Source: an uncultured Pelagibacteraceae bacterium
GTDB taxonomy: Bacteria; Pseudomonadota; Alphaproteobacteria; Pelagibacterales; Pelagibacteraceae
Direction: 5' to 3'
Assembly (NCBI GenBank): GCA_902587095.1
Contig: CACIJY010000001.1
Coordinates: 124,001-188,000 of the forward strand
Length of the DNA: 64,000 nt
The position numbers and the translations under genes were made by a program. The notes under the pieces are model-generated. The model did no database searches. It was not told where the DNA came from and was given only the letters and a program-made list of their open reading frames with translations. Below, piece by piece: positions 1 through 64,000 of the stretch. Position 1 is the stretch's first letter, and the number at the start of each line of letters is the position of its first letter.

Positions 1-1462
1 GATCTACTTGCAACGTTCCGCATTGCCAATCTCTACCAATTGCATCTCTTAGAACGAATTCAATTTTCGGACCATAAAAAGCACCCTCACCTTTATTTAT
101 ACTGTAATCTAGTTTTGTTTCTTTCACTGCTTTCAGTAAAGCTTTTTCAGACTTGTCCCAAACTGCGTCACTACCAACTCTAAGATCTGGTCTATCTGAA
201 TATTTAAGAATAACATTTTCAAAACCCAAATCTTTGTAAATTTCCAGAATTAAGTTTGTGATAGAAAGCGATTGCTCTGTTATTTGATCTTCAGTGCAAA
301 AAATGTGTGCATCGTCCTGCGTAAAAGCTCTCACCCTTAATAATCCATGTAAAGCACCAGATGGTTCATACCTATGAACTTTTCCAAACTCTGACATTTT
401 AAGTGGAAGATCTCTGTAGCTTTTCAAGCCTTGATTAAATACCTGAACACATCCAGGGCAATTCATTGGTTTAACTGCAAAAATTTTCTCATCTGGAGTT
501 TGTGAAGTATACATATGAGCACCAAATTTTTCCCAATGTCCAGATTTCTCCCATAAAGATCTATCTAATATTTCGGGGGTGTTAATTTCTTTATAGCCAG
601 CATCTTGCTGTTTTTTCCTCATATAGTTAACTAGCTTTTGAAATAAGTTCCATCCTTTTTCATGCCAAAAAACTGCTCCAGGACTTTCCTCTCTAAAATG
701 AAAAAGATTCATCTCTTTGCCCAATTTTCTATGATCTCTTTTTTCTGCCTCTTCTAATCTTTTTAAATAATCCTCTAAATCCTTTTTTGATGCCCAAGAA
801 GTTCCATAGATTCTCTGTAACATTTCATTTTTTGAATCGCCTCTCCAATACGCGCCCGCAACTTTTGTTAATTTAAAATGTTTACCAATTCTACCTGTCG
901 AAGGTAAATGTGGACCTCTACAAAGATCATGCCATTTGCCATGAAAATAAATTGAGATCTCCTCACCTTTAGGAATGTCTTGAATAATTTCAGCTTTATA
1001 ATTTTCTCCCATTTTTTTGAAATGAGCAATTGCTTTATCTCTTTCCCAAACTTCTCTATAAGTAGTTTCGTTCCTGTCAACTATTTCAGACATTTTAGTC
1101 TCTATCTTTTTTAAGTCTGACTCCGTAAATGGTTCCTTTCTTGCAAAATCATAATAAAATCCATTTTCTATTGTTGGACCAATAGTGACCTGTGTTCCAG
1201 GAAACAACTCTTGTACAGCCATTGCTAAAATATGAGCAGTGTCGTGTCTTATGGTATCTAAGCCATCATCATCTTTTGATGTTAAAATTTTTACTTTAGA
1301 ATCTTTTTCTATTTCAAAACTTAAGTCTTTTAAATTTCCATCAACACTCATTATAAGTGCTTCTTTGGCTAATGACTTGCTAATTTTTTCTACAATCTGT
1401 TTTCCTGTTACCTTTTCATCAAAAGATAACTTTTTTCCATCTGGTAAAGTTATATTAGGCAT
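1..1462 (-). CDS. thrS: Threonyl-tRNA synthetase, C-terminus cut by window edge
   Basis: Charges tRNA-Thr in the cytoplasm. About 487 codons are visible; a full enzyme is about 640 residues, so the end of the catalytic core and the anticodon-binding domain lie outside the window. The N-terminus [10 protein letters not shown] is the TGS domain. HDTAH near residue 73 is the editing-domain metal/water-binding HxxxH motif, and MNCPGC near residue 333 carries the catalytic zinc cysteine, followed by the class II motif 2 region ([11 protein letters not shown]). The ORF track missed it because no stop lies in the window. The ATG at 1462 overlaps the end of the upstream glycosyltransferase gene by 8 nt, so the two are probably cotranscribed and translationally coupled. 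Confidence 0.97.
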
Positions 1463-2612
1463 TTATTAGTTTTTTATATTCTGAATAAGTTGAAAAACAC
1501 ATTTTTTCAACATTAAATTTTTGTTCAACGTTTTTTCTTCCACTATTTCCCATGGCATTTAGTGTTGTATCATCAGATCTAAAAATATTATCAATTTTTT
1601 CACTTAAAGATTTTGGATCTTCAGTCTTAAATAATAGTCCTGTTTTATTATCTATGATAGTCTCTTTAGATCCACCAATATCACTTGCTATAATTGGTCT
1701 TTTCATTGATTGAGCTTCTACAGAAACTCTTCCAAAAGCTTCAGGTTCAATTGATGCAGATACAACTACATTTGCAATACTATATGCTACAGGCATTGAA
1801 TTTGCGTGTTCTAAAAAAATAACATCATTATTAAGTCTATGTTGTTCAACTAATCTTAGTAGTTTTTTTTTATAGGCATCTCTTCCTTGATCTGACCCCA
1901 AAATAATGGCTACAAAGTTTTTGTATCCAAAATTGGTTTTTAAAATATTTAAAGACTCTATTAACAACTCTTGACCTTTCCATTCTGTAAGGCGTCCGGG
2001 CATAAGAATAATCTTTTTACCTGGCTCGATATTTAATTTTGCAAAAAATTTTGTTCTTTCTTTTTTGTTGATATTATTTGGATCATAGTATTCTGTATTA
2101 ATACCTCTGAATATTACTAAAAATTTTTTCATTTTTGGAACATGCTCAGGATAATTTTCTGAAATATGTTTAAATATAAAATTTGAGCCAGCTATTACAC
2201 AATCTGACTTAAGCATAATAGAATTATAATATTTTTTTAATGATGAATTAAAGTTATATGTCCCATGGAATGTGGTAACCAACTTGCACCGGGTAATTTT
2301 TGCAGTGAAATAACACGACCAAGCAGGTGCTCTGCTTCTAACATGGATGACATTAATTCTATAAAAAAGAACAATTAATGATAAAATAAAAATATTTAAA
2401 ATCATTAATATCGGATTTTTACTGTGAACTGGAATTTTGAATAATTTAACTTTTTTTTTGTTGATATATTTAGTTAATTTACCTCCACTAGTTGCAATAT
2501 AAGATTTGCTTTTTTGCTCACTTAGATAGTGCGCTAGATCATAACATCCTATTTCAGCTCCTCCATAGTCTAATCTGGGTATTACCTGTAAAACTTTTAA
2601 TTTAGATGACAT
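1455..2612 (-). CDS. Glycosyltransferase family 4 (GT-B fold)
   Basis: Predicted to transfer a sugar from a nucleotide-sugar donor to a lipid or polysaccharide acceptor at the inner face of the membrane. The 385-residue protein has the GT-B layout: an N-terminal acceptor half beginning [14 protein letters not shown] (the glycine-rich GGAE loop typical of GT4) and a C-terminal donor half with [11 protein letters not shown] and the [13 protein letters not shown] segment, the E-x7-E motif that contacts the donor. Substrate cannot be told from sequence. It is the first gene of a minus-strand pair with thrS, with which it overlaps by 8 nt. A short AT-rich divergent promoter region separates it from the hydrolase gene at 2649. 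Confidence 0.88.
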
Positions 2613-2648
2613 ATAATATTCTTATATTATCATATTTTGTAACTCTTT

Positions 2649-3413
2649 ATGACTAAATTTGAATTTATAAAATATAAAACAAACAAGAAAATCAGGGTTC
2701 TATTTAAAAATCCTAAATCTGATATTTTTGTAGTTTTTTTACATGGCTTAAAGTCAGATTTAACTGGTAAGAAACCTAATTATTTAATGAAACAGTGTCA
2801 AAAAAGAAAAGTTGGTTTTATGGGTATCGAATACTCTGGTCATGGTAAATCATATGGTAAATTTGAAACAGGAACAATCACTAGTTGGTCAAATGACGTA
2901 AAATTCATAATTAAACAAAAACTAATTAACAAAAAAATAATAATTATTGGATCTAGTTTAGGGGCATGGTTAGGTTTAATTCAGCTAAAATATTTTAAAA
3001 ATATAATAGGTTTTATTGGAATTGGAGCAGCGCCAGAATTTTTAGATAGGTTGATATGGAAAAAATTAAGTATAAAAAATAAAAATTTGGTACTTAAAAA
3101 CAAATATTACAATTTAGAAAACGATGACTATTCATATAAAATTACTTTAAAAATTATTAAAGACGGTCGAAAAAATAAAGTTCTTAATAAAAAAAACAAT
3201 TCAAAATTTCCGATATATCTTTTACATGGTGAAAAAGATAAAGTAGTACCCCAGAGTTTATCTAGAAAAATATTAAAAGTATTCCCAAACTCAGACAAAG
3301 AATTTATAAAAATAAAAAATGGAGACCATAGTCTATCAAGAGTAAAAGACTTGAAAATTTTAAGTAATTATATGAATAAAATAATTGATTATTGCGCTAA
3401 ACCCTCTTTATAA
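2649..3413 (+). CDS. Alpha/beta hydrolase (serine hydrolase)
   Basis: A cytoplasmic alpha/beta hydrolase of 254 residues, probably an esterase or acylpeptide-type hydrolase; the substrate is unknown. The nucleophile elbow is GSSLGA, the oxyanion region is FLHGLKSD, and the expected acid and base are in LLHGEKDKVVP and KNGDHSLS, so the Ser-Asp-His triad looks complete. No signal peptide. It is a single plus-strand gene whose 3' end overlaps the convergent epimerase-like gene by 25 nt, so transcripts of the two would be antisense at their ends. Confidence 0.85.
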   Translation: MTKFEFIKYKTNKKIRVLFKNPKSDIFVVFLHGLKSDLTGKKPNYLMKQCQKRKVGFMGIEYSGHGKSYGKFETGTITSWSNDVKFIIKQKLINKKIIIIGSSLGAWLGLIQLKYFKNIIGFIGIGAAPEFLDRLIWKKLSIKNKNLVLKNKYYNLENDDYSYKITLKIIKDGRKNKVLNKKNNSKFPIYLLHGEKDKVVPQSLSRKILKVFPNSDKEFIKIKNGDHSLSRVKDLKILSNYMNKIIDYCAKPSL

Positions 3414-4240
3414 GAAGGGTAAATAAACTCATAGTTTAACTCTTTTTTTACTTTTTCATTAGAAACCTTTTTTGAATCTCTATAAAAATCCTTTAAAACC
3501 CCTTCCTCTAGGTCCTCAAAATTTATTTTTGTAGGTAATTCGCATCCTAACAATTTAGATGCATAACTTGTAACCTCAACACTCGATGCTGGTTTATTAT
3601 CGGCAAGATTGAATATTTGATTTTCTTTAATATTTTTTAGAGACAGATATAATATTTCAGATATATCTTTAACGTGTATTCTTGAAAAAAAATGATTTTC
3701 TTTAACAACTAAAAAACTTTGTTTGTTTTGAAGCCTGCTTACTGCGTTATTTTTTTCTGAATAAATACCGGCTAATCTAAATATCTGAATTGGTAATTTT
3801 TTCTTTTTTGAAAATTCCATCCACTTATTTTCTATGTGTAGTCTGTCAATCCCCATTTTAGTTTTTGGTTTAGTTTCACTTTCTTCATTTACCCATGCGC
3901 CATTATGATTTCCGTATACGCTAGTTGATGACAAGTACAAAATAGATTTAATTTTACTACTTTCACTTACATGATTAGCAAGATTTTTTAAAAATAAATC
4001 GTTTGAATTAATTGGTGGAACAGAAATTAAAATATAATCATACTCATTTAATTTGTCCAAAATTTTTTTGTCGTAGGCATTTTCTTTGAATTCTAGGTTT
4101 TCAAATTCAAAGTCACCCAATTTTTTTATTGATGAGTTTTCTCTTGTTGAAATTGTCAAATTTAAATTTACTTGTTTTTTTAAAAGATTTGATACTAAGT
4201 TTTTGGCAACTTGACCATAACCAAAACATAAAAGATTCAT
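3389..4240 (-). CDS. NAD(P)-dependent epimerase/SDR-like protein
   Basis: A Rossmann-fold protein of 283 residues resembling the extended short-chain dehydrogenase/epimerase family of YeeZ type. It begins MNLLCFGYGQVAK, where GYGQVA is the dinucleotide-binding turn. YLSSTSVYGNHNG contains the Ser and Tyr expected near the active site, but the classical YxxxK spacing is not clear to me, so catalytic competence is uncertain. It follows gltB by 7 nt and probably ends the gltD-gltB transcript, although no functional link to glutamate synthesis is known. The C-terminus overlaps the convergent hydrolase gene. Confidence 0.82.
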   Translation of the reverse strand: MNLLCFGYGQVAKNLVSNLLKKQVNLNLTISTRENSSIKKLGDFEFENLEFKENAYDKKILDKLNEYDYILISVPPINSNDLFLKNLANHVSESSKIKSILYLSSTSVYGNHNGAWVNEESETKPKTKMGIDRLHIENKWMEFSKKKKLPIQIFRLAGIYSEKNNAVSRLQNKQSFLVVKENHFFSRIHVKDISEILYLSLKNIKENQIFNLADNKPASSVEVTSYASKLLGCELPTKINFEDLEEGVLKDFYRDSKKVSNEKVKKELNYEFIYPSYKEGLAQ

Positions 4241-4247
4241 TTATATC

Positions 4248-7200
4248 CTAACTTGCGAAACTAACAACTTTATTTGAAATTGGATTTTCTAATTTATCAA
4301 TCATTTCTTTTGGACAAACTTGAATAAAATTTTCTATTTCTTGATCAAAATTATCAATTATTTTTTTTGATAGTAAAGATTCTGTTTCATAATGATGTTC
4401 TGTAATCAGATTTTTTAAAAAAGATTTCCAATAATCTGTCTCAATCTTTTGCCAAATTATTGACCCTGGGTTAACTCGTTTATCAAATTCTTTTTTTGTA
4501 TCGTAAATAAAGGCCATTCCACCTGTCATTCCAGCTCCAAAATTGTCACCTGTTTCACCTAAAATTACTATATTACCTCCTGTCATGTACTCACAACCAT
4601 TTGAGTCACAACCCTCAACTACTGCTGTCGCACCTGAATTTCTAACAGCAAATCTTTCTCCAGCTTGACCTGCTGCAAATAACTTACCTGAAGTTGCTCC
4701 ATATAAAACTGTATTACCAATAATAGTATTTTCAAAAGAAATTAGATTACTTTCTTTTTGAAGTTTCACTACAAGAGTTGCGCCTGAAAGCCCTTTTCCA
4801 ACATAATCATTTGCATCTCCATTTAATATTAGTTTTAACCCTTTAATTCCAAATGCTCCAAATGATTGACCTGCAGAACCTTTAAAATTGATTTTTAAAA
4901 AACCATCGTCCAGAGTTTTGTTTTGGAATTTTTTATAGAATTCATAAGATATTCTTGTTCCAACAGCTCTGTTAGTATTTTCAATTAAATATTCATCTTT
5001 TAGAGGTGTTTTGTTATCTAAGTTATTTAAAATCTCTGGCCAAATTTTTTGATCAACTGTATCCGGAACGTAATTAATTTTAGGATCTTCACAATACCTT
5101 TTGTTTTTACCCGGGTCAGCTTTAACAAACAAAGGGTTAAGATCTAGGTCATCTAGATTGGGTGAGCCTTTGCTTATCTGCCTTAGTAAATCAGTTCTTC
5201 CAATTATTTCATTAAGTGTTTTAAATCCTAATTCTGCAAGTATTTCTCTAACCTCTTCAGAGATAAATTTGAATAAATTTACAACTTTATCTGGTGTGCC
5301 TGTAAATTTCTTTCTTAACTCATCGTCTTGTGTGCAAACTCCAACTGGACATGTGTTTGAATGACATTGTCTTACCATTATGCAACCCATTGCAACTAAT
5401 GCAGTTGTAGCTACTCCAAATTCCTCTGCTCCCATCATTGCTGCAATGACTACATCTCTACCAGTTTTAATTCCTCCATCAGTTCTTAATGTCACTTGAT
5501 GTCTTAAATTATTCAAAGTTAAAACTTGGTTCGCTTCTGTTAATCCCATCTCCCATGGTATACCAACATATTTAACACTTGTTTGTGGTGTTGCTCCTGT
5601 ACCTCCGTTATGACCGGATATAAGTATAATATCAGCTTTTGCTTTAGCTACACCTGCTGCAATTGTTCCAATTCCCGAAGATGCAACGAGTTTTACTCCA
5701 ACTCTAGCTTTTGGATTAATTTGTTTTAGATCATAAATAAGCTGGGCTAAATCCTCTATTGAGTAAATGTCGTGGTGCGGTGGTGGAGAAATTAAAGTAA
5801 CTCCCGGGGTTGAGTGTCTAAGTCTTGCAATTTCTTTTGTGACTTTAAATCCAGGTAGTTGTCCTCCTTCACCAGGTTTTGCACCTTGTGCGATTTTTAT
5901 CTCAATTTCGTTACAATTATTTAAGTAATCAATTGTTACTCCAAATCTAGCTGAAGCAACTTGTTTTACTCGTGAATTAGCACTGTCACCATTTTCCATT
6001 TTTTTAAATCGGGAAGCATCCTCTCCACCTTCACCACTGCATGATGCTCCTTTAATTCTATTCATCCCAATAGCAAGTGTTTCATGAGCTTCTTTTGATA
6101 GGGCGCCATGAGACATGCTTCCGCTACCAAATCTTTTTTGGATGTCTTCAACTGGCTCTACTAAGTCTATAGATATTGGGTTTCTTTTTTTAAAATCAAT
6201 TAAGTCTCTTAAATTTATAGGTGGTAAATCTTGTATGCCTTTTGAATATTTTTTATATAAATCGTAAGATCCTGCAGTCACAGCCGATTGAAGCAAATGT
6301 ATTAATTTGCCCTGATACTGATGTGTTTCTCCATTTTTTCTGTATCTATAAATTCCACCAATAGGCAATACATTATTTTCATTGTTAAACGCTTCTTCGT
6401 GTATCTTTCTAACTTTTTTTTCAATACCTGTTAATCCAATTCCTGAAATTTTAGACAAAACACCAGGGAAAAAGTCTCTTACAATTGTTCTACTTAGGCC
6501 AACAGTTTCAAAATTACATCCACCTCTGTACGAGCTTATCACCGAAATACCCATCTTCGACATGATTTTTAAAAGACCTAAGTTTACTGATTTTACATAT
6601 CTTTCAACACACTCTTCATACAGGAATTTGCCAAATAATTTTTTTTCAAATCTCTGATATAAACTATCTAGGGCCAAATAAGGATTTACTGTAGTTGCGC
6701 CCACTCCTATTAGAGTAGCAAATGAATGCGTATCAAGAGCTTCTCCAGTCTGTACATTTATTGAAACATAGCCTCTTAATTTCATTTTTGTTAAATGAGT
6801 ATGAACAGCACCAATACATAAAAGCATCGGAACAGGATATTTTTCTTTAGAAACATTTTTATCACTTAATATTACCTGAGTTACACCTTGTCTTACATAA
6901 ATTTCAGCCTCTTGCTTAATAGAGTTCAGTTTTGTTTCAATGTCTTCATCAGATTTAAAAGTACAGTCTATAGTTTTATTATTCTTATCAAAAAAACTTA
7001 CAAATTTTTCAAATTGATTATTTGTAAGTATAGGACTATTTAAAACGTAAATATTTTCCTCTGTTAAATTGTTAAAATCTAAAATATTACCTAAATTTCC
7101 AAATCTAGTTTTTAAACTCATAACCTTATTTTCTCTTAATGAGTCAATTGGAGGATTGGTTACTTGACTAAAATTTTGTCTAAAGAAATGATAAAGTGGT

Positions 7201-8744
7201 CTGTATTTATTTGATAAGACTGCAAGCGGGGTATCATCTCCCATGGAACCTGTTGCCTCTTTGGCATCTTCTGCCATTGGGTGAAGTATTAATTCCAAAT
7301 CCTCTAAGCTATATCCAAAGCAATGTTGGAGTTTTCTTAAACTGTCTCCTGAAAATATATTTTTTTCGTTTTTGATAGGTAGTTTTTTGTCTAAATCGAT
7401 AATCTGGTTATTGAAATGTTTATATTCTTTAGCAAGATAATTTTTAATATCTTTATTATTAAAGACTTTTCCTTTCTCTATTCTAACTCCTAGAATTTCT
7501 CCTGGCCCTAATCTTCCTTTAGATATAATTTTCTTTTCATTAAGCTCTATCATTCCAGTTTCAGATCCAGCAAAAAGAAGGTTATCTTTTGTCAATGTGT
7601 ATCTCATAGGTCTTAAACCGTTTCGGTCAGTTGCTACAATTACCCACTCATTGTCAGTAGCTGCTATAGCTGCAGGTCCATCCCAAGGTTCCATTGTACT
7701 ATTTAAAAAATTAAATAATTTTTGGTGATCGGCAGGTAGTATTTTACTTTTTTTTGACCAGGCATCTGGTATCAACATTAATTTCGCTAAAGGAGCTGGT
7801 TGCCCAGAGATATTAAGTATTTCAAAAACATTATCTAATGAAGCAGAGTCAGAGTTACCACTTGGTATAACTGGTTTTAAATTTTCCATATCCTCAAATA
7901 TTGGGCTAAACATTTCTTCCTCGTGGACTCTCATCCAATTAATATTGCCTTTTAATGTATTTATCTCTCCATTATGAGCTAAAGCTCTAAATGGCTGAGC
8001 TAGGTCCCAACTAGGTGCTGTGTTTGTAGAAAAACGTTGGTGAAAAATTGCATATCTAGATGTAAATCTTTCATCTTTTAAATCCAAATAGAAGTCTGAT
8101 AAAGCTTCAGCGAGAAACATTCCTTTATAGATGATTGATTTGGAGCTAAATGAACAAATATAAAAGTCATTTAAATTCGCCTCTAAAATTTTCTTTTCGA
8201 TTTTTCTTCTAGCTTCATAAAGTTTTATTTCTAATTTTTTACCTTTCTCTTCTTTAATATTATGTTTAAAAAGCACTTGTGTAATTTCAGGTCTATTTGA
8301 CTCTGCTGTTTCACCAAGCACCGATGGATCGACTGGAACTTGTCTCCATCCATAAATATTAAAGTTACTTTTTGTTAATTCACTCTCCACAATTGATCTA
8401 CATTCCTCCTGTGCTGAATAATTATTTCTTGGTAAAAAAAGCATTCCGACACAAACATCGGAGTCATCGTGCTTATGTCCAGTAGCTTCTATTTTTTCAA
8501 TAAAGAAATCAGAGGAAATTTCTATATGAATACCAGCTCCATCACCTGTTTTTCCATCTGCATCAATCGCTCCTCTATGCCAAACAGCTTTTAAAGCTTG
8601 AATACCATACTCAACTACTTTTCTAGATTTTTTTCCATCAGTTGATGCAACTAAACCAACACCGCAAGCGTCATGCTCCATAGATTCATGGTAAACACCT
8701 GATTTTTTTAATAAATCTAAATTTTTTTTTCTTAATTTGTTCAT
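4248..8744 (-). CDS. gltB: Glutamate synthase (NADPH) large subunit
   Basis: Makes two glutamates from glutamine and 2-oxoglutarate, the GOGAT half of ammonium assimilation. The 1498-residue length is normal. An N-terminal Ntn-type glutaminase domain follows a 26-residue propeptide; the nucleophile would be Cys27 in HDACGVGLVAS. The central and FMN-binding synthase domains include the 3Fe-4S cluster cysteines in CHSNTCPVGVC. The C-terminal beta-helix has the repeated glycine pattern (GKGLSGATLVV, GGNIVILGETG). It overlaps gltD by 4 nt (ATGA), so the two subunits are translationally coupled and form the alpha-beta enzyme. Confidence 0.98.
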   Translation of the reverse strand: MNKLRKKNLDLLKKSGVYHESMEHDACGVGLVASTDGKKSRKVVEYGIQALKAVWHRGAIDADGKTGDGAGIHIEISSDFFIEKIEATGHKHDDSDVCVGMLFLPRNNYSAQEECRSIVESELTKSNFNIYGWRQVPVDPSVLGETAESNRPEITQVLFKHNIKEEKGKKLEIKLYEARRKIEKKILEANLNDFYICSFSSKSIIYKGMFLAEALSDFYLDLKDERFTSRYAIFHQRFSTNTAPSWDLAQPFRALAHNGEINTLKGNINWMRVHEEEMFSPIFEDMENLKPVIPSGNSDSASLDNVFEILNISGQPAPLAKLMLIPDAWSKKSKILPADHQKLFNFLNSTMEPWDGPAAIAATDNEWVIVATDRNGLRPMRYTLTKDNLLFAGSETGMIELNEKKIISKGRLGPGEILGVRIEKGKVFNNKDIKNYLAKEYKHFNNQIIDLDKKLPIKNEKNIFSGDSLRKLQHCFGYSLEDLELILHPMAEDAKEATGSMGDDTPLAVLSNKYRPLYHFFRQNFSQVTNPPIDSLRENKVMSLKTRFGNLGNILDFNNLTEENIYVLNSPILTNNQFEKFVSFFDKNNKTIDCTFKSDEDIETKLNSIKQEAEIYVRQGVTQVILSDKNVSKEKYPVPMLLCIGAVHTHLTKMKLRGYVSINVQTGEALDTHSFATLIGVGATTVNPYLALDSLYQRFEKKLFGKFLYEECVERYVKSVNLGLLKIMSKMGISVISSYRGGCNFETVGLSRTIVRDFFPGVLSKISGIGLTGIEKKVRKIHEEAFNNENNVLPIGGIYRYRKNGETHQYQGKLIHLLQSAVTAGSYDLYKKYSKGIQDLPPINLRDLIDFKKRNPISIDLVEPVEDIQKRFGSGSMSHGALSKEAHETLAIGMNRIKGASCSGEGGEDASRFKKMENGDSANSRVKQVASARFGVTIDYLNNCNEIEIKIAQGAKPGEGGQLPGFKVTKEIARLRHSTPGVTLISPPPHHDIYSIEDLAQLIYDLKQINPKARVGVKLVASSGIGTIAAGVAKAKADIILISGHNGGTGATPQTSVKYVGIPWEMGLTEANQVLTLNNLRHQVTLRTDGGIKTGRDVVIAAMMGAEEFGVATTALVAMGCIMVRQCHSNTCPVGVCTQDDELRKKFTGTPDKVVNLFKFISEEVREILAELGFKTLNEIIGRTDLLRQISKGSPNLDDLDLNPLFVKADPGKNKRYCEDPKINYVPDTVDQKIWPEILNNLDNKTPLKDEYLIENTNRAVGTRISYEFYKKFQNKTLDDGFLKINFKGSAGQSFGAFGIKGLKLILNGDANDYVGKGLSGATLVVKLQKESNLISFENTIIGNTVLYGATSGKLFAAGQAGERFAVRNSGATAVVEGCDSNGCEYMTGGNIVILGETGDNFGAGMTGGMAFIYDTKKEFDKRVNPGSIIWQKIETDYWKSFLKNLITEHHYETESLLSKKIIDNFDQEIENFIQVCPKEMIDKLENPISNKVVSFAS

Positions 8745-10180
8745 GCTACTTTTAAATCCTGTTTTCTTTTTGACTTTAGTAATTTATCGATACTCTCTGC
8801 TACATCTCTACCATCTTTAATGGCCCAAACTACAAGCGAGGCACCTCTTACAATATCACCTGCAGCAAAAACTCCTTTTAAATTTGTTTCCATAGTATCA
8901 AAATCAATTTTAATTGTTCCCCACTTGGAAACTTGAAGATCTTTTTCATTAAATAATTTAGGTAGATCTTCGGGATCAAATCCTAATGATTTTATAACAA
9001 TATCAGTCTCAATTTCATATTCAGATCCTTCATCCACAATTGGCTTTCTCCTTCCACCATCGTCAGGATCACCTAGCTTCATCTTATTTACTAAAACTTT
9101 TTCAACTTTATTTTTTCCGATAAATTCTTTTGGACCACTTAACCAAACAAATTCAACACCCTCTTCTTCTGCATTAGCAACCTCTCTTGCAGACCCTGGC
9201 ATATTCTCTTTGTCTCTTCTATAAAGGCATTTTACAGATTTAGCTTTTTGTCTAACAGCAGTTCTGACACAATCCATCGCTGTATCACCACCACCAATAA
9301 CTACTACATTCTTATCTTTTGCATTTAAAGTTCCGTTATCAAAGTTCTCAACTTTATCACCTAAACCTTTTTTATTTGAGGTTGTTAAAAATTCCATTGC
9401 TGGAAATATATTTCCAAGATCACTACCTTTAATATCTATTTCTCTAGGTTTATAAACACCTGTAGCAATAAGTATTGCATCGTGTTCTTTTTTTAATTCA
9501 TCTAAAGTTGCATCTTTTCCAACTTCAAAATTTAATTTAAAATTTATTCCACCATCTTTTAAAAGTTTAATTCTTCTTTCAACAACTTCTTTCTCAAGTT
9601 TAAAATTAGGTATTCCATAAATTAACAAACCTCCTGCACGGTCATAACGATCGTAAACAGTTATTTTGTAACCCTTCTTTCTTAGTTGTTCGGCGCAAGC
9701 TAAGCCCGCTGGTCCTGATCCTATTATTCCAATACTTTGATTTAATTCTTTTTCTATTTTGATTGGTTTTACCCAACCATTTGCCCAAGCATTATCTGTG
9801 ATAAATTTTTCTACAGATCCTATTGTAACTGTGCCATGACCAGATTGTTCTATTACGCAATTTCCCTCACATAATCTGTCTTGAGGACAAATTCTACCAC
9901 AGACCTCGGGCATATTATTTGTGCTTTGAGCTAAATTATAAGCCTCCTCCAGTCTGCCCTCAGCTGTTAACTTAAGCCAATCGGGTATGTTATTACTTAA
10001 AGGACAATGTACTTGGCAAAATGGAACTCCGCATTGAGAACATCGGCTAGACTGTTCTTGAGCTTTTCCATGAATAAATTCCTTATAGATCTCATTAAAA
10101 TCCTCCTTCCTATTATCGGTATCTCTTTTAGGTGGATTTTGCTGACCTATATTTACGAATTTGAGCATTTTTTCTGACAT
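8741..10180 (-). CDS. gltD: Glutamate synthase small subunit
   Basis: Takes electrons from NADPH through FAD and passes them by iron-sulfur clusters to GltB. The 479-residue protein has the N-terminal cluster motif CSQCGVPFCQVHCP with the second set CGRICPQDRLCEGNC, an FAD-binding GSGPAGLACAE fingerprint near residue 150, and an NADPH-binding GGGDTAMDC fingerprint near residue 295. It is the first gene of the gltD-gltB-epimerase operon. The upstream 170-nt gap to uppP is divergent and carries promoters in both directions. Gene order D before B is common in alphaproteobacteria and relatives. Confidence 0.97.
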   Translation of the reverse strand: MSEKMLKFVNIGQQNPPKRDTDNRKEDFNEIYKEFIHGKAQEQSSRCSQCGVPFCQVHCPLSNNIPDWLKLTAEGRLEEAYNLAQSTNNMPEVCGRICPQDRLCEGNCVIEQSGHGTVTIGSVEKFITDNAWANGWVKPIKIEKELNQSIGIIGSGPAGLACAEQLRKKGYKITVYDRYDRAGGLLIYGIPNFKLEKEVVERRIKLLKDGGINFKLNFEVGKDATLDELKKEHDAILIATGVYKPREIDIKGSDLGNIFPAMEFLTTSNKKGLGDKVENFDNGTLNAKDKNVVVIGGGDTAMDCVRTAVRQKAKSVKCLYRRDKENMPGSAREVANAEEEGVEFVWLSGPKEFIGKNKVEKVLVNKMKLGDPDDGGRRKPIVDEGSEYEIETDIVIKSLGFDPEDLPKLFNEKDLQVSKWGTIKIDFDTMETNLKGVFAAGDIVRGASLVVWAIKDGRDVAESIDKLLKSKRKQDLKVA

Positions 10181-10290
10181 AATCGATCGCCCTTATACAA
10201 TAAGCGATAGAGTATATAAATGAAAATTGGGACATAATAATTGACCTAAATTTTCAAAAAAGTATTAAAATTAGGCATTAATTCATATTT

Positions 10291-10307
10291 TGCATAGCAA
10301 GTATGCA
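10291..10307. repeat. Short inverted repeat in the gltD-uppP divergent gap
   Basis: TGCATA and TATGCA are perfect 6-bp arms separated by GCAAG. The element lies about 11 bp upstream of the extended -10 of uppP and could be an operator or chance. No family can be assigned. Confidence 0.3.
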
Positions 10308-10317
10308 TACATCTTAT

Positions 10318-10326
10318 TGCTATAAT
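10318..10326 (+). promoter_or_regulatory. Extended -10 promoter for uppP
   Basis: TGCTATAAT is a perfect extended -10 element (TGnTATAAT). It would start transcription near 10333 and leave an untranslated leader of about 18 nt before the uppP ATG at 10351. No good -35 box is present at the standard distance, which fits an extended -10 promoter. Confidence 0.45.
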
Positions 10327-10350
10327 TTTGAAATATCTTAAGAAAATAAG

Positions 10351-11118
10351 ATGTTGTTTGATTACTACGAAATTTTAATTCTTTCATTAATTCAAGGAGT
10401 TTCAGAATTTATACCAGTAAGTTCTTCTGCACATCTTTACATAATTTCAGAATTATTTGATTTTAAAAATCAATCACTGATGATTGATGTTGGAATGCAT
10501 TTAGGGTCTCTTTTGGCAGTTCTATTCTATTTCAGACAAGACTTCTTAAATATTCTTAAAAATAAACAAATTTTAAATTTAATGGTCATTGGATCTATTC
10601 CTCTAATTATAGCTGGCTTTATAATTTATACGACAGGTTTAATAGATTTTGTAAGAAACCTAAAACTGCTTGCTTGGTTATCATTAATTTTTGCAATAGT
10701 GCTTTATTTTGCTGATAAAATTAAAGTAACAAAAAAAATAGATACAGATTTGAATTTAAAAACAATATTAATTATTGGACTGTTCCAAATTGCCTCTCTT
10801 TTTCCTGGGGTAAGTAGATCTGGAATAGTGATAACAGCAGGAAGATTTTTAAATTTTGATAGATATGATGCTACTAAAATATCTTTTTATTTATCTGTAC
10901 CAGCAATAGCTGGTGCAAGTTTTTTAAGTTTAAAAGACGTATTTACAAACGATGCAACTTTTAATTCATTAATAATATTATCTGTATTCTTATCTTTTAT
11001 TTTTTCTTATATCACAATTAAATATTTTTTGATCTTCATAAAAAATTTTAATTTTAATATATTTATAATTTATAGAATTATTTTATCTTTATTTATTTTT
11101 TATATTATTTATAACTAA
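10351..11118 (+). CDS. uppP: Undecaprenyl-diphosphatase (BacA/UppP)
   Basis: Integral inner-membrane phosphatase that dephosphorylates undecaprenyl pyrophosphate, recycling the lipid carrier for peptidoglycan and surface polysaccharide synthesis. The 255-residue protein has the two conserved loops of the BacA family: QGVSEFIPVSSSAH near residues 15-30, containing the catalytic glutamate and serine-rich stretch, and FPGVSRSGIVITAGR near residues 152-167. The remainder is hydrophobic helices. It is slightly shorter than the E. coli protein (273). Its end overlaps the convergent EamA transporter gene by 14 nt. Confidence 0.96.
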   Translation: MLFDYYEILILSLIQGVSEFIPVSSSAHLYIISELFDFKNQSLMIDVGMHLGSLLAVLFYFRQDFLNILKNKQILNLMVIGSIPLIIAGFIIYTTGLIDFVRNLKLLAWLSLIFAIVLYFADKIKVTKKIDTDLNLKTILIIGLFQIASLFPGVSRSGIVITAGRFLNFDRYDATKISFYLSVPAIAGASFLSLKDVFTNDATFNSLIILSVFLSFIFSYITIKYFLIFIKNFNFNIFIIYRIILSLFIFYIIYN

Positions 11119-12001
11119 CTTTTTTAAGTTCAGGAAGTAACTGCGATAATAGAACTCCAATTAGAATAAAAACGCACCCAAGAATGTTATTTATATTTAA
11201 AACTTGACTTAGAATTAGCCATGCAGCAATAGCAGCAAAAACACCCTCTAAAGAATATATTATAGCTGCAGGAGCAGGGTTAATATTCTTTTGAGCATAA
11301 ATTTGCAAAACAAATGCAAACCCACCTGATAAAACCCCTGCATAAAGAATTTCGTATTTTTCAGATAGTATTTTTTGAATGTTTATTTCCTCAACATAGA
11401 GACTAATTAACAACGAGAGTACAGATACAATAAAAGTTTGTACTAAACCAACAGTAATTGGAAGCTCAAAACTTTTTACGAGTTCACCTATAAAAATAAT
11501 ATGTAGAGCCCAAAAAAATGCACAAAAAATAACTAACATGTCTCCTTTTCTAACAGTAGCATCATAAAAATTAGTCAATAAATACCCGCCGATTACACAT
11601 AAAACTACAGAGGGATAAACACTCCAATGAACTTTTTTTTTAAATAAAAAAAGAACTATAAAAGGAACCATTGGAACATAAAAAATTGTAAAAAATGCTG
11701 CATTAGCAATATCTGTGTATAACAGAGCAACTTGTTGCAAAGCAGTTCCTAGAAAGAGAAAAATACCAATTGAAAAAGATAAATATACAAATTTTTTTTT
11801 GTCTTTATTAAATTCGGATGTGAAATTTTTTTTTTCTATCAATAAAAAAATAGGTAATAAAGCAAAGAAGCCAACCATAAATCTTACACCATTAAAAGTG
11901 TAAGGCCCTATGTTGTCCATACCTGTATCTTGTGCAATAAAAGTTGTTCCCCAAATAAAACAACAAAGTAATGCACTTGCTAAAGAAGCTTTTTTTGTCA
12001 T
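11105..12001 (-). CDS. EamA/DMT-family transporter
   Basis: A ten-helix permease of the drug/metabolite transporter superfamily; the substrate is unknown. Two EamA repeats are visible, the first starting MTKKASLASALLCCFIWGTTFI and the second near the middle (GDMLVIFCAFFWALHII). I prefer the ATG at 12001 over the track start at 12040: it gives a normal N-terminus (298 residues) directly before the first helix and leaves a 4-nt gap after the aceF stop instead of an overlap. It is likely the last gene of the aceE-aceF transcript, which may hint at a substrate linked to central carbon metabolism, but that is only a guess. Confidence 0.88.
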   Translation of the reverse strand: MTKKASLASALLCCFIWGTTFIAQDTGMDNIGPYTFNGVRFMVGFFALLPIFLLIEKKNFTSEFNKDKKKFVYLSFSIGIFLFLGTALQQVALLYTDIANAAFFTIFYVPMVPFIVLFLFKKKVHWSVYPSVVLCVIGGYLLTNFYDATVRKGDMLVIFCAFFWALHIIFIGELVKSFELPITVGLVQTFIVSVLSLLISLYVEEINIQKILSEKYEILYAGVLSGGFAFVLQIYAQKNINPAPAAIIYSLEGVFAAIAAWLILSQVLNINNILGCVFILIGVLLSQLLPELKKVSYK

Positions 12002-12005
12002 TAAA

Positions 12006-12902
12006 TTATAGTGATAATTTATAAGCGAAATTTTGTCCAAGGTTGTCTTTTAATTCGTTGCAAAACCTTGCTGCATCGGCACCATTAACTACTCTGTGAT
12101 CATAAGACAAAGATAATGGAAGCATTAAATTTTTACTACGTTCTACTATTTTGCCAATACCTAATATCGCAACTTCAGGAGGGTTGATAATTGGTGTAAA
12201 AAAAGTCCCACCAATACCTCCTAAACTTGTAATTGTCATAGAGCCTCCAAAAAATTCTTTTTTATCTATTTTTAAATTTCTACATTTTTCACTTATATCC
12301 TTAAGTTCAATTGATAAGTCTTCTATCTTTTTACTATCTGCATTTCTTATTTTTGGTACCATTAGACCATGCTCTGTATCAACTGCTATTCCTATATGAA
12401 AATATTTTTTTAATATGAGTTCGTAGTTTTCTTCATCTTTAATAGAGCAATTAAAATGCGGAAACTTTTTTAAACTATTCACTAAAGCTTTAATAATAAA
12501 AGCTAAAGGTGTTATTTTTTTCTTTTCACCGGTAAAATTATCCTTCAAATTTTTTCTAAAACTTTCGAGTTCTGTAACATCAGCTTCATCATGGTGAGTT
12601 ACATGTGGAATCGTTCGCCAAGATTCAGATAAATTTGGTGCTGCCAACCTTTTTATACGTGGCATTTGTGATATTTCTATTTCACCAAACTCACTATGAT
12701 CAAACTCTAATTTCTTTTTTTCATCTTTTATTGATTTCTTTGGAGTGTTTTCTTGTTGCTTAATTTGATTTTTTATAAAATTTCGGACATCATCCTCTGT
12801 AATCCTGCCATTTCTTTCTGAACCTTTTAATTGAGAAATGTCTGCACCGAGTTGCCTTGCAAACTTTCTTACCCTTGGACTCGCATGTATAATTTGGTTC
12901 AT
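12006..12902 (-). CDS. aceF: Dihydrolipoamide acetyltransferase (E2) without lipoyl domain
   Basis: Acetyltransferase core of the pyruvate dehydrogenase complex, passing acetyl groups from lipoamide to CoA. The protein is only 298 residues, against 400-630 for usual E2 chains. It starts directly in the peripheral-subunit binding domain (HASPRVRKFARQLGAD, residues 6-45), continues through a charged linker, then the CAT catalytic domain with the active-site SYDHRVVNGADAARF near residue 270. No lipoyl domain is present; it is instead at the N-terminus of the E1 encoded 2 nt upstream. The start follows the aceE stop immediately, so no missing 5' segment can be hidden between them. Confidence 0.93.
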   Translation of the reverse strand: MNQIIHASPRVRKFARQLGADISQLKGSERNGRITEDDVRNFIKNQIKQQENTPKKSIKDEKKKLEFDHSEFGEIEISQMPRIKRLAAPNLSESWRTIPHVTHHDEADVTELESFRKNLKDNFTGEKKKITPLAFIIKALVNSLKKFPHFNCSIKDEENYELILKKYFHIGIAVDTEHGLMVPKIRNADSKKIEDLSIELKDISEKCRNLKIDKKEFFGGSMTITSLGGIGGTFFTPIINPPEVAILGIGKIVERSKNLMLPLSLSYDHRVVNGADAARFCNELKDNLGQNFAYKLSL

Positions 12903-12904
12903 TT

Positions 12905-15900
12905 TTATAACTTGGTTGGCATTGGTTTATTTTTATCAATATTGTATTTTTTAATTGCCTCCTCAGCGTATTTTGATGCAATTAATTGTTCTTTTGAAAG
13001 AACACTCAAAGCGTAAGTAACAATATATTTCTTATCAACTTCGAAAAAGTTTCTAAGATTTTTTCTTGTATCGCTTCTTCCATACCCATCTGTGCCAAGG
13101 GAATAAAAACTCTTGTTTGTATATGGTCTTATTTGATCAGATGAAATTCTCATATAGTCTGATGCAGCTAATATAGGTCCTTCAGAGTCTTTTAAACATT
13201 TTTCAACATATGTTTTTTTTGGCTCTTGATTAGGATTAAGTAAATTTTGTCTTTCAACTTCTAAACCATCTCTTCTTAATTCGTTATAACTTGTTACGCT
13301 CCATATCTCAGAATCAATTTTGTAATCTTTATCTAAAATTTCCGATGCCTGTAACATCTCTCTAAGAATTGCACCTGATCCTAGTAGAGTAATTTTAGTT
13401 TTTTTATTCCTGTTTATAGATTTTAATTTATACATTCCTTTTAAAATTGAGTCTTCAATACCTTTCTCATTAGGTATTTCTGGATGTGGATAGTTCTCAT
13501 TTAAAGTTGTTATATAGTAAAAAATATTTTCCTTATTTTCATGCATTCGCTTCAACCCGTCTCTAAAAATTACCGCTAATTCATAAGCAAAGGTCGGGTC
13601 ATACGAAACACAGTTTGGAATTGTAGATGCAATAATATGACTATGACCATCTTGGTGTTGTAAACCTTCTCCTGCAAGTGTTGTCTTTCCGGATGTTGCT
13701 CCAATTAAAAAACCTCTTGCTTGACTGTCACCAGCAGCCCAAGCAAAATCACCAACTCTTTGAAAACCAAACATTGAGTAGAATAAATAGATAGGTATCA
13801 TCTCAATATCATGATTTGTGTATGCAGTGCCTGCTGCTATCCAAGATGACATTGATCCAGCTTCAGTTATACCTTCCTCTAAAACTTGACCTTTTTTATC
13901 CTCCCTATAAGAAAATAATTGTTCTGAGTCTACCGGCTCATACTTTTGTCCTTCGTGAGCGTATATACCAATTTTTTGAAAAAAACCTTCCATTCCAAAA
14001 GTTCTTGCTTCATCTGGAATGATAGGAACCAATCTTGGCGAAACATTTTTATCTCTCAAAAGATTGGTAAGCATTCTTACAAGTGCCATTGTAGTGGACA
14101 TTTCTTTTGATCCAGTTGACTTTTTAAGAGCATCAAAAATATCTTTTGGAGGAGTTTTAATTGATTTAGCAAAAGTGGATCTTTCAGGAATATTTCCACC
14201 AAGTTTAATTCTTCTATCTTTTAAATATTTTATCTCCTCTGAATTTTCGTCAGGTTTATAATATTGAATATTTTTTACTTGCTCATCTGTTAACGGAACG
14301 TCAAACCTATCTCTATAATACATAAGATCTTTCACATCTAATTTTTTTTGTTGATGAGTGGTATTTATACTTTCTCCTGATTTACCCATACCGTACCCTT
14401 TAATTGTTTTGGCAATAATTACAGTTGGTCGGCCAGTATTATTAACAGCGTTATGATATGCTGCATAAACTTTATGTGGGTCATGCCCACCTCTGTTAAG
14501 TTTCCAAATATCTTGGTCTGTCATAGTTGATACCATATCTTTTAATTCTTTATATTTTCCGAAGAACTTTTCTCTTACATATGATCCACCTTTAGCTTTA
14601 AAAGCTTGATATTCACCATCAACAGCCTCGTTCATTCTTTTTACTAACAGACCTTTTTTGTCATTTGCTAATAATTGATCCCAATAAGAACCCCAAATTA
14701 CCTTAAGCACATTCCAGCCAGCTCCTCTAAAAATACCCTCAAGCTCTTGGATAATTTTTCCGTTACCTCTTACTGGTCCATCCAACCTCTGAAGATTGCA
14801 ATTAACAACAAAAATTAAATTATCTAAACTTTCTCTAGCAGCTAAGCCTATAGCTCCTAAAGATTCTGGTTCGTCCATTTCTCCATCTCCTAAGAAAGCC
14901 CAAACCTTTCTACCTTCATCTTTAATGAGACCTCTATTAATTAAGTATTTCATAAATCTTGCCTGATAAATTGCAAGCATAGGACCTAATCCCATTGATA
15001 CAGTTGGAAACTGCCAATACTCTGGCATTAACCATGGGTGTGGATAAGATGATAACCCTCCCGGTTTAACTTCTTGTCTGAAATTATCTAATTGTTTTTC
15101 TGTTAATCTTCCTTCAAGGTAAGATCTTGCATAAATTCCTGGAGCACTATGACCCTGAAAATATATTAAATCTCCACCAAACTTATTATTTTTTGCTCTC
15201 CAAAAATGGTTCATTCCAACATCGTATAAAGTTGCGGCTGAAGCGAAAGTTCCAATGTGTCCACCTAATTCTGGGTTTTTTTTATTAGCTCTTACAACCA
15301 TAGCTGCTGCATTCCATCTAATTAGAGATCTAATTTTTCTCTCTATATTTTGATCACCAGGTAATTTTTTTTCTTCCTCAGGAGGTATTGTATTAATGTA
15401 CGGAGTATTTCTAGACATTACTAATCCAGAACCTTCTCTGTATGAGTGCTCTATTAATTGTCTAATTATATATTGTGCCCGTTCTTTACCATCGTTATTA
15501 AGTACTGCAGATAATGACTCAAGCCACTCTTTGGTCTCACTAGGATCTATATCATTTGTATCTGAAACAATCTCAATTTTTGAATTTTCTAGTTTGGAAG
15601 TTTTTTTAGTCTCAGAAACTTCTTGTCTGATAATTTTTGGTTCATCGATTTTTTGTATTTTTTCTGCATCACTTATAATTTTTTCTGTATCTTTTGGTAT
15701 TTCCGTATCTTTTTTAACTTCCTTAACTTCCTCGATTTTTTCACTTCCGCCTTCTACAGAAATTGAAACTAATTTATCACCTTTTGAAACTTTATCCCCT
15801 ATCTTGACTGATATGCTTTCTACAATTCCTTCTTCTGTTGATGGTACTTCAACGCTAGATTTGTCACTTTCTAATGTTACTATTGGATCGTTAATAGAAA

Positions 15901-15985
15901 TTTTTTGGCCTTGTTTTACTAACAGCTCTATAATTTCAACGTTTTCAAAATCACCAATATCAGGTACTAAAAGATCTTTTTTCAT
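12905..15985 (-). CDS. aceE: Pyruvate dehydrogenase E1 with N-terminal lipoyl domain
   Basis: Homodimeric-type thiamine-diphosphate E1 that decarboxylates pyruvate and reductively acetylates lipoamide. The 1026-residue chain is longer than E. coli AceE (887). Residues 1-75 form a lipoyl domain (DLLVPDIGDFENVEI; lipoylation site Lys42 in ESDKSSVEVPS). A charged, low-complexity linker spans about residues 78-140. AceE proper starts near residue 145 (DPSETKEWLESLSAV) and includes the ThDP motif GDGEMDEPES...NCN and the catalytic-loop segment HEGQKYEPVD. The swinging arm has therefore moved from E2 to E1. Operon: aceE-aceF-transporter; no E3 (lpd) gene is nearby. An AT-rich promoter region precedes the ATG. 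Confidence 0.95.
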   Translation of the reverse strand: MKKDLLVPDIGDFENVEIIELLVKQGQKISINDPIVTLESDKSSVEVPSTEEGIVESISVKIGDKVSKGDKLVSISVEGGSEKIEEVKEVKKDTEIPKDTEKIISDAEKIQKIDEPKIIRQEVSETKKTSKLENSKIEIVSDTNDIDPSETKEWLESLSAVLNNDGKERAQYIIRQLIEHSYREGSGLVMSRNTPYINTIPPEEEKKLPGDQNIERKIRSLIRWNAAAMVVRANKKNPELGGHIGTFASAATLYDVGMNHFWRAKNNKFGGDLIYFQGHSAPGIYARSYLEGRLTEKQLDNFRQEVKPGGLSSYPHPWLMPEYWQFPTVSMGLGPMLAIYQARFMKYLINRGLIKDEGRKVWAFLGDGEMDEPESLGAIGLAARESLDNLIFVVNCNLQRLDGPVRGNGKIIQELEGIFRGAGWNVLKVIWGSYWDQLLANDKKGLLVKRMNEAVDGEYQAFKAKGGSYVREKFFGKYKELKDMVSTMTDQDIWKLNRGGHDPHKVYAAYHNAVNNTGRPTVIIAKTIKGYGMGKSGESINTTHQQKKLDVKDLMYYRDRFDVPLTDEQVKNIQYYKPDENSEEIKYLKDRRIKLGGNIPERSTFAKSIKTPPKDIFDALKKSTGSKEMSTTMALVRMLTNLLRDKNVSPRLVPIIPDEARTFGMEGFFQKIGIYAHEGQKYEPVDSEQLFSYREDKKGQVLEEGITEAGSMSSWIAAGTAYTNHDIEMIPIYLFYSMFGFQRVGDFAWAAGDSQARGFLIGATSGKTTLAGEGLQHQDGHSHIIASTIPNCVSYDPTFAYELAVIFRDGLKRMHENKENIFYYITTLNENYPHPEIPNEKGIEDSILKGMYKLKSINRNKKTKITLLGSGAILREMLQASEILDKDYKIDSEIWSVTSYNELRRDGLEVERQNLLNPNQEPKKTYVEKCLKDSEGPILAASDYMRISSDQIRPYTNKSFYSLGTDGYGRSDTRKNLRNFFEVDKKYIVTYALSVLSKEQLIASKYAEEAIKKYNIDKNKPMPTKL

Positions 15986-16053
15986 TATTTGAAGCTATAT
16001 TTATAACATATTTATATCTTTTTTTTGACATCCTTAAATATGAAAGTATTTAA

Positions 16054-16170
16054 ATGATTAATTTATTAAAAAAATTATTACTAAAAAGAGATAATAGCAA
16101 AAAATTTGATGCAAAAGTATGGATACAATTGGCGTTATTAAATAAGAATTTAAAATCTTTAAAATATTAA
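16054..16170 (+). CDS. Possible 38-aa basic peptide
   Basis: A short ORF (MINLLKKLLLKRDNSKKF at the N-terminus, ending NLKSLKY) lies in the gap between the divergently placed aceE promoter and the thiolase 3' end. It overlaps the thiolase stop codon by 4 nt in the convergent direction, a junction style seen elsewhere in this genome. There is no clear ribosome-binding site and no recognisable family. It could equally be chance in AT-rich DNA. Confidence 0.25.
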   Translation: MINLLKKLLLKRDNSKKFDAKVWIQLALLNKNLKSLKY

Positions 16171-17273
16171 TCGCGAGAAATACACATAGAGATACCCATA
16201 CCACCGCCTATACAAAGAGTAACTAAACCTTTTTTATTATCTCTTTTAATCATCTCATGAATTAATGTGACTATCAATCTTGCGCCTGATGCTCCGATTG
16301 GGTGACCTATAGCAATTGCACCTCCATTAACATTCAGTTTTTCTTTAGGAACTTTAAGCTCTTTAACTACTGCAAGTGTTTGTGCGGCGAAAGCTTCGTT
16401 GCACTCAATTAAATCTAAATCATTTATACTCCAACCAGCAATTTCAAGAGCTTTTGTAGACGACGGAATAGGTCCCAAACCCATTAAAGTTGGATCAACT
16501 CCAGAGGTGGCCCAAGAAACAATTTTTGCTTGGACATCTAAATTTTTTTTCTCAGCTAAATCTCTTGTAGTAAGCAATACTCCGGCTGCTCCATCGTTGA
16601 TACCAGAAGAATTACCAGCAGTAACAGTGCCATCTTTTTTAAAAGCAGGTTTTAATTTTTTAAGATTTTCAATATTTAAATTAAACCTTGGGTGTTCATC
16701 TTGATTATTATCAATTATTTCATTTAAAAATTTTTTACTTTTGATTGAACTTTCCGTTTTAGATTGTGAGTCTAGAGCAAAATGATCTTGTTCATCTCTT
16801 GAAATATTAAATTTCTCTGCAACATTTTCTGCGGTAACACCCATATGGTAGTTGTTAAAAGCATCTATTAATCCATTGGTTAACATTTCTTTCTCGTCTG
16901 AATTAGACATGCTTTCTTGACCACCAGCAATAACAAATTTTGATGAACCCATACCAATTGATTGATACCCTAAAACAATAGCTCTTAGTCCTGACCCACA
17001 AACTTGATTTATATTAAAAGCAGTTTTATCTTTAGGGATTCCAGATTTTATTAAGGCTTGTCTTGCAGGATTTTGTCCTCCTAAACTTGGTAAAACTTGG
17101 CCAAGTATAACTTCATCTATCTCTAACGGATCTACGTTGGTTTTTTTTAAAATACCTTTTATAACGATTGAGCCTAATTCATGGGCTTGAAGTTTCTTGT
17201 GAATGCCACCAAATTTACCTACCGATGTTCTCAAGGCAGATGTTAAAACTATATCTTTAGAATTTTTTGACAT
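16167..17273 (-). CDS. Acetyl-CoA acetyltransferase (thiolase)
   Basis: Biosynthetic-type thiolase interconverting two acetyl-CoA and acetoacetyl-CoA, or a related 3-ketoacyl-CoA thiolase. Catalytic residues are all present: the nucleophilic Cys in NQVCGSGLRA near residue 90, His in GHPIGASGAR, and the second Cys in TLCIGGGMG. At 368 residues it is about 25 shorter than usual; the gap lies just after GGQESMS, where relatives carry a loop of roughly 20 residues before the DAFNNYHMG segment. That loop belongs to the substrate-binding region, so specificity may be altered. It stands alone, with a tRNA-Arg gene upstream on the other strand. Confidence 0.93.
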   Translation of the reverse strand: MSKNSKDIVLTSALRTSVGKFGGIHKKLQAHELGSIVIKGILKKTNVDPLEIDEVILGQVLPSLGGQNPARQALIKSGIPKDKTAFNINQVCGSGLRAIVLGYQSIGMGSSKFVIAGGQESMSNSDEKEMLTNGLIDAFNNYHMGVTAENVAEKFNISRDEQDHFALDSQSKTESSIKSKKFLNEIIDNNQDEHPRFNLNIENLKKLKPAFKKDGTVTAGNSSGINDGAAGVLLTTRDLAEKKNLDVQAKIVSWATSGVDPTLMGLGPIPSSTKALEIAGWSINDLDLIECNEAFAAQTLAVVKELKVPKEKLNVNGGAIAIGHPIGASGARLIVTLIHEMIKRDNKKGLVTLCIGGGMGISMCISRD

Positions 17274-17338
17274 TACGATAGAATAAACTTAAATTTAAAA
17301 ATTACATTAAAATATAGATGATTTATGTTAATTTATTA

Positions 17339-17415
17339 GCGCCTGTAGCTCAATTGGATAGAGCGCTTGGCTACGGACCAGGAGGTTCTGGGTTCGACTC
17401 CTAGCAGGCGCACCA
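17339..17415 (+). tRNA. tRNA-Arg (anticodon ACG)
   Basis: Folds as a standard cloverleaf of 77 nt including encoded CCA: acceptor arms GCGCCTG and CAGGCGC, D-arm GCTCAATTGGATAGAGC, anticodon arm with loop CTACGGA (anticodon ACG, read as inosine-CG), and T-arm containing GGTTCGACT. It reads CGN arginine codons. It is transcribed divergently from the thiolase gene. Confidence 0.97.
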
Positions 17416-17420
17416 ATTAT

Positions 17421-17504
17421 ATGAAAATTTCCTTACAGAAAAGTGTAATAGTTTTTTTTGCAATTGTATTTTTATTTTTGTTGTTACTAACTGTAATTCT
17501 TTAA
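17421..17504 (+). CDS. Possible 27-aa single-helix membrane peptide
   Basis: Begins 5 nt after the CCA of tRNA-Arg. After MKISLQKS the remaining residues form one uninterrupted hydrophobic stretch (VIVFFAIVFLFLLLLTVIL), the pattern of a small single-pass membrane protein. It stops 6 nt before the thioesterase gene, so it would fit between tRNA and thioesterase in one transcript. No ribosome-binding site is seen and AT-rich DNA easily yields such peptides. Confidence 0.3.
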   Translation: MKISLQKSVIVFFAIVFLFLLLLTVIL

Positions 17505-17510
17505 TTATAT

Positions 17511-17912
17511 ATGAAACAAGATTTTGAACAAATTAGTAGGGTATCCGGATTTATGCACCACAATGGTGGTCTTTATTTTAGAGAAATTTCTGAAAATGAA
17601 TACGAATTTAAAGCTACGATTAGGGAATTTCATTTAAATAAACGAGAGATTACCCATGGTGGTTTTATTTGTTCATTAATAGATGCTGGGGCAGGAACCG
17701 CTGTGCATAGAACAACTAATCAAAAATCTTGTGTTACCGTATCACTTGATATCAAATTTATAGCACCATCAAGAAAAGAGGATGAGTTAATAGGAAAGGT
17801 ACAAATACTTAAAAAAACTAAAAGTATGGTATTTGTTAATTGTATTTTAAAAAAAAAAGATCAATTAATTGCATCTGCAACAGGGGTTTGGAAAGTGATT
17901 AAAAAAATATGA
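17511..17912 (+). CDS. PaaI-family hotdog thioesterase
   Basis: Predicted acyl-CoA thioesterase of 133 residues with a single hotdog fold. The signature is THGGFICSLIDAGAGTA near residues 48-64, the HGG-helix characteristic of PaaI/YdiI-type enzymes, followed by the strand pair VTVSLDIKFIAPSRK. The exact acyl-CoA substrate cannot be read from sequence. Its stop overlaps the start of the next gene by 4 nt (ATGA), suggesting coupling with the racemase-like gene. Confidence 0.9.
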   Translation: MKQDFEQISRVSGFMHHNGGLYFREISENEYEFKATIREFHLNKREITHGGFICSLIDAGAGTAVHRTTNQKSCVTVSLDIKFIAPSRKEDELIGKVQILKKTKSMVFVNCILKKKDQLIASATGVWKVIKKI

Positions 17913-18613
17913 TTGGTATTTTAGGTGGTATGGGAACTCAGGCAGGGTTAGATTTTTGCAATAAAATTGCAGTATTGAATAGGGGGAAGCAAGATCAACA
18001 ATATCCAAAATTTTTATTATATAATAAATCTGACACGCCAAAAAGACCTGAGAATTTAAAAAGATATTTTAATGTTCTTGAAGAACTTGTTAAAGGTTGT
18101 CGATTACTACAGAAAAATAAATGTAAATTTATTGTAATGCCGTGTAACACTGCACATTACTGGTACAATGATTTACAAAGAAAAGTAAAAATTCCAATAA
18201 TTAGTATGCCTAAAGAAGTTTTTCTTCACACTAAAAAAACATGTAAAAAAAATTGTAAAATTGGACTACTAGCAACTGAAGCAACTATAAATACAAAGAT
18301 TTATCATAACTATTTATCCAGAAATTTTGAGTTAGTTACACCAACTATAAATCTACAAAAAAAATGTGTTAATAAAGCTATTCAACTAGTTAAATCTGGT
18401 AAGGTTAAAGAAGCTGAAAAAATCATTGGTCCTGCTGTAAGATATCTAATTAAAATTAGATGTAAAAAAATTATTCTCGGATGTACAGAAATACCAATTG
18501 CTATTTTTGCTTTTAAGTCTTTCAAAAAAGCTAAAAAATCAAAAATATTTATAGACCCTAATTTATTATTAGCAAACGTATGTATGAGAAAATATAAAGG
18601 TATTAAAATTTAA
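17909..18613 (+). CDS. Aspartate/glutamate racemase family protein
   Basis: A two-domain, cofactor-independent racemase of the Asp/Glu/hydantoin family, 234 residues. The N-terminus MIGILGGMGTQAG is the conserved glycine loop; the paired catalytic cysteines lie in VMPCNTAHYW near residue 80 and LGCTEIPIAI near residue 195. It may make a D-amino acid for the cell wall or act in amino-acid turnover; aspartate racemase is the closest general assignment. It is translationally coupled to the thioesterase gene and ends before a structured gap. Confidence 0.9.
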   Translation: MIGILGGMGTQAGLDFCNKIAVLNRGKQDQQYPKFLLYNKSDTPKRPENLKRYFNVLEELVKGCRLLQKNKCKFIVMPCNTAHYWYNDLQRKVKIPIISMPKEVFLHTKKTCKKNCKIGLLATEATINTKIYHNYLSRNFELVTPTINLQKKCVNKAIQLVKSGKVKEAEKIIGPAVRYLIKIRCKKIILGCTEIPIAIFAFKSFKKAKKSKIFIDPNLLLANVCMRKYKGIKI

Positions 18614-18636
18614 ATTGAATATAAAATATATGAAAA

Positions 18637-18689
18637 TGAGAACTTTTTTTTCTTCGATTCGGTCATGTTTTAGACCATTTTTGTTCTCA
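18637..18689 (+). other. Nested inverted repeats upstream of the Suv3-like gene
   Basis: Perfect 7-nt arms TGAGAAC (18637-18643) and GTTCTCA (18683-18689) enclose 39 nt that contain a smaller hairpin GGTC-N8-GACC (18661-18676). The element sits between the racemase stop (18613) and the helicase start (18740). It could be a leader RNA, a terminator of the upstream pair, or an operator. A possible promoter, TTGTTC-16 nt-TATAGT (18681-18708), overlaps its 3' arm. No known riboswitch family is recognised. Confidence 0.4.
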
Positions 18690-18739
18690 CTAGGTAACAA
18701 TATATAGTAGGTAAAAATTTTGACACACTAATAACGGAA

Positions 18740-21220
18740 ATGAAAAAAAATAAAATTACAGCAGTTCTAGGTCCAACAAATACCGGAAAAACTTTTCTAG
18801 CAATCGAAACTATGCTTTCATTTGAAACTGGAATGATGGGTTTTCCATTAAGATTATTAGCAAGAGAAGTTTACGACAAAGTAATTAAAAAAGTTGATCC
18901 AAAAAAAGTCGCTTTGATAACTGGAGAGGAAAAAATAATACCAGTTAATGCTAAGTATTATTTTTGTACTGTAGAGTCCATGCCCGTTGATAAGATTTTA
19001 GATTTTGTTGGAATAGATGAAATACAAATGTGTAGTGACCACGAGAGGGGTCATATATTTACAGATAGACTATTAAATTTAAGGGGAGAAAAATTAACAA
19101 TGTTTATGGGGTCAAACTCCATAAGAAATATAATTGAAAAATTAGAGGAAGATATTGAATATATTGATAGAAAAAGACTTTCTAAGTTAACTTACTCAGG
19201 CCACAAGAAAATATCTAGAATTGAGAGAAAAAGTGCAATAATTGCTTTTTCAGCTGAGGAGGTTTATGCAATTGCTGAGCTAATAAGAAGACAAAAAGGT
19301 GGTGCAGCAATAGTAATGGGATCATTAAGTCCTAAAACACGTAACTCGCAAGTAAGTTTGTATCAATCAGGTGATGTTGATTATTTAGTAGCTACTGATG
19401 CAATTGGAATGGGTATAAACATGGATCTAAATAACGTATATTTCTCAAATCTAAAAAAATTTGATGGTAAAAAACTAAGAAGATTAAAACTTTCAGAAAT
19501 ATCTCAAATTGCTGGCAGAGCTGGTAGATATTTAAATGACGGGTCATTTGGAATAACGGGAGACTCTGGTGAAATAAGTGCGGAAGAAATAGAGTTATTG
19601 GAAAATCATAAAATAGATGAGATTCATACTATTTTTTGGAGAAACCCAAATTTAAATTTTAAAAGTGGAGATAAATTAATTAAATCTTTAGAAGAAAGAC
19701 CAAGTAAAAGTTGGTTAAGAAAAGTTTCAGAGTGTGAGGATGAAAAAGTGTTAAAATACATACTTAAAGACACAGAAAAACTTCAAATTTTTAACAACGA
19801 AAATGAATTAAAATTACTTTGGGAATGTTGTCAAATACCCGATTTTGTGAAAAAAACTTATGGACATCATTTAGAGGTGGTTGGTAAAGTTTTTAATTTT
19901 TTAAGACAATCTCCAGGAAAAATAACAAATAAATATATGAAACAGCAACTGTCTATATTAGATAAACTAGACGGCAATGTAGACTCTGTTTCAAATAGAA
20001 TTGCAAACGTTAGAACATGGTCTTATGTAGCTAACAAAAATGGTTGGGTAGAAAATCAGGATTACTGGGTTGAGAGAACTAAATTTCTTGAAGATAGACT
20101 GTCCGATCGATTACATGAGGAGCTCACGAAAAGTTTTATAGATAAACGCGCAAGTGTATTAGCTAAAGGATTAAAACAAGATATCATTTTTGAAACTAAA
20201 ATAGTCGACAATGAAAAGGTTATGATTAATAATCAATTTATAGGAAATTTAAAAGGTCTTAAACTTGAACTTGATTTTAAAATTGGAGACCTAGACTCCG
20301 ACATTAAGTCACTAAAAAAAGCATCAAGACAAAATGTAGGCCCAGAGATATTGGATAGAATTAATCAAATAATTAAAACAAAAAATATTGAACTCAAAAA
20401 AGATCTTAAAATTTATTGGAATAATTTTCCAATAGCATATTTAAGTAAAGGGAATGATTACTTAAAGCCTGAAATAAATGCTATTGTTGATGATGTTGTA
20501 GAAACTGAACAAAAAAATATTTTACAAAATTTTTTAAAGAGTTGGTTAAACGAAAAAATTAATATTGAACTAGGTAGTCTTACAAAATTAAAAAATATTA
20601 AATCATCTAACCCATCTACTAGGGCTTTATCTTATATGTTGTATGAAAATAATGGAGTTTTAAAAAGAGATAGCATAAAAAAATTGTTAAATGACTTAGA
20701 CCAAAATGAGAGGAAAATCCTGAGAGATCAAGGAGTTAAGTTTGGAAGATATCATATTTTTTTACATAAATTATTTAAGCCAAGCGTTGTTTCATTAAGA
20801 TTAATGTTATGGAAAAATTACAATGAAAAAAACTATAATTTAGAACCTCCGACATTTGGTTTAAATTTTTTAAACGATAAAAAATTTTCGGATAAAAATT
20901 TTATGCTTATGTGTGGTTTTGAAAAATTTGATGATTATTTTGTTCGTATTGATATTTTAGAAAGATTATTCCTGGAAATAATAAGCTCAGACACTGGAAA
21001 AAACACCAAAATTGAAGTCGTTCCGAAGATGTTAAATCTATTAGGTTGTAGCAAAGATAATTTCCTGAAATTAATAAAGAAAATGAACTACAATGTCTCA
21101 CTTGAAAATGACAAATATTTTTTTAAATATAATCCTGTAAAAAAAATTAATAAAAAAACTAGAGGTAAATTTCAAAATGACAATCCTTTTGCCGCTTTAA
21201 AACAGTTAAATTTAAAATGA
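18740..21220 (+). CDS. Suv3-like superfamily 2 RNA helicase
   Basis: ATP-dependent helicase of the Ski2/Suv3 group, related to mitochondrial Suv3 that works with exoribonuclease in RNA decay. The 826-residue protein has Walker A GPTNTGKT near residue 11, motif II DEIQM near residue 93, and the C-terminal helicase motifs ATDAIGMGINMDL and QIAGRAGRY. A long C-terminal region of about 500 residues, including a lysine-rich tail, follows. In alphaproteobacteria this family is widespread but little studied. It overlaps the TerB-like gene by 4 nt and heads an operon with TerB-like, ferredoxin and CarD genes. Confidence 0.92.
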   Translation: MKKNKITAVLGPTNTGKTFLAIETMLSFETGMMGFPLRLLAREVYDKVIKKVDPKKVALITGEEKIIPVNAKYYFCTVESMPVDKILDFVGIDEIQMCSDHERGHIFTDRLLNLRGEKLTMFMGSNSIRNIIEKLEEDIEYIDRKRLSKLTYSGHKKISRIERKSAIIAFSAEEVYAIAELIRRQKGGAAIVMGSLSPKTRNSQVSLYQSGDVDYLVATDAIGMGINMDLNNVYFSNLKKFDGKKLRRLKLSEISQIAGRAGRYLNDGSFGITGDSGEISAEEIELLENHKIDEIHTIFWRNPNLNFKSGDKLIKSLEERPSKSWLRKVSECEDEKVLKYILKDTEKLQIFNNENELKLLWECCQIPDFVKKTYGHHLEVVGKVFNFLRQSPGKITNKYMKQQLSILDKLDGNVDSVSNRIANVRTWSYVANKNGWVENQDYWVERTKFLEDRLSDRLHEELTKSFIDKRASVLAKGLKQDIIFETKIVDNEKVMINNQFIGNLKGLKLELDFKIGDLDSDIKSLKKASRQNVGPEILDRINQIIKTKNIELKKDLKIYWNNFPIAYLSKGNDYLKPEINAIVDDVVETEQKNILQNFLKSWLNEKINIELGSLTKLKNIKSSNPSTRALSYMLYENNGVLKRDSIKKLLNDLDQNERKILRDQGVKFGRYHIFLHKLFKPSVVSLRLMLWKNYNEKNYNLEPPTFGLNFLNDKKFSDKNFMLMCGFEKFDDYFVRIDILERLFLEIISSDTGKNTKIEVVPKMLNLLGCSKDNFLKLIKKMNYNVSLENDKYFFKYNPVKKINKKTRGKFQNDNPFAALKQLNLK

Positions 21221-21639
21221 TATTAAAATTTTTTAATAAAGACGAAAAATTAAATAACGATAATGATCTACTAAATGTAGCTTGTTTGATGATACATGCT
21301 GCTAGAATAGATGAAAATTATACCGATAAAGAAAAAGAAATTATAAAAAAGACCCTCAAAAAACTTAATAATAATGAAGATATAGATAAAGTTTTAATAG
21401 AGGCTGAAAAAAAAGAAACCGACTCTAATCATATTCAAGATTTTACAAAAAATATAAAGGCTATGGATAAAAATAATAAAATAGAAATTATAAAAAATAT
21501 TTGGGGTATTATTTTGTCAGACGGTAATTCAGATATGTATGAAGAAAATTTAATGAGACGTTTGGCAGGTTTGCTTTATGTGGATGCTAAAACAATGGGT
21601 GATATTAAATTAGATATACAAAATAAACAAAAACGATGA
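21217..21639 (+). CDS. TerB-family protein
   Basis: A 140-residue all-helical protein of the TerB/DjlA-like family. The diagnostic pattern is two acidic metal-binding-like segments, [18 protein letters not shown] near residues 23-40 and [18 protein letters not shown] near residues 94-111. The role of stand-alone alphaproteobacterial TerB proteins is unknown; the name does not imply tellurite resistance. It overlaps both the helicase and ferredoxin genes by 4 nt, so all are likely cotranslated. Confidence 0.85.
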
Positions 21640-21962
21640 CATATATAGTAAATGATAAATGTATAAAATGTAAGCTGATGGACTGTGTAGAGGTTTGCCC
21701 AGTTGACTGTTTCTATGAAGGGAAAAATATGCTTGTAATTAAACCTGATGAGTGTATAGATTGTGGCGTTTGTGAGCCAGAATGCCCTTTAGATGCTATA
21801 AAGTCAGAAACAGAGGAAGGATCAGAAAAATGGTTAGAGATCAACAAAAAATATTCAGAGATTTGGCCAAATATTTCACAAAAAAAAGAGCCACCAATAG
21901 ATAACGAAAAATATAAAAATGAAAAAAATAAATTTGAAAAGTATTTTAAAGAAAACCTTTAA
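21636..21962 (+). CDS. fdxA: Seven-iron ferredoxin FdxA
   Basis: Small electron carrier of 108 residues with one 3Fe-4S and one 4Fe-4S cluster. The cluster ligands are in [18 protein letters not shown] and [12 protein letters not shown], the exact spacing of the FdxA family. The C-terminus is rich in Lys and Glu. Redox partner is unknown. It overlaps TerB by 4 nt upstream and CarD by 44 nt downstream, so it lies within one tightly packed operon; the fdxA-carD neighbourhood is common in alphaproteobacteria. Confidence 0.95.
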
Positions 21963-22797
21963 AAAGAAAAAAGATAAAGTAAAAAAATTTAAAAAAAAAG
22001 TTAAGGTTAAACCAAGTAAAATTAATACTAAGAAAGTTGGAAGGCCGAAAATTGTAAAAAAGGAAAAACAAGCTAAAATTGAAAAAAATAAAGAATTAAA
22101 AAAAAATTCAAGTAAAAATGAGAATTTAAAACTTACAAAAACCTTAGATCAAAAACCTGAGATAATAAAAATAAAAAAACAAGGGACTGAAAAGAAAGAA
22201 TATAAAGTAAAAGATTATATTGTTTACCCAAAACACGGTGTTGGCCAAATAATTTCAGTTAGTGCAAAAAAAATTGGAGGTATTGATGTTCAATGTTACG
22301 ATATAAAATTTGAGAAAGACAAAGCAATAGGATTGCTCCCTATTAATAAACAGTCGCACCTAAGACCACTTTCAACTATAAACCAGGTAAACAAATCTAT
22401 CTCAATTTTAAAAGGAAAACCTAAAATTAAAAGATCAATGTGGAGCAGGAGAGCTCAGGAATATGAGCAAAAAATTACATCAGGGAAAATTTATGATCTT
22501 GCAGAGGTTGTGAGGGATCTAAATAAAGGTGATGATATAATGATAGATCAATCCTATAGTGAAAGACAGTTATTTGAAAAAGCCTACGAAAGAATTATTT
22601 CAGAGTTTCAAATAGTTCTAAATTTGTCATTGGAAAATACTCAAAAAAAACTTGATAAAGCCTTAAAAAGAAATTTAGAAAAAAACAGCGAAGTTATAAA
22701 TCAAAAAATCGTTAAAACCGATACGCCTAAAAATACGACCGAGGATATAAACAACGAAGATAATTCAAATTTAGAAAACGAGAGTGAAGATCAATAA
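21919..22797 (+). CDS. carD: CarD-family RNA polymerase-binding regulator with basic N-terminal tail
   Basis: CarD binds the RNA polymerase beta subunit and the upstream edge of the promoter bubble, stabilising open complexes. The CarD domain begins near residue 94 ([17 protein letters not shown]) and runs to about residue 250. Usual alphaproteobacterial CarD is about 165-175 residues; this chain is 292, because of a lysine-rich tail of about 93 residues containing VGRPKIVKK, an AT-hook-like core, plus an acidic C-terminal end. No other in-frame start was found between the first ATG and the domain, which supports the long form despite its 44-nt overlap with fdxA. A strong terminator follows directly. 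Confidence 0.88.
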
Positions 22798-22837
22798 AAA
22801 AAACGCTTCTCACACAATCGTTATGAGAAGCGTTTTT
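22796..22837. terminator. Bidirectional intrinsic terminator
   Basis: AAACGCTTCTCA (22801-22812) and TGAGAAGCGTTT (22824-22835) are perfect 12-bp arms with an 11-nt loop. The plus strand continues with T's (end of the Suv3-CarD operon), and the minus strand also runs into T's (end of the small basic gene). It lies directly after the carD stop codon. Confidence 0.9.
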
Positions 22838-22849
22838 AAAAAAGAATTA

Positions 22850-22921
22850 TTATCTTCTTCTTCTTCTTTTTTTAGCTTTTTTCTTAGCTTTTTTCTTAGC
22901 TTTTTTTCTTCTTTTAGCCAT
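22850..22921 (-). CDS. 23-aa poly-basic peptide
   Basis: A tiny gene made almost only of Lys, Arg and Ala: it starts MAKRRKKAKK, continues with AKKK repeats and ends RRRRR. Composition resembles tails of histone-H1-like or ribosomal proteins, so a nucleic-acid-binding role is possible but unproven. Support for a real gene: a good Shine-Dalgarno AGGGAG 6 nt before the ATG, a TTGACA promoter upstream, a 5' hairpin, and a strong terminator 12 nt after the stop. The whole unit is about 165 nt. It might instead be a small RNA with an incidental ORF, but the start signals favour translation. Confidence 0.7.
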   Translation of the reverse strand: MAKRRKKAKKKAKKKAKKRRRRR

Positions 22922-22940
22922 CTTTAGCTCCCTGTTTGTA

Positions 22941-22957
22941 CGAATCATTTTGATTCG
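22941..22957 (-). promoter_or_regulatory. Hairpin in the leader of the basic-peptide gene
   Basis: CGAATCA-TTT-TGATTCG is a perfect 7-bp stem with a 3-nt loop. On the minus-strand transcript it would occupy roughly +7 to +23, ending about 8 nt before the Shine-Dalgarno. It may stabilise the 5' end, regulate translation, or be an operator on DNA. Confidence 0.5.
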
Positions 22958-22969
22958 TTGTTTAGTTAA

Positions 22970-22998
22970 TTTTTAAATTTTTTCTCATGTTATGTCAA
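22970..22998 (-). promoter_or_regulatory. Promoter of the basic-peptide gene
   Basis: Minus strand TTGACA (22993-22998), 17-nt spacer, TAAAAA (22970-22975). A consensus -35 with optimal spacing makes this a good sigma-70 candidate; transcription would begin near 22963. Confidence 0.55.
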
Positions 22999-23069
22999 TT
23001 ATATAATTTTTTATAAATTAAGTTGTAAAATTAAAATTTAAATTTTTTAAAATTTTATTTTTAATTAAT

Positions 23070-23091
23070 GCAAAAACATTAATGTTTATGC
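23070..23091. repeat. Near-perfect palindrome upstream of the basic-peptide unit
   Basis: GCAAAAACATT followed directly by AATGTTTATGC: 10 of 11 positions are complementary with no loop, the shape of a dimer-binding operator. It lies between the acyl-CoA synthetase stop and the basic-peptide promoter. The binding protein is unknown. Confidence 0.35.
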
Positions 23092-23115
23092 GCTTAATAT
23101 AACATTATTTATTAA

Positions 23116-24819
23116 TTATTTTTTATATAGTTCTTCAAAGTTATTTTTATAAATACTAATTATTTTATATCTTTTTAACTTTAAAGTTGGTGTCATCATG
23201 CCATTTTCTATAGAAAATTTTTCTTTTATTACAAAAAATTTTTTTATTTTTTCTATTTTAGTTAGATTTTTATTTATTTCTTCAATTTCATTACTCAAAT
23301 CTTTTTCATCTATACTAGTTTCTGAATTTAAAACTATTAAAGCTACAAGATAAGGTTTGTTATCACCGTAAACTAAACATTGATCAATAAAATTTGATTT
23401 TGTTAATTCTGTTTCTACTTTAACAGGCGAAATATTGTCCCCTCCAGGAGTAATTAAAATATCTTTTTTTCTATCTGTAATTTTTAAATAGCCATTTACA
23501 AATTTACCAATATCTCCAGTATGAAGCCAACTATCTACTAATACTTTATCTGTTTCAGTTTTTTTATTCCAATAACCGAGCATTACATTTTCCCCCTGAA
23601 CTAATATCTCACCATCCTCCGCTATCTTAACTTTATTGCACCTAAAAGGAATTCCAACCGTGTCAATTCTTATATCTTCTATAGGATTGCAGCTTACAAC
23701 AGGTGAACTTTCTGTTAATCCATAACCCTGTAAAGTTGGTAAGCCTATTGAATTTAGAAAAGTACCAATTTTGGGATCAAGTGCACCACCTCCCGATACA
23801 AATGTTTTGAGACTACCACCAAATTGTTTTTTAATCTTAGATCTAACTGTAATTTCACATATCTTATTTATTATTTTATCTCGTAAGGTCATTTTTTCTT
23901 TATTAAATTTCTTGGAACCAAGTTTTACAGTATTTTCGACTAGAAACTTTTTGATACCTTTGGCTTTGCCAAAAGTTGAGTTTATCTTTTGATATAAGTT
24001 CTGGTAGAATCTTGGAACTGCTGTCATTATGTCTGGTGAACAATCACTAATATTTTTAAGTAGTTTATCTATGCTTTCAGCATAGAATACTTTTGCCCCT
24101 ACAGCGATTTGTATGAATTGAACGGTGTGTTCATAGGAGTGTGATAACGGTAGCCAAGTTAAAAATTTCATGTCTTTTGATATAATTGGTTTTAACAACT
24201 CATAACCACCCTCACAATTACTTAGAATTCCTCCATGACTCAAAATTACACCCTTAGGATTTCCTTGGGTTCCAGATGTATATATAATGCAAGCTGGGTC
24301 TGTACGCTTTAAGCTAATTTCGCTTTTAAAGTTTTCGAAATTATCATTATCGTTAATAAAATCCTCAATACATAAATAATTTTCGAAATTTAAATTTTCT
24401 AATCGGTCAAAAGAAATAATTTTCTTAATTTTTTTATAATCTAATATATCTTTAACTTTCTTAAACTGTTCTTTGTTAGAAACTATTACAACAGAAGGTT
24501 CACAATCATTAATAATGTATTCATAATCTTTAGTAGTATAAGTAGTGTAAGAGGGAACACTGATTCCACCAGCTAACATGATTGACAAATCAGATATAAG
24601 CCATTCAGGTCTATTTTCTGAGATTAAAATACATCTGTCGCCTAACTTAATATCTTTTGAAATATTGTTTGAAAGATGATTTACTAACAAGTATGTTTTC
24701 TCCCAGCTTAACTTATGCTGAGGATTACCTAAATTAGTTAAGAAAATTTTGTTTTTATCCTGTTTATTGCATTGATCGAAAAAAAGTTCTAAAAGATTAT
24801 TATAACTGTTCAATTTCAT
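23116..24819 (-). CDS. Long-chain acyl-CoA synthetase (AMP-forming)
   Basis: Activates fatty acids to acyl-CoA through an acyl-adenylate. The 567-residue protein has the AMP-binding P-loop IIYTSGTQGNPKGV near residue 178, the A5-type LQGYGLTESSP, and the hinge/adenine region SWLHTGDIGKF with KITDRKKDILITPGG. It is most like the long-chain (FadD15/FACS) branch. Only 7 nt separate its ATG from the CCA end of tRNA-Leu, so tRNA and mRNA probably come from one primary transcript and tRNA 3' processing would create the mRNA 5' end. Confidence 0.93.
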   Translation of the reverse strand: MKLNSYNNLLELFFDQCNKQDKNKIFLTNLGNPQHKLSWEKTYLLVNHLSNNISKDIKLGDRCILISENRPEWLISDLSIMLAGGISVPSYTTYTTKDYEYIINDCEPSVVIVSNKEQFKKVKDILDYKKIKKIISFDRLENLNFENYLCIEDFINDNDNFENFKSEISLKRTDPACIIYTSGTQGNPKGVILSHGGILSNCEGGYELLKPIISKDMKFLTWLPLSHSYEHTVQFIQIAVGAKVFYAESIDKLLKNISDCSPDIMTAVPRFYQNLYQKINSTFGKAKGIKKFLVENTVKLGSKKFNKEKMTLRDKIINKICEITVRSKIKKQFGGSLKTFVSGGGALDPKIGTFLNSIGLPTLQGYGLTESSPVVSCNPIEDIRIDTVGIPFRCNKVKIAEDGEILVQGENVMLGYWNKKTETDKVLVDSWLHTGDIGKFVNGYLKITDRKKDILITPGGDNISPVKVETELTKSNFIDQCLVYGDNKPYLVALIVLNSETSIDEKDLSNEIEEINKNLTKIEKIKKFFVIKEKFSIENGMMTPTLKLKRYKIISIYKNNFEELYKK

Positions 24820-24826
24820 ATTACTT

Positions 24827-24913
24827 TGGTGGGCGAAGAGAGACTCGAACTCTCACAACATTGCTGCTATTGGATTTTGAGTCCAACGCGTCTACCAGTT
24901 CCGCCATTCGCCC
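24827..24913 (-). tRNA. tRNA-Leu (anticodon CAA)
   Basis: An 87-nt class II tRNA including encoded CCA. Acceptor arms are GGGCGAA and TTCGCCC; the anticodon loop is CTCAAAA (anticodon CAA, codon UUG); a long variable arm (TAGCAGCAATGTTGTGA region) and GAGTTCGAGTC T-arm follow. It lies just upstream of the acyl-CoA synthetase gene on the same strand. Confidence 0.97.
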
Positions 24914-24973
24914 TTTTTCATTAATTTAATCTAAAATTTATAGTATAAAGAGTATTTTTAGAACACAAAAATT

Positions 24974-25576
24974 ATGATTAAGGAAATTTATAATAAATCT
25001 ATTAAAATTGCTGGTCACAAGAACTCTAAAAAATTTTTAGGGTTTATATCATTTATTGAAAGCTTTGTTTTTCCTATACCACCAGATGTATTTATAATTC
25101 CCATGACTATTGCAAAAAAAAGAGAGTGGAAGAAAATAGCCTTAATAGCAACGACTGGTTCAGTTTTAGGCGCATGTTTAGGATATTTAATTGGTTTTAT
25201 TTTTTTTAATGAAATTGGTGTCAAAATATTTGAATTATATGGTGTGGATAATACAAATTTTTTAAAAGATAAAGTTTCTTCTGAAGGTGGTATAATTGCT
25301 TGGATAACCTTGCTTGCGATTGCAGGCTTTACTCCTGTTCCTTTTAAACTTCTTACTATCACTAGTGGGTTTGTTCACTTTAACTTTTTTTATTTTATTA
25401 TTGTTTCTTTTCTAACTAGAGGATCTAGATTTTTCATTATTGCCTTTCTACTTGGTAACTTTGGTGTTGCTATGAAAAAGATTATTGAAAAGAGGCTATT
25501 ACCAGTATCGATATTAGTATCAATAATTATTATAGTTTTCGCATTTTTTGTATATAAATTTCTTATAAATTTTTAA
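24974..25576 (+). CDS. DedA/VTT-family membrane protein (YqaA type)
   Basis: Inner-membrane protein of 200 residues in the SNARE-associated/VTT group, a family linked to lipid-carrier flipping and membrane homeostasis. Features include the re-entrant-loop motif FIESFVFPIPPDVFIIPMT near residues 27-45 and AGFTPVPFKLLTITSGF near residues 116-132, the YqaA-type counterpart of the family's conserved proline-containing loop. Four or more hydrophobic helices are visible. It precedes dsbB by 5 nt and likely shares its transcript. Confidence 0.87.
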   Translation: MIKEIYNKSIKIAGHKNSKKFLGFISFIESFVFPIPPDVFIIPMTIAKKREWKKIALIATTGSVLGACLGYLIGFIFFNEIGVKIFELYGVDNTNFLKDKVSSEGGIIAWITLLAIAGFTPVPFKLLTITSGFVHFNFFYFIIVSFLTRGSRFFIIAFLLGNFGVAMKKIIEKRLLPVSILVSIIIIVFAFFVYKFLINF

Positions 25577-25581
25577 AATAA

Positions 25582-26055
25582 ATGTCTGATCAAAACATAA
25601 AAAATTTTTTCATTATCGTATTTACTATAAGTTTTTTTTCTTTAGCGACAGCTCTATATGTAGAATACATCCTTAATTTTAAGCCATGTATACTTTGCAT
25701 CTATCAGAGAATACCTTACGCAATAGCCTTATTGATTAGTTTAATTGCATTTTTCAATGGTAATAAGAAGACACTATTAGTAATTTTAGGATTAACCTTT
25801 GTGGCAAGTTTTTTGTTATCAGGCTATCATGTAGGCATTGAAAAAGGAATTATCGAGCCAATATTTTCTTGTACAGGGGATAATATTAATGCTCTTGAAA
25901 AAGAGGAAATACTTAAATCTCTAAATAATATTCAGCCTGATTGCAGAGATGTAGATTTTTCATTATTTGGGATTTCACTTGCGACCTTAAATTTTATAAT
26001 TTCGTTTGTTTTAACCATAGTCATTGTCTATATATTCAAGTATGCAAAAAAGTAA
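25582..26055 (+). CDS. dsbB: Disulfide bond formation protein DsbB
   Basis: Reoxidises periplasmic DsbA-type thiol oxidases with quinone as electron acceptor. The 157-residue four-helix protein has the periplasmic CILC motif (Cys36, Cys39) after the first helix and a second cysteine pair (SCTG and PDCR) in the second periplasmic loop. The adjacent coq7 gene encodes a ubiquinone-synthesis enzyme, which fits a shared dependence on quinone. The 3' end overlaps coq7 by 14 nt when the ATG at 26042 is used. Confidence 0.94.
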   Translation: MSDQNIKNFFIIVFTISFFSLATALYVEYILNFKPCILCIYQRIPYAIALLISLIAFFNGNKKTLLVILGLTFVASFLLSGYHVGIEKGIIEPIFSCTGDNINALEKEEILKSLNNIQPDCRDVDFSLFGISLATLNFIISFVLTIVIVYIFKYAKK

Positions 26056-26575
26056 TAAAAAAAAAATTGAAGAATTTATTAGGGTAGATCATGCAGGTGA
26101 AAGAGGCGCCATCAAGATATATGAAGGTCAGCTTTTAGCGTTAAATACTATAGTCAAAAATGAAGAACTGAAGAAGACTATTGAGCATATGAAAGAGCAT
26201 GAAGTAGAGCATTGTGAGTTTTTTGAAAAAGAAATAAAAAAAAGAGGAATTGAACCAACAAAATTTTTACCTTTATGGGACCTTTTAGGTTTAGGTTTAG
26301 GTTTTGGTAGCACATTACTGGGAAAGAAAGCAGCAATGCTTTGTACTGCATCAGTCGAAGAAGTAATAGATGAACATTATTTAAACCAAATAAAAGAAAT
26401 TAAAAATGATGAAAAATCACTTAGAAAAAAGATAGAAAAATTTAGACAAGACGAAATAGATCATAAAGATATTGCTTACGATGAAGGAGCAACTAAAGAT
26501 GGTCTGTATTCAATTTTTGATAAAGTAATAAAAACTGGTTCTAAAATTGCAATTAATATTTCTGAAAAAATCTAA
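26042..26575 (+). CDS. coq7: Demethoxyubiquinone hydroxylase Coq7
   Basis: Di-iron monooxygenase that hydroxylates demethoxyubiquinone, a late step in ubiquinone synthesis. The ferritin-like ligands are visible: Glu in HAGERGAIKIYEGQ, ExxH in MKEHEVEHCEFFE, Glu in ASVEEVIDEHY and ExxH in DEIDHKD. I choose the ATG at 26042 (MQKSNKKKIEEF, 177 residues) over the TTG at 26024 used by the track. It is the last gene of the DedA-dsbB-coq7 run and abuts the convergent HNH nuclease gene with no gap. Confidence 0.95.
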   Translation: MQKSNKKKIEEFIRVDHAGERGAIKIYEGQLLALNTIVKNEELKKTIEHMKEHEVEHCEFFEKEIKKRGIEPTKFLPLWDLLGLGLGFGSTLLGKKAAMLCTASVEEVIDEHYLNQIKEIKNDEKSLRKKIEKFRQDEIDHKDIAYDEGATKDGLYSIFDKVIKTGSKIAINISEKI

Positions 26576-27142
26576 TTAAGGTTCTAATTCGACATCCCAA
26601 TACAAATAATCCATCCAACTTTTATGTAAAAAATTTGGCGGAAAATTTCTACCATTTTTATGAAGATCTTCAGTAGTGGGTTGAAAAGGCCTTTGGTTTA
26701 ATTTCATTCCTGATTTTTCTAACAATCGACCTCCTTTTTTAACGTTACAAGCCGAGCAAGCTGTTACAACATTATCCCAATCCGTTTTTCCTCCTTTTGA
26801 TCTTGGTAGCAAATGGTCAAATGTTAATTCGTGTTTGCTTCCGCAATACTGACAAGAGAATTTGTCTCTTAAGAAAACATTAAATCTAGTAAAATTTGGA
26901 TTTGAAAGTGGTTTGATATAACTTTTAAGAGCAATAACACTTGGTAGTTTCATGCTGAATGAAGGACTTCTGATTACTCTATCATAATAAGAAACTATTG
27001 ATACTCTATCTAAGAACACTGATTTAATCGAGTCTTGCCAACTCCATAATGATAATGGGTAATAACTTAAAGGTCTGTAGTCTGCATTTAAAACAAGTGC
27101 AGGGCATTTTTCTAATGAAACATTGCGATCTTGAAAATTCAT
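26576..27142 (-). CDS. HNH endonuclease family protein
   Basis: A 188-residue protein with a complete HNH domain near residues 90-140: the zinc-binding cysteine pairs CQYCGS and CSACN flank the catalytic LTFDHLLPRSKGG (the His) and DNVVT (the Asn). This stand-alone family is conserved in many alphaproteobacteria and is not tied to a mobile element here. Its cellular target is unknown; the conserved N-terminus (PALVLNADYRPLSYYPLSLW) is typical of the group. No restriction methylase lies nearby. Confidence 0.93.
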   Translation of the reverse strand: MNFQDRNVSLEKCPALVLNADYRPLSYYPLSLWSWQDSIKSVFLDRVSIVSYYDRVIRSPSFSMKLPSVIALKSYIKPLSNPNFTRFNVFLRDKFSCQYCGSKHELTFDHLLPRSKGGKTDWDNVVTACSACNVKKGGRLLEKSGMKLNQRPFQPTTEDLHKNGRNFPPNFLHKSWMDYLYWDVELEP

Positions 27143-27194
27143 AATTTAAATTAACCTAAAAAAAAAATTAATTCAATGCTTCAAATTGTTAAAT

Positions 27195-27854
27195 TTAATT
27201 TAGATTAAATATTTTTTTTATAAATTTTAATCCTATACTTGATGCCTCAATAGGTATATGATGACCACAGTTTTTGATTATTTCTAATTCGACTGATACT
27301 TTGTTTCTTTCCAAGAAATCTTTGGCTTCTAAAGATTTTACACAAGGAACAATATCATCATTTTCACCGTGAATTAATAATGTTTCAGGTTTATGAATTA
27401 TTCTTTTTGATAAATCTTTTTTACTGATTATTTTTCCAGAAAAACCCAAAATTCCAGAATATTTTTCATCTGATGAAAGTCCCACATTAATTGACATCAT
27501 ACATCCTTGACTGAATCCAGATAAACATATCTTAGAATTTGGTACTGAAAATTTCTCTTTAATCTCTTTTAAAAATTTTTTTAATATTATCTCATTTTTT
27601 TTGCTCTCATTCAAAATGAATTCATCATTGTCTTTGCTTAGATCAAACCATTGGTAACCTGATGGACTGATCAAACATTTTTCTGGGGCATTAGGGCAAA
27701 CAAATAGTGTATTAGGCAAGAATCTTTTCCAATTTAATGTAACTTGTGCAATATCATTTCCATCGCCACCATAACCATGTAATAATATAATTATATTTTT
27801 TATTTCCTTGCCAGACTCTGGTTTTATTAGTTTTGTATCAAGGCAAAATGTCAT
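27195..27854 (-). CDS. Phospholipase/carboxylesterase-type alpha/beta hydrolase
   Basis: Predicted cytoplasmic carboxylesterase of 219 residues in the phospholipase/acyl-protein-thioesterase-like family. The nucleophile is in LSGFSQGC (GxSxG) near residue 116, the oxyanion loop is LLHGYGGDGND, and the acid and base are in HGENDDIVP and KNCGHHIP. Family relatives hydrolyse short-chain esters and acyl-thioesters. It stands alone between the HNH gene and the HIG1-like gene. Confidence 0.9.
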   Translation of the reverse strand: MTFCLDTKLIKPESGKEIKNIIILLHGYGGDGNDIAQVTLNWKRFLPNTLFVCPNAPEKCLISPSGYQWFDLSKDNDEFILNESKKNEIILKKFLKEIKEKFSVPNSKICLSGFSQGCMMSINVGLSSDEKYSGILGFSGKIISKKDLSKRIIHKPETLLIHGENDDIVPCVKSLEAKDFLERNKVSVELEIIKNCGHHIPIEASSIGLKFIKKIFNLN

Positions 27855-27904
27855 AAATAAATTATTTTATTTTTTTTTTACTATTTATGTAATAGATACT
27901 TTTA

Positions 27905-28108
27905 ATGGTTTCCGAAATATTTATAAAGGTAATAGCTATAGTTCTTATATTGGCTGTTGCTATTGTTTTGGTTCTAGGTATTGGAACTCTTTTCAAAGGT
28001 GGCTCTACAAGTAAAAAATATTCAAATAAACTTATGCAGCTAAGAGTTCTTTTACAGTTTATTGCTATCATAGTTTTAGTTTGTCTTGCTTATTTTTTTA
28101 AAGATTAA
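27905..28108 (+). CDS. HIG1-domain twin-transmembrane protein
   Basis: A 67-residue protein with two hydrophobic helices separated by a basic loop. The second helix with KLMQLRVLLQFIAIIVLV matches the HIG1/hypoxia-induced family pattern (an Arg-containing second helix). In mitochondria such proteins associate with cytochrome oxidase and supercomplexes; a related role in SAR11 respiration is inference. The gene is convergent with and overlaps by 4 nt the thioredoxin-like gene. Confidence 0.85.
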   Translation: MVSEIFIKVIAIVLILAVAIVLVLGIGTLFKGGSTSKKYSNKLMQLRVLLQFIAIIVLVCLAYFFKD

Positions 28109-28632
28109 TCAAAGTTCTGAAGCCACATTTTAAAGTTTTTATCTTGGAAATCTATGGACCCTACAACTCTAGCAATTTCACCACCATCTTTGTTAATTAT
28201 CAATGTTGTTGGTAGACCTCTAAGTAAAAACTTTTTTGCCAATCTGACGTCTGTATCGTAAAAAATATTCAAATTTTCAATATTAGTTTTAATATAAAAT
28301 TCTTTTATTTTATTAATTTTTTCTTGACCGATATTTATTGGTAGAATTTCTAAATTCTTAAAATTTTTATCAATAGAAAGTTTATCAAGTGACGGCATTT
28401 CCTCTTTACAAGGTTCGCACCAAGTTGCCCAAAAATTCACTAACACTAACTTTCCGTCATAATCAATTAAATTTATGTCTTTTTCTAATGTATTCTTAAA
28501 AGCCACGTCTTTATATTCTTTTGGTTTTTCATAAATAATCAAATTTTTTGGTAAATTTAAATCTTTCGAATAGCTACTAAATGTAGAAAAAATAATTATA
28601 ACTGTTATAAAAAATTTTATTAAATTAGGCAT
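28105..28632 (-). CDS. TlpA/ResA-like periplasmic thiol:disulfide oxidoreductase
   Basis: Exported thioredoxin-fold protein of 175 residues. An N-terminal signal peptide or anchor (KFFITVIIIFSTFSSYS) precedes the thioredoxin domain. The active site is WCEPC in NFWATWCEPCKEEMPSL near residues 70-86, and the cis-proline is in RGLPTTLII. Such proteins reduce cytochrome c apoprotein or copper-site cysteines; which applies here is unclear. It lies divergently from argH with a short intergenic gap. Confidence 0.92.
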   Translation of the reverse strand: MPNLIKFFITVIIIFSTFSSYSKDLNLPKNLIIYEKPKEYKDVAFKNTLEKDINLIDYDGKLVLVNFWATWCEPCKEEMPSLDKLSIDKNFKNLEILPINIGQEKINKIKEFYIKTNIENLNIFYDTDVRLAKKFLLRGLPTTLIINKDGGEIARVVGSIDFQDKNFKMWLQNFD

Positions 28633-28655
28633 ACTAAATATTATAAATAATTATC

Positions 28656-30050
28656 ATGGGAAAAAATAAAAACAACTATGCAGTTTGGAGCGCTCGCATC
28701 AAGAAACAAACTTCTAATAATTTTAAAAAAGTAGGGTCCTCAATAAACATCGATAAACGACTGTACAAAGAGGATATCAGAGGTTCTATGGTTCATACAG
28801 ATATGCTTTATAAACAAAAAATTATTTCTCTTAAAGTTAAAGAAAAAATTTTATGGGGTTTAAACAGAATTAAAAATGAGATTGATAAAAAAAAATTTAA
28901 ATTCGATATTTCTAAAGAGGACATTCATATGAACATTGAAAGTAGATTATTTGAATTGATAGGTGATGATGCTGGTTTTTTACACACAGCAAGATCAAGA
29001 AACGACCAGGTTTTAACAGATCTTAAGATTTGGATGAAGAGTTCTGTTAGTGAAATTGACAAGTTATTAACTAAAGTAATTAAAAGCTTATTAAATAATG
29101 CGGATAAAAATTTAAAAACAATTTTACCAGGATTTACACATCTAAAAAATGCTCAACCTATTTCTTTAGCACATTATTTTATGTCATGTGTTGAAATGTT
29201 TAATAGAGATAAAAAAAGATTTAAAAATAGTTTGGAAAGTTTAAATGAAAACCCTTTGGGAGTTTGTGCAATTTCTGGCACATCTTTTAAAATTGATAGA
29301 TGGTATACAACAAAAAAACTGAAATTTAGCAAACCAACTAATAACTCAATAGATACAGTATCTGATAGAGATTTTGTTTTGGACTTTTTATATAATGTCT
29401 CAATGTGCTCGATGCATATTTCAAGAATTTCGGAAGAATTGATTATTTGGAACTCTGACCAATTCAATTTTATTAAATTAAAAGACAACTTGGTAACTGG
29501 TTCATCAATTATGCCACAAAAAAAAAATCCAGATACTCTAGAGTATCTTCGAGGGAAAACAGGTATAAGTTATGGTTCTTTAATTTCTATGCTTACAATT
29601 GTAAAAGGATTGCCTTTATCTTACTTCAAAGATCTACAAGATGACAAAGAGTTAGTATTTAATTCATTTGATACATTAAAAAATAGTTTGTTAATATTTG
29701 ACGAAGTCTTAAAAGGTTTAATAATTAATAAGCAAGTAATGCTTGGGGCGGCTAATAAAGGTTATACAACAGCAACTGATTTAGCTGATAACATGGTAAA
29801 AAATCTAAAAATTACTTTTAGAGAGTCTTATAAAATAACTTCGAAAATAGTAAATTTAGCAGAAAAATTAAATCTACCTCTTAATGAATTAGATCTAAAT
29901 CAAGTTAAAAGCATTGATAAAAGACTAAACGACCAAATTTTGGAACAAGCAAACATAAAAAATTCAGTTAACTCAAAGAAATCATATGGAGGAACATCTT
30001 TTGAAAACATTAAGAAAATGATAAACAAACTTAAAAAGGAAATTAAATGA
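28656..30050 (+). CDS. argH: Argininosuccinate lyase
   Basis: Cleaves argininosuccinate to arginine and fumarate, the last step of arginine synthesis. The 464-residue length is normal. The fumarase/lyase superfamily signature GSSIMPQKKNPD near residue 282 holds the catalytic serine loop, and HTARSRNDQVLTDL near residue 109 is the conserved substrate-binding segment. It begins the argH-lptM-lysA-plsC operon; its stop overlaps the start of the lipoprotein gene (ATGA). Confidence 0.97.
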   Translation: MGKNKNNYAVWSARIKKQTSNNFKKVGSSINIDKRLYKEDIRGSMVHTDMLYKQKIISLKVKEKILWGLNRIKNEIDKKKFKFDISKEDIHMNIESRLFELIGDDAGFLHTARSRNDQVLTDLKIWMKSSVSEIDKLLTKVIKSLLNNADKNLKTILPGFTHLKNAQPISLAHYFMSCVEMFNRDKKRFKNSLESLNENPLGVCAISGTSFKIDRWYTTKKLKFSKPTNNSIDTVSDRDFVLDFLYNVSMCSMHISRISEELIIWNSDQFNFIKLKDNLVTGSSIMPQKKNPDTLEYLRGKTGISYGSLISMLTIVKGLPLSYFKDLQDDKELVFNSFDTLKNSLLIFDEVLKGLIINKQVMLGAANKGYTTATDLADNMVKNLKITFRESYKITSKIVNLAEKLNLPLNELDLNQVKSIDKRLNDQILEQANIKNSVNSKKSYGGTSFENIKKMINKLKKEIK

Positions 30051-30163
30051 AAAATTTTTTATTTATTATAATTGTATTTTTATCTTTAATCTCATGTGGG
30101 AAAAAAGGTGATCCCGAATACAAAAATAATACTATGATTCAAAGTCAAAAAACTAACCTTTAA
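30047..30163 (+). CDS. lptM: LptM-like small lipoprotein
   Basis: A 38-residue lipoprotein absent from the ORF track. The signal peptide MKNFLFIIIVFLSLISC ends in the lipobox LISC, followed by GKKGDPEYK, the CGxKG motif of the LptM (YifL) family. In E. coli LptM assists assembly of the LptD lipopolysaccharide translocon. Its position between argH and lysA, with ATGA and TAATG overlaps on both sides, is the arrangement common in proteobacteria and strongly supports a real gene. Function here is by family analogy. Confidence 0.87.
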   Translation: MKNFLFIIIVFLSLISCGKKGDPEYKNNTMIQSQKTNL

Positions 30164-31377
30164 TGAATTATAAAAATAATAATTTTTACATTGAAAAAAT
30201 TAAAGCAGAAAATTTAATTAAGAAATATGGGTCACCGATTTATTGTTATTCTAACAAAAGATTAATCGAAAATATTAATAATTTCAAAAATTCATTTAAA
30301 TCTTTTAGTCCTTTAATTTGTTTCTCTGTTAAATCGAATTATAATTCAGCGATACTTAGGATAATTAAAGAGAACGGCCTAGGAGCTGATGTTGTATCTG
30401 ATGGTGAATTAAAAAAAGTATTATCTTTAGGTTTTAAGCCAAATAAAATTGTATATTCGGGTGTTGGAAAAAAATTTGAAGAGCTAAGATTTGCAATTAG
30501 CAAAAATATACTCCTTATAAATGTTGAATCTGAAAGTGAATTAAAAAATATACAAAAATTAGCTAGAAAATTTAGGAAAAAAGTGAGTGTAGGTTTAAGA
30601 TTAAACCCAAATATAGATGCAAAAACTAATACAAAAATATCGACAGGAAGAATCCAAGATAAATTTGGTTTAAATAGTAGTGATATTATTAAAATTTTAA
30701 ATAAATTTAAAAACTCGAAAAATATAGAAATTAAATGTTTAAGCGTTCACATTGGAAGCCAGATAACACAAAACAAACCCTACAATAATGTACTTGTTGC
30801 TATAAATAAAATTTTATCAAAATCTAAATATAAATTTGAATATATTGATTTAGGAGGAGGTATGGGTATAAAATATATTAAAGATAACAAAAAATTAGAC
30901 TACTCAAAACTTTCAAAAAATATCTATAAATTTTCAAAAAAAAATAATTGTAAGATTATTTTTGAGCCAGGTCGCTCTATTGTTGGAAACACTGCTGTTT
31001 TGCTTACAAAAGTAATTTATATAAAAAACAGTTCGAACAAGAAATTTATTATTATAGATGCTGGTATGAACGACTTGATACGTCCTGCTTTATATAATGC
31101 TACACATGATATAATACCATTAACTAAAAAATCATCTAGAAATTCTAACTCTCACGACTTTGTTGGGCCAATATGTGAAACATCTGATCGTTTCCTTAAA
31201 ACAAAAAATTATCAAAAAATTAATGAGGGGGATAATTTAGCAATCAAAGATGTTGGGGCATATGGAATAGTTTTATCTTCAAATTACAATTTAAGACCTC
31301 GCCCAGTTGAATTTATTATTAAAAATTCAAAGATTAAAAAGATCAGTAAAAAACAAAGATTAAATGACATAATTTAA
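30163..31377 (+). CDS. lysA: Diaminopimelate decarboxylase
   Basis: PLP enzyme making lysine from meso-diaminopimelate. The 404-residue fold-type III protein has the PLP lysine in CFSVKSNYNSA near residue 57, the HIGSQI segment, the glycine loop YIDLGGGMGI, FEPGRSIV and the second-subunit motif GPICETSDRF with its catalytic cysteine. Start is the ATG that overlaps the lptM stop. It is third in the argH-lptM-lysA-plsC operon. Confidence 0.97.
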   Translation: MNYKNNNFYIEKIKAENLIKKYGSPIYCYSNKRLIENINNFKNSFKSFSPLICFSVKSNYNSAILRIIKENGLGADVVSDGELKKVLSLGFKPNKIVYSGVGKKFEELRFAISKNILLINVESESELKNIQKLARKFRKKVSVGLRLNPNIDAKTNTKISTGRIQDKFGLNSSDIIKILNKFKNSKNIEIKCLSVHIGSQITQNKPYNNVLVAINKILSKSKYKFEYIDLGGGMGIKYIKDNKKLDYSKLSKNIYKFSKKNNCKIIFEPGRSIVGNTAVLLTKVIYIKNSSNKKFIIIDAGMNDLIRPALYNATHDIIPLTKKSSRNSNSHDFVGPICETSDRFLKTKNYQKINEGDNLAIKDVGAYGIVLSSNYNLRPRPVEFIIKNSKIKKISKKQRLNDII

Positions 31378-31381
31378 TTAA

Positions 31382-32083
31382 ATGATAAGAAATATTATTT
31401 TTTTATTCGTTTTCTATTTTGGTTTAATATTTCTATTAATTTTATTCACACCAAGTTTAATACTCCCTCAATATGTAGTAAGACTGGGTGGTAAATTCTT
31501 AGGTAATTGGACTAGTTTTTGCCTCAAGTATATAATGGGCACCAAAATTGAGGTTAAAGGAATTGAAAATATTTCAAATAATCAAAAATATTTTGTAGCA
31601 TCTTCACATCAGTCAATTTTCGAGACTTTTTTTTTACAGACAATATTTGATAAACCGGTTTTTATACTAAAGAAAGAACTCACAAAAATTCCTTTATTTG
31701 GATGGTATTTAAAAAAAATGGGATGCATAGCGATTGATAGAAATAAAATATCTAAAGAAAATCTCAATTTTTCTGATGAAGTAGGTAAGGTGATTAAGGA
31801 TACAGATAAAATCTTAATAATTTTTCCACAAGGTACTAGGAAGAGTTTTGATGATAGATCAAAATTTAAAAAAGGTTTTTCTAGAATTTACAATGATCTA
31901 AATATTGCATGTTTGCCAGTTGCAATTAACTCAGGAAAGGTTTGGCCCAAACATGGAAAAATAATTCCCAGTCAGAAAATCACAGTTTCAATTTTAAGTA
32001 TCATTCCTCCAGGGATTGAACAAAAAAAGTTAACTAATCAGGTTGAGCAAAATATATATGATGAGCTCAATAAAATTTCTTGA
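31382..32083 (+). CDS. plsC: 1-acylglycerol-3-phosphate acyltransferase
   Basis: Membrane-bound acyltransferase making phosphatidic acid from lysophosphatidic acid. The 233-residue protein has an N-terminal membrane helix and the acyltransferase motifs: motif I SSHQSIFETFF near residue 75, where the usual HX4D is HX4E (a variant common in alphaproteobacteria), and motif III FPQGTRKS in place of FPEGTRS. It is the last gene of the operon and ends 5 nt from the convergent dnaN stop. Confidence 0.92.
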   Translation: MIRNIIFLFVFYFGLIFLLILFTPSLILPQYVVRLGGKFLGNWTSFCLKYIMGTKIEVKGIENISNNQKYFVASSHQSIFETFFLQTIFDKPVFILKKELTKIPLFGWYLKKMGCIAIDRNKISKENLNFSDEVGKVIKDTDKILIIFPQGTRKSFDDRSKFKKGFSRIYNDLNIACLPVAINSGKVWPKHGKIIPSQKITVSILSIIPPGIEQKKLTNQVEQNIYDELNKIS

Positions 32084-32088
32084 AAGAA

Positions 32089-33201
32089 TTAGCCTTTCAT
32101 TGGCATAATTACATATATGCTATCGAAGTCACTTGGATCTTTAATTAACGCAGGTGAGGAGATATCATTGAAATAAATTTCAATATTCTCTCCTTCTAGC
32201 TGACTAGCTACATCAACTAAATATTTTGAATTGAAACTTATATCTAATTCATGGTCAAAGTTTACAGAAAGGGTTTCTTTGCCATCACCGCTGTTTGCGT
32301 TATTAACTGATAAATCTAATTTATTTTTTGATAAGCTAAATCTGACACCATCTTTTTTGTCAGCAGAAACAGATGCTACCCTGTCTACGCTATTTTGAAA
32401 CAATTCTAAATCAGCTTCTAATTTTTTTTTATTATTTTTCGGTATTACCTGAATATAATTTGGAAATTTTCCATCTATAACTTTAGAAGTTAAAATACTA
32501 TTATTTAGAATAAATTTTATTTTAGATTTGGTATTTAAAAGTTTTATGTTTCCATTAAAATTTTCTAAAATAGAACATAGTTGATAAATAGTTTTTTTAG
32601 GTAAAATTATCGGTTCAAATTTTATATTTTGATCCAATCTCATTTTAGAAATTGACATTCTGTGTGAGTCAGTTGATACAGCTGTTAAATAATTCTTTTC
32701 TTCATTTTGAGTAAAATGTAAGAAAATACCACTTAAATAATGTCTTGTTTCATCATTTGATATAGAAAACCTACATTTATTTAAAAGTTTTAAAAAACTT
32801 TGAGAATTTAAAATTATATCTTCACCGTTTAAATCATCCTCAGATAAGGGAAATTCTTTTGAGTCAATGCAGTTTAATTTAAAAATAGATTTTTCAGACT
32901 CAAGTTGTAATTTGTTTTCGGATATAGTTTCGATATTTATTTTTTTTCCTGAGGAAAATTTTCTGACTATATCATGCATAATGGATGAGTTTGTAGTGGT
33001 TTCTCCCTCCTCAGTAATTTCAACATTTGAGATATTATGTACAAATATCATATCTAGATCTGTTGCTGTGATTTTAATAGATTTATCTTTAGCTTGTAAT
33101 AATACGTTTGACAATATTGGCAAGGTGCTTCTTCGCTCTATTACATTTTGACAAAATCCTAAAGACTCCTGCAAATCTTTCTGATTAATACTAAATTTCA
33201 T
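32089..33201 (-). CDS. dnaN: DNA polymerase III sliding clamp (beta)
   Basis: Ring-forming processivity factor of the replicative polymerase. The 370 residues match the three-domain clamp; the N-terminus MKFSINQKDLQESLGFCQNV and the C-terminal VIMPMKG (the family's PMR-type end) are recognisable. The start codon overlaps the dnaA end by 11 nt, so the two are transcribed together as dnaA-dnaN. No recF or gyrB follows; plsC converges on it instead. Confidence 0.97.
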   Translation of the reverse strand: MKFSINQKDLQESLGFCQNVIERRSTLPILSNVLLQAKDKSIKITATDLDMIFVHNISNVEITEEGETTTNSSIMHDIVRKFSSGKKINIETISENKLQLESEKSIFKLNCIDSKEFPLSEDDLNGEDIILNSQSFLKLLNKCRFSISNDETRHYLSGIFLHFTQNEEKNYLTAVSTDSHRMSISKMRLDQNIKFEPIILPKKTIYQLCSILENFNGNIKLLNTKSKIKFILNNSILTSKVIDGKFPNYIQVIPKNNKKKLEADLELFQNSVDRVASVSADKKDGVRFSLSKNKLDLSVNNANSGDGKETLSVNFDHELDISFNSKYLVDVASQLEGENIEIYFNDISSPALIKDPSDFDSIYVIMPMKG

Positions 33202-34579
33202 TTTCTTTTTTATATAAAATTTGGTTTTTTAAATTATCGATACCATTTGATATTTCAACATTTTCAGTTTTCAATTTTTCAATAGTTTTGACTGAGTGAA
33301 TTACAGTAGTGTGATCTCTATTGGAAAATTCTCTTCCAATTTCAGGCAGAGATTTAGTAGTGAGTATTTTTGAAAGGTAAATTGCGACTTGTCTTGGTCT
33401 TACTAAATATCTTGATCTTCTAGATGAAAGCATTTCATTTTTACTTATTTTAAAATACTTGCAGACTAATGTTTGAATATTATCTATTGTTATATTGGTT
33501 TCATTTACATTTAATAAATCTTTTAAAATAATTTTTACTTCATTTAAATTCGGGACTCTATTATAAATTCTTGAGAAAGACGCCACTCTATTTAAAGAAC
33601 CTACTAACTCTCTAATACTATTTCTAATTTCATCGGAGATAAATTTTAGAATTTCCTCTGATATACTTAATTTTTCTTTGTATAAAAGATTTATCTCATC
33701 AATTTTGGTTTTTAAAATTTTAAAACGTAATTCTGACTCTGGATTTTGAATATCTACAACAAGCCCTCCAGAAAACCTTGATTTTATTCTCTCTTGGATT
33801 TTAATTAACTTATTTGGCGGCCTGTCTGCGGATAATATCACTTGTGACCCTTTGTCAATTAAGGAATTAAAAGTATGAAAAAACTCTTCTTGCATTGCTT
33901 CTTTTCCATTCATAAATTGAATATCATCAATAATTAATACATCTGTATTTCTAAAATTATCTTTAAACTTAACCATTTCATTTGATTTAATTGATTTTAC
34001 AAACTGATACATAAACCTTTCTGCTGATATAAACGTGACTTTATTTTCGTTTTTTAATTCAAGGCCTATAGCATTAAGTAAATGAGTTTTTCCCATTCCT
34101 ACTCCTGCATATACATATAATGGATTGTAATGTGCAATTTTTTCACAAACTTTTTTAGAAGCTTCAAACGCAAGCTTATTACTCGCGCCGATGACAAAGT
34201 TATCAAATGATTTATTCTGATCTATTCTGTTATATTGTAAGAAAGAATCTTTAATAAAGGATATCTTCGTATCTTGTAGCTTTTCTATATTATTGCTGCT
34301 GTTATCTATTTTATTGTCAATTTTAAATTCAACTCTTATTATTTCTTTGTTAAAATTTTTAATAATTTTCAAAATTTGATCGAGATATCTTGAAACAATC
34401 CAGTCTCTCAAAAATCTAGTTGATACAGATACCAAAATATAATTACTATACTTTTCCTCAAATATAATTTTCTTTAACCAACTTTCATAGATTTCGATAC
34501 CAAATTGATTTCGTAATTCTTTTTGAATGATTTCCCAATTAAAATTTTTATCTATATTTACATTTAAATTATTTTTCAT
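33191..34579 (-). CDS. dnaA: Chromosomal replication initiator DnaA
   Basis: AAA+ initiator that binds origin DnaA boxes and melts the DNA. The 462 residues show domain I (NWEIIQKELRNQFG), a short linker, the AAA+ core with Walker A GVGMGKTHLL near residue 160 and Walker B VLIIDDIQF, and the C-terminal DNA-binding helix-turn-helix with SLPEIGREFSNRDHTTVIH. It heads the dnaA-dnaN unit. The upstream 253-nt gap before rpsT is AT-rich but has no convincing DnaA boxes. Confidence 0.98.
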   Translation of the reverse strand: MKNNLNVNIDKNFNWEIIQKELRNQFGIEIYESWLKKIIFEEKYSNYILVSVSTRFLRDWIVSRYLDQILKIIKNFNKEIIRVEFKIDNKIDNSSNNIEKLQDTKISFIKDSFLQYNRIDQNKSFDNFVIGASNKLAFEASKKVCEKIAHYNPLYVYAGVGMGKTHLLNAIGLELKNENKVTFISAERFMYQFVKSIKSNEMVKFKDNFRNTDVLIIDDIQFMNGKEAMQEEFFHTFNSLIDKGSQVILSADRPPNKLIKIQERIKSRFSGGLVVDIQNPESELRFKILKTKIDEINLLYKEKLSISEEILKFISDEIRNSIRELVGSLNRVASFSRIYNRVPNLNEVKIILKDLLNVNETNITIDNIQTLVCKYFKISKNEMLSSRRSRYLVRPRQVAIYLSKILTTKSLPEIGREFSNRDHTTVIHSVKTIEKLKTENVEISNGIDNLKNQILYKKENEI

Positions 34580-34832
34580 TGAGAAAGACCATCTAAAATC
34601 TTAGATATAAATTTTCAATAAAATTTTTTGATTTAAATAAAAAAAATAAAATCCTTAATTGAATAAATTCTGAATTGAAATTTTTATTTTAAGATAGTAA
34701 AAAAATAATTACTAAAACTTTTCTTTTATTTTCAAATTTTGTTTGACTCAATATATTGTTAAATAAATTTTGACTTGTTTATATATAGTGTAAGTAAATT
34801 TAAGGTTGTTTTTATTCGTAACCCTAGGTTGA
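34580..34832. other. AT-rich dnaA-rpsT intergenic region
   Basis: 253 nt without a gene, holding the dnaA promoter and the rpsT 3' end. It is very AT-rich. I looked for DnaA boxes (TTATCCACA) and found only poor matches such as TTATTCGTA. A short palindrome AACC-CTA-GGTT is at 34820-34830. An origin here cannot be claimed from sequence alone. Confidence 0.5.
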
Positions 34833-35093
34833 CTAAAGAGCACTAATCTTTCTAGTTAGCCTTGAAATGTTTCTGGAAGCATTGCCCTTTTTTATTACTC
34901 CAGTTTTAGCTATCTTCATTAATTCTGAATTCAACTTAGGCAAGTATGATAGTGCTTTCTTTTTATCTTTATTTTCAATTAAACCGTTCATTTTTTTTAA
35001 AGCTAGCTTATACCTGCTTTTTCTAGCTTTATTGACAGAAGTTTGTTTTTTAATTCTTCTTATTCTTTTAATTGCTGATTTAGTATTTGCCAT
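34833..35093 (-). CDS. rpsT: Small ribosomal subunit protein bS20
   Basis: Primary 16S rRNA-binding protein of 86 residues, beginning MANTKSAIKRIRRIKKQ and ending ISRLTRKISAL, as in the bS20 family. I choose the ATG at 35093; the track start at 35132 adds 13 residues that the family lacks. It lies between mutM and dnaA on the minus strand, the usual alphaproteobacterial neighbourhood. Confidence 0.97.
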   Translation of the reverse strand: MANTKSAIKRIRRIKKQTSVNKARKSRYKLALKKMNGLIENKDKKKALSYLPKLNSELMKIAKTGVIKKGNASRNISRLTRKISAL

Positions 35094-35141
35094 TAGACGC
35101 GATGGTATAACCTTAGAAAGGGATACGGTCAATATTTTTTT

Positions 35142-35996
35142 TTAAGTTTGACAAAAATTACAAATAAAGGTCGATCTATTTGATATATATCTTTTTCGGA
35201 TAATTCCTTTACATTTGTTTTTAGCACATTTCATATTTTCCCTATTATAAACAGAAAATTTTGTTTGAAAACTTCCGCTACCACCAGAAATACTTTTAAA
35301 GTCTCTAATTGATGAACCACCAAATTTTATTGCATTCTTAAGAATTATTCTAGAAAATTTAATTATTTTCATTAATTCCATTGTACTTAATTTTCTAACA
35401 CTTTTCATAGGCAAAATTTGAGATTTATATAATATTTCGTTAGCGTAAATGTTGCCTATACCTGAAACAATTTTTTGATCTAACAAAAGATTTTTAATAC
35501 TTTTGTTTCTGTTTTTAATTTTATTTTTTAAATATATTAAATTAAAGCCTTTATCTAATGCCTCTGGCCCAATTCTTTTGAAATAATTTTCAAAGTCATA
35601 TTTGTTCTTCAATATCTTAAAATATCCAAATCTTCTAGGATCATTATAAATTAATTTAATTCTATCAAACTCAATAACTATATGATTATGTTTTTTTGGC
35701 AAATTTGGGTTACTATAAAAACTTAAATTTGTAATATTTTTGTTAGTAGGAATATGTAAGGTTCCTGACATACCTAGGTGTAAAACTGTATAAAAGTTAT
35801 TACCAAAATCAAATATAATATATTTAGATTTTCTTTTGACATTTTTTACAATTTTATTTTTTAAAACGCATTCAAAACTTTTAGGAACCTTAAACCTTAA
35901 ATTTCGATTGTTAACTGTAATTTTAATAATTTTACGGTTTATAATCGTCTTTTTTAGTGAACGTGTGACTACTTCTACTTCTGGTAATTCTGGCAT
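35142..35996 (-). CDS. mutM: Formamidopyrimidine-DNA glycosylase
   Basis: Removes 8-oxoguanine and ring-opened purines and nicks the strand. The 284-residue enzyme starts MPELPEVEVV, with the N-terminal proline nucleophile exposed after Met removal and Glu catalytic residues next to it. The conserved lysine is in LHLGMSGTLHI. A C-terminal zinc finger is visible (CAKNKCKGI and CNFCQT). Divergent from ubiE with a 34-nt gap; rpsT follows on the same strand. Confidence 0.97.
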   Translation of the reverse strand: MPELPEVEVVTRSLKKTIINRKIIKITVNNRNLRFKVPKSFECVLKNKIVKNVKRKSKYIIFDFGNNFYTVLHLGMSGTLHIPTNKNITNLSFYSNPNLPKKHNHIVIEFDRIKLIYNDPRRFGYFKILKNKYDFENYFKRIGPEALDKGFNLIYLKNKIKNRNKSIKNLLLDQKIVSGIGNIYANEILYKSQILPMKSVRKLSTMELMKIIKFSRIILKNAIKFGGSSIRDFKSISGGSGSFQTKFSVYNRENMKCAKNKCKGIIRKRYISNRSTFICNFCQT

Positions 35997-36030
35997 TTAA
36001 TATTATATTAACAAAAATAATATTATTACT

Positions 36031-36735
36031 ATGCAACAAAATCTTCAGCAAAAAAAAGGTTTAGTGAAAAGTGTTTTTGACACAGTTTATAATAAATACG
36101 ATTTAATGAATGACTTTATGTCATTTGGTATACACAGATACTGGAAGAAAGAATTAATAAGGCAAATGAACCCATCATCAAATGATACTCTAGTTGATGT
36201 AGCTTGTGGTACAGGAGATGTAGCAAAACTATTTTCAGATATTAATAATAATAAATCAAAAATATTATGTGTAGACTTCAACCAAAAAATGCTAGGTGAA
36301 GGAAAAAAAAGACTTAAAAATTATAAGAACATTAAATGGAAACTCTCTAGTGCAGAAAATTTAAATTTACCCAGTAATAGTTTTGATTTTTATACAATTA
36401 GTTTTGGACTAAGAAACACTAAAAATTTAGATAAATCAATTAAAGAAGCTTACAGAGTATTAAAAAAGGGTGGAAGATTTTTTTGTTTAGAATTTTCAAA
36501 AATTCAAAATCAAAATTTAGAAATTTTATATAAAAATTACTCTAAGTTAATTCCAACAATTGGCAAAATAGTTGTAGGGGAAAGTAAACCATATAAATAT
36601 TTAATAGAAAGTATTGAAAATTTTGTAAATCAAAAAGAGTTAATTGAAATTTTAAAGAGTAACAAATTTTATAAACCAAATTATAAAAATTTATCAGGAG
36701 GCATAGTTTCAATTCATTCAGGCTGGAAAATATGA
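36031..36735 (+). CDS. ubiE: Ubiquinone/menaquinone C-methyltransferase UbiE
   Basis: SAM-dependent C-methyltransferase of quinone synthesis. The 234-residue class I fold has motif I VDVACGTGDVAKL near residue 55, the YDLMNDFMSFGIHRYWK signature near the N-terminus and the second family signature RVLKKGGRFFCLEFS. It overlaps ubiB by 4 nt (ATGA), giving a ubiE-ubiB-coaBC-dut unit. With coq7 elsewhere in the window it supports ubiquinone as the respiratory quinone. Confidence 0.97.
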   Translation: MQQNLQQKKGLVKSVFDTVYNKYDLMNDFMSFGIHRYWKKELIRQMNPSSNDTLVDVACGTGDVAKLFSDINNNKSKILCVDFNQKMLGEGKKRLKNYKNIKWKLSSAENLNLPSNSFDFYTISFGLRNTKNLDKSIKEAYRVLKKGGRFFCLEFSKIQNQNLEILYKNYSKLIPTIGKIVVGESKPYKYLIESIENFVNQKELIEILKSNKFYKPNYKNLSGGIVSIHSGWKI

Positions 36736-38291
36736 TAAATAAAATTTTTATTCTATTTAAGATTGCAAGAAAAATAGGCTCTTCAGACATTATAGAAATT
36801 GTGGATAGATCTCATAAAATTCCATTTTTTATCAAATTATTTTTTAATTTGGTCTCATTATCTTTAAGTAAAAAACAAAAAAAAACAGGTCGTACGGATG
36901 ATTTAAGTTCTACAATTCAAGATTTGGGGACTACTTTTATAAAACTTGGACAATTCTTAGCAACAAGACCGGATATCATCGGGGAAGAACTTACGAAAAA
37001 TTTAGAAAAATTGCAGGATAAATTGCCACCATTCTCAAAATCATTAGCTGAAAATATAATTAAGGAGGAACTTGGAGAGTTAACATCAAAAAATATAATT
37101 GAGTTCTCTGATCCTATTGCAGCGGCATCAATTGCACAAGTTCATAAAGCTAAGATAAACGAGGGTAATACCATTAAGGATGTAGCTATAAAAGTTTTAA
37201 GACCAAATATTAAAGAAATATTTAATTCAGAAATTGATGCAATAATGATGTTGGCTTATTTGATAGAAACGTTAATTCCAAAGACTAAAAGATTAAAATT
37301 AATTGAAGTTGTCTTTTTATTCAAAGAAATAACTAATCATGAAATGGACCTCAGATTTGAGGCAGCTGCAGCTAACGAATATTTAGAGAATACTAAAAAT
37401 GATTTAGGTTTTAATGTGCCTAAAATATATTGGAATTTTACTAGTGAAAGTGTGCTGACTTTAGATTGGGTTGATGGAATATCTATAAGAGAAAAAGATA
37501 AATTAATTGACAGTGGAAAAAATACTTCAAAAATTGCAACTGACTTAATACAACATTTTTTAAGACAAGCTGTTAGGGATGGTTTTTTTCATGCTGATAT
37601 GCATCAAGGAAATATTTTTATTAATTCATCAGGACAAATTGTACCAATAGATTTTGGAATTATGGGTAGAATTGATAAAATGAATAGGAGATATCTTGCT
37701 GAGATATTATTTGGTTTTGTAAGTCGAGATTATAAGAAAGTAGCTGAGGTTCATTTAGTTGCAGGATTAGTGCCTAAAAATGTTTCAGTTGATGAACTTG
37801 CTCAAGCGTTAAGATCAATTGGAGAACCAATATTTGGTCAAAGTGTTAAAGATATATCTGGTGGAAAATTATTAAAACAATTGTTTGATATTACTGAAAA
37901 ATTTAACATGCAAACACAGCCACAACTTCTGTTACTTCAAAAAACAATGGTAGTTGTTGAAGGGGTCTCAAGAAAGTTAGATCCAAATACTAATATATGG
38001 GAAACCTCAAGACCAGTACTAGAAAACTGGTTAAAAGAAACAAAAGATCCAATTAAAAATGTTGTGGACTCTTTAAAAGACTCTGCGGAGATTTTAAAAA
38101 AAATTCCAGAATTTCCAAAAGTTATGGAAAACGCAAACCAAGCTTTGGCATTTTTAGCTAGTGGTCAAATTCCGCAAAATACTAATTCTTATTCCTCACT
38201 AACTGAGAAGAAAAACGAGATGAAATCTCTGAGAAATCAAAGTATTATTGGTTTATTAATACTTGTTTTTTTAGGTGTCATAGTATTTTAA
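36732..38291 (+). CDS. ubiB: Ubiquinone biosynthesis ABC1-type kinase-like protein UbiB
   Basis: Atypical protein-kinase-like ATPase needed for ubiquinone synthesis, probably extracting quinone precursors from the membrane. The 519-residue protein has the KxGQ motif (IKLGQFLATRP) and the alanine-rich AAASIAQVHKA loop that replaces a glycine-rich loop, then the catalytic ADMHQGN and metal-binding DFGIMGR. Two hydrophobic helices near the C-terminus (the final one LLILVFLGVIVF) anchor it. Cotranslated with ubiE. Confidence 0.97.
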   Translation: MINKIFILFKIARKIGSSDIIEIVDRSHKIPFFIKLFFNLVSLSLSKKQKKTGRTDDLSSTIQDLGTTFIKLGQFLATRPDIIGEELTKNLEKLQDKLPPFSKSLAENIIKEELGELTSKNIIEFSDPIAAASIAQVHKAKINEGNTIKDVAIKVLRPNIKEIFNSEIDAIMMLAYLIETLIPKTKRLKLIEVVFLFKEITNHEMDLRFEAAAANEYLENTKNDLGFNVPKIYWNFTSESVLTLDWVDGISIREKDKLIDSGKNTSKIATDLIQHFLRQAVRDGFFHADMHQGNIFINSSGQIVPIDFGIMGRIDKMNRRYLAEILFGFVSRDYKKVAEVHLVAGLVPKNVSVDELAQALRSIGEPIFGQSVKDISGGKLLKQLFDITEKFNMQTQPQLLLLQKTMVVVEGVSRKLDPNTNIWETSRPVLENWLKETKDPIKNVVDSLKDSAEILKKIPEFPKVMENANQALAFLASGQIPQNTNSYSSLTEKKNEMKSLRNQSIIGLLILVFLGVIVF

Positions 38292-38297
38292 TTCAAT

Positions 38298-39506
38298 ATG
38301 AATTTTTTAGAAAAAAAAAAAATATTACTTATAATTTCTGGTGGAATAGCAGCTTACAAAGCTTTAGATTTAATCAGATCTCTCATAAAAATTCAGTGTG
38401 AAATTAAAACTATACTAACAAAAGGCGGTTCTGAATTTGTTACGCCTTTATCTATTGCTTCACTTTCAAAAAATAAAGTTTATTCAGATATATACTCCGT
38501 TGAAAATGAGTCTGAGATGGACCATATTTCCCTATCAAGATGGGCAGATTTAATACTTATAGCTCCAGCTACCTCAAATATTATTGCTAAGATGAGTCAA
38601 GGTATAAGTGATGATTTAGCAACAACTGTTGTTCAAGCATCTAATAAAAGCATATTTGTTTGTCCTGCTATGAACGTAAGAATGTGGGAACATACATCAA
38701 ACAAACAAAATTTAGAAAAAATTAAAAGCTATAATTACAGGATCATAGGGCCATTTAATGGAGAAATGGCATGCGGAGAATATGGTGATGGACGAATGGC
38801 TGATATAGAGTATATACTTAATGAACTTGATAATTATTTTAAATCCAAAAGCGATAATAAAAAATTTAGAGCAATTGTTACGGCAGGTCCTACACGAGAA
38901 TATATAGACCCAGTTAGATATATTTCAAACAGATCAAGTGGAAAGCAAGGCTACGAGATAGCAAAATCATTATTTAATAATGGTTTTGATACAACTTTAA
39001 TTTCTGGTCCATCAAAGCTTACCCCTGATCCAAACATTAATTTATTAAAAGTAAATACTGCTGAAGAAATGTATCAGAGGACAATAGAAAATTTACCGTG
39101 TGATGTTGCAATTTTTTGCGCAGCAGTAGGGGATTTTAAAGTAAAAAATTTAAGTGAAAATAAAATAAAAAAAAATAATGATTTAAAATTGGATTTCGAA
39201 AAAAATATAGATATTCTGAAGTTAATATCAAAAAGTAATAATAAACCAAAATTAGTCATAGGTTTTTCTGCAGAAACTGATAACTTACACTTAAATAGTA
39301 AACAAAAACTACAAAGTAAAGGTTGTGATTGGATAATAGCCAATGATGTTAGCAAAAATGATATTGGGTTTGACTCTGATTTTAATGAGGTTTCAATATT
39401 TTATAAAGATGAAAAAGTTGAAAATGAAAATATTTCTAAAACTTATAAATCAGTAGTAGCTGATGAAATTGTGAAAAGGATTATCAATCGGCTGAATTTG
39501 ATTTGA
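38298..39506 (+). CDS. coaBC: Bifunctional phosphopantothenoylcysteine synthetase/decarboxylase
   Basis: Two consecutive steps of CoA synthesis. The CoaC half (residues 1 to about 185) has the flavin-binding fold with SGGIAAYKAL, WADLILIAPATSN, PAMNVRMW and the catalytic cysteine loop GEMACGEYGDGRM. The CoaB half starts at AIVTAGPTREYIDPVRYISN and includes the AAVGDF segment. The 402-residue length is normal. Its stop overlaps the dut start by one base (TGATG). Confidence 0.97.
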   Translation: MNFLEKKKILLIISGGIAAYKALDLIRSLIKIQCEIKTILTKGGSEFVTPLSIASLSKNKVYSDIYSVENESEMDHISLSRWADLILIAPATSNIIAKMSQGISDDLATTVVQASNKSIFVCPAMNVRMWEHTSNKQNLEKIKSYNYRIIGPFNGEMACGEYGDGRMADIEYILNELDNYFKSKSDNKKFRAIVTAGPTREYIDPVRYISNRSSGKQGYEIAKSLFNNGFDTTLISGPSKLTPDPNINLLKVNTAEEMYQRTIENLPCDVAIFCAAVGDFKVKNLSENKIKKNNDLKLDFEKNIDILKLISKSNNKPKLVIGFSAETDNLHLNSKQKLQSKGCDWIIANDVSKNDIGFDSDFNEVSIFYKDEKVENENISKTYKSVVADEIVKRIINRLNLI

Positions 39507-39946
39507 TGGTCAAAATATTAATTAAAAAGACTTGTAAAGAAGTAATCACTCCAAAATACAAAACCGATGGCTCGTCTGGAGTGGATTTATCTGCATTTTT
39601 AGATAAAGAAGTTGTAATTAAACCAAACAGCTCAGAGTTAATTCCAACAGGGTTGCAAGTTGCAATACCTGAGGAATTGGAAATTCAAATAAGGCCTAGA
39701 TCAGGTTTGGCTGCAAAAGAAAGCATAGGTGTATTAAATTCTCCTGGCACTATAGATAGTGACTATAGAGGTGAATTAAAAATTATTTTATTCAATCATA
39801 GTAACAAAGATTTCATAATTAATAATGGTGATAGAATTGCTCAAATGGTTTTAGTTCCAATTCTTAAAATGGAATTTGAGGAAGTTGATAGTTTACCTGA
39901 CACTGTTAGAGGTCAAGGTGGTTTCGGGTCCACAGGAAAAAAATGA
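39506..39946 (+). CDS. dut: dUTP diphosphatase
   Basis: Homotrimeric dUTPase that prevents uracil incorporation and supplies dUMP. The 146-residue protein shows the five motifs, including GSSGVDLSA, RPRSGLAAKE, NSPGTIDSDYRGE, GDRIAQMV and the C-terminal RGQGGFGSTG. I prefer the ATG at 39506 over the TTG at 39503 in the track. Overlaps the next gene by 4 nt. Confidence 0.97.
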   Translation: MVKILIKKTCKEVITPKYKTDGSSGVDLSAFLDKEVVIKPNSSELIPTGLQVAIPEELEIQIRPRSGLAAKESIGVLNSPGTIDSDYRGELKIILFNHSNKDFIINNGDRIAQMVLVPILKMEFEEVDSLPDTVRGQGGFGSTGKK

Positions 39947-40668
39947 GCCTAACAAATAATGAAATAGAAAGATATTCGAGGCAAATTATTCTTAAAGATA
40001 TAGGTGTCAGTGGGCAAAAAAAACTTAAGAAATCAAAAGTTTTAATCGTAGGTCTTGGAGGACTAGGTTGTCCTGCGGCAGAATACTTGAGTAGAGCTGG
40101 AGTTGGAACAATAGGCTTAATTGATCATGATAAAGTTAGTTTATCAAATATTCATAGACAATCTATATTTACTGCTAGTGATATTAAAAAATATAAAGTT
40201 GATGTAGTAAAACAAAGAATAAAAAAAGTTAATTCTAACGTGAAAATAAAAAGTTTTAAGAAAAAAATTGACAATTTTAATATAAGAAAAATAATGAAAT
40301 CATTTGATATAATAATAGATGGTACCGATAACTTTAGTAGTAAATTTTTAATAAATAAATTTTCTAAAATATTAAGAAAAGTTTTTATCTCTGGAGCGAT
40401 TGGAAAATTTGATGGACATATTTTTGGTTTCAACTTTTCAAAAAAAACAAAACCTTGTTTGGAATCTTTTTACCAAGGTATACCTGTTGACGGTATACCC
40501 ACTTGTGAAGAAGATGGAGTAATTGGCACAGTTGCAGGTATAGTTGGAAATATTCAAGCAAATGAAGCAATTAAATATATTCTAGGCGTAGGAAGGCGTT
40601 TAAATGGCAAAGTTTTAATTATTAATTTGTTAAATTTAGAATTCAGAATATGTAATTTAGTAAAATAA
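39943..40668 (+). CDS. ThiF/MoeB-family adenylyltransferase
   Basis: E1-like enzyme that adenylates the C-terminus of a small sulfur-carrier protein (MoaD or ThiS). The 241 residues contain the nucleotide-binding loop VGLGGLGCPAAEYL near residue 35, the conserved RQSIF segment, and DGTDNFSSKFLINK. The CxxC zinc pairs of E. coli MoeB are not obvious, and the catalytic-cysteine region reads GIPTCEEDGV. Whether it serves molybdopterin or thiamine cannot be decided; no moa or thi genes are in the window. Confidence 0.88.
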   Translation: MSLTNNEIERYSRQIILKDIGVSGQKKLKKSKVLIVGLGGLGCPAAEYLSRAGVGTIGLIDHDKVSLSNIHRQSIFTASDIKKYKVDVVKQRIKKVNSNVKIKSFKKKIDNFNIRKIMKSFDIIIDGTDNFSSKFLINKFSKILRKVFISGAIGKFDGHIFGFNFSKKTKPCLESFYQGIPVDGIPTCEEDGVIGTVAGIVGNIQANEAIKYILGVGRRLNGKVLIINLLNLEFRICNLVK

Positions 40669-40669
40669 A

Positions 40670-41107
40670 ATGTTTAGGATATTATCTATATTATTTTTGT
40701 TACTTTTTTTTAATAATATAAAAGCAGATGAAAATTATTTTCTTTCTTTAAAATACAATAAGGTAAATGTAAGATATGGACCTGGATTAGATTATCCAAT
40801 TAAATTTGTATATTTAAAAAAAAATTTTCCAGTTGAAATAATTGATGAAAAAGAAAATTTTAGAAAAATTCTAGATTATAAAAATAATGGTGGATGGGTT
40901 CACAGGTCTCAGCTTAAAAAAAACAAATCATTAATTACACTTCAGGAAAAAATACTCTTTAAAAATTCTACAAAATATTCAACACCGATTGCAGTAATTA
41001 AAAGCGGTAGATTATTGATTGTTAAAAAAGAAGAAAAAAAATGGTTTAAAGTGGAAACTGGAAACTATGTGGGATGGATTAATAATGAATATTTGTGGGG
41101 AAACTAG
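40670..41107 (+). CDS. Exported bacterial SH3-domain protein
   Basis: A 145-residue protein with signal peptide (MFRILSILFLLLFFNNIKA) and two SH3b-type repeats: KYNKVNVRYGPGLDYPIK with GGWVHRSQL, and KNSTKYSTPIAVIKSGR with YVGWINNEYLW. SH3b domains of this kind usually bind peptidoglycan or periplasmic partners. The family is frequent in alphaproteobacteria with unknown function. It ends the ubiE-to-SH3 run and overlaps the convergent DUF2061 gene by 4 nt. Confidence 0.87.
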   Translation: MFRILSILFLLLFFNNIKADENYFLSLKYNKVNVRYGPGLDYPIKFVYLKKNFPVEIIDEKENFRKILDYKNNGGWVHRSQLKKNKSLITLQEKILFKNSTKYSTPIAVIKSGRLLIVKKEEKKWFKVETGNYVGWINNEYLWGN

Positions 41108-41349
41108 GACTTTTTACTTTTGCTTGCCCACCACTTATCAAGCACAAAGTACCAAACTGAATTTGCTATTGGTTCAACAATTGCATCTGTTAGGGCAATC
41201 ATAAAAGATACATCTGCTACAAGCATTAATACTGTAATAGCAATTGCAAAGTGACCAATTGTATAAACAATTGTTCTTAATATTGAGCCTTTGTTATTTT
41301 TGTAAACGTCTCTACTTACCTCAAATATACCTTTGGTAAATTCAGTCAT
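41104..41349 (-). CDS. DUF2061 small membrane protein
   Basis: An 81-residue protein with two hydrophobic segments (TIVYTIGHFAIAITVLMLV and FMIALTDAIVEPIANSVWYF) and the family's late tryptophan-rich DKWWAS end. DUF2061 proteins have no established function. Start and the upstream oxygenase stop share one base, so it is the last gene of the katG-oxygenase-DUF2061 operon and may be produced under peroxide or iron control. Confidence 0.8.
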   Translation of the reverse strand: MTEFTKGIFEVSRDVYKNNKGSILRTIVYTIGHFAIAITVLMLVADVSFMIALTDAIVEPIANSVWYFVLDKWWASKSKKS

Positions 41350-41960
41350 TACTTAAATGGACTGTCTAAAACACACGCTACTAGGTGTATTCTCGCTTGC
41401 TCCCCTCCGTTAAAAAAATTATGGTATTTAGTATTATTTGTAATCCATACCCTGCCATCAGCTGGCAAATGTTTTGCGACGTTTTCGATTACCATCGAAC
41501 AACCTGGGTTTGTTATTATTGGTACATGCAATCTGCACTCTGGATCTTTGTGCCAACTTAAAGTAGATCTTGGTTCCTTTAATAATAATCTTACTCTTCC
41601 TAACTTAAACTTTTTACTTAAAGTTTCATAAACTTCTTTAAAATATGTTTTTTCAAATTCCGGTAAAAGTTTAGTATATTTAGATTCTTCAATTTCTACA
41701 TCTCTTGAAACTTCTTTTCCTGTCTCATCTGCTATAGTCCAATATTTGCCTCTAATGTTGTTGCCTTTAATAGAATTTTCATCATTAGGTATCTGGTTAA
41801 GTGGGATTGCACCAAAGTGTGTAACTCCTGGTGAATTAAACTTTTTTTCTTCAAGAATTTGGTCTAAATCAGCTCTAAGTTTTTCAATATCAAATTTTAA
41901 ATTAGGCACTTCGTAGAAGTCTTCAAAGCTTACTTTTGGTGTATTAATTGCAGTTTCCAT
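41349..41960 (-). CDS. Aspartyl/asparaginyl beta-hydroxylase-like 2OG-Fe(II) oxygenase
   Basis: Predicted 2-oxoglutarate- and iron-dependent hydroxylase of 203 residues. The double-stranded beta-helix carries HxD in TLSWHKDPECRLHVPI near residues 132-147, ITNPGCSMVI, and the distal His with the 2OG-binding Arg in ARIHLVAC near residues 190-197. The N-terminal 100 residues are not recognised. Substrate unknown. It follows katG by 4 nt, so an iron enzyme lies in the same operon as a haem peroxidase under an apparent Irr-type promoter. Confidence 0.83.
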   Translation of the reverse strand: METAINTPKVSFEDFYEVPNLKFDIEKLRADLDQILEEKKFNSPGVTHFGAIPLNQIPNDENSIKGNNIRGKYWTIADETGKEVSRDVEIEESKYTKLLPEFEKTYFKEVYETLSKKFKLGRVRLLLKEPRSTLSWHKDPECRLHVPIITNPGCSMVIENVAKHLPADGRVWITNNTKYHNFFNGGEQARIHLVACVLDSPFK

Positions 41961-41964
41961 TTTA

Positions 41965-44211
<2,247 letters not shown>

Positions 44212-44217
44212 TTATAT

Positions 44218-44234
44218 TTTATAATAATTCTAAA
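44218..44234. promoter_or_regulatory. ICE-like (Irr) operator 1 at katG
   Basis: Minus-strand reading TTTAGAATTATTATAAA differs at one position from the near-palindromic ICE form TTTAGAATNATTCTAAA as I recall it for Irr. It overlaps the katG -10. Confidence 0.6.
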
Positions 44235-44246
44235 TAAATTTGTCAA
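44218..44246 (-). promoter_or_regulatory. katG promoter
   Basis: Minus strand TTGACA (44241-44246), 17-nt spacer, TATAAA (44218-44223): a near-consensus sigma-70 promoter. A 7-nt SD AAGGAGA (44203-44209) precedes the ATG by 3 nt. The ICE-like box covers the -10 and most of the spacer, a position suited to repression. Confidence 0.75.
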
Positions 44247-44249
44247 CAG

Positions 44250-44266
44250 TTTAGAACTATTATAAT
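44250..44266. promoter_or_regulatory. ICE-like operator 2 at katG
   Basis: Plus-strand TTTAGAACTATTATAAT, three differences from the same consensus, lies just upstream of the -35 box. Together with operator 1 it brackets the -35 element. Confidence 0.45.
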
Positions 44267-44278
44267 GTAGAAATTGAA

Positions 44279-44698
44279 TTAAGATTTGTCGTCTTCGACT
44301 TTAACAAGTACTTCAACTGACTTGATTTTTTTTCCAGGAATTCTTGTATTAATTTTAACTGGCTCAACATCTGCATCATCTATATCTATTAAATCTTTTT
44401 GGGTCTCATCATAGAAATGGTGGTGATGCGACGTATTGGTATCAAAATAACTTTGATCGGAGTTAATTGGTATCTCTTTTAAATAACCTTTATTTTTAAA
44501 TGCATGAACTGTGTTATAAACAGTTGCAAGTGAAATTTTGTCGTTTGTTGACTTGCTTATTCTTTTAACAAGTTCGTTAATTGTAAAATGAAAAGTCTTT
44601 TGTGTATTAAACAGAACTTCGCAAATTTTTATTCTTTGTTTTGTTGGTCTTAAGCCGGAACTTCTTAATTTTTCAATATATTGGCTATTATTTAACAT
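44279..44698 (-). CDS. irr: Irr-type Fur-family transcriptional regulator
   Basis: Haem/iron-responsive regulator of the Irr branch of the Fur family, 139 residues. The winged helix is at residues 1-85 (LRPTKQRIKICEVLF, ISLATVYNTVHAFKNKGYL). Diagnostic is SYFDTNTSHHHHFYDE near residues 83-98: the histidine run (His91-94) is the haem-responsive motif of Irr, distinguishing it from Fur and PerR. It is 79 nt upstream of katG on the same strand and carries its own ICE-like operator, so it probably controls katG and itself. The fabA gene diverges from it. Confidence 0.92.
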   Translation of the reverse strand: MLNNSQYIEKLRSSGLRPTKQRIKICEVLFNTQKTFHFTINELVKRISKSTNDKISLATVYNTVHAFKNKGYLKEIPINSDQSYFDTNTSHHHHFYDETQKDLIDIDDADVEPVKINTRIPGKKIKSVEVLVKVEDDKS

Positions 44699-44703
44699 AG
44701 TAA

Positions 44704-44720
44704 TTTATAACTATTCTAAA
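44704..44720. promoter_or_regulatory. ICE-like operator at irr (irr-fabA gap)
   Basis: Minus-strand TTTAGAATAGTTATAAA, two differences from the ICE consensus, 5 nt upstream of the irr ATG in the divergent gap to fabA. Its location suggests autoregulation of irr and might also affect fabA. Confidence 0.5.
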
Positions 44721-44770
44721 CTAAATCTATATTATATTTTTGTTAAATCAAGTATTAAGGATATCGAAAA

Positions 44771-45271
44771 ATGAAAAAAAGCTCATACACTTACGACGAT
44801 CTAATCAGTTGTGCTAATGGTGATCTTTTTGGTCCAGGAAACGCAAAATTACCTGCACCTCCAATGTTGATGTTTGATAGAATCACAGAAATTAGTGAAA
44901 ACAAAGGTGAATTTGGTAAAGGATTTATTGTTGCTGAATTAGATATAAAAGATAGTCTATGGTTTTTTGACTGTCATTTCAAAAAAGATCCTGTAATGCC
45001 AGGATGTCTTGGATTAGATGCCATGTGGCAGCTTGTAGGGTTTTATTTGGGATGGTTAGGAAATCCTGGAAGAGGAAGAGCTCTAGGAGTTAACACGGTA
45101 AAGTTTACTGGCGAAGTTCTTAAAAATGTCAAAAAAGCAGTTTATGAGATTAATATGAAAAGAGTTCTTATAAAAGAAGGCACTACTGTCGGTTTAGCAA
45201 ATGGAATTTTGCTCGCAGATGGCAAAAAAATTTACTCAACAGAAAACTTAAAAGTAGGTTTATTTAAATAA
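44771..45271 (+). CDS. fabA: 3-hydroxydecanoyl-ACP dehydratase/isomerase
   Basis: Introduces the double bond of unsaturated fatty acids by dehydrating 3-hydroxydecanoyl-ACP and isomerising trans-2 to cis-3. The 166-residue hotdog protein has the active-site His in [17 protein letters not shown] near residue 75 and the catalytic Asp in LGLDAMWQ. The pair fabA-fabB marks the anaerobic pathway. Its stop and the fabB start share one base (TAATG). Confidence 0.97.
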
Positions 45272-46482
45272 TGAAAAGAGTTGTTGTAACAGGGATAGGG
45301 GTTGTTTCTTGTTTAGGTAACAATCAAGAGGAAGTTTATCAATCACTATTAAATTCAAAATCAGGAATTTCTTTTTCAGAAGAATACAAAGAATACAATT
45401 TAAAGAGCCACGTGCATGGTAAGCCAAATATTAATCTCGAAGATCATGTGGATAGAAAATTTATAAGATTTATGGGACCAGGATCAGCTTATAACTATAT
45501 TTCTATGGCAGAGGCAGTAAAAGACTCTGGCTTAGAGGAAAAAGATGTAAGTAACACTTCAACTGGTATGATTATGGGATCTGGTGGCCCGTCTATTGAA
45601 AATGTTATTTTAGCAGCAGATAAAACAAGAGCAAAAAGTCCAAAACGTATGGGACCTTTTATTGTTCCTAGAACAATGTCCAGCACAGCATCAGCAACCT
45701 TGGCTGTTCCATTTAAGATTAAAGGGATTAATTATACAATCAGTTCAGCATGTGCAACAAGTGGCCATTGTATTGGTAATGCTATGGAAATAATTCAATT
45801 AGGAAAACAAAAAATAATTTTTGCTGGTGGAAGTGATGAAGTGCATTTTGCAATGACAGCAATGTTTGATGCAATGACTGCTCTATCTTCTAAATATAAT
45901 GATACTCCTGAAAAAGCATCAAGACCTTATGATAAAACAAGAGATGGTTTCGTTATATCTGGTGGAGGTGGAGTTTTGGTTTTAGAAGAGTATGAACACG
46001 CAAAAGCAAGAGGTGCAAAAATTTACGGAGAATTAACTGGTTATGGTGCTACATCTGATGGTTACGATATGGTTGCTCCATCAGGGGAAGGAGCAGTTAG
46101 ATGTATGCAGATGGCATTAAGCACGACAAAAAATAAAATCGATTATATAAATACTCATGGAACATCTACTCCGGTTGGAGATATAACAGAATTAAAAGCA
46201 GTTGGAGAGGCTTTTAAAGATTACAAACCAAAAATAAGTTCAACTAAATCTTTAGCTGGTCACTCTTTAGGCGCAACCTCGGTTCATGAGGCAGTTTATA
46301 GTTTAATAATGATGAAAAATAAGTTTATTGCTGCATCTGCAAATATTCAAGATATGGACGATGAAGCAAAAAATTACCCAATAGTAACTAAGGTTGAAAA
46401 AGATGTTAATTTAAATTCTGTAATGTCTAACAGTTTTGGTTTTGGTGGAACTAATGCCACTTTAGTATTTGAAAAGGTTTAA
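45271..46482 (+). CDS. fabB: 3-oxoacyl-ACP synthase I
   Basis: Elongating beta-ketoacyl-ACP synthase, needed to extend cis-3-decenoyl-ACP. The 403-residue thiolase-fold enzyme has nucleophilic Cys in [16 protein letters not shown] near residue 160 and catalytic histidines in [11 protein letters not shown] and [13 protein letters not shown]. Cotranscribed between fabA and fabI. Confidence 0.97.
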
Positions 46483-46484
46483 TA

Positions 46485-47270
46485 ATGAGTTTGATGAAAG
46501 GTAAAAAAGGATTGATCATGGGTGTTGCTAACGAACGATCAATTGCTTGGGGGATTTCTCAAAAACTTGCAGAAGCAGGAGCAGAACTTGCATTTACCTA
46601 TTTAGGTGATGCGCTAAAGAAAAGAGTTGTTCCTTTAGCAGGAAAATTAAATTCAAATGTTACTTTTAGTTGTGATGTTGAGAAAAAAGAGGAAGTAATA
46701 AAATTATTTGAAGATATAAAATCTAAATGGGGAGAAATAGATTTTGTAGTTCACGCAATTGCATTTTCAGATAAATCCGAATTATCAGGTGAATATCTAA
46801 ATACAACTAGAGAAAACTTTTTAAGAAGCATGTTGATTTCTTGTTTCTCATTTACAGAAGTTGCAAAAGAAGCATCTAAAATTATGAAACAAGGTGGAAG
46901 TATGATTACCTTAAGTTATGAAGCTAATAAAGCTATTCCAAATTATAATGTGATGGGTGTATGTAAAGCTGCACTTGAAGCAAGTGTTAAATATCTTGCA
47001 AGAGACTTAGGTTCAAAAGGTATAAGAATTAATGCAATTAGTGCAGGTCCAATCAAAACTTTAGCAGCATCAGCAATTGGAGATGCAAAATTTTTATATA
47101 AATGGAACGCTGATCATTCCTTTCTGAAAAGAAACGTTGATAATCTTGATGTTGGAAATTCTGCTTTATATCTACTAAGCGATATGGCTGGTGGTGTTAC
47201 AGGTGAGATACATTATGTTGATGCTGGTTATAATAAGGTAGGAATGCCAGATCCAAAAAATATTACTTAG
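46485..47270 (+). CDS. fabI: Enoyl-ACP reductase (NADH)
   Basis: Final reductive step of each fatty-acid elongation cycle. The 261-residue SDR-like protein has the FabI-type nucleotide loop MGVANERSIAWGIS near residue 12 and the active-site Tyr and Lys in YNVMGVCKAALEA (Tyr-6 residues-Lys). It follows fabB by 2 nt. Presence of FabI implies the triclosan-target type of reductase rather than FabK or FabV. Confidence 0.97.
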   Translation: MSLMKGKKGLIMGVANERSIAWGISQKLAEAGAELAFTYLGDALKKRVVPLAGKLNSNVTFSCDVEKKEEVIKLFEDIKSKWGEIDFVVHAIAFSDKSELSGEYLNTTRENFLRSMLISCFSFTEVAKEASKIMKQGGSMITLSYEANKAIPNYNVMGVCKAALEASVKYLARDLGSKGIRINAISAGPIKTLAASAIGDAKFLYKWNADHSFLKRNVDNLDVGNSALYLLSDMAGGVTGEIHYVDAGYNKVGMPDPKNIT

Positions 47271-47284
47271 ATCTTTAAAAAAAG

Positions 47285-49258
47285 ATGAAGCTCAATTATC
47301 GTCCAGAAATAGATGGTCTTCGAGCAATTGCAGTTTTAGCTGTAATATTTTATCATTCACAAGTATCAATTTTAGGTCATCAACCCTTCAAGGGTGGGTT
47401 TATTGGTGTTGATATTTTTTTTGTAATATCAGGTTATCTTATCACTTCTATAATTTTAATTGAATTAATTAGAACTGACTCATTTTCTTTTAAATATTTT
47501 TATGAGAGAAGAATCAGGCGTTTATTACCAGCTTTAATAACAGTTATGTTATTTACATTACCGTTTGCGTGGATTTATTTATTTCCAATAAACTTTGTAG
47601 ATTTTTCGAAATCTATTCTTTTTTCCTTAGGATTTTCCTCAAATTTATATTTTCATTTTTCTGGACAAGAGTATGGAGCTCAGAGTGGATTGTTAAAACC
47701 CTTCCTTCATACTTGGTCTTTATCAGTTGAAGAACAATTTTATATTCTATTTCCAATAATTTTGATGTTCTCATTTAAATATTTTAAGAAATATATATTC
47801 TTTATATTTTTTTTTGGTTTTGTTATTAGTTTAATATTAGCTGATTGGAGTAGCAAACATTCTCAATCAATTGCTTTTTATTTTATTCACACTAGGATGT
47901 GGGAGTTATTATCAGGCTCAATGCTGGCATATATTGAAGTTAGCAGGGGATATAGATGTAAAAATAAAACGTTGAATTTAATACTCCCAAGTGTTGGTTT
48001 TTTATTAATTATATTATCAATTATTTTTTTTAAATTATATTTTCCACATCCATCTTTTCATACTTTGCCAGCAGTTTTGGGTGTTTGTTTAATAATATGG
48101 TTTTCAGATAATAGTGAACCAATCACTAAAATACTCTCAACAAAACTTTTTGTTGGGATCGGCCTGATTTCGTACTCTTTATATCTTTGGCATTATCCCG
48201 TATTTGCTTTTAACAAAATTACACAATTTACTCAGGGAAATATATTTAAGAGTTTTTTACTTTTTTTTTTTATTTTTGTAATGTCATATTTTTCTTATAA
48301 GTTTATAGAAAAACCATTTAGAAATAAAAAAAATAAATTTAGTATAATTACTGTTACACTTACATTATGTATTCTAATTTTATTAATTTTTAATTTTTAT
48401 ATAATAAAAGAAAAAGGGATCAGACATAATTTGGATATAAATATTCAATCGAAGTTAACTTTTGAATATTTAGAGAAAAATAATAGAATCTGTTTTAATA
48501 ATATAGATATTTGTAAATTCAATCCTAACAAAAAGCAAAAAGTGTTTTTGATAGGGGACTCACACTTAGCAAGCCTTTCTTACAATTTGAAGTCAAGATT
48601 AAATGATTATAATTTTATATCAATCACGTCTGAGGGATATTTTTATTTCAATGACAAAAATATAATACAAATTGATGCTAACTCAAAAAAAATTAATTTA
48701 GATTTTATTAAATTTAATGAAATTGTTGAAGAAGAATTATCCAAATCCCAAAATAACATTATAATATTTGGAGGTTCTACTTCACTGTATTTTTATAAGA
48801 AGAGGTATTTAGATAAATCACCTAGCTGGGGTATAGAGTATGTCGAAAAGAATAATTTGAAACGTAATGCAAGAGTCTTGGAAGAAATTTTTTATAATCA
48901 ATTAAAAAAAATAACAAAAAATAACATAGTAATTTTGGTTTACCCTATTCCCGAAATTGGAGATGACATATTTTTAAATATAAAAAATTTAAATTCAAGT
49001 GAATATAAATATAGCGATTACAGAATTATTAATTCGGAAATAATTAATTTTTTCGATAATATTAAAATGAGTAACTTGATTAAAATAAAACCCACTGAAA
49101 GATTATGTAATATAAAAAATAATTTATGTCCTGTTGTTGATAAAGATAATAATGAACTAATTTTTTCTGACCCGTGGCACCCATCTTTAAGAGGAGCGGA
49201 AATGATTAATGATTTAATAATTAACGAAATAAAAAAATCACAAGAATATTCTTTTTAA
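47285..49258 (+). CDS. OafA/YrhL-type acyltransferase with SGNH domain
   Basis: Membrane acyltransferase of 657 residues that O-acetylates a surface polysaccharide or lipid. The N-terminal acyltransferase-3 domain (residues 1 to about 370) starts YRPEIDGLRAIAVLAVI and has ten or so helices, with FYHSQ carrying the catalytic His and RMWELLSGSM. The C-terminal SGNH domain shows FLIGDSHLASL (block I) and DPWHPSLRGAE (block V Asp-His). It follows fabI by 14 nt; the pairing with fatty acid genes is probably positional. Confidence 0.92.
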   Translation: MKLNYRPEIDGLRAIAVLAVIFYHSQVSILGHQPFKGGFIGVDIFFVISGYLITSIILIELIRTDSFSFKYFYERRIRRLLPALITVMLFTLPFAWIYLFPINFVDFSKSILFSLGFSSNLYFHFSGQEYGAQSGLLKPFLHTWSLSVEEQFYILFPIILMFSFKYFKKYIFFIFFFGFVISLILADWSSKHSQSIAFYFIHTRMWELLSGSMLAYIEVSRGYRCKNKTLNLILPSVGFLLIILSIIFFKLYFPHPSFHTLPAVLGVCLIIWFSDNSEPITKILSTKLFVGIGLISYSLYLWHYPVFAFNKITQFTQGNIFKSFLLFFFIFVMSYFSYKFIEKPFRNKKNKFSIITVTLTLCILILLIFNFYIIKEKGIRHNLDINIQSKLTFEYLEKNNRICFNNIDICKFNPNKKQKVFLIGDSHLASLSYNLKSRLNDYNFISITSEGYFYFNDKNIIQIDANSKKINLDFIKFNEIVEEELSKSQNNIIIFGGSTSLYFYKKRYLDKSPSWGIEYVEKNNLKRNARVLEEIFYNQLKKITKNNIVILVYPIPEIGDDIFLNIKNLNSSEYKYSDYRIINSEIINFFDNIKMSNLIKIKPTERLCNIKNNLCPVVDKDNNELIFSDPWHPSLRGAEMINDLIINEIKKSQEYSF

Positions 49259-49277
49259 GATCCAAAAGATTATTTTA

Positions 49278-49302
49278 GGGGCGTTCTGTTGCCAGGTGCC
49301 CC
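49278..49302 (-). terminator. GC-rich hairpin with GNRA loop, likely 3' end of the 63-aa gene
   Basis: On the minus strand: GGGGC, AC, CTG, GCAA, CAG, AAC, GCCCC. This gives a 5-bp stem, a small internal loop, a 3-bp stem and a GCAA (GNRA) tetraloop, followed by TAAAATAATCTTTT. About 63% GC in the local 38 nt stands out strongly. It may terminate the 63-aa gene, or be a structured RNA element of its own. The downstream T-run is imperfect. Confidence 0.5.
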
Positions 49303-49318
49303 CATACCCCAATCTTAA

Positions 49319-49510
49319 TTAAATGTTTTTAGGCTCTTTTTTTAAATGCCCAACAACTTTTCCAGAGTTTTTTCCAGATTTAATAACGTATCCGCTTGTG
49401 CCATTGCCATTAGCTTCAACAGATTTTAAATTTCGGAACATTAATTGATTTAGCCTAGCGATCTTTGAGCCTCGGCTAAACGAATTAAGAACTCTGTGCA
49501 TTCTTTTCAT
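49319..49510 (-). CDS. Unrecognised 63-aa basic protein
   Basis: I do not recognise this gene. The chosen ATG (MKRMHRVLNSFSRGSK) has AAGGAG 5 nt upstream, a strong site; the GTG used by the track (65 aa) would abut the SD and is unlikely. The protein is basic with no membrane helix; the central segment VEANGNGTSGYVIKSGKNSG is glycine- and asparagine-rich. Upstream are two tandem palindromes, downstream a GC-rich hairpin, so it forms a compact minus-strand transcription unit between the acyltransferase and the pnp region. Confidence 0.65.
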   Translation of the reverse strand: MKRMHRVLNSFSRGSKIARLNQLMFRNLKSVEANGNGTSGYVIKSGKNSGKVVGHLKKEPKNI

Positions 49511-49547
49511 ACACACTCCTTGTTAGTTTTTCCAAAACTCGCTTTTA

Positions 49548-49588
49548 ACCGATGCGATATCGGTCTCTTTATCACCATGAGATATGGT
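49548..49588. repeat. Two tandem palindromes upstream of the 63-aa gene
   Basis: ACCGAT-GCGAT-ATCGGT (49548-49564) and ACCAT-GAGAT-ATGGT (49574-49588) share arms and a 5-nt GNGAT spacer and are centred 25 bp apart. They may be tandem operators for one dimeric regulator or two leader hairpins of the 63-aa gene mRNA, whose ATG is about 40 nt downstream. Confidence 0.5.
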
Positions 49589-49661
49589 CAATAAAAAGCT
49601 TACATTTTTAAAAAGTTATTGCAACTACTTAAGGAATATCAAACGCAAAATGAACAGAGAT

Positions 49662-49814
49662 TTAAATGAAGTTAAAAGCGCTAAAACCAACAGAAAATAT
49701 GACTGCTAACCAAATAAGACCTTTTATAAAAAAGAAAGCAAAACCTCCAATAGCTAAATATTTACCGTATTTATTCTTAGATAAAATATTTTTAAATTTT
49801 GATAATGAAAACAT
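49662..49814 (-). CDS. 50-aa small membrane protein
   Basis: Missed by the track. The ORF begins MFSLSKFKNILSKNKYGKYL, then a hydrophobic stretch AIGGFAFFFIKGLIWLAVIF typical of a one- or two-helix small inner-membrane protein. The positively charged N-terminal segment suggests it stays cytoplasmic. It starts 3 nt after the pnp stop on the same strand and so would be the last gene of the nusA-pnp operon. Similar short 'KYGKYL...GG..FF.IKG' proteins exist in alphaproteobacteria as far as I recall; function unknown. Confidence 0.6.
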   Translation of the reverse strand: MFSLSKFKNILSKNKYGKYLAIGGFAFFFIKGLIWLAVIFSVGFSAFNFI

Positions 49815-49817
49815 TAT

Positions 49818-51890
49818 TTAGACAGCTGCTTGTTTTATAGATAGTTTAACTTTACCTCTATCAAAACCTATGACTTTTACTTTTACTTCATCTCCTTCTT
49901 TGACAACATCAGTAACTTTAGCAACTCTTTTGTCAGCTAGTTCTGATATGTGCACAAGTCCATCTTGTTTGCCTAAGAAATTAACAAATGCACCAAACTC
50001 CATAATTTTCATAACTTTGCCGTTATAAATTTTGTTAAGTTCAGCTTTAGCTGTTAAGTCTTTAATCATTTGCATTGCTTTATTTCTTGAGTCTTCATCT
50101 GGTGCCGCAACTGTTACTTCACCTTCGTCATTTACATCAACTTTAGCACCTGATTTTTCAACAATCTCTCTAATCGTTGCACCACCTTTTCCAATAACTG
50201 TAGCTATATCTTTCTTCTCTACAGTGATTTTTTCCATTTTTGGAGTATGTTTTCCCACATCATCTCTTGATTTAGATAATGCTTTATTCATCTCATTAAG
50301 GATATGTACTCTACCATCTTTAGCTTGTTTTAAAGCTTGCTCCATAATTTCAAATGTAATTCCTGTTATTTTTATATCCATTTGCAAAGAAGTAATTCCG
50401 TCTTTTGTACCAGCAACTTTAAAATCCATATCACCCAAATGATCCTCGTCGCCTAAGATATCTGATAGAACACTAAAATCGTCTCCCTCTTTAATTAGCC
50501 CCATTGCTATACCAGCAACTGGTTCTTTAATTGGTACACCTGCATCCATTAGCGCTAAAGATGAACCACAAACAGTAGCCATTGATGAAGAACCATTAGA
50601 CTCTGTGATTTCTGAAACTATTCTAAATGTATATGGGAAACTTTCTTTTGTAGGCAAAGATGAATTTATTGCCCTCCATGCTAACTTTCCATGACCTATT
50701 TCCCTTCTACCAGTTCCTATTCTACCAGTTTCTCCAACTGAGAAAGGTGGAAAGTTATAGTGCAACATGAACCTTTCACGTTGTAGACCCTCTAAACTCT
50801 CAATTCTTTGTTCATCATCAGATGTTCCTAGTGTTGTTGTAACAATTGCCTGTGTTTCTCCTCTGGTGAATAATGCCGATCCATGAACTCTTGGTAGTAT
50901 TCCAACTTCACATTTAATTGGTCTTACATCAGATAAACCTCTCCCATCAATACGATTTTTATTTTTTAATATGTCAGTTCTTACAATACCTTTCTCTAGA
51001 TTTTTCAATTCATGCATAACGTCTAACTCTGAGAAATTTTCATCCTCTTCGTATAACTTTTTAGCTTTTTCAGTTACATCAGATATTAGGTTTGATCTTT
51101 CTTGTTTATCTTTAATAGAAAACGCTTTTTTTAGATCTTTAGTAAATTCACCCTCTAATTTTTTCTTTACTTCTGATAAGTCCTTCTTTTCGACAACCCA
51201 ATTAGGTTTTTTACATTCTTTTGCAAGCTCCTCGATCATTTTTATAATTGGAACAAAGCCTTCATGACCGAATTTTACTGCATCTAGCATTTGTTGTTCT
51301 GTCAGACCCTTTGCTTCAGACTCAACCATTAAAACAGCATCTTTAGTTCCTGCTACAACTAAATCTAGTTTTGAATTTTCTAATTCTTTTTTAGTAGGAT
51401 TTAAAAGATATTTGCCACCTATAAAACCTACTCTAGATGCACCGACTGGTCCCATAAATGGCATGCCAGATATTGCTAGTGCTGCTGAAGATGCAATTAT
51501 GGATAAAATATCAGCTTCGTTTTCTTTATCATAAGATATTACTGTCGGTAATAATTGAACTTCATTTCTAAATTCATCTGGAAATAAAGGTCTGATAGGC
51601 CTATCAATTAATCTTGATATCAACGTTTCGCTTTCTGTAGGTCTAGCCTCTCTTTTAAAATATCCACCAGGAATTTTTCCAGCGGCGTAATATTTTTCTT
51701 GGTAATTAACTGACAAAGGAAAGTAATCTATATCAGGATTTACTTTTTTTGCCCCTACAACTGTTGCTAAAACAACTGTTTCACCACAAGTCGCAATAAT
51801 AGCTCCATCTGCTTGTCTTGCTATTTTTCCTGTCTCTAAACTAATTTTCTTTCCGGCAACTTCAACTTCTTTTTTAAAAATTTTAAACAT
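49818..51890 (-). CDS. pnp: Polyribonucleotide nucleotidyltransferase (PNPase)
   Basis: Phosphorolytic 3'-5' exoribonuclease of RNA decay. The 690-residue protein has two RNase PH domains (first starting [19 protein letters not shown]; second with [22 protein letters not shown] near residue 385 and the catalytic Asp region [16 protein letters not shown]), a KH domain with [12 protein letters not shown] and a C-terminal S1 domain ([22 protein letters not shown]). It follows rpsO by no gap, the classic rpsO-pnp pair. Confidence 0.98.
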
Positions 51891-52139
51891 TTATTTCCTT
51901 AAATTTAATTTTGATAGTATATTCTTATAAGATTCAATTTTATTTTTTTTTAAATAATCTAAGAGTTTTTTTCTTTTGTTGACTGCTTTTAATAATCCAA
52001 CAGATGAATGTTTGTCTTTTTTAAATTGTTTTACATGCTTTGATAAAAGCTCTATTTTATTTGTCAAAAGTGCTATTTGGACTTCAGATGAACCTGTATC
52101 TTTTTCATGTAAACTTACTTCTGTAATATTTTTTTTCAT
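51891..52139 (-). CDS. rpsO: Small ribosomal subunit protein uS15
   Basis: 16S rRNA-binding protein with recognisable core TGSSEVQIALLTNKIELL and the C-terminal KKLLDYLKKNKIESY. At 82 residues it is about seven shorter than E. coli S15, the loss being at the N-terminus, and the usual HSRRGLL reads HSSVGLL. It immediately precedes pnp. No truB lies between rbfA and rpsO, unlike many bacteria. Confidence 0.97.
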   Translation of the reverse strand: MKKNITEVSLHEKDTGSSEVQIALLTNKIELLSKHVKQFKKDKHSSVGLLKAVNKRKKLLDYLKKNKIESYKNILSKLNLRK

Positions 52140-52147
52140 AATTTTCC

Positions 52148-52513
52148 TTATTTATTAGCTTGTTTAATTAAATTTTCAATTTTTTCCGCATAATCAAAAG
52201 ACTCGTCTTTTACAAAAAATAGTTTTGGTAGAAATTTCATTATGATTTTTTTCGATAATACTTTCCTAACTATAAAGGAGAATTCTTTTAATTTTGCCAC
52301 AGTTTCTTCAGAATTTTTGCCACCCAATGGTAATACGAATACCTTTGCAGTTTTAAGATCCGGGCTCATCCTAACCTCTGTGACTGTGATTTCTTTTGTA
52401 TTGATATTTGGAATTTTTGCCTCATCTTTTAAGAATATCATGCTTAATGATTGTTTAATCATCTCTCCAACTCTTAATTGTCTTTGTGTAATTGGTTTTC
52501 CTGCATTTGCCAT
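52148..52513 (-). CDS. rbfA: Ribosome-binding factor A
   Basis: KH-fold assembly factor for the 30S subunit, binding near 16S helix 1. The 121-residue protein has QRQLRVGEMIKQSLSMI at the N-terminus, the strand VTEVRMSPDLKTAKVFVLP and the C-terminal LPKLFFVKDESFDYAEKI of the family. Located between infB and rpsO in the translation operon. Confidence 0.95.
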   Translation of the reverse strand: MANAGKPITQRQLRVGEMIKQSLSMIFLKDEAKIPNINTKEITVTEVRMSPDLKTAKVFVLPLGGKNSEETVAKLKEFSFIVRKVLSKKIIMKFLPKLFFVKDESFDYAEKIENLIKQANK

Positions 52514-52517
52514 AAAA

Positions 52518-54689
52518 TTAAATTACCCTCTCTGTTGTTTTTGAGTTGTAAGCCTCTATAATATCTTTTTTTTGAAAGTCATTGAAATCCTGAAAAGATA
52601 TACCACATTCAAGTCCAGCTGACACTTGTTTAGCTTGGTTTTTTTCCCTAAATATTGTGCTTATTTTTCCGTTATAAATAATTGCACCATCTCTTATAAT
52701 TCTTGCAAGTGAGTCTTGGGTAATTTCTCCTTCAATTACTTTTGAACCTGCAACTTTACCTACCTTGGATACTTTAAATATTTCTAAAATTTCGGCTGAA
52801 CCTAATACCTTCTCTTCAACATCTGGAGCAAGTAATCCTGACATCTTGCTTTTAACAAAATCAATTAACTCATATATTATGTTAAATGATGAAATATTAA
52901 CTTGATTTTGCTCAGCTATTTTTTTTGCTTCTTTACTGGGTTTAACATTAAAAGCTATTAGTATTGCATTAGACGCTTTGGCTAAATTTACATCTGTCTC
53001 TGTTACCATTCCAACGTCTGCTAATATAATTTTAATTTTTACCTCATCATGCTTAATAAGACTAATTGCATTTTTTATAGCCTCAGACGAGCCATGTACA
53101 TCCGATTTCACAATTACATTTAAATCTTCAGATTTATTATCTTTAAAAGCTGAGTCTTGGGTAAACATTGTTAAAGGATTTTTTGAGGTTTTTATTTCCT
53201 GAATTCTTGCCTCTGATAAAGACTTTGCCTCTTTTTCTGAATCTAAAACTAAAAAATCATCTCCAGATTTAGCAGCACCATTAATTCCTAAAACCTCTAC
53301 TGGTGTAGAAGGCAAGGCTTCATCAATCTGTTTGCCATCGTCGGCTATAATTGCTCTTACTTTTCCCCATTTGGTTCCACATACAAAATAATCTCCCTTT
53401 TTAAGATTACCTGAAGTTACTATAATATTTGCTATTGGACCTCTTCCTATATCAATTTTAGACTCTAAGACTACTCCATTAGAATTGCTATTATAATCAC
53501 ATTTTAAATCTAAAAGTTCGGATTGAAGCAAAATTAATTCTAATAATTTATCGATATTTTTTTTTGTTTTTGTAGAAATCTCAACCATTATTGTATCGCC
53601 AGATAAATCCTCAGAGATTAATTCATGCTCTAATAGTTGATTTTTTATTTTTTGAGGATCGGCATCAGGTAAATCGCATTTATTAATTGCAACTACTATT
53701 GGAACATTTGCTGCTTTTGCATGTTTTATTGACTCAACAGTTTGGGGCATTACTCCATCATTAGCTGCAACTACTAAGACAACTATGTCTGTTAACTTTG
53801 AACCTCTGGCTCTCATTTCTGTAAATGCAGCATGACCTGGTGTGTCAATAAAAGTAATTTTTTCGTTGTTTTTGGTAATTTGATATGCACCAATGTGTTG
53901 AGTAATACCTCCAAACTCACCAGAAACAATGTTTGTGCTTCTAATAACATCTAGGACAGAAGTTTTGCCGTGATCAACATGGCCCATAACTGTTATAATA
54001 GGTGGTCTATTTTTAAGATTTTCTGATTTAGTATCCTTAATATTTTTTATTATTTCTTCAGTTTTTTTCTCTCTAATGGGATTATGTCCGAATTCTTTAA
54101 CCAAATACTCAGCTGTATCTGAATCAATTGTATGATTTATCGTAACAGCTACGCCCATACCCATCAAATGTTTAATTATATTTGAGGACTGTTCAGCCAT
54201 TCTATTTGCTAAATCTCTGATAGTTATAAATTCAGGTATATTAATATCTCTTTTAATATTAGAATTTGACTCATCGCTAACTTTGCTCTTTGATACTCTT
54301 AATTCCTTTTCTCTAGCTCTCTTAATTGATGCAAGACTTCTAGATTTAAATTCCAAATCTTCACTTAAAGCCCTTGAAACTGTAAGTTTGGTCTCTCTTT
54401 TTTTAGTACTAAATTTTGACTTATTTTCCTTATCTTTTTGATTATTGTCACCTTTTATACCTTTCATAGCTTTTTGTTCAGCAAGTTTTCTTCTTTCATA
54501 ATCACTTAGCTTTAAAGGTTGAGGTTTAGGTTTGAAACTTTTCTTAAAATTTGAAGAGGGTTTATTTAAAGGTTTTGTAAACTTTTTATCGTTAAATAAG
54601 AATTTTTTTTTGCCTTCAAAATTATTTTGAGATACAAATGTTTTTTTTGGTTTCCCTGATATTGTAAGTTTTTTTTTTTGTTTTTCCAT
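52518..54689 (-). CDS. infB: Translation initiation factor IF-2
   Basis: GTPase that brings initiator tRNA to the 30S subunit. The 723-residue protein is short for IF-2 because the N-terminal region (residues 1 to about 150) is a compact lysine-rich segment. The IF2_N domain is near residues 150-200, the G domain contains G1 [11 protein letters not shown]3 DTPGHA and G4 NKCD, and the C-terminal domains follow. It lies 10 nt after nusA; the ylxR gene often found between them is absent. Confidence 0.98.
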
Positions 54690-54699
54690 TTTCCATTAA

Positions 54700-56244
54700 T
54701 TAAGTATTATAAATTTTCTCTCTAGCTTTCATAATCAGATCATCTGCTTCAGTCCTTGATAAAGCAAAATCTTCAAGATAACCATTAATCTTAACTTTTT
54801 CACCTTTTATAATATCAAATCCGCCAATTAATTCGTCAGAGGCAAGATCTGCAAAGTCATTTAAAGTCAATATTTTCTTTTCACCTAATGTTAGAAGCAT
54901 CCCAGGCGTTAATCCTTTATGATTAATCAAATCTGTTTCTAAGCCTAAGTCCTTTATTTTTCTTTGTATTTCTTCTTGATTTTTTTTGTGAAACTCAATT
55001 GCTCTTTCTATTAACTCTTTAGCTGTTTCCTCCTCTATTCCTTCTATCTTTACTAAATCGTTGAAATTAGAATCCTTAATAAAATCAATTGAAGAAAAGC
55101 CCTCTGCTACTAAAAGTTGACCCAATGTTTCATCAACTTCTAAATTCTTCATAAGATTTTCTGTTCTCTCTTTAAATTCTTCTTGTCTTTTTTCTGACTC
55201 CTCTTTGTCTGTCATGATATTTATTTCGTAATTAATTAGTTTTGTTGCAAGTCTGACGTTTTGTCCTCTTCTACCAATTGCCTTACTCAAGTTTTCCTCT
55301 GTCAAAATAACATCCAGCTTTTTTGCCTCTTCGTTAATGTTTACTTTTAAAACTTCTGCAGGCGAAAGAGCGTTTGACACTACAACTGATATATCTTCTG
55401 ACCAATTAACAATATCAATTTTTTCTCCTTGTAATTCATTAACAACTGCTTGAACTCTGCTACCTCTCATTCCAACACACGCTCCTACTGGATCTAACGA
55501 TGTATCGATAGCTTTAACACAAATTTTTGCTCTACTTCCAGGATCTCTTGCTGAAGATTTTATTTCTATTAATCCATCGTATATCTCTGGTACCTCTTGT
55601 ATAAAAAGTTTCTCCATAAATTTTGGGTGAGCTCTAGACAAGAAAATTTGTTGTCCTCTTTGCTCTCTTCTAACATCATGACAATAAGCCTTTACCCTGT
55701 CTCCCGCTTTAATATTTTCTCTTGGTATCATTTCATTTTTTTGTATTATTGCCTCAGCTTTTCCCAAATCAACAATCACATTTCCAAACTCTAATCTTTT
55801 TACAATTCCACTTAATATTGTGTCTTTTTTATCTTTGAAATCGTTAAATTGCCTTTCTTTCTCTGCCTCTCTTACGCTAAAACTAATAACTTGTTTTGCA
55901 GTTTGAGCAGCAATTCTTCCAAAATCAAATGTTGGGAGTGGCTGAAGTATTTCCTCACCTATTTTTTTTTCATTGTTTAAAGCCTTTGCATTTTCTAAAC
56001 TTATTTCAGTGTTGTTATTTTCTGGTTTCTCAACTACTACTAGTTTTCTAAATATCTCAATATCACCATTATCTCTATTAATGTGAACTTGTATTTCGTT
56101 TTCATTACCAAATTTTGACTTAGCTGCTTTTGCGATTCCTGTTTCCATGGAATTAATAATTAATTCCTTATCAATTGACTTTTCGAGTGCTACAGCCTCT
56201 GCAATTCTTAATAATTCTAATTTATCTGCTCTTCTGTTTAACAT
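54700..56244 (-). CDS. nusA: Transcription termination/antitermination factor NusA
   Basis: RNA polymerase-associated pausing and termination factor. The 514-residue protein has the N-terminal polymerase-binding domain (LRIAEAVALEKSIDKELI), S1 domain (GIVKRLEFGNVIVDLGKAEA), two KH domains (GACVGMRGSRVQAV and KAIGRRGQNVRLA) and C-terminal acidic repeats (GQLLVAEGFSSIDFI and LLTLGEKKILTL). It starts 12 nt after a strong intrinsic terminator, so its own expression may be attenuated. rimP, usually just upstream, is absent here. Confidence 0.97.
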   Translation of the reverse strand: MLNRRADKLELLRIAEAVALEKSIDKELIINSMETGIAKAAKSKFGNENEIQVHINRDNGDIEIFRKLVVVEKPENNNTEISLENAKALNNEKKIGEEILQPLPTFDFGRIAAQTAKQVISFSVREAEKERQFNDFKDKKDTILSGIVKRLEFGNVIVDLGKAEAIIQKNEMIPRENIKAGDRVKAYCHDVRREQRGQQIFLSRAHPKFMEKLFIQEVPEIYDGLIEIKSSARDPGSRAKICVKAIDTSLDPVGACVGMRGSRVQAVVNELQGEKIDIVNWSEDISVVVSNALSPAEVLKVNINEEAKKLDVILTEENLSKAIGRRGQNVRLATKLINYEINIMTDKEESEKRQEEFKERTENLMKNLEVDETLGQLLVAEGFSSIDFIKDSNFNDLVKIEGIEEETAKELIERAIEFHKKNQEEIQRKIKDLGLETDLINHKGLTPGMLLTLGEKKILTLNDFADLASDELIGGFDIIKGEKVKINGYLEDFALSRTEADDLIMKAREKIYNT

Positions 56245-56256
56245 ATTATTTTATCC

Positions 56257-56279
56257 AAAAAAAAATGGGCCGAAGCCCA
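56257..56279 (-). terminator. Intrinsic terminator/attenuator before nusA
   Basis: Minus strand TGGGC-TTCG-GCCCA followed by nine T's (A's at 56257-56265): a textbook stem with a UUCG tetraloop. It ends 12 nt before the nusA ATG and about 60 nt after metK. It can both end metK transcripts and attenuate nusA transcripts from the promoter just upstream. Confidence 0.9.
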
Positions 56280-56281
56280 CT

Positions 56282-56293
56282 TTGATATATCAA
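56282..56293. repeat. 12-bp palindrome in the nusA leader
   Basis: TTGATATATCAA is a perfect self-complementary 12-mer between the nusA promoter and the attenuator stem. It may form a small leader hairpin or act as an operator. Confidence 0.4.
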
Positions 56294-56306
56294 TAATGTT
56301 ATTGGT

Positions 56307-56334
56307 TTTATAATTAATATTTATAAATTTTCAA
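56307..56334 (-). promoter_or_regulatory. Promoter of the nusA operon
   Basis: Minus strand TTGAAA (56329-56334), 16-nt spacer, TATAAA (56307-56312), placed between the metK stop and the attenuator. Transcription would start near 56300, giving a short leader that contains the palindrome and the terminator. Confidence 0.55.
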
Positions 56335-56341
56335 CTTAATA

Positions 56342-57505
56342 TTACTTGCTAAAAATGTCTTTTTTATCAACTTTTTCCCATGAAAAAGAACCATCAGATC
56401 CTGGGTCTCTACCAAAATGCCCATACGCGGCTGATTTTTCATAAATAGGTTTGTTTAAACCTAACATTTCTCTTATTCCTCTTGGGCTTAAATCAAAATT
56501 TTTTTTTATTAAATTTTCTACGTGTTTATTCTTCTCCTCATCATTGTCAAATAAGTCTACATAAATAGATAATGGCTTTGATACTCCAATTGCATATGCT
56601 AATTGAATTAAACATTTGTCAGCTATTTTTGAAGCAACAATATTTTTTGCGAGATACCTTGAAGCATATGCTGCGGATCTATCGACTTTTGTTGGATCTT
56701 TTCCTGAGAAAGCTCCTCCGCCATGTGGTGCAGCTCCTCCATAAGTATCAACTATAATTTTTCTACCTGTTAAACCGCTGTCTCCATCTGGACCACCAAT
56801 TACAAAGTTACCAGTTGGATTTACATATATTTCCTCCTCTGAAAGATTATTAAGTAATTCTTTAGGAATAGATTTCTCAATGTAAGGTTTAACAAGATCT
56901 CTTACTTGTGACTGATTAACGTCTGCAGAATGTTGTGTGGATATAACTACTGACTTTACATTTGATGGTTTACCGTCTTTGTATTCTATGGTTATTTGAC
57001 TTTTTGAGTCTGGCTCAATACTTTTCAATTTACCAGATTTCCTATCTTCAGCCATTAATCTTAAAATTTTATGAGAATAATGAATTGGAGCTGGCATTAA
57101 AACATCTGTTTCATTACAAGCATAACCAAACATTATACCTTGGTCTCCTGCCCCTTCATCCTTGTTTCCGGATGAGTCAACCCCCATAGCGATGTCTGAA
57201 GATTGAGCATGCAAGTGGCTTTCTATTTTTGTTGCCTCTTTATAAGTAAATCCATCCTGGTCGTATCCAATGTCTTTAATGCAATCTCTAACTTTTTGAA
57301 TTAAGTCTTCTTTCTTAATTTCAGGGCCCCTTACTTCTCCAGCTAAAACAACTTTATTTGTAGTTGTTAAAGTTTCACATGCAACTCTGGACTGAGGTTC
57401 AGCTCCTAGATATGTATCAACGACCATGTCAGATATCCTATCGCATACCTTGTCTGGATGACCTTCTGATACTGACTCACTTGTAAATAAATAGTTTTTT
57501 TTCAT
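56342..57505 (-). CDS. metK: S-adenosylmethionine synthetase
   Basis: Makes SAM from methionine and ATP. The 387-residue enzyme has [12 protein letters not shown] with the conserved His near residue 16, [12 protein letters not shown] (P-loop-like signature 1) and [19 protein letters not shown] (signature 2). Its start overlaps the lnt 3' end by 29 nt, tying it to the tsaB-to-lnt operon. No SAM riboswitch is visible in front, consistent with its internal position. Confidence 0.98.
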
Positions 57506-59024
57506 TTAGTTTTTTTAAAAAAAAAATTAAAGTAATATAAAAAAATACTAAAAAAAAGAAAATCTTATTACCATGTAGACTGAAGAATGTTGGAAAAGGC
57601 TTAGAAACTGAATTTATTTCAATGCTTCCCTTTTCGGTTGTGTCAATCTTTTGATTAACTTTACCATATAAGCTAACATGAGCAGTGATTCCGTTGTTAG
57701 CTACTCTTAAAACATCTTTTCCCTCCTCTATTGATCTAAAAATAGAATGAGAAAAATGTTGGATAGGACCTATACTATTTCCGAACCAACCATCCTCAGA
57801 AATATTTAAAATAAAGTCATAATCACTTTTTTTATTTAAATTTAGTTTACCAGAAAAAATGATTTCATAACAAATTAGGGGTAAAAATGAAATTGAGCCA
57901 ACATATAAAACATCTCTCTCTTTAGATGAATCAAATGATCTATAACCATATGTTATTTTTTTCAATCCAAGATTAGTTAAAAATTTTTCAAAAGGTAAAA
58001 ATTCTCCAAATGGAACAAGCTTATTTTTGTTATATTTATCCTCTAATATAAATTCTTTGTTAAATAATGCTAGCGAATTGAATATTCGATCTCCATCATC
58101 AAAAGTCATGCCCAATATAATTTTTGAGTCGTTTGTCAATTGATCCGAAATTTGACTAAAATCATTATCTAATTTATTCAATTCGCCTGAGTTAGTTATA
58201 CCTTCGGGATAAATTAATAGTAAATCTTTATCAAGTGGATAACTAATTTCCATCAGTTCATTTAATTTATCTTTTATTGGTTCTTCTGTAAAAAATCTCC
58301 CAATGTTAAATTTAGGGGAAATTAATTTTATTGATGGGTGAATCTTTTTTTTTTCAACTTCTTCAAACTTCTTAATTCTTTTATCTCCATAATACAAATT
58401 AAGTATAAAAATTAGTGTTGCTGATAATATGATAAGAATTTTTTTTAGCTTACCGATTTTAAATATAATTATTATTGGTAAACAATAAAATGTTATAACT
58501 AGTAAGTTCAAGGAATAAGTTCCAATCAAGCTAAGTATTTGAATAGAACTATTGATCTTTAACAAGCTAAATGAAATTAAATTCCATGGAAATCCACCAA
58601 AAATTGTACCTCTTAAATATTCTATAACAGAAAATGTTACTGAAAAAATCAAAATTGAATTAAAATTCATTTTAATATCTAAAAATTTTATTAGATATGA
58701 AAACAACCCATAAAATAACGATAATATAAATGGAACAAATACAATAGATAAAATTATCAAATTCTCAAAATTTTTATCAAACTTCAATGAATTTGAAATC
58801 CAATACAAACTGAATAAAAAATATCCAAATCCATACAACCAGCCAACTAGAAAATCATTAACTAATTTATTATTTAAATTTTTAACTAAAATATAAAAAA
58901 AAAGTGGAAGTGTAAAAAAATTTATAAAAAAGTAATTATAAGGAGGTAAACTAAATGATGATAAAATTCCTAATGATAGTAAAGTTAAAATTATAAAAAA
59001 TTTGTTACTATAAATTAGAGCCAA
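57477..59024 (-). CDS. lnt: Apolipoprotein N-acyltransferase
   Basis: Adds the third acyl chain to lipoproteins at the periplasmic face of the inner membrane. The 515-residue protein has about six N-terminal helices and a periplasmic nitrilase domain; the Glu-Lys-Cys triad lies in [21 protein letters not shown] and [12 protein letters not shown]-terminal helix follows. It overlaps metK by 29 nt and follows ybeY by 1 nt. With the LptM-like gene it supports normal three-acyl lipoprotein maturation. Confidence 0.95.
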
Positions 59025-59025
59025 T

Positions 59026-59466
59026 TTAGAAATTGAGTTGTTTAAATATTAAATTTTCTTTTTTGTGCATTTTTTTAAAATCTTTATTATATACGTGATC
59101 GTAACCATTTAGATGCAAATATCCATGGATCCACATCTTGTCAAGTTCGTGGTTAAAAGAAGATTTAATTGATCTTTTGTTAATTATTTCAAAACTAATC
59201 GCTATATCTCCAATATATACATTTTTTTTTAACTTAATATTTAAAGGAAAAGACAAAACATCAGTAGGCTTATTTACTCTTCTAAATTTATTGTTTAGAT
59301 TTTTCATTACAGGGTTGCTGGTTAAAAATACAGTAAATTCCTTTATATTTTTCTTTGAATTATTGTGAGAGTTAAATTTTCTTTGTTTTAGTTTAAAATG
59401 ATTTTTTACATTCCTAATTTTTTTTTTCCACTTAGAACAATCAACAACAACATGAATTTTTATCAT
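59026..59466 (-). CDS. ybeY: Endoribonuclease YbeY
   Basis: Zinc-dependent endoribonuclease acting in 16S rRNA 3'-end maturation and ribosome quality control. The 146-residue protein has the metal-binding motif IHGYLHLNGYDH near residues 120-131 and KPTDVLSFPLN upstream. Overlaps phoH by 4 nt in the conserved phoH-ybeY-lnt order. Confidence 0.95.
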   Translation of the reverse strand: MIKIHVVVDCSKWKKKIRNVKNHFKLKQRKFNSHNNSKKNIKEFTVFLTSNPVMKNLNNKFRRVNKPTDVLSFPLNIKLKKNVYIGDIAISFEIINKRSIKSSFNHELDKMWIHGYLHLNGYDHVYNKDFKKMHKKENLIFKQLNF

Positions 59467-60461
59467 TTCTTGAAGTTTTGATCAGCGTAGGCTTTTACTA
59501 TTTTTGAAACTAATGGGTGTCTAACGACATCTGTGTGATCAAAATCAATTATGGATATCTCATTTAAGTGCTTAAGTATTTCTTTTGATCTTTTGAGACC
59601 TGATAATGATTTGTTAGGTAAATCTATTTGTGAAGGATCACCATTAATTACAATTTTTGAGTTTTCGCCTATCCTTGTTAAAAACATTTTGATTTGTGTA
59701 TCTGTAGCATTTTGAGCTTCATCTAAAATAGCAAATGAATTTTTTAATGTTCTTCCTCTCATAAACGCTAAAGGAGCAATTTCTATATCACCAATTTCAA
59801 TACGTTTTTGAATTTTTTCAAAATCTAGAAGGTCATATAAAGCGTCATATAAAGGACGCAAATATGGATCTACTTTTTCTCTCATATCCCCTGGTAAAAA
59901 ACCTAGTCTTTCACCAGCTTCCACTGCTGGCCTTGATAATATAATTCTTTCTATTTTTTTATCTAAAAGCATTGTCAATGCGACAGCAACAGCTAAATAA
60001 GTTTTTCCAGTGCCCGCAGGTCCAGAAGATATTATAACCTCACTATCTCTTAATGCTCTTACATATTTTTTTTGTTTCTCAGATCTTGGTATTACTGATT
60101 TTTTTGGCGTTTTAATTATATATTCAATCTTGTCTGTTCTTTCCTCTATCATAAACTGATTTACCGAAGATATAATATCTTTTTTTTCAATTGTGCCGTT
60201 ATTTATAAATTGATCAAATAAAAAAACAATTGCATTCTTTACTAATTCATTTTTTTTTGGTGTACTTTTTACTAAAATTGAGTTTCCACGGGAATAGATG
60301 CTCGTATTCGTTATTTTTTCAAGATCTTTAAGATTATTATTAAACTCACCGACAACACCCATTAATATATTATTATCTTTGAATATAATACTTAAGGTAT
60401 TATTTTCTGAGTAAACAAATTTTAGATCATTAACAGCTTTTTTATAAATAACATTATTCAA
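59463..60461 (-). CDS. phoH: PhoH-family ATPase
   Basis: P-loop ATPase, 332 residues, functionally linked to YbeY and RNA metabolism (YbeZ type). Walker A is SSGPAGTGKTYLAV near residue 147 and Walker B FAILDEAQNAT. An N-terminal region with a KH-like appearance comes before it. The usual order miaB-phoH-ybeY-lnt is kept, with 1- to 4-nt junctions. Confidence 0.95.
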   Translation of the reverse strand: MNNVIYKKAVNDLKFVYSENNTLSIIFKDNNILMGVVGEFNNNLKDLEKITNTSIYSRGNSILVKSTPKKNELVKNAIVFLFDQFINNGTIEKKDIISSVNQFMIEERTDKIEYIIKTPKKSVIPRSEKQKKYVRALRDSEVIISSGPAGTGKTYLAVAVALTMLLDKKIERIILSRPAVEAGERLGFLPGDMREKVDPYLRPLYDALYDLLDFEKIQKRIEIGDIEIAPLAFMRGRTLKNSFAILDEAQNATDTQIKMFLTRIGENSKIVINGDPSQIDLPNKSLSGLKRSKEILKHLNEISIIDFDHTDVVRHPLVSKIVKAYADQNFKK

Positions 60462-60462
60462 A

Positions 60463-61797
60463 TTAGGCAGCTCTCATATTTTTATTTTCATCTATTTTTC
60501 CAAATAAAGTATTTCGATTTGTTTTGTCTATTTTAACATTTGCTAATTTTCCAATATATTTATCCTGACCTTCAAAGATCACAGAGTTTTGAAAGACATT
60601 TCTTCCAAAAAATTTATTTTGGTTTTTTAATTTATTTTCAACTAAAACTTCAATGGACGAACCAACTAAAGACTCATTTTTTTTCATTTGATATTGCTCT
60701 AAAATAGTCTGAATTTTTATCAACCTTTCCTTTGAGATTTCTTTATCAACTTGATTTAATTTAGAGGCTGGAGTTCCAGGTCTTGGGCTGAATATAAATG
60801 AATAAGAATTAATAAATTTAATCTCATTTACCAAATTTATCGTATCGTTAAAATCGCAATCCAACTCACCTGGATATCCAATAATAAAATCACTAGAAAA
60901 TTCAACCTTGTGATTTTTTTGTTTAATTAATTTATAAATTTCAAGATATTTTTCTACTCTATGATTCCTGTTCATTAATTTTAAGATTTTATTTGATCCA
61001 CTTTGTATCGGTAAATGGATAAAGGGCATCAATTTTTTCGAATTTGAATAACAGTCGATTAAGTCATCAGTCATGTCCTTAGGATGAGATGTTGTATACC
61101 TAATCCTGTCCAGCTCTTTTATTTTTTCTAATTCCAAAATTAAGTCTGATAATTTAAAAATTTTTTCTTTATCTTTGTAAAAATATGCATTTACATTTTG
61201 CCCTAATAAAATTAATTCTTTTACACCATTGTTTGCTAGATTCTCTGCCTCCTCGATTATTTTATTAAAAGGTCTAGAATATTCTGGTCCTCTTGTATAG
61301 GGAACTACACAAAAACTACAAAATTTATCACATCCCTCTTGTATAGTTAAGAAAGAGGATACTTTACTGTCATTATTTTTAATTTTATCTAAGTAATTAA
61401 ATTTATCCTCTGTTTCAAATTCAGTTAATTCCTGTTTTTTTTTCAAATTGAAATTTTCAATAACCTTATTTATTTTATGATAAGATTGCGGTCCAATAAT
61501 AATATCAATATATGGTTCTCTTTTTATCATTTCACCACTTTCGGCTTGCGCAACACAACCTGCAACGATTACAATTGGTTTCTTTTTGTTTTTATAGTTT
61601 TTTCTAACTCTACCTATTTCATCAAAAACTTTCTCTTTTGACTTATCTCTAATGTGACAGGTATTTAATAAAAAACAGTCGGCATCTGAGTAATCACTTG
61701 TTTTAAAATAACCAATATTTTTAACAGTATCATAAATACGATTTGTATCGTATTCATTCATCTGGCACCCAAAAGTTTTAATGAATATTTTTTTCAC
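60463..61797 (-). CDS. miaB: tRNA-2-methylthio-N6-dimethylallyladenosine synthase MiaB
   Basis: Radical-SAM methylthiotransferase modifying A37 of tRNAs. The 444-residue protein has the N-terminal UPF0004 domain with cysteines in TFGCQMNEYD, LNTCHIRDK and AGCVAQAE (auxiliary 4Fe-4S), the radical-SAM CDKFCSFCVVPYTRG near residue 155 and a C-terminal TRAM domain. Second cluster iron demand fits with the neighbouring fur gene, 2 nt upstream. Confidence 0.97.
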   Translation of the reverse strand: MKKIFIKTFGCQMNEYDTNRIYDTVKNIGYFKTSDYSDADCFLLNTCHIRDKSKEKVFDEIGRVRKNYKNKKKPIVIVAGCVAQAESGEMIKREPYIDIIIGPQSYHKINKVIENFNLKKKQELTEFETEDKFNYLDKIKNNDSKVSSFLTIQEGCDKFCSFCVVPYTRGPEYSRPFNKIIEEAENLANNGVKELILLGQNVNAYFYKDKEKIFKLSDLILELEKIKELDRIRYTTSHPKDMTDDLIDCYSNSKKLMPFIHLPIQSGSNKILKLMNRNHRVEKYLEIYKLIKQKNHKVEFSSDFIIGYPGELDCDFNDTINLVNEIKFINSYSFIFSPRPGTPASKLNQVDKEISKERLIKIQTILEQYQMKKNESLVGSSIEVLVENKLKNQNKFFGRNVFQNSVIFEGQDKYIGKLANVKIDKTNRNTLFGKIDENKNMRAA

Positions 61798-61799
61798 AT

Positions 61800-62225
61800 T
61801 TAATCAGATTTTTCTTTAACGCAATAAAGTTCCAATTTTGAATCTACTAATTTGTATCCGTGCTTCTCTGCTATTTTTTTTTGAATAATTTCAATTTCCT
61901 CGCTGGTAAATTCAATTATGTTTCCAGTTTTAATATCTATTAAATGATTGTGGTCATCATTTAATTCATACCTTGCTTTACCATCTTTAAAATCATGTTT
62001 CATTAAAATACCTGATTCTTCAAATAGCTTTACTGTTCTATAAACTGTTGCAATACTTATCTTGTTATCAATATCCGAGACTCTTTTGTAAAGTTCATCT
62101 ACATCTGGATGATCTGACTCACCATAATTTTTTTTTGACTCGGATATTACTCTGGCAATAGTCCTTCTTTGGTCAGTCAACTTTACACCTTTTGCTAAAC
62201 ATTTTTGCTCAATTGTATCTGTCAT
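61800..62225 (-). CDS. fur: Fur-family metal regulator (Fur/Mur type)
   Basis: Metal-responsive repressor, 141 residues. The winged helix contains KLTDQRRTIARVI and ISIATVYRTVKLFEESGIL; the metal-site segment is DDHNHLIDIKTGNIIEF. The CxxC structural-zinc cysteines of E. coli Fur are absent, as in alphaproteobacterial Fur/Mur proteins, some of which sense manganese. The window thus holds both a Fur/Mur and an Irr, the alphaproteobacterial two-regulator layout. It sits between tsaB and miaB in the operon. Confidence 0.93.
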   Translation of the reverse strand: MTDTIEQKCLAKGVKLTDQRRTIARVISESKKNYGESDHPDVDELYKRVSDIDNKISIATVYRTVKLFEESGILMKHDFKDGKARYELNDDHNHLIDIKTGNIIEFTSEEIEIIQKKIAEKHGYKLVDSKLELYCVKEKSD

Positions 62226-62234
62226 ATTATTATT

Positions 62235-62627
62235 TTAACTCATATAAAGTGGTTTAATCAATTTTTTTATTAATTTGCCTTTTTTTAATAATTCCAAAAC
62301 TCTTGAATAATCGTGTTTTTCGACATCTTTAGAGGAAAAACCATAAATTTTAAAACTATATACTAAATTGATAGCTTTTAGAGTTGTTATTGATGTTCTT
62401 ATACTTGAGAATTTACCAGGCCCTAAATTTATTAAAACTTTATCAACTATATCAAAACTTATCATATTTTTATCTAAGAATTTGAATAAAAGAATGGCAA
62501 ACCTATCAAAATTTTTTCTACTGTTTTCATAATCATTAGTATAAGTTTTATTATTATCTATGATTTTGAAAATAATTTTTTCATTTGCAGCATCGATTAT
62601 TAAATTTTTTTTGATCTTTTTTTTCAT
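62235..62627 (-). CDS. tsaB: Short, divergent TsaB-like protein
   Basis: Probable TsaB, the partner of TsaD in t6A37 tRNA modification. The preferred ATG at 62627 gives 130 residues; full TsaB is about 220-230. The N-terminus KKNLIIDAANEKIIFKI fits the ASKHA first strand (usual IDTS), and LINLGPGKFSSIRTSITTLKAI matches the LGPGSFTGLR helix. The C-terminal half is reduced or missing. Its 5' end lies opposite the signal-peptide codons of the deacetylase gene (68-nt divergent overlap). Gene order tsaB-fur-miaB supports the assignment; rimI is absent. Confidence 0.72.
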   Translation of the reverse strand: MKKKIKKNLIIDAANEKIIFKIIDNNKTYTNDYENSRKNFDRFAILLFKFLDKNMISFDIVDKVLINLGPGKFSSIRTSITTLKAINLVYSFKIYGFSSKDVEKHDYSRVLELLKKGKLIKKLIKPLYMS

Positions 62628-63618
62628 AAACAGTTCAGCTTTAGCTGAAAGAAATATCAAATATCATTCTAATGATCATGGAATTGTTTCAATTATGTAC
62701 CATAGATTCAATGAAAATAAATACCCATCAACAAATATTAAAATAGATGTTTTTAAAAAGCAACTTGAACTAATAGAGAAAAACAGTATAGAAATTTATA
62801 ATCCTTCAAAGTTTGATAATGAATTTAATGATCCAAAAAAAGATAAAAAAATTTTAATTACTATAGATGATGCTTTTTCATCTTTTTATGATAATGCCTG
62901 GCCAATATTAAAGGAAAAAGAAATACCATTTATATTGTTTGTCTCTACAGAACCAGTAGGAAAATTTGGTTACATGAACTGGGAACAAATCAAAGAAGTA
63001 TCAGATTATGATTTTGCTTATATAGGTAATCACTCACACACTCATGAATACTTACTAGATTTCTCTCATGATGAATTCAAAAAAGATATTAAAAAGTCTA
63101 TAAATATATTTAAGGAAAAATTAGGTTATAATCCGATTTTTTTTTCTTATCCGTTTGGAGAATATAATTTAAAACAAACAGAATTTATTAAAAATAACTT
63201 TAAGTATGGTTTTGGTCAACATTCTGGTGTCATTGATTTAACAAAAAATCGTTTTGAACTTCCAAGATTTCCAATAAATGAAAAATATGGTGATTTAGAG
63301 AGATTTGAATTTATTTTAAAATTATTTCCCATACCATATAAAAGTTTAAAACCCAGAGACAAATTTATTAGCAAGGATCAGAACCCTCCAACTGTTGAAA
63401 TAGAATTCTTTAAAAGTCAAAAAAATATTCGAAATATTAATTGTTTCTCAAACGAGGGAAATAAATGGAGAGACTCAATTATGAAATTTGAGGAAAATAT
63501 ACTTAAAATTGATTTTAGAGAAGAATTTTCATTTAGACGAGGAAGAGTAAATTGTTCTCTGAAAGATGAAAATATTTGGAGATGGTTAGGTATTCAAATG
63601 TCAATTGAAGTAGATTAA
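62560..63618 (+). CDS. Secreted polysaccharide deacetylase family protein
   Basis: Predicted exported NodB-type deacetylase, 352 residues. A signal peptide (FFLIFFFINSSALA then ERN) precedes the NodB domain: ILITIDDAFSSFYD replaces the usual TFDDG, and NHSHTHEYL and FSYPFGEYN supply the metal and active-site residues. The last 90 residues form an unrecognised domain. Substrate could be peptidoglycan or a surface polysaccharide. The 5' end overlaps tsaB on the opposite strand; its end overlaps the Bax-like gene by 4 nt. Confidence 0.88.
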   Translation: MILKIIFSFAASIIKFFLIFFFINSSALAERNIKYHSNDHGIVSIMYHRFNENKYPSTNIKIDVFKKQLELIEKNSIEIYNPSKFDNEFNDPKKDKKILITIDDAFSSFYDNAWPILKEKEIPFILFVSTEPVGKFGYMNWEQIKEVSDYDFAYIGNHSHTHEYLLDFSHDEFKKDIKKSINIFKEKLGYNPIFFSYPFGEYNLKQTEFIKNNFKYGFGQHSGVIDLTKNRFELPRFPINEKYGDLERFEFILKLFPIPYKSLKPRDKFISKDQNPPTVEIEFFKSQKNIRNINCFSNEGNKWRDSIMKFEENILKIDFREEFSFRRGRVNCSLKDENIWRWLGIQMSIEVD

Positions 63619-64000
63619 ATCAAATTTTTGTATTTAATACTTAAAGGCATTAATTTTACGTCATCAAAATCTTTTAAGGAGTTCTGATTGATAATTTGTT
63701 TAAGTATTTTAGTATACTCCTTACCTGTCTCTGCATAATTGTCTAATTGTTCAGCAAGTAATAAACTATCTAGTTTATCGCTATCATCTCTCAATTGAGC
63801 TCTTAATTGTCTAAAACTTTTATAACTTGAATGGGTGTTTAAATTTCTCTGATAAGCTCTTACAGACGCTTTTAATACTTTAAACTTCATCACTTTATGC
63901 TTTGTGTCACTTTCAGCTCCAGCTGGTTTAATACCGTCTCCAGACCATGTCCATTGCCCAAATAATGCATTTCCTTCAAGAGCAAACCTAGATGTGCCCC
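63615..64000 (-). CDS. Bax-like glucosaminidase, 5' part cut by window edge
   Basis: The open frame continues to the window end, so the 63893 start in the track is an artefact. Visible translation includes GTSRFALEGNALFGQWTW and SVRAYQRNLNTHSSYKSFR, matching the C-terminal half of the Bax/glucosaminidase family, which hydrolyses peptidoglycan glycan chains. About 128 residues are present. The catalytic glutamate region is partly outside or near the edge (RFALEGNAL). Its proximity to a polysaccharide deacetylase suggests cell-envelope remodelling. Confidence 0.87.
   Translation of the reverse strand, partial: GTSRFALEGNALFGQWTWSGDGIKPAGAESDTKHKVMKFKVLKASVRAYQRNLNTHSSYKSFRQLRAQLRDDSDKLDSLLLAEQLDNYAETGKEYTKILKQIINQNSLKDFDDVKLMPLSIKYKNLI

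Follow-up and report, generated by a model that had tools for sequence, protein, structure and literature searches.

A SAR11 hairpin as a likely cassette attachment site copied from the end of ssrA, the permuted tmRNA gene

A GC-rich hairpin in the genome of an uncultured Pelagibacteraceae (SAR11) bacterium is best explained as a copy of the 3' end of ssrA, the tmRNA gene, that serves integrative elements as attachment site; we assign this reading a probability of about 0.78. The hairpin lies at positions 49278-49302, minus strand, of the 64,000-bp stretch of DNA analysed here (the window, which starts at C1:124001 of genome G000). Integrative elements would take the last ~28-31 bp of ssrA as attachment core, and with each insertion the copy brought by the element would complete ssrA anew, while a further copy would come to lie at the element's other end. 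Tandem arrays of small, mostly integrase-less cassettes would result from repeated events, and the tyrosine integrase of rare full elements behind ssrA probably serves all sites in trans. Some cassettes, including a 63-aa gene with its site, would now reside at secondary loci, e.g., pnp-fabI, where the site would stay the breakpoint between conserved and variable DNA.

The minus strand from 49302 to 49278 reads GGGGCACCTGGCAACAGAACGCCCC, with G or C at 18 of 25 positions. It folds into a 5-bp G-C stem, an AC/AAC internal loop, a 3-bp stem and a GCAA loop; in the predicted fold of a longer stretch the outer stem grows to seven pairs. Sequence and predicted fold thus agree with the two stems, the internal loop and the GNRA tetraloop described in a first-pass annotation, which had also correctly located the hairpin behind a 63-aa gene: it follows the stop codon of a 65-codon frame on the minus strand (49319-49516). 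The folding by itself is only mildly unusual, with an energy of -19.4 kcal/mol for 69 nt, a z value of -2.05 and equally good folds in 7 of 200 shuffles. This low z value is the point in favour of a chance G-C-rich hairpin or an assembly artefact, an explanation of negligible probability that is refuted by recurrence. No match is expected in shuffles of the window, a second identical 25-mer is present in the same genome at a distance of 34 kb (C1:207088-207112), behind a 68-aa gene with a secreted-looking product, and copies were obtained from single-cell, metagenome-assembled and complete genomes as well as from phage contigs. The hosts are Pelagibacteraceae, mostly represented by single-cell genomes. 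Within the genus, 126 of 151 genomes carry the site, including 22 of the 22 near-complete ones; a reversed control pattern had 0 matches among the same 151 genomes. Conservation in relatives, proposed as a check in the first-pass annotation, was thus found. Because of its recurrence, as judged by the window shuffles, the second own copy and the genus-wide copies, the hairpin is real and not a product of chance. It is not a standard intrinsic terminator: neither strand has a T-run after the hairpin, and it was not returned by the terminator scan.

The window hairpin almost certainly derives from the permuted tmRNA gene of the Pelagibacteraceae (Rfam RF01849), as a copy of its 3' end at another place in the genome. 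The identical 25-mer terminates complete ssrA genes across the genus, where it comes immediately after the tag frame (ANESYALAA, ANDKFALAA) of this permuted gene; this identity was read directly from the sequences. The Rfam model alpha_tmRNA spans the 25-mer as its 3' end, with 223-230 bits in six complete genes checked, and RF01849 matches were present in 52 of 61 relatives. At the window site a partial match to the tail only was obtained (49274-49350, minus strand, equal to G000:C1:173274-173350; 33.7 bits, E 1.4e-8), which includes GGGGTATG before the core and falls under the RF01849 gathering score of 50. The tmRNA body is absent at this place, which does not count as an alpha_tmRNA gene, and a complete ssrA was not found in the own genome, which is 69 % complete. 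An independent RNA family was rejected as well: the Rfam scan of the whole window returned tRNAs only and no tmRNA, and the sequence is the alpha_tmRNA tail. A second family of the order, f2, has GGGAGGCACCGGGCAACAGAAGTCTCCC as its ssrA end, with the same loop and a stem partly altered on both sides. Where family f1 has G-C as third stem pair, f2 and the Rfam consensus have A-U. The inner stem does not conserve its T/A pair, which is unpaired in 6 of 10 sequences. The suggestion of a conserved RNA motif therefore stands as regards conservation, the GNRA-type loop and some covariation; the RNA concerned is the tmRNA 3' end, however, and the window holds the tail alone. At its place in the window the hairpin behaves as a DNA recombination site and not as an RNA element. 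Annotating ssrA-tail hairpins of this type as terminators or novel RNAs would be misleading.

An integrated virus was considered as source of the sequence and rejected. Eight viral contigs with the 25-mer resemble T4-like marine phages (L136-L143 group), and in two of them (L140, L143) the frame before the site ends tag-like (...NADENLALAA). These copies are probably ends of phage tmRNA genes and not attachment sites; marine phages encode a two-piece tmRNA (PMC9004378).

The site very probably works, or worked, as a cassette border. Exact insertion was observed directly in a comparison of an empty ssrA locus (L239) with an occupied one (L238). The flanks matched over 1171 bp (96.0 % identity) and 881 bp (95.3 %), the two matches overlapped by 31 bp spanning the core, and the insert in L238 comprised 4556 bp; downstream, both loci reached the same tRNA gene. 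Here the insertion is located exactly at the ssrA 3' end with the core duplicated, at ssrA and not at the window copy, which may be active. Many genomes have one to five extra copies away from the ssrA end: in the loci examined, 232 distinct sites were counted, 115 at ssrA and 117 elsewhere. The array structure is equally a matter of observation. Neighbouring sites at most 6 kb apart were on the same strand in 77 of 77 pairs, with a median spacing of 709 bp (range 124-4620 bp) and one or few cargo genes in between; the longest arrays had six sites (L251, L259). Among units having a frame of at least 60 aa, the largest frame was oriented against ssrA in 48 of 70 and with ssrA in 22 of 70. Cassette exchange was seen as well: in 18 groups, a shared cassette start has left neighbours of more than one kind, although the neighbour classes were assigned by simple text matching and are in part only roughly labelled. 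The start TTGTTAAAGGATTCCC, for example, was found behind the 63-aa gene and behind another frame. The latter we take for rnhA. In isolated copies, positions 10-24 (GCAACAGAACGCCCC, the right part) are almost invariant, whereas positions 0-8 are lost. This pattern fits an exchange close to the middle of the core, with only the right part needed to rebuild ssrA; the strand exchange would occur near GGCAAC. Direct repeats were present near 14 of 23 cassette ends, compared to 14 % in shuffles.

The cargo is mostly of no known family, as a comparison of 95 cargo proteins with Pfam revealed. Named cargo comprised restriction-modification functions (Tsp45I, DpnI, Mrr, N6/N4 methylases) and the polysaccharide lyase, rhodanese and trypsin families; no integrase was among the 25 of 47 Pfam families listed for the 95 cassette proteins scanned.

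In the window, the site is the terminal part of a 312-bp cassette at pnp-fabI, which is a second array locus. This block (49277-49588, minus strand) contains the 63-aa gene and the site, and blastn retrieved it from three further loci, L267 (97.4 %), L277 (86.3 %) and L280 (81.2 %); the DNA before the block differs between the window and these loci. The gene (63/65 aa, MKRMHRVLNSFSRG..., 49319-49516, minus strand) has no Pfam match. In L222 the 63-aa gene forms the first cassette after ssrA, in the order ssrA-site-63aa-site. The gene at 49818-51890 on the minus strand, presumably pnp as named from homology, is one boundary of the array locus, and the site directly follows it in L148, L186 and G023. 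The far boundary of the variable interval is a fabI-type enoyl-ACP reductase gene (46485-47270, plus strand), located directly behind the site in G093. Between these boundaries the content varies: pnp-site-fabI in L148, pnp-site-121aa-site-fabI in L186, 63aa-site-fabI in G093, 63aa-site-superoxide dismutase-fabI in G016 and G032, with a further 264-aa gene in G035, and 63aa-site-acyltransferase-fabI in the window. The acyltransferase gene (AT3 and SGNH domains; 47285-49258, plus strand) abuts the window site as variable cargo; its family is distributed patchily in the genus, with 37 of 300 genomes. The window and the sister genome G093 are ~100 % identical through the 300 bp that end with the final base of the hairpin, and there is no similarity beyond. 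One observation counts against the preferred reading: the acyltransferase gene has a single flanking site, with 14 bp lacking a site between the gene and fabI, so that a two-ended cassette is unsupported for this gene. In G016 and G035 a rhodanese gene separates pnp from the 63-aa gene; it was found as a cassette between two sites in L163:1743-2111.

A tyrosine integrase adjoins the site in two genomes, as was seen directly. In G270, a 343-aa phage-type tyrosine integrase starts ~70 bp behind ssrA and the site, followed by small frames, a 733-aa protein matching phage DNA primases and then a second site. G348 has the order ssrA-site-integrase again, with an integrase 52 % identical to that of G270. 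The other 16 integrase homologues, of at most 34 % identity, had no site in their loci of ~2-4 kb; most integrases of the genus are at other loci, with no site in the stretches read, and were dismissed as candidates. Close relatives of the G270 integrase were present in 2 of 399 genomes, while cassettes are common, and no integrase was found in the own genome (69 % complete); both points, like the missing complete ssrA, count against the preferred reading, and excised circles were not seen. No relative of the G270 integrase was confirmed in the viral contigs. The link to the cassettes comes from the ends. A weight matrix built from 23 cassette ends, G270 excluded, gave 22.6 bits for the far end of the G270 element, compared to 16.8 bits for the best of 133,140 background windows. 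Matching ends tie the integrase-less cassettes to the G270 integrase, which on these sequence grounds is the candidate for their movement; that an integrase of this type acts in trans seems rather likely.

A second group of phage-type integrases of the genus was observed beside an apparent phosphoribosyltransferase-type gene, without an ssrA-type site (L316, L319, L324, L335), in two cases alongside type I restriction-like genes.

It is doubtful that the hairpin was copied from ssrA and retained for a role as RNA element itself, i.e., as a 3'-end or stability hairpin of transcripts of the 63-aa gene or the convergent acyltransferase gene. Such a role would suit the position of the sites 2-20 bp after stop codons, often between convergent genes, and distant homologues of the 63-aa gene bear a T-tailed G-C hairpin at the same place. 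Yet the lack of a T-run and of a hit in the terminator scan speaks against it, and the tandem arrays, the exact insertion, the cassette exchange and the decayed left stem arms would be left unexplained. Dispersal by homologous recombination between existing copies, with no site-specific recombinase at work today, is decidedly improbable. Copies identical over 25 bp and loci with one site only, such as the window, would agree with it, but an identity of 25-31 bp is short for this type of recombination, an insertion of 4.6 kb is bounded exactly by the core, and an integrase is located at the site in two genomes.

The family's single core Xer-type recombinase, acting on the sites in the manner of Xer/dif-exploiting elements, is an unlikely actor as well. 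It is the sole tyrosine recombinase found in most of these genomes and most cassettes carry no recombinase. Immediately upstream of its gene, however, stands a separate dif-like inverted repeat that does not resemble the ssrA core, and the gene is located near the inferred terminus of G012, whereas ssrA is not. The best match to the core near the Xer gene has 12-16 mismatches of 25. The ssrA locus as terminus or dif site was rejected, since the cumulative skew of G012, calculated from 20 samples, has its maximum near 620 kb and ssrA is at 956 kb. The Xer-type recombinase gene of G012 is near the skew maximum. In 19 of 19 loci (L100-L114, L289-L292) the inverted repeat ATTACTAATGATAA-TTAATT-GTTATCAATAGTAAT or a variant, e.g., in L114, stands directly before the start codon of this gene (317 aa). 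Gene and repeat together resemble an Xer/dif unit with one recombinase, whereas family f2 possesses a normal XerC and XerD.

SAR11 bacteria have streamlined genomes, in which mobile elements are considered to be scarce. We found no description of ssrA-tail cassette arrays in SAR11 in the open-access literature, with subscription papers and preprints sparsely covered; while tmRNA-targeting islands are known, integrase-less cassette arrays in SAR11 appear to be undescribed. Genomic islands with tyrosine integrases at tmRNA or tRNA genes are well known (Islander, PMC4383910), and Pseudomonas islands behind tmRNA carry IntY (PMC12595487). In contrast to such islands, the SAR11 units are mostly 0.1-4.6 kb in size and integrase-less, form tandems of up to six sites and also occupy non-ssrA loci, in a streamlined host with a permuted ssrA. 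With integrons they share arrays of one- or few-gene cassettes with a single site each and the same orientation, an anchor at one end and shuffling between genomes; the tandem one-gene cassettes on one strand in 77 of 77 pairs represent this layout. They differ in the core, an ssrA tail and no attC, in a phage-type integrase within its own element and in the many cargo genes facing the anchor. Against the integron integrase model TIGR02249 scores of 41.2 and 49.3 bits were obtained, a weak similarity at a cut-off of 265. The attC R/L box has the consensus GTTRRRY, and by inspection it is absent from the 25-mer and its complement. An earlier search for attC sites in SAR11 hypervariable regions found none (PMC2217521). 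The G270 element, with its phage-type integrase and primase-like protein and with ends shared by integrase-less cargo units, resembles phage satellites and tycheposons, but it has a size of ~6.2 kb and no capsid or packaging genes were recognised. Tycheposons are to our knowledge associated with tRNA genes of Prochlorococcus, not with tmRNA in SAR11. The integrase-less tandem units at a host site also resemble Xer/dif-exploiting elements; the SAR11 site, though, is the ssrA tail and not the dif-like repeat beside the Xer gene of the family.

We give even odds to an integron-like gene capture in SAR11 with the tmRNA gene end as anchor, in which rare integrase-bearing elements would act for a large common pool of one-gene cassettes lacking an integrase, arrayed behind ssrA and at further loci, pnp-fabI among them. 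If true, the capture system would be a main path by which one of the most abundant bacterial groups gains and loses cassettes. With a searchable 25-bp landmark marking cassette borders genus-wide, single-cell genomes and long reads allow a direct count of cassettes gained and lost, and a named integrase is now open to testing.

Among the shortest cassettes, some units of 124-245 bp (L259, L122, L173, L250 etc.) had a single tiny frame with a start codon and an apparent ribosome-binding stretch; these frames possibly code for microproteins. A near-identical signal peptide of the type MKKLLGIVVLGLLLSGNAYA was present in many unrelated cassette proteins (L036, L171, L203, L213, L251 and others).
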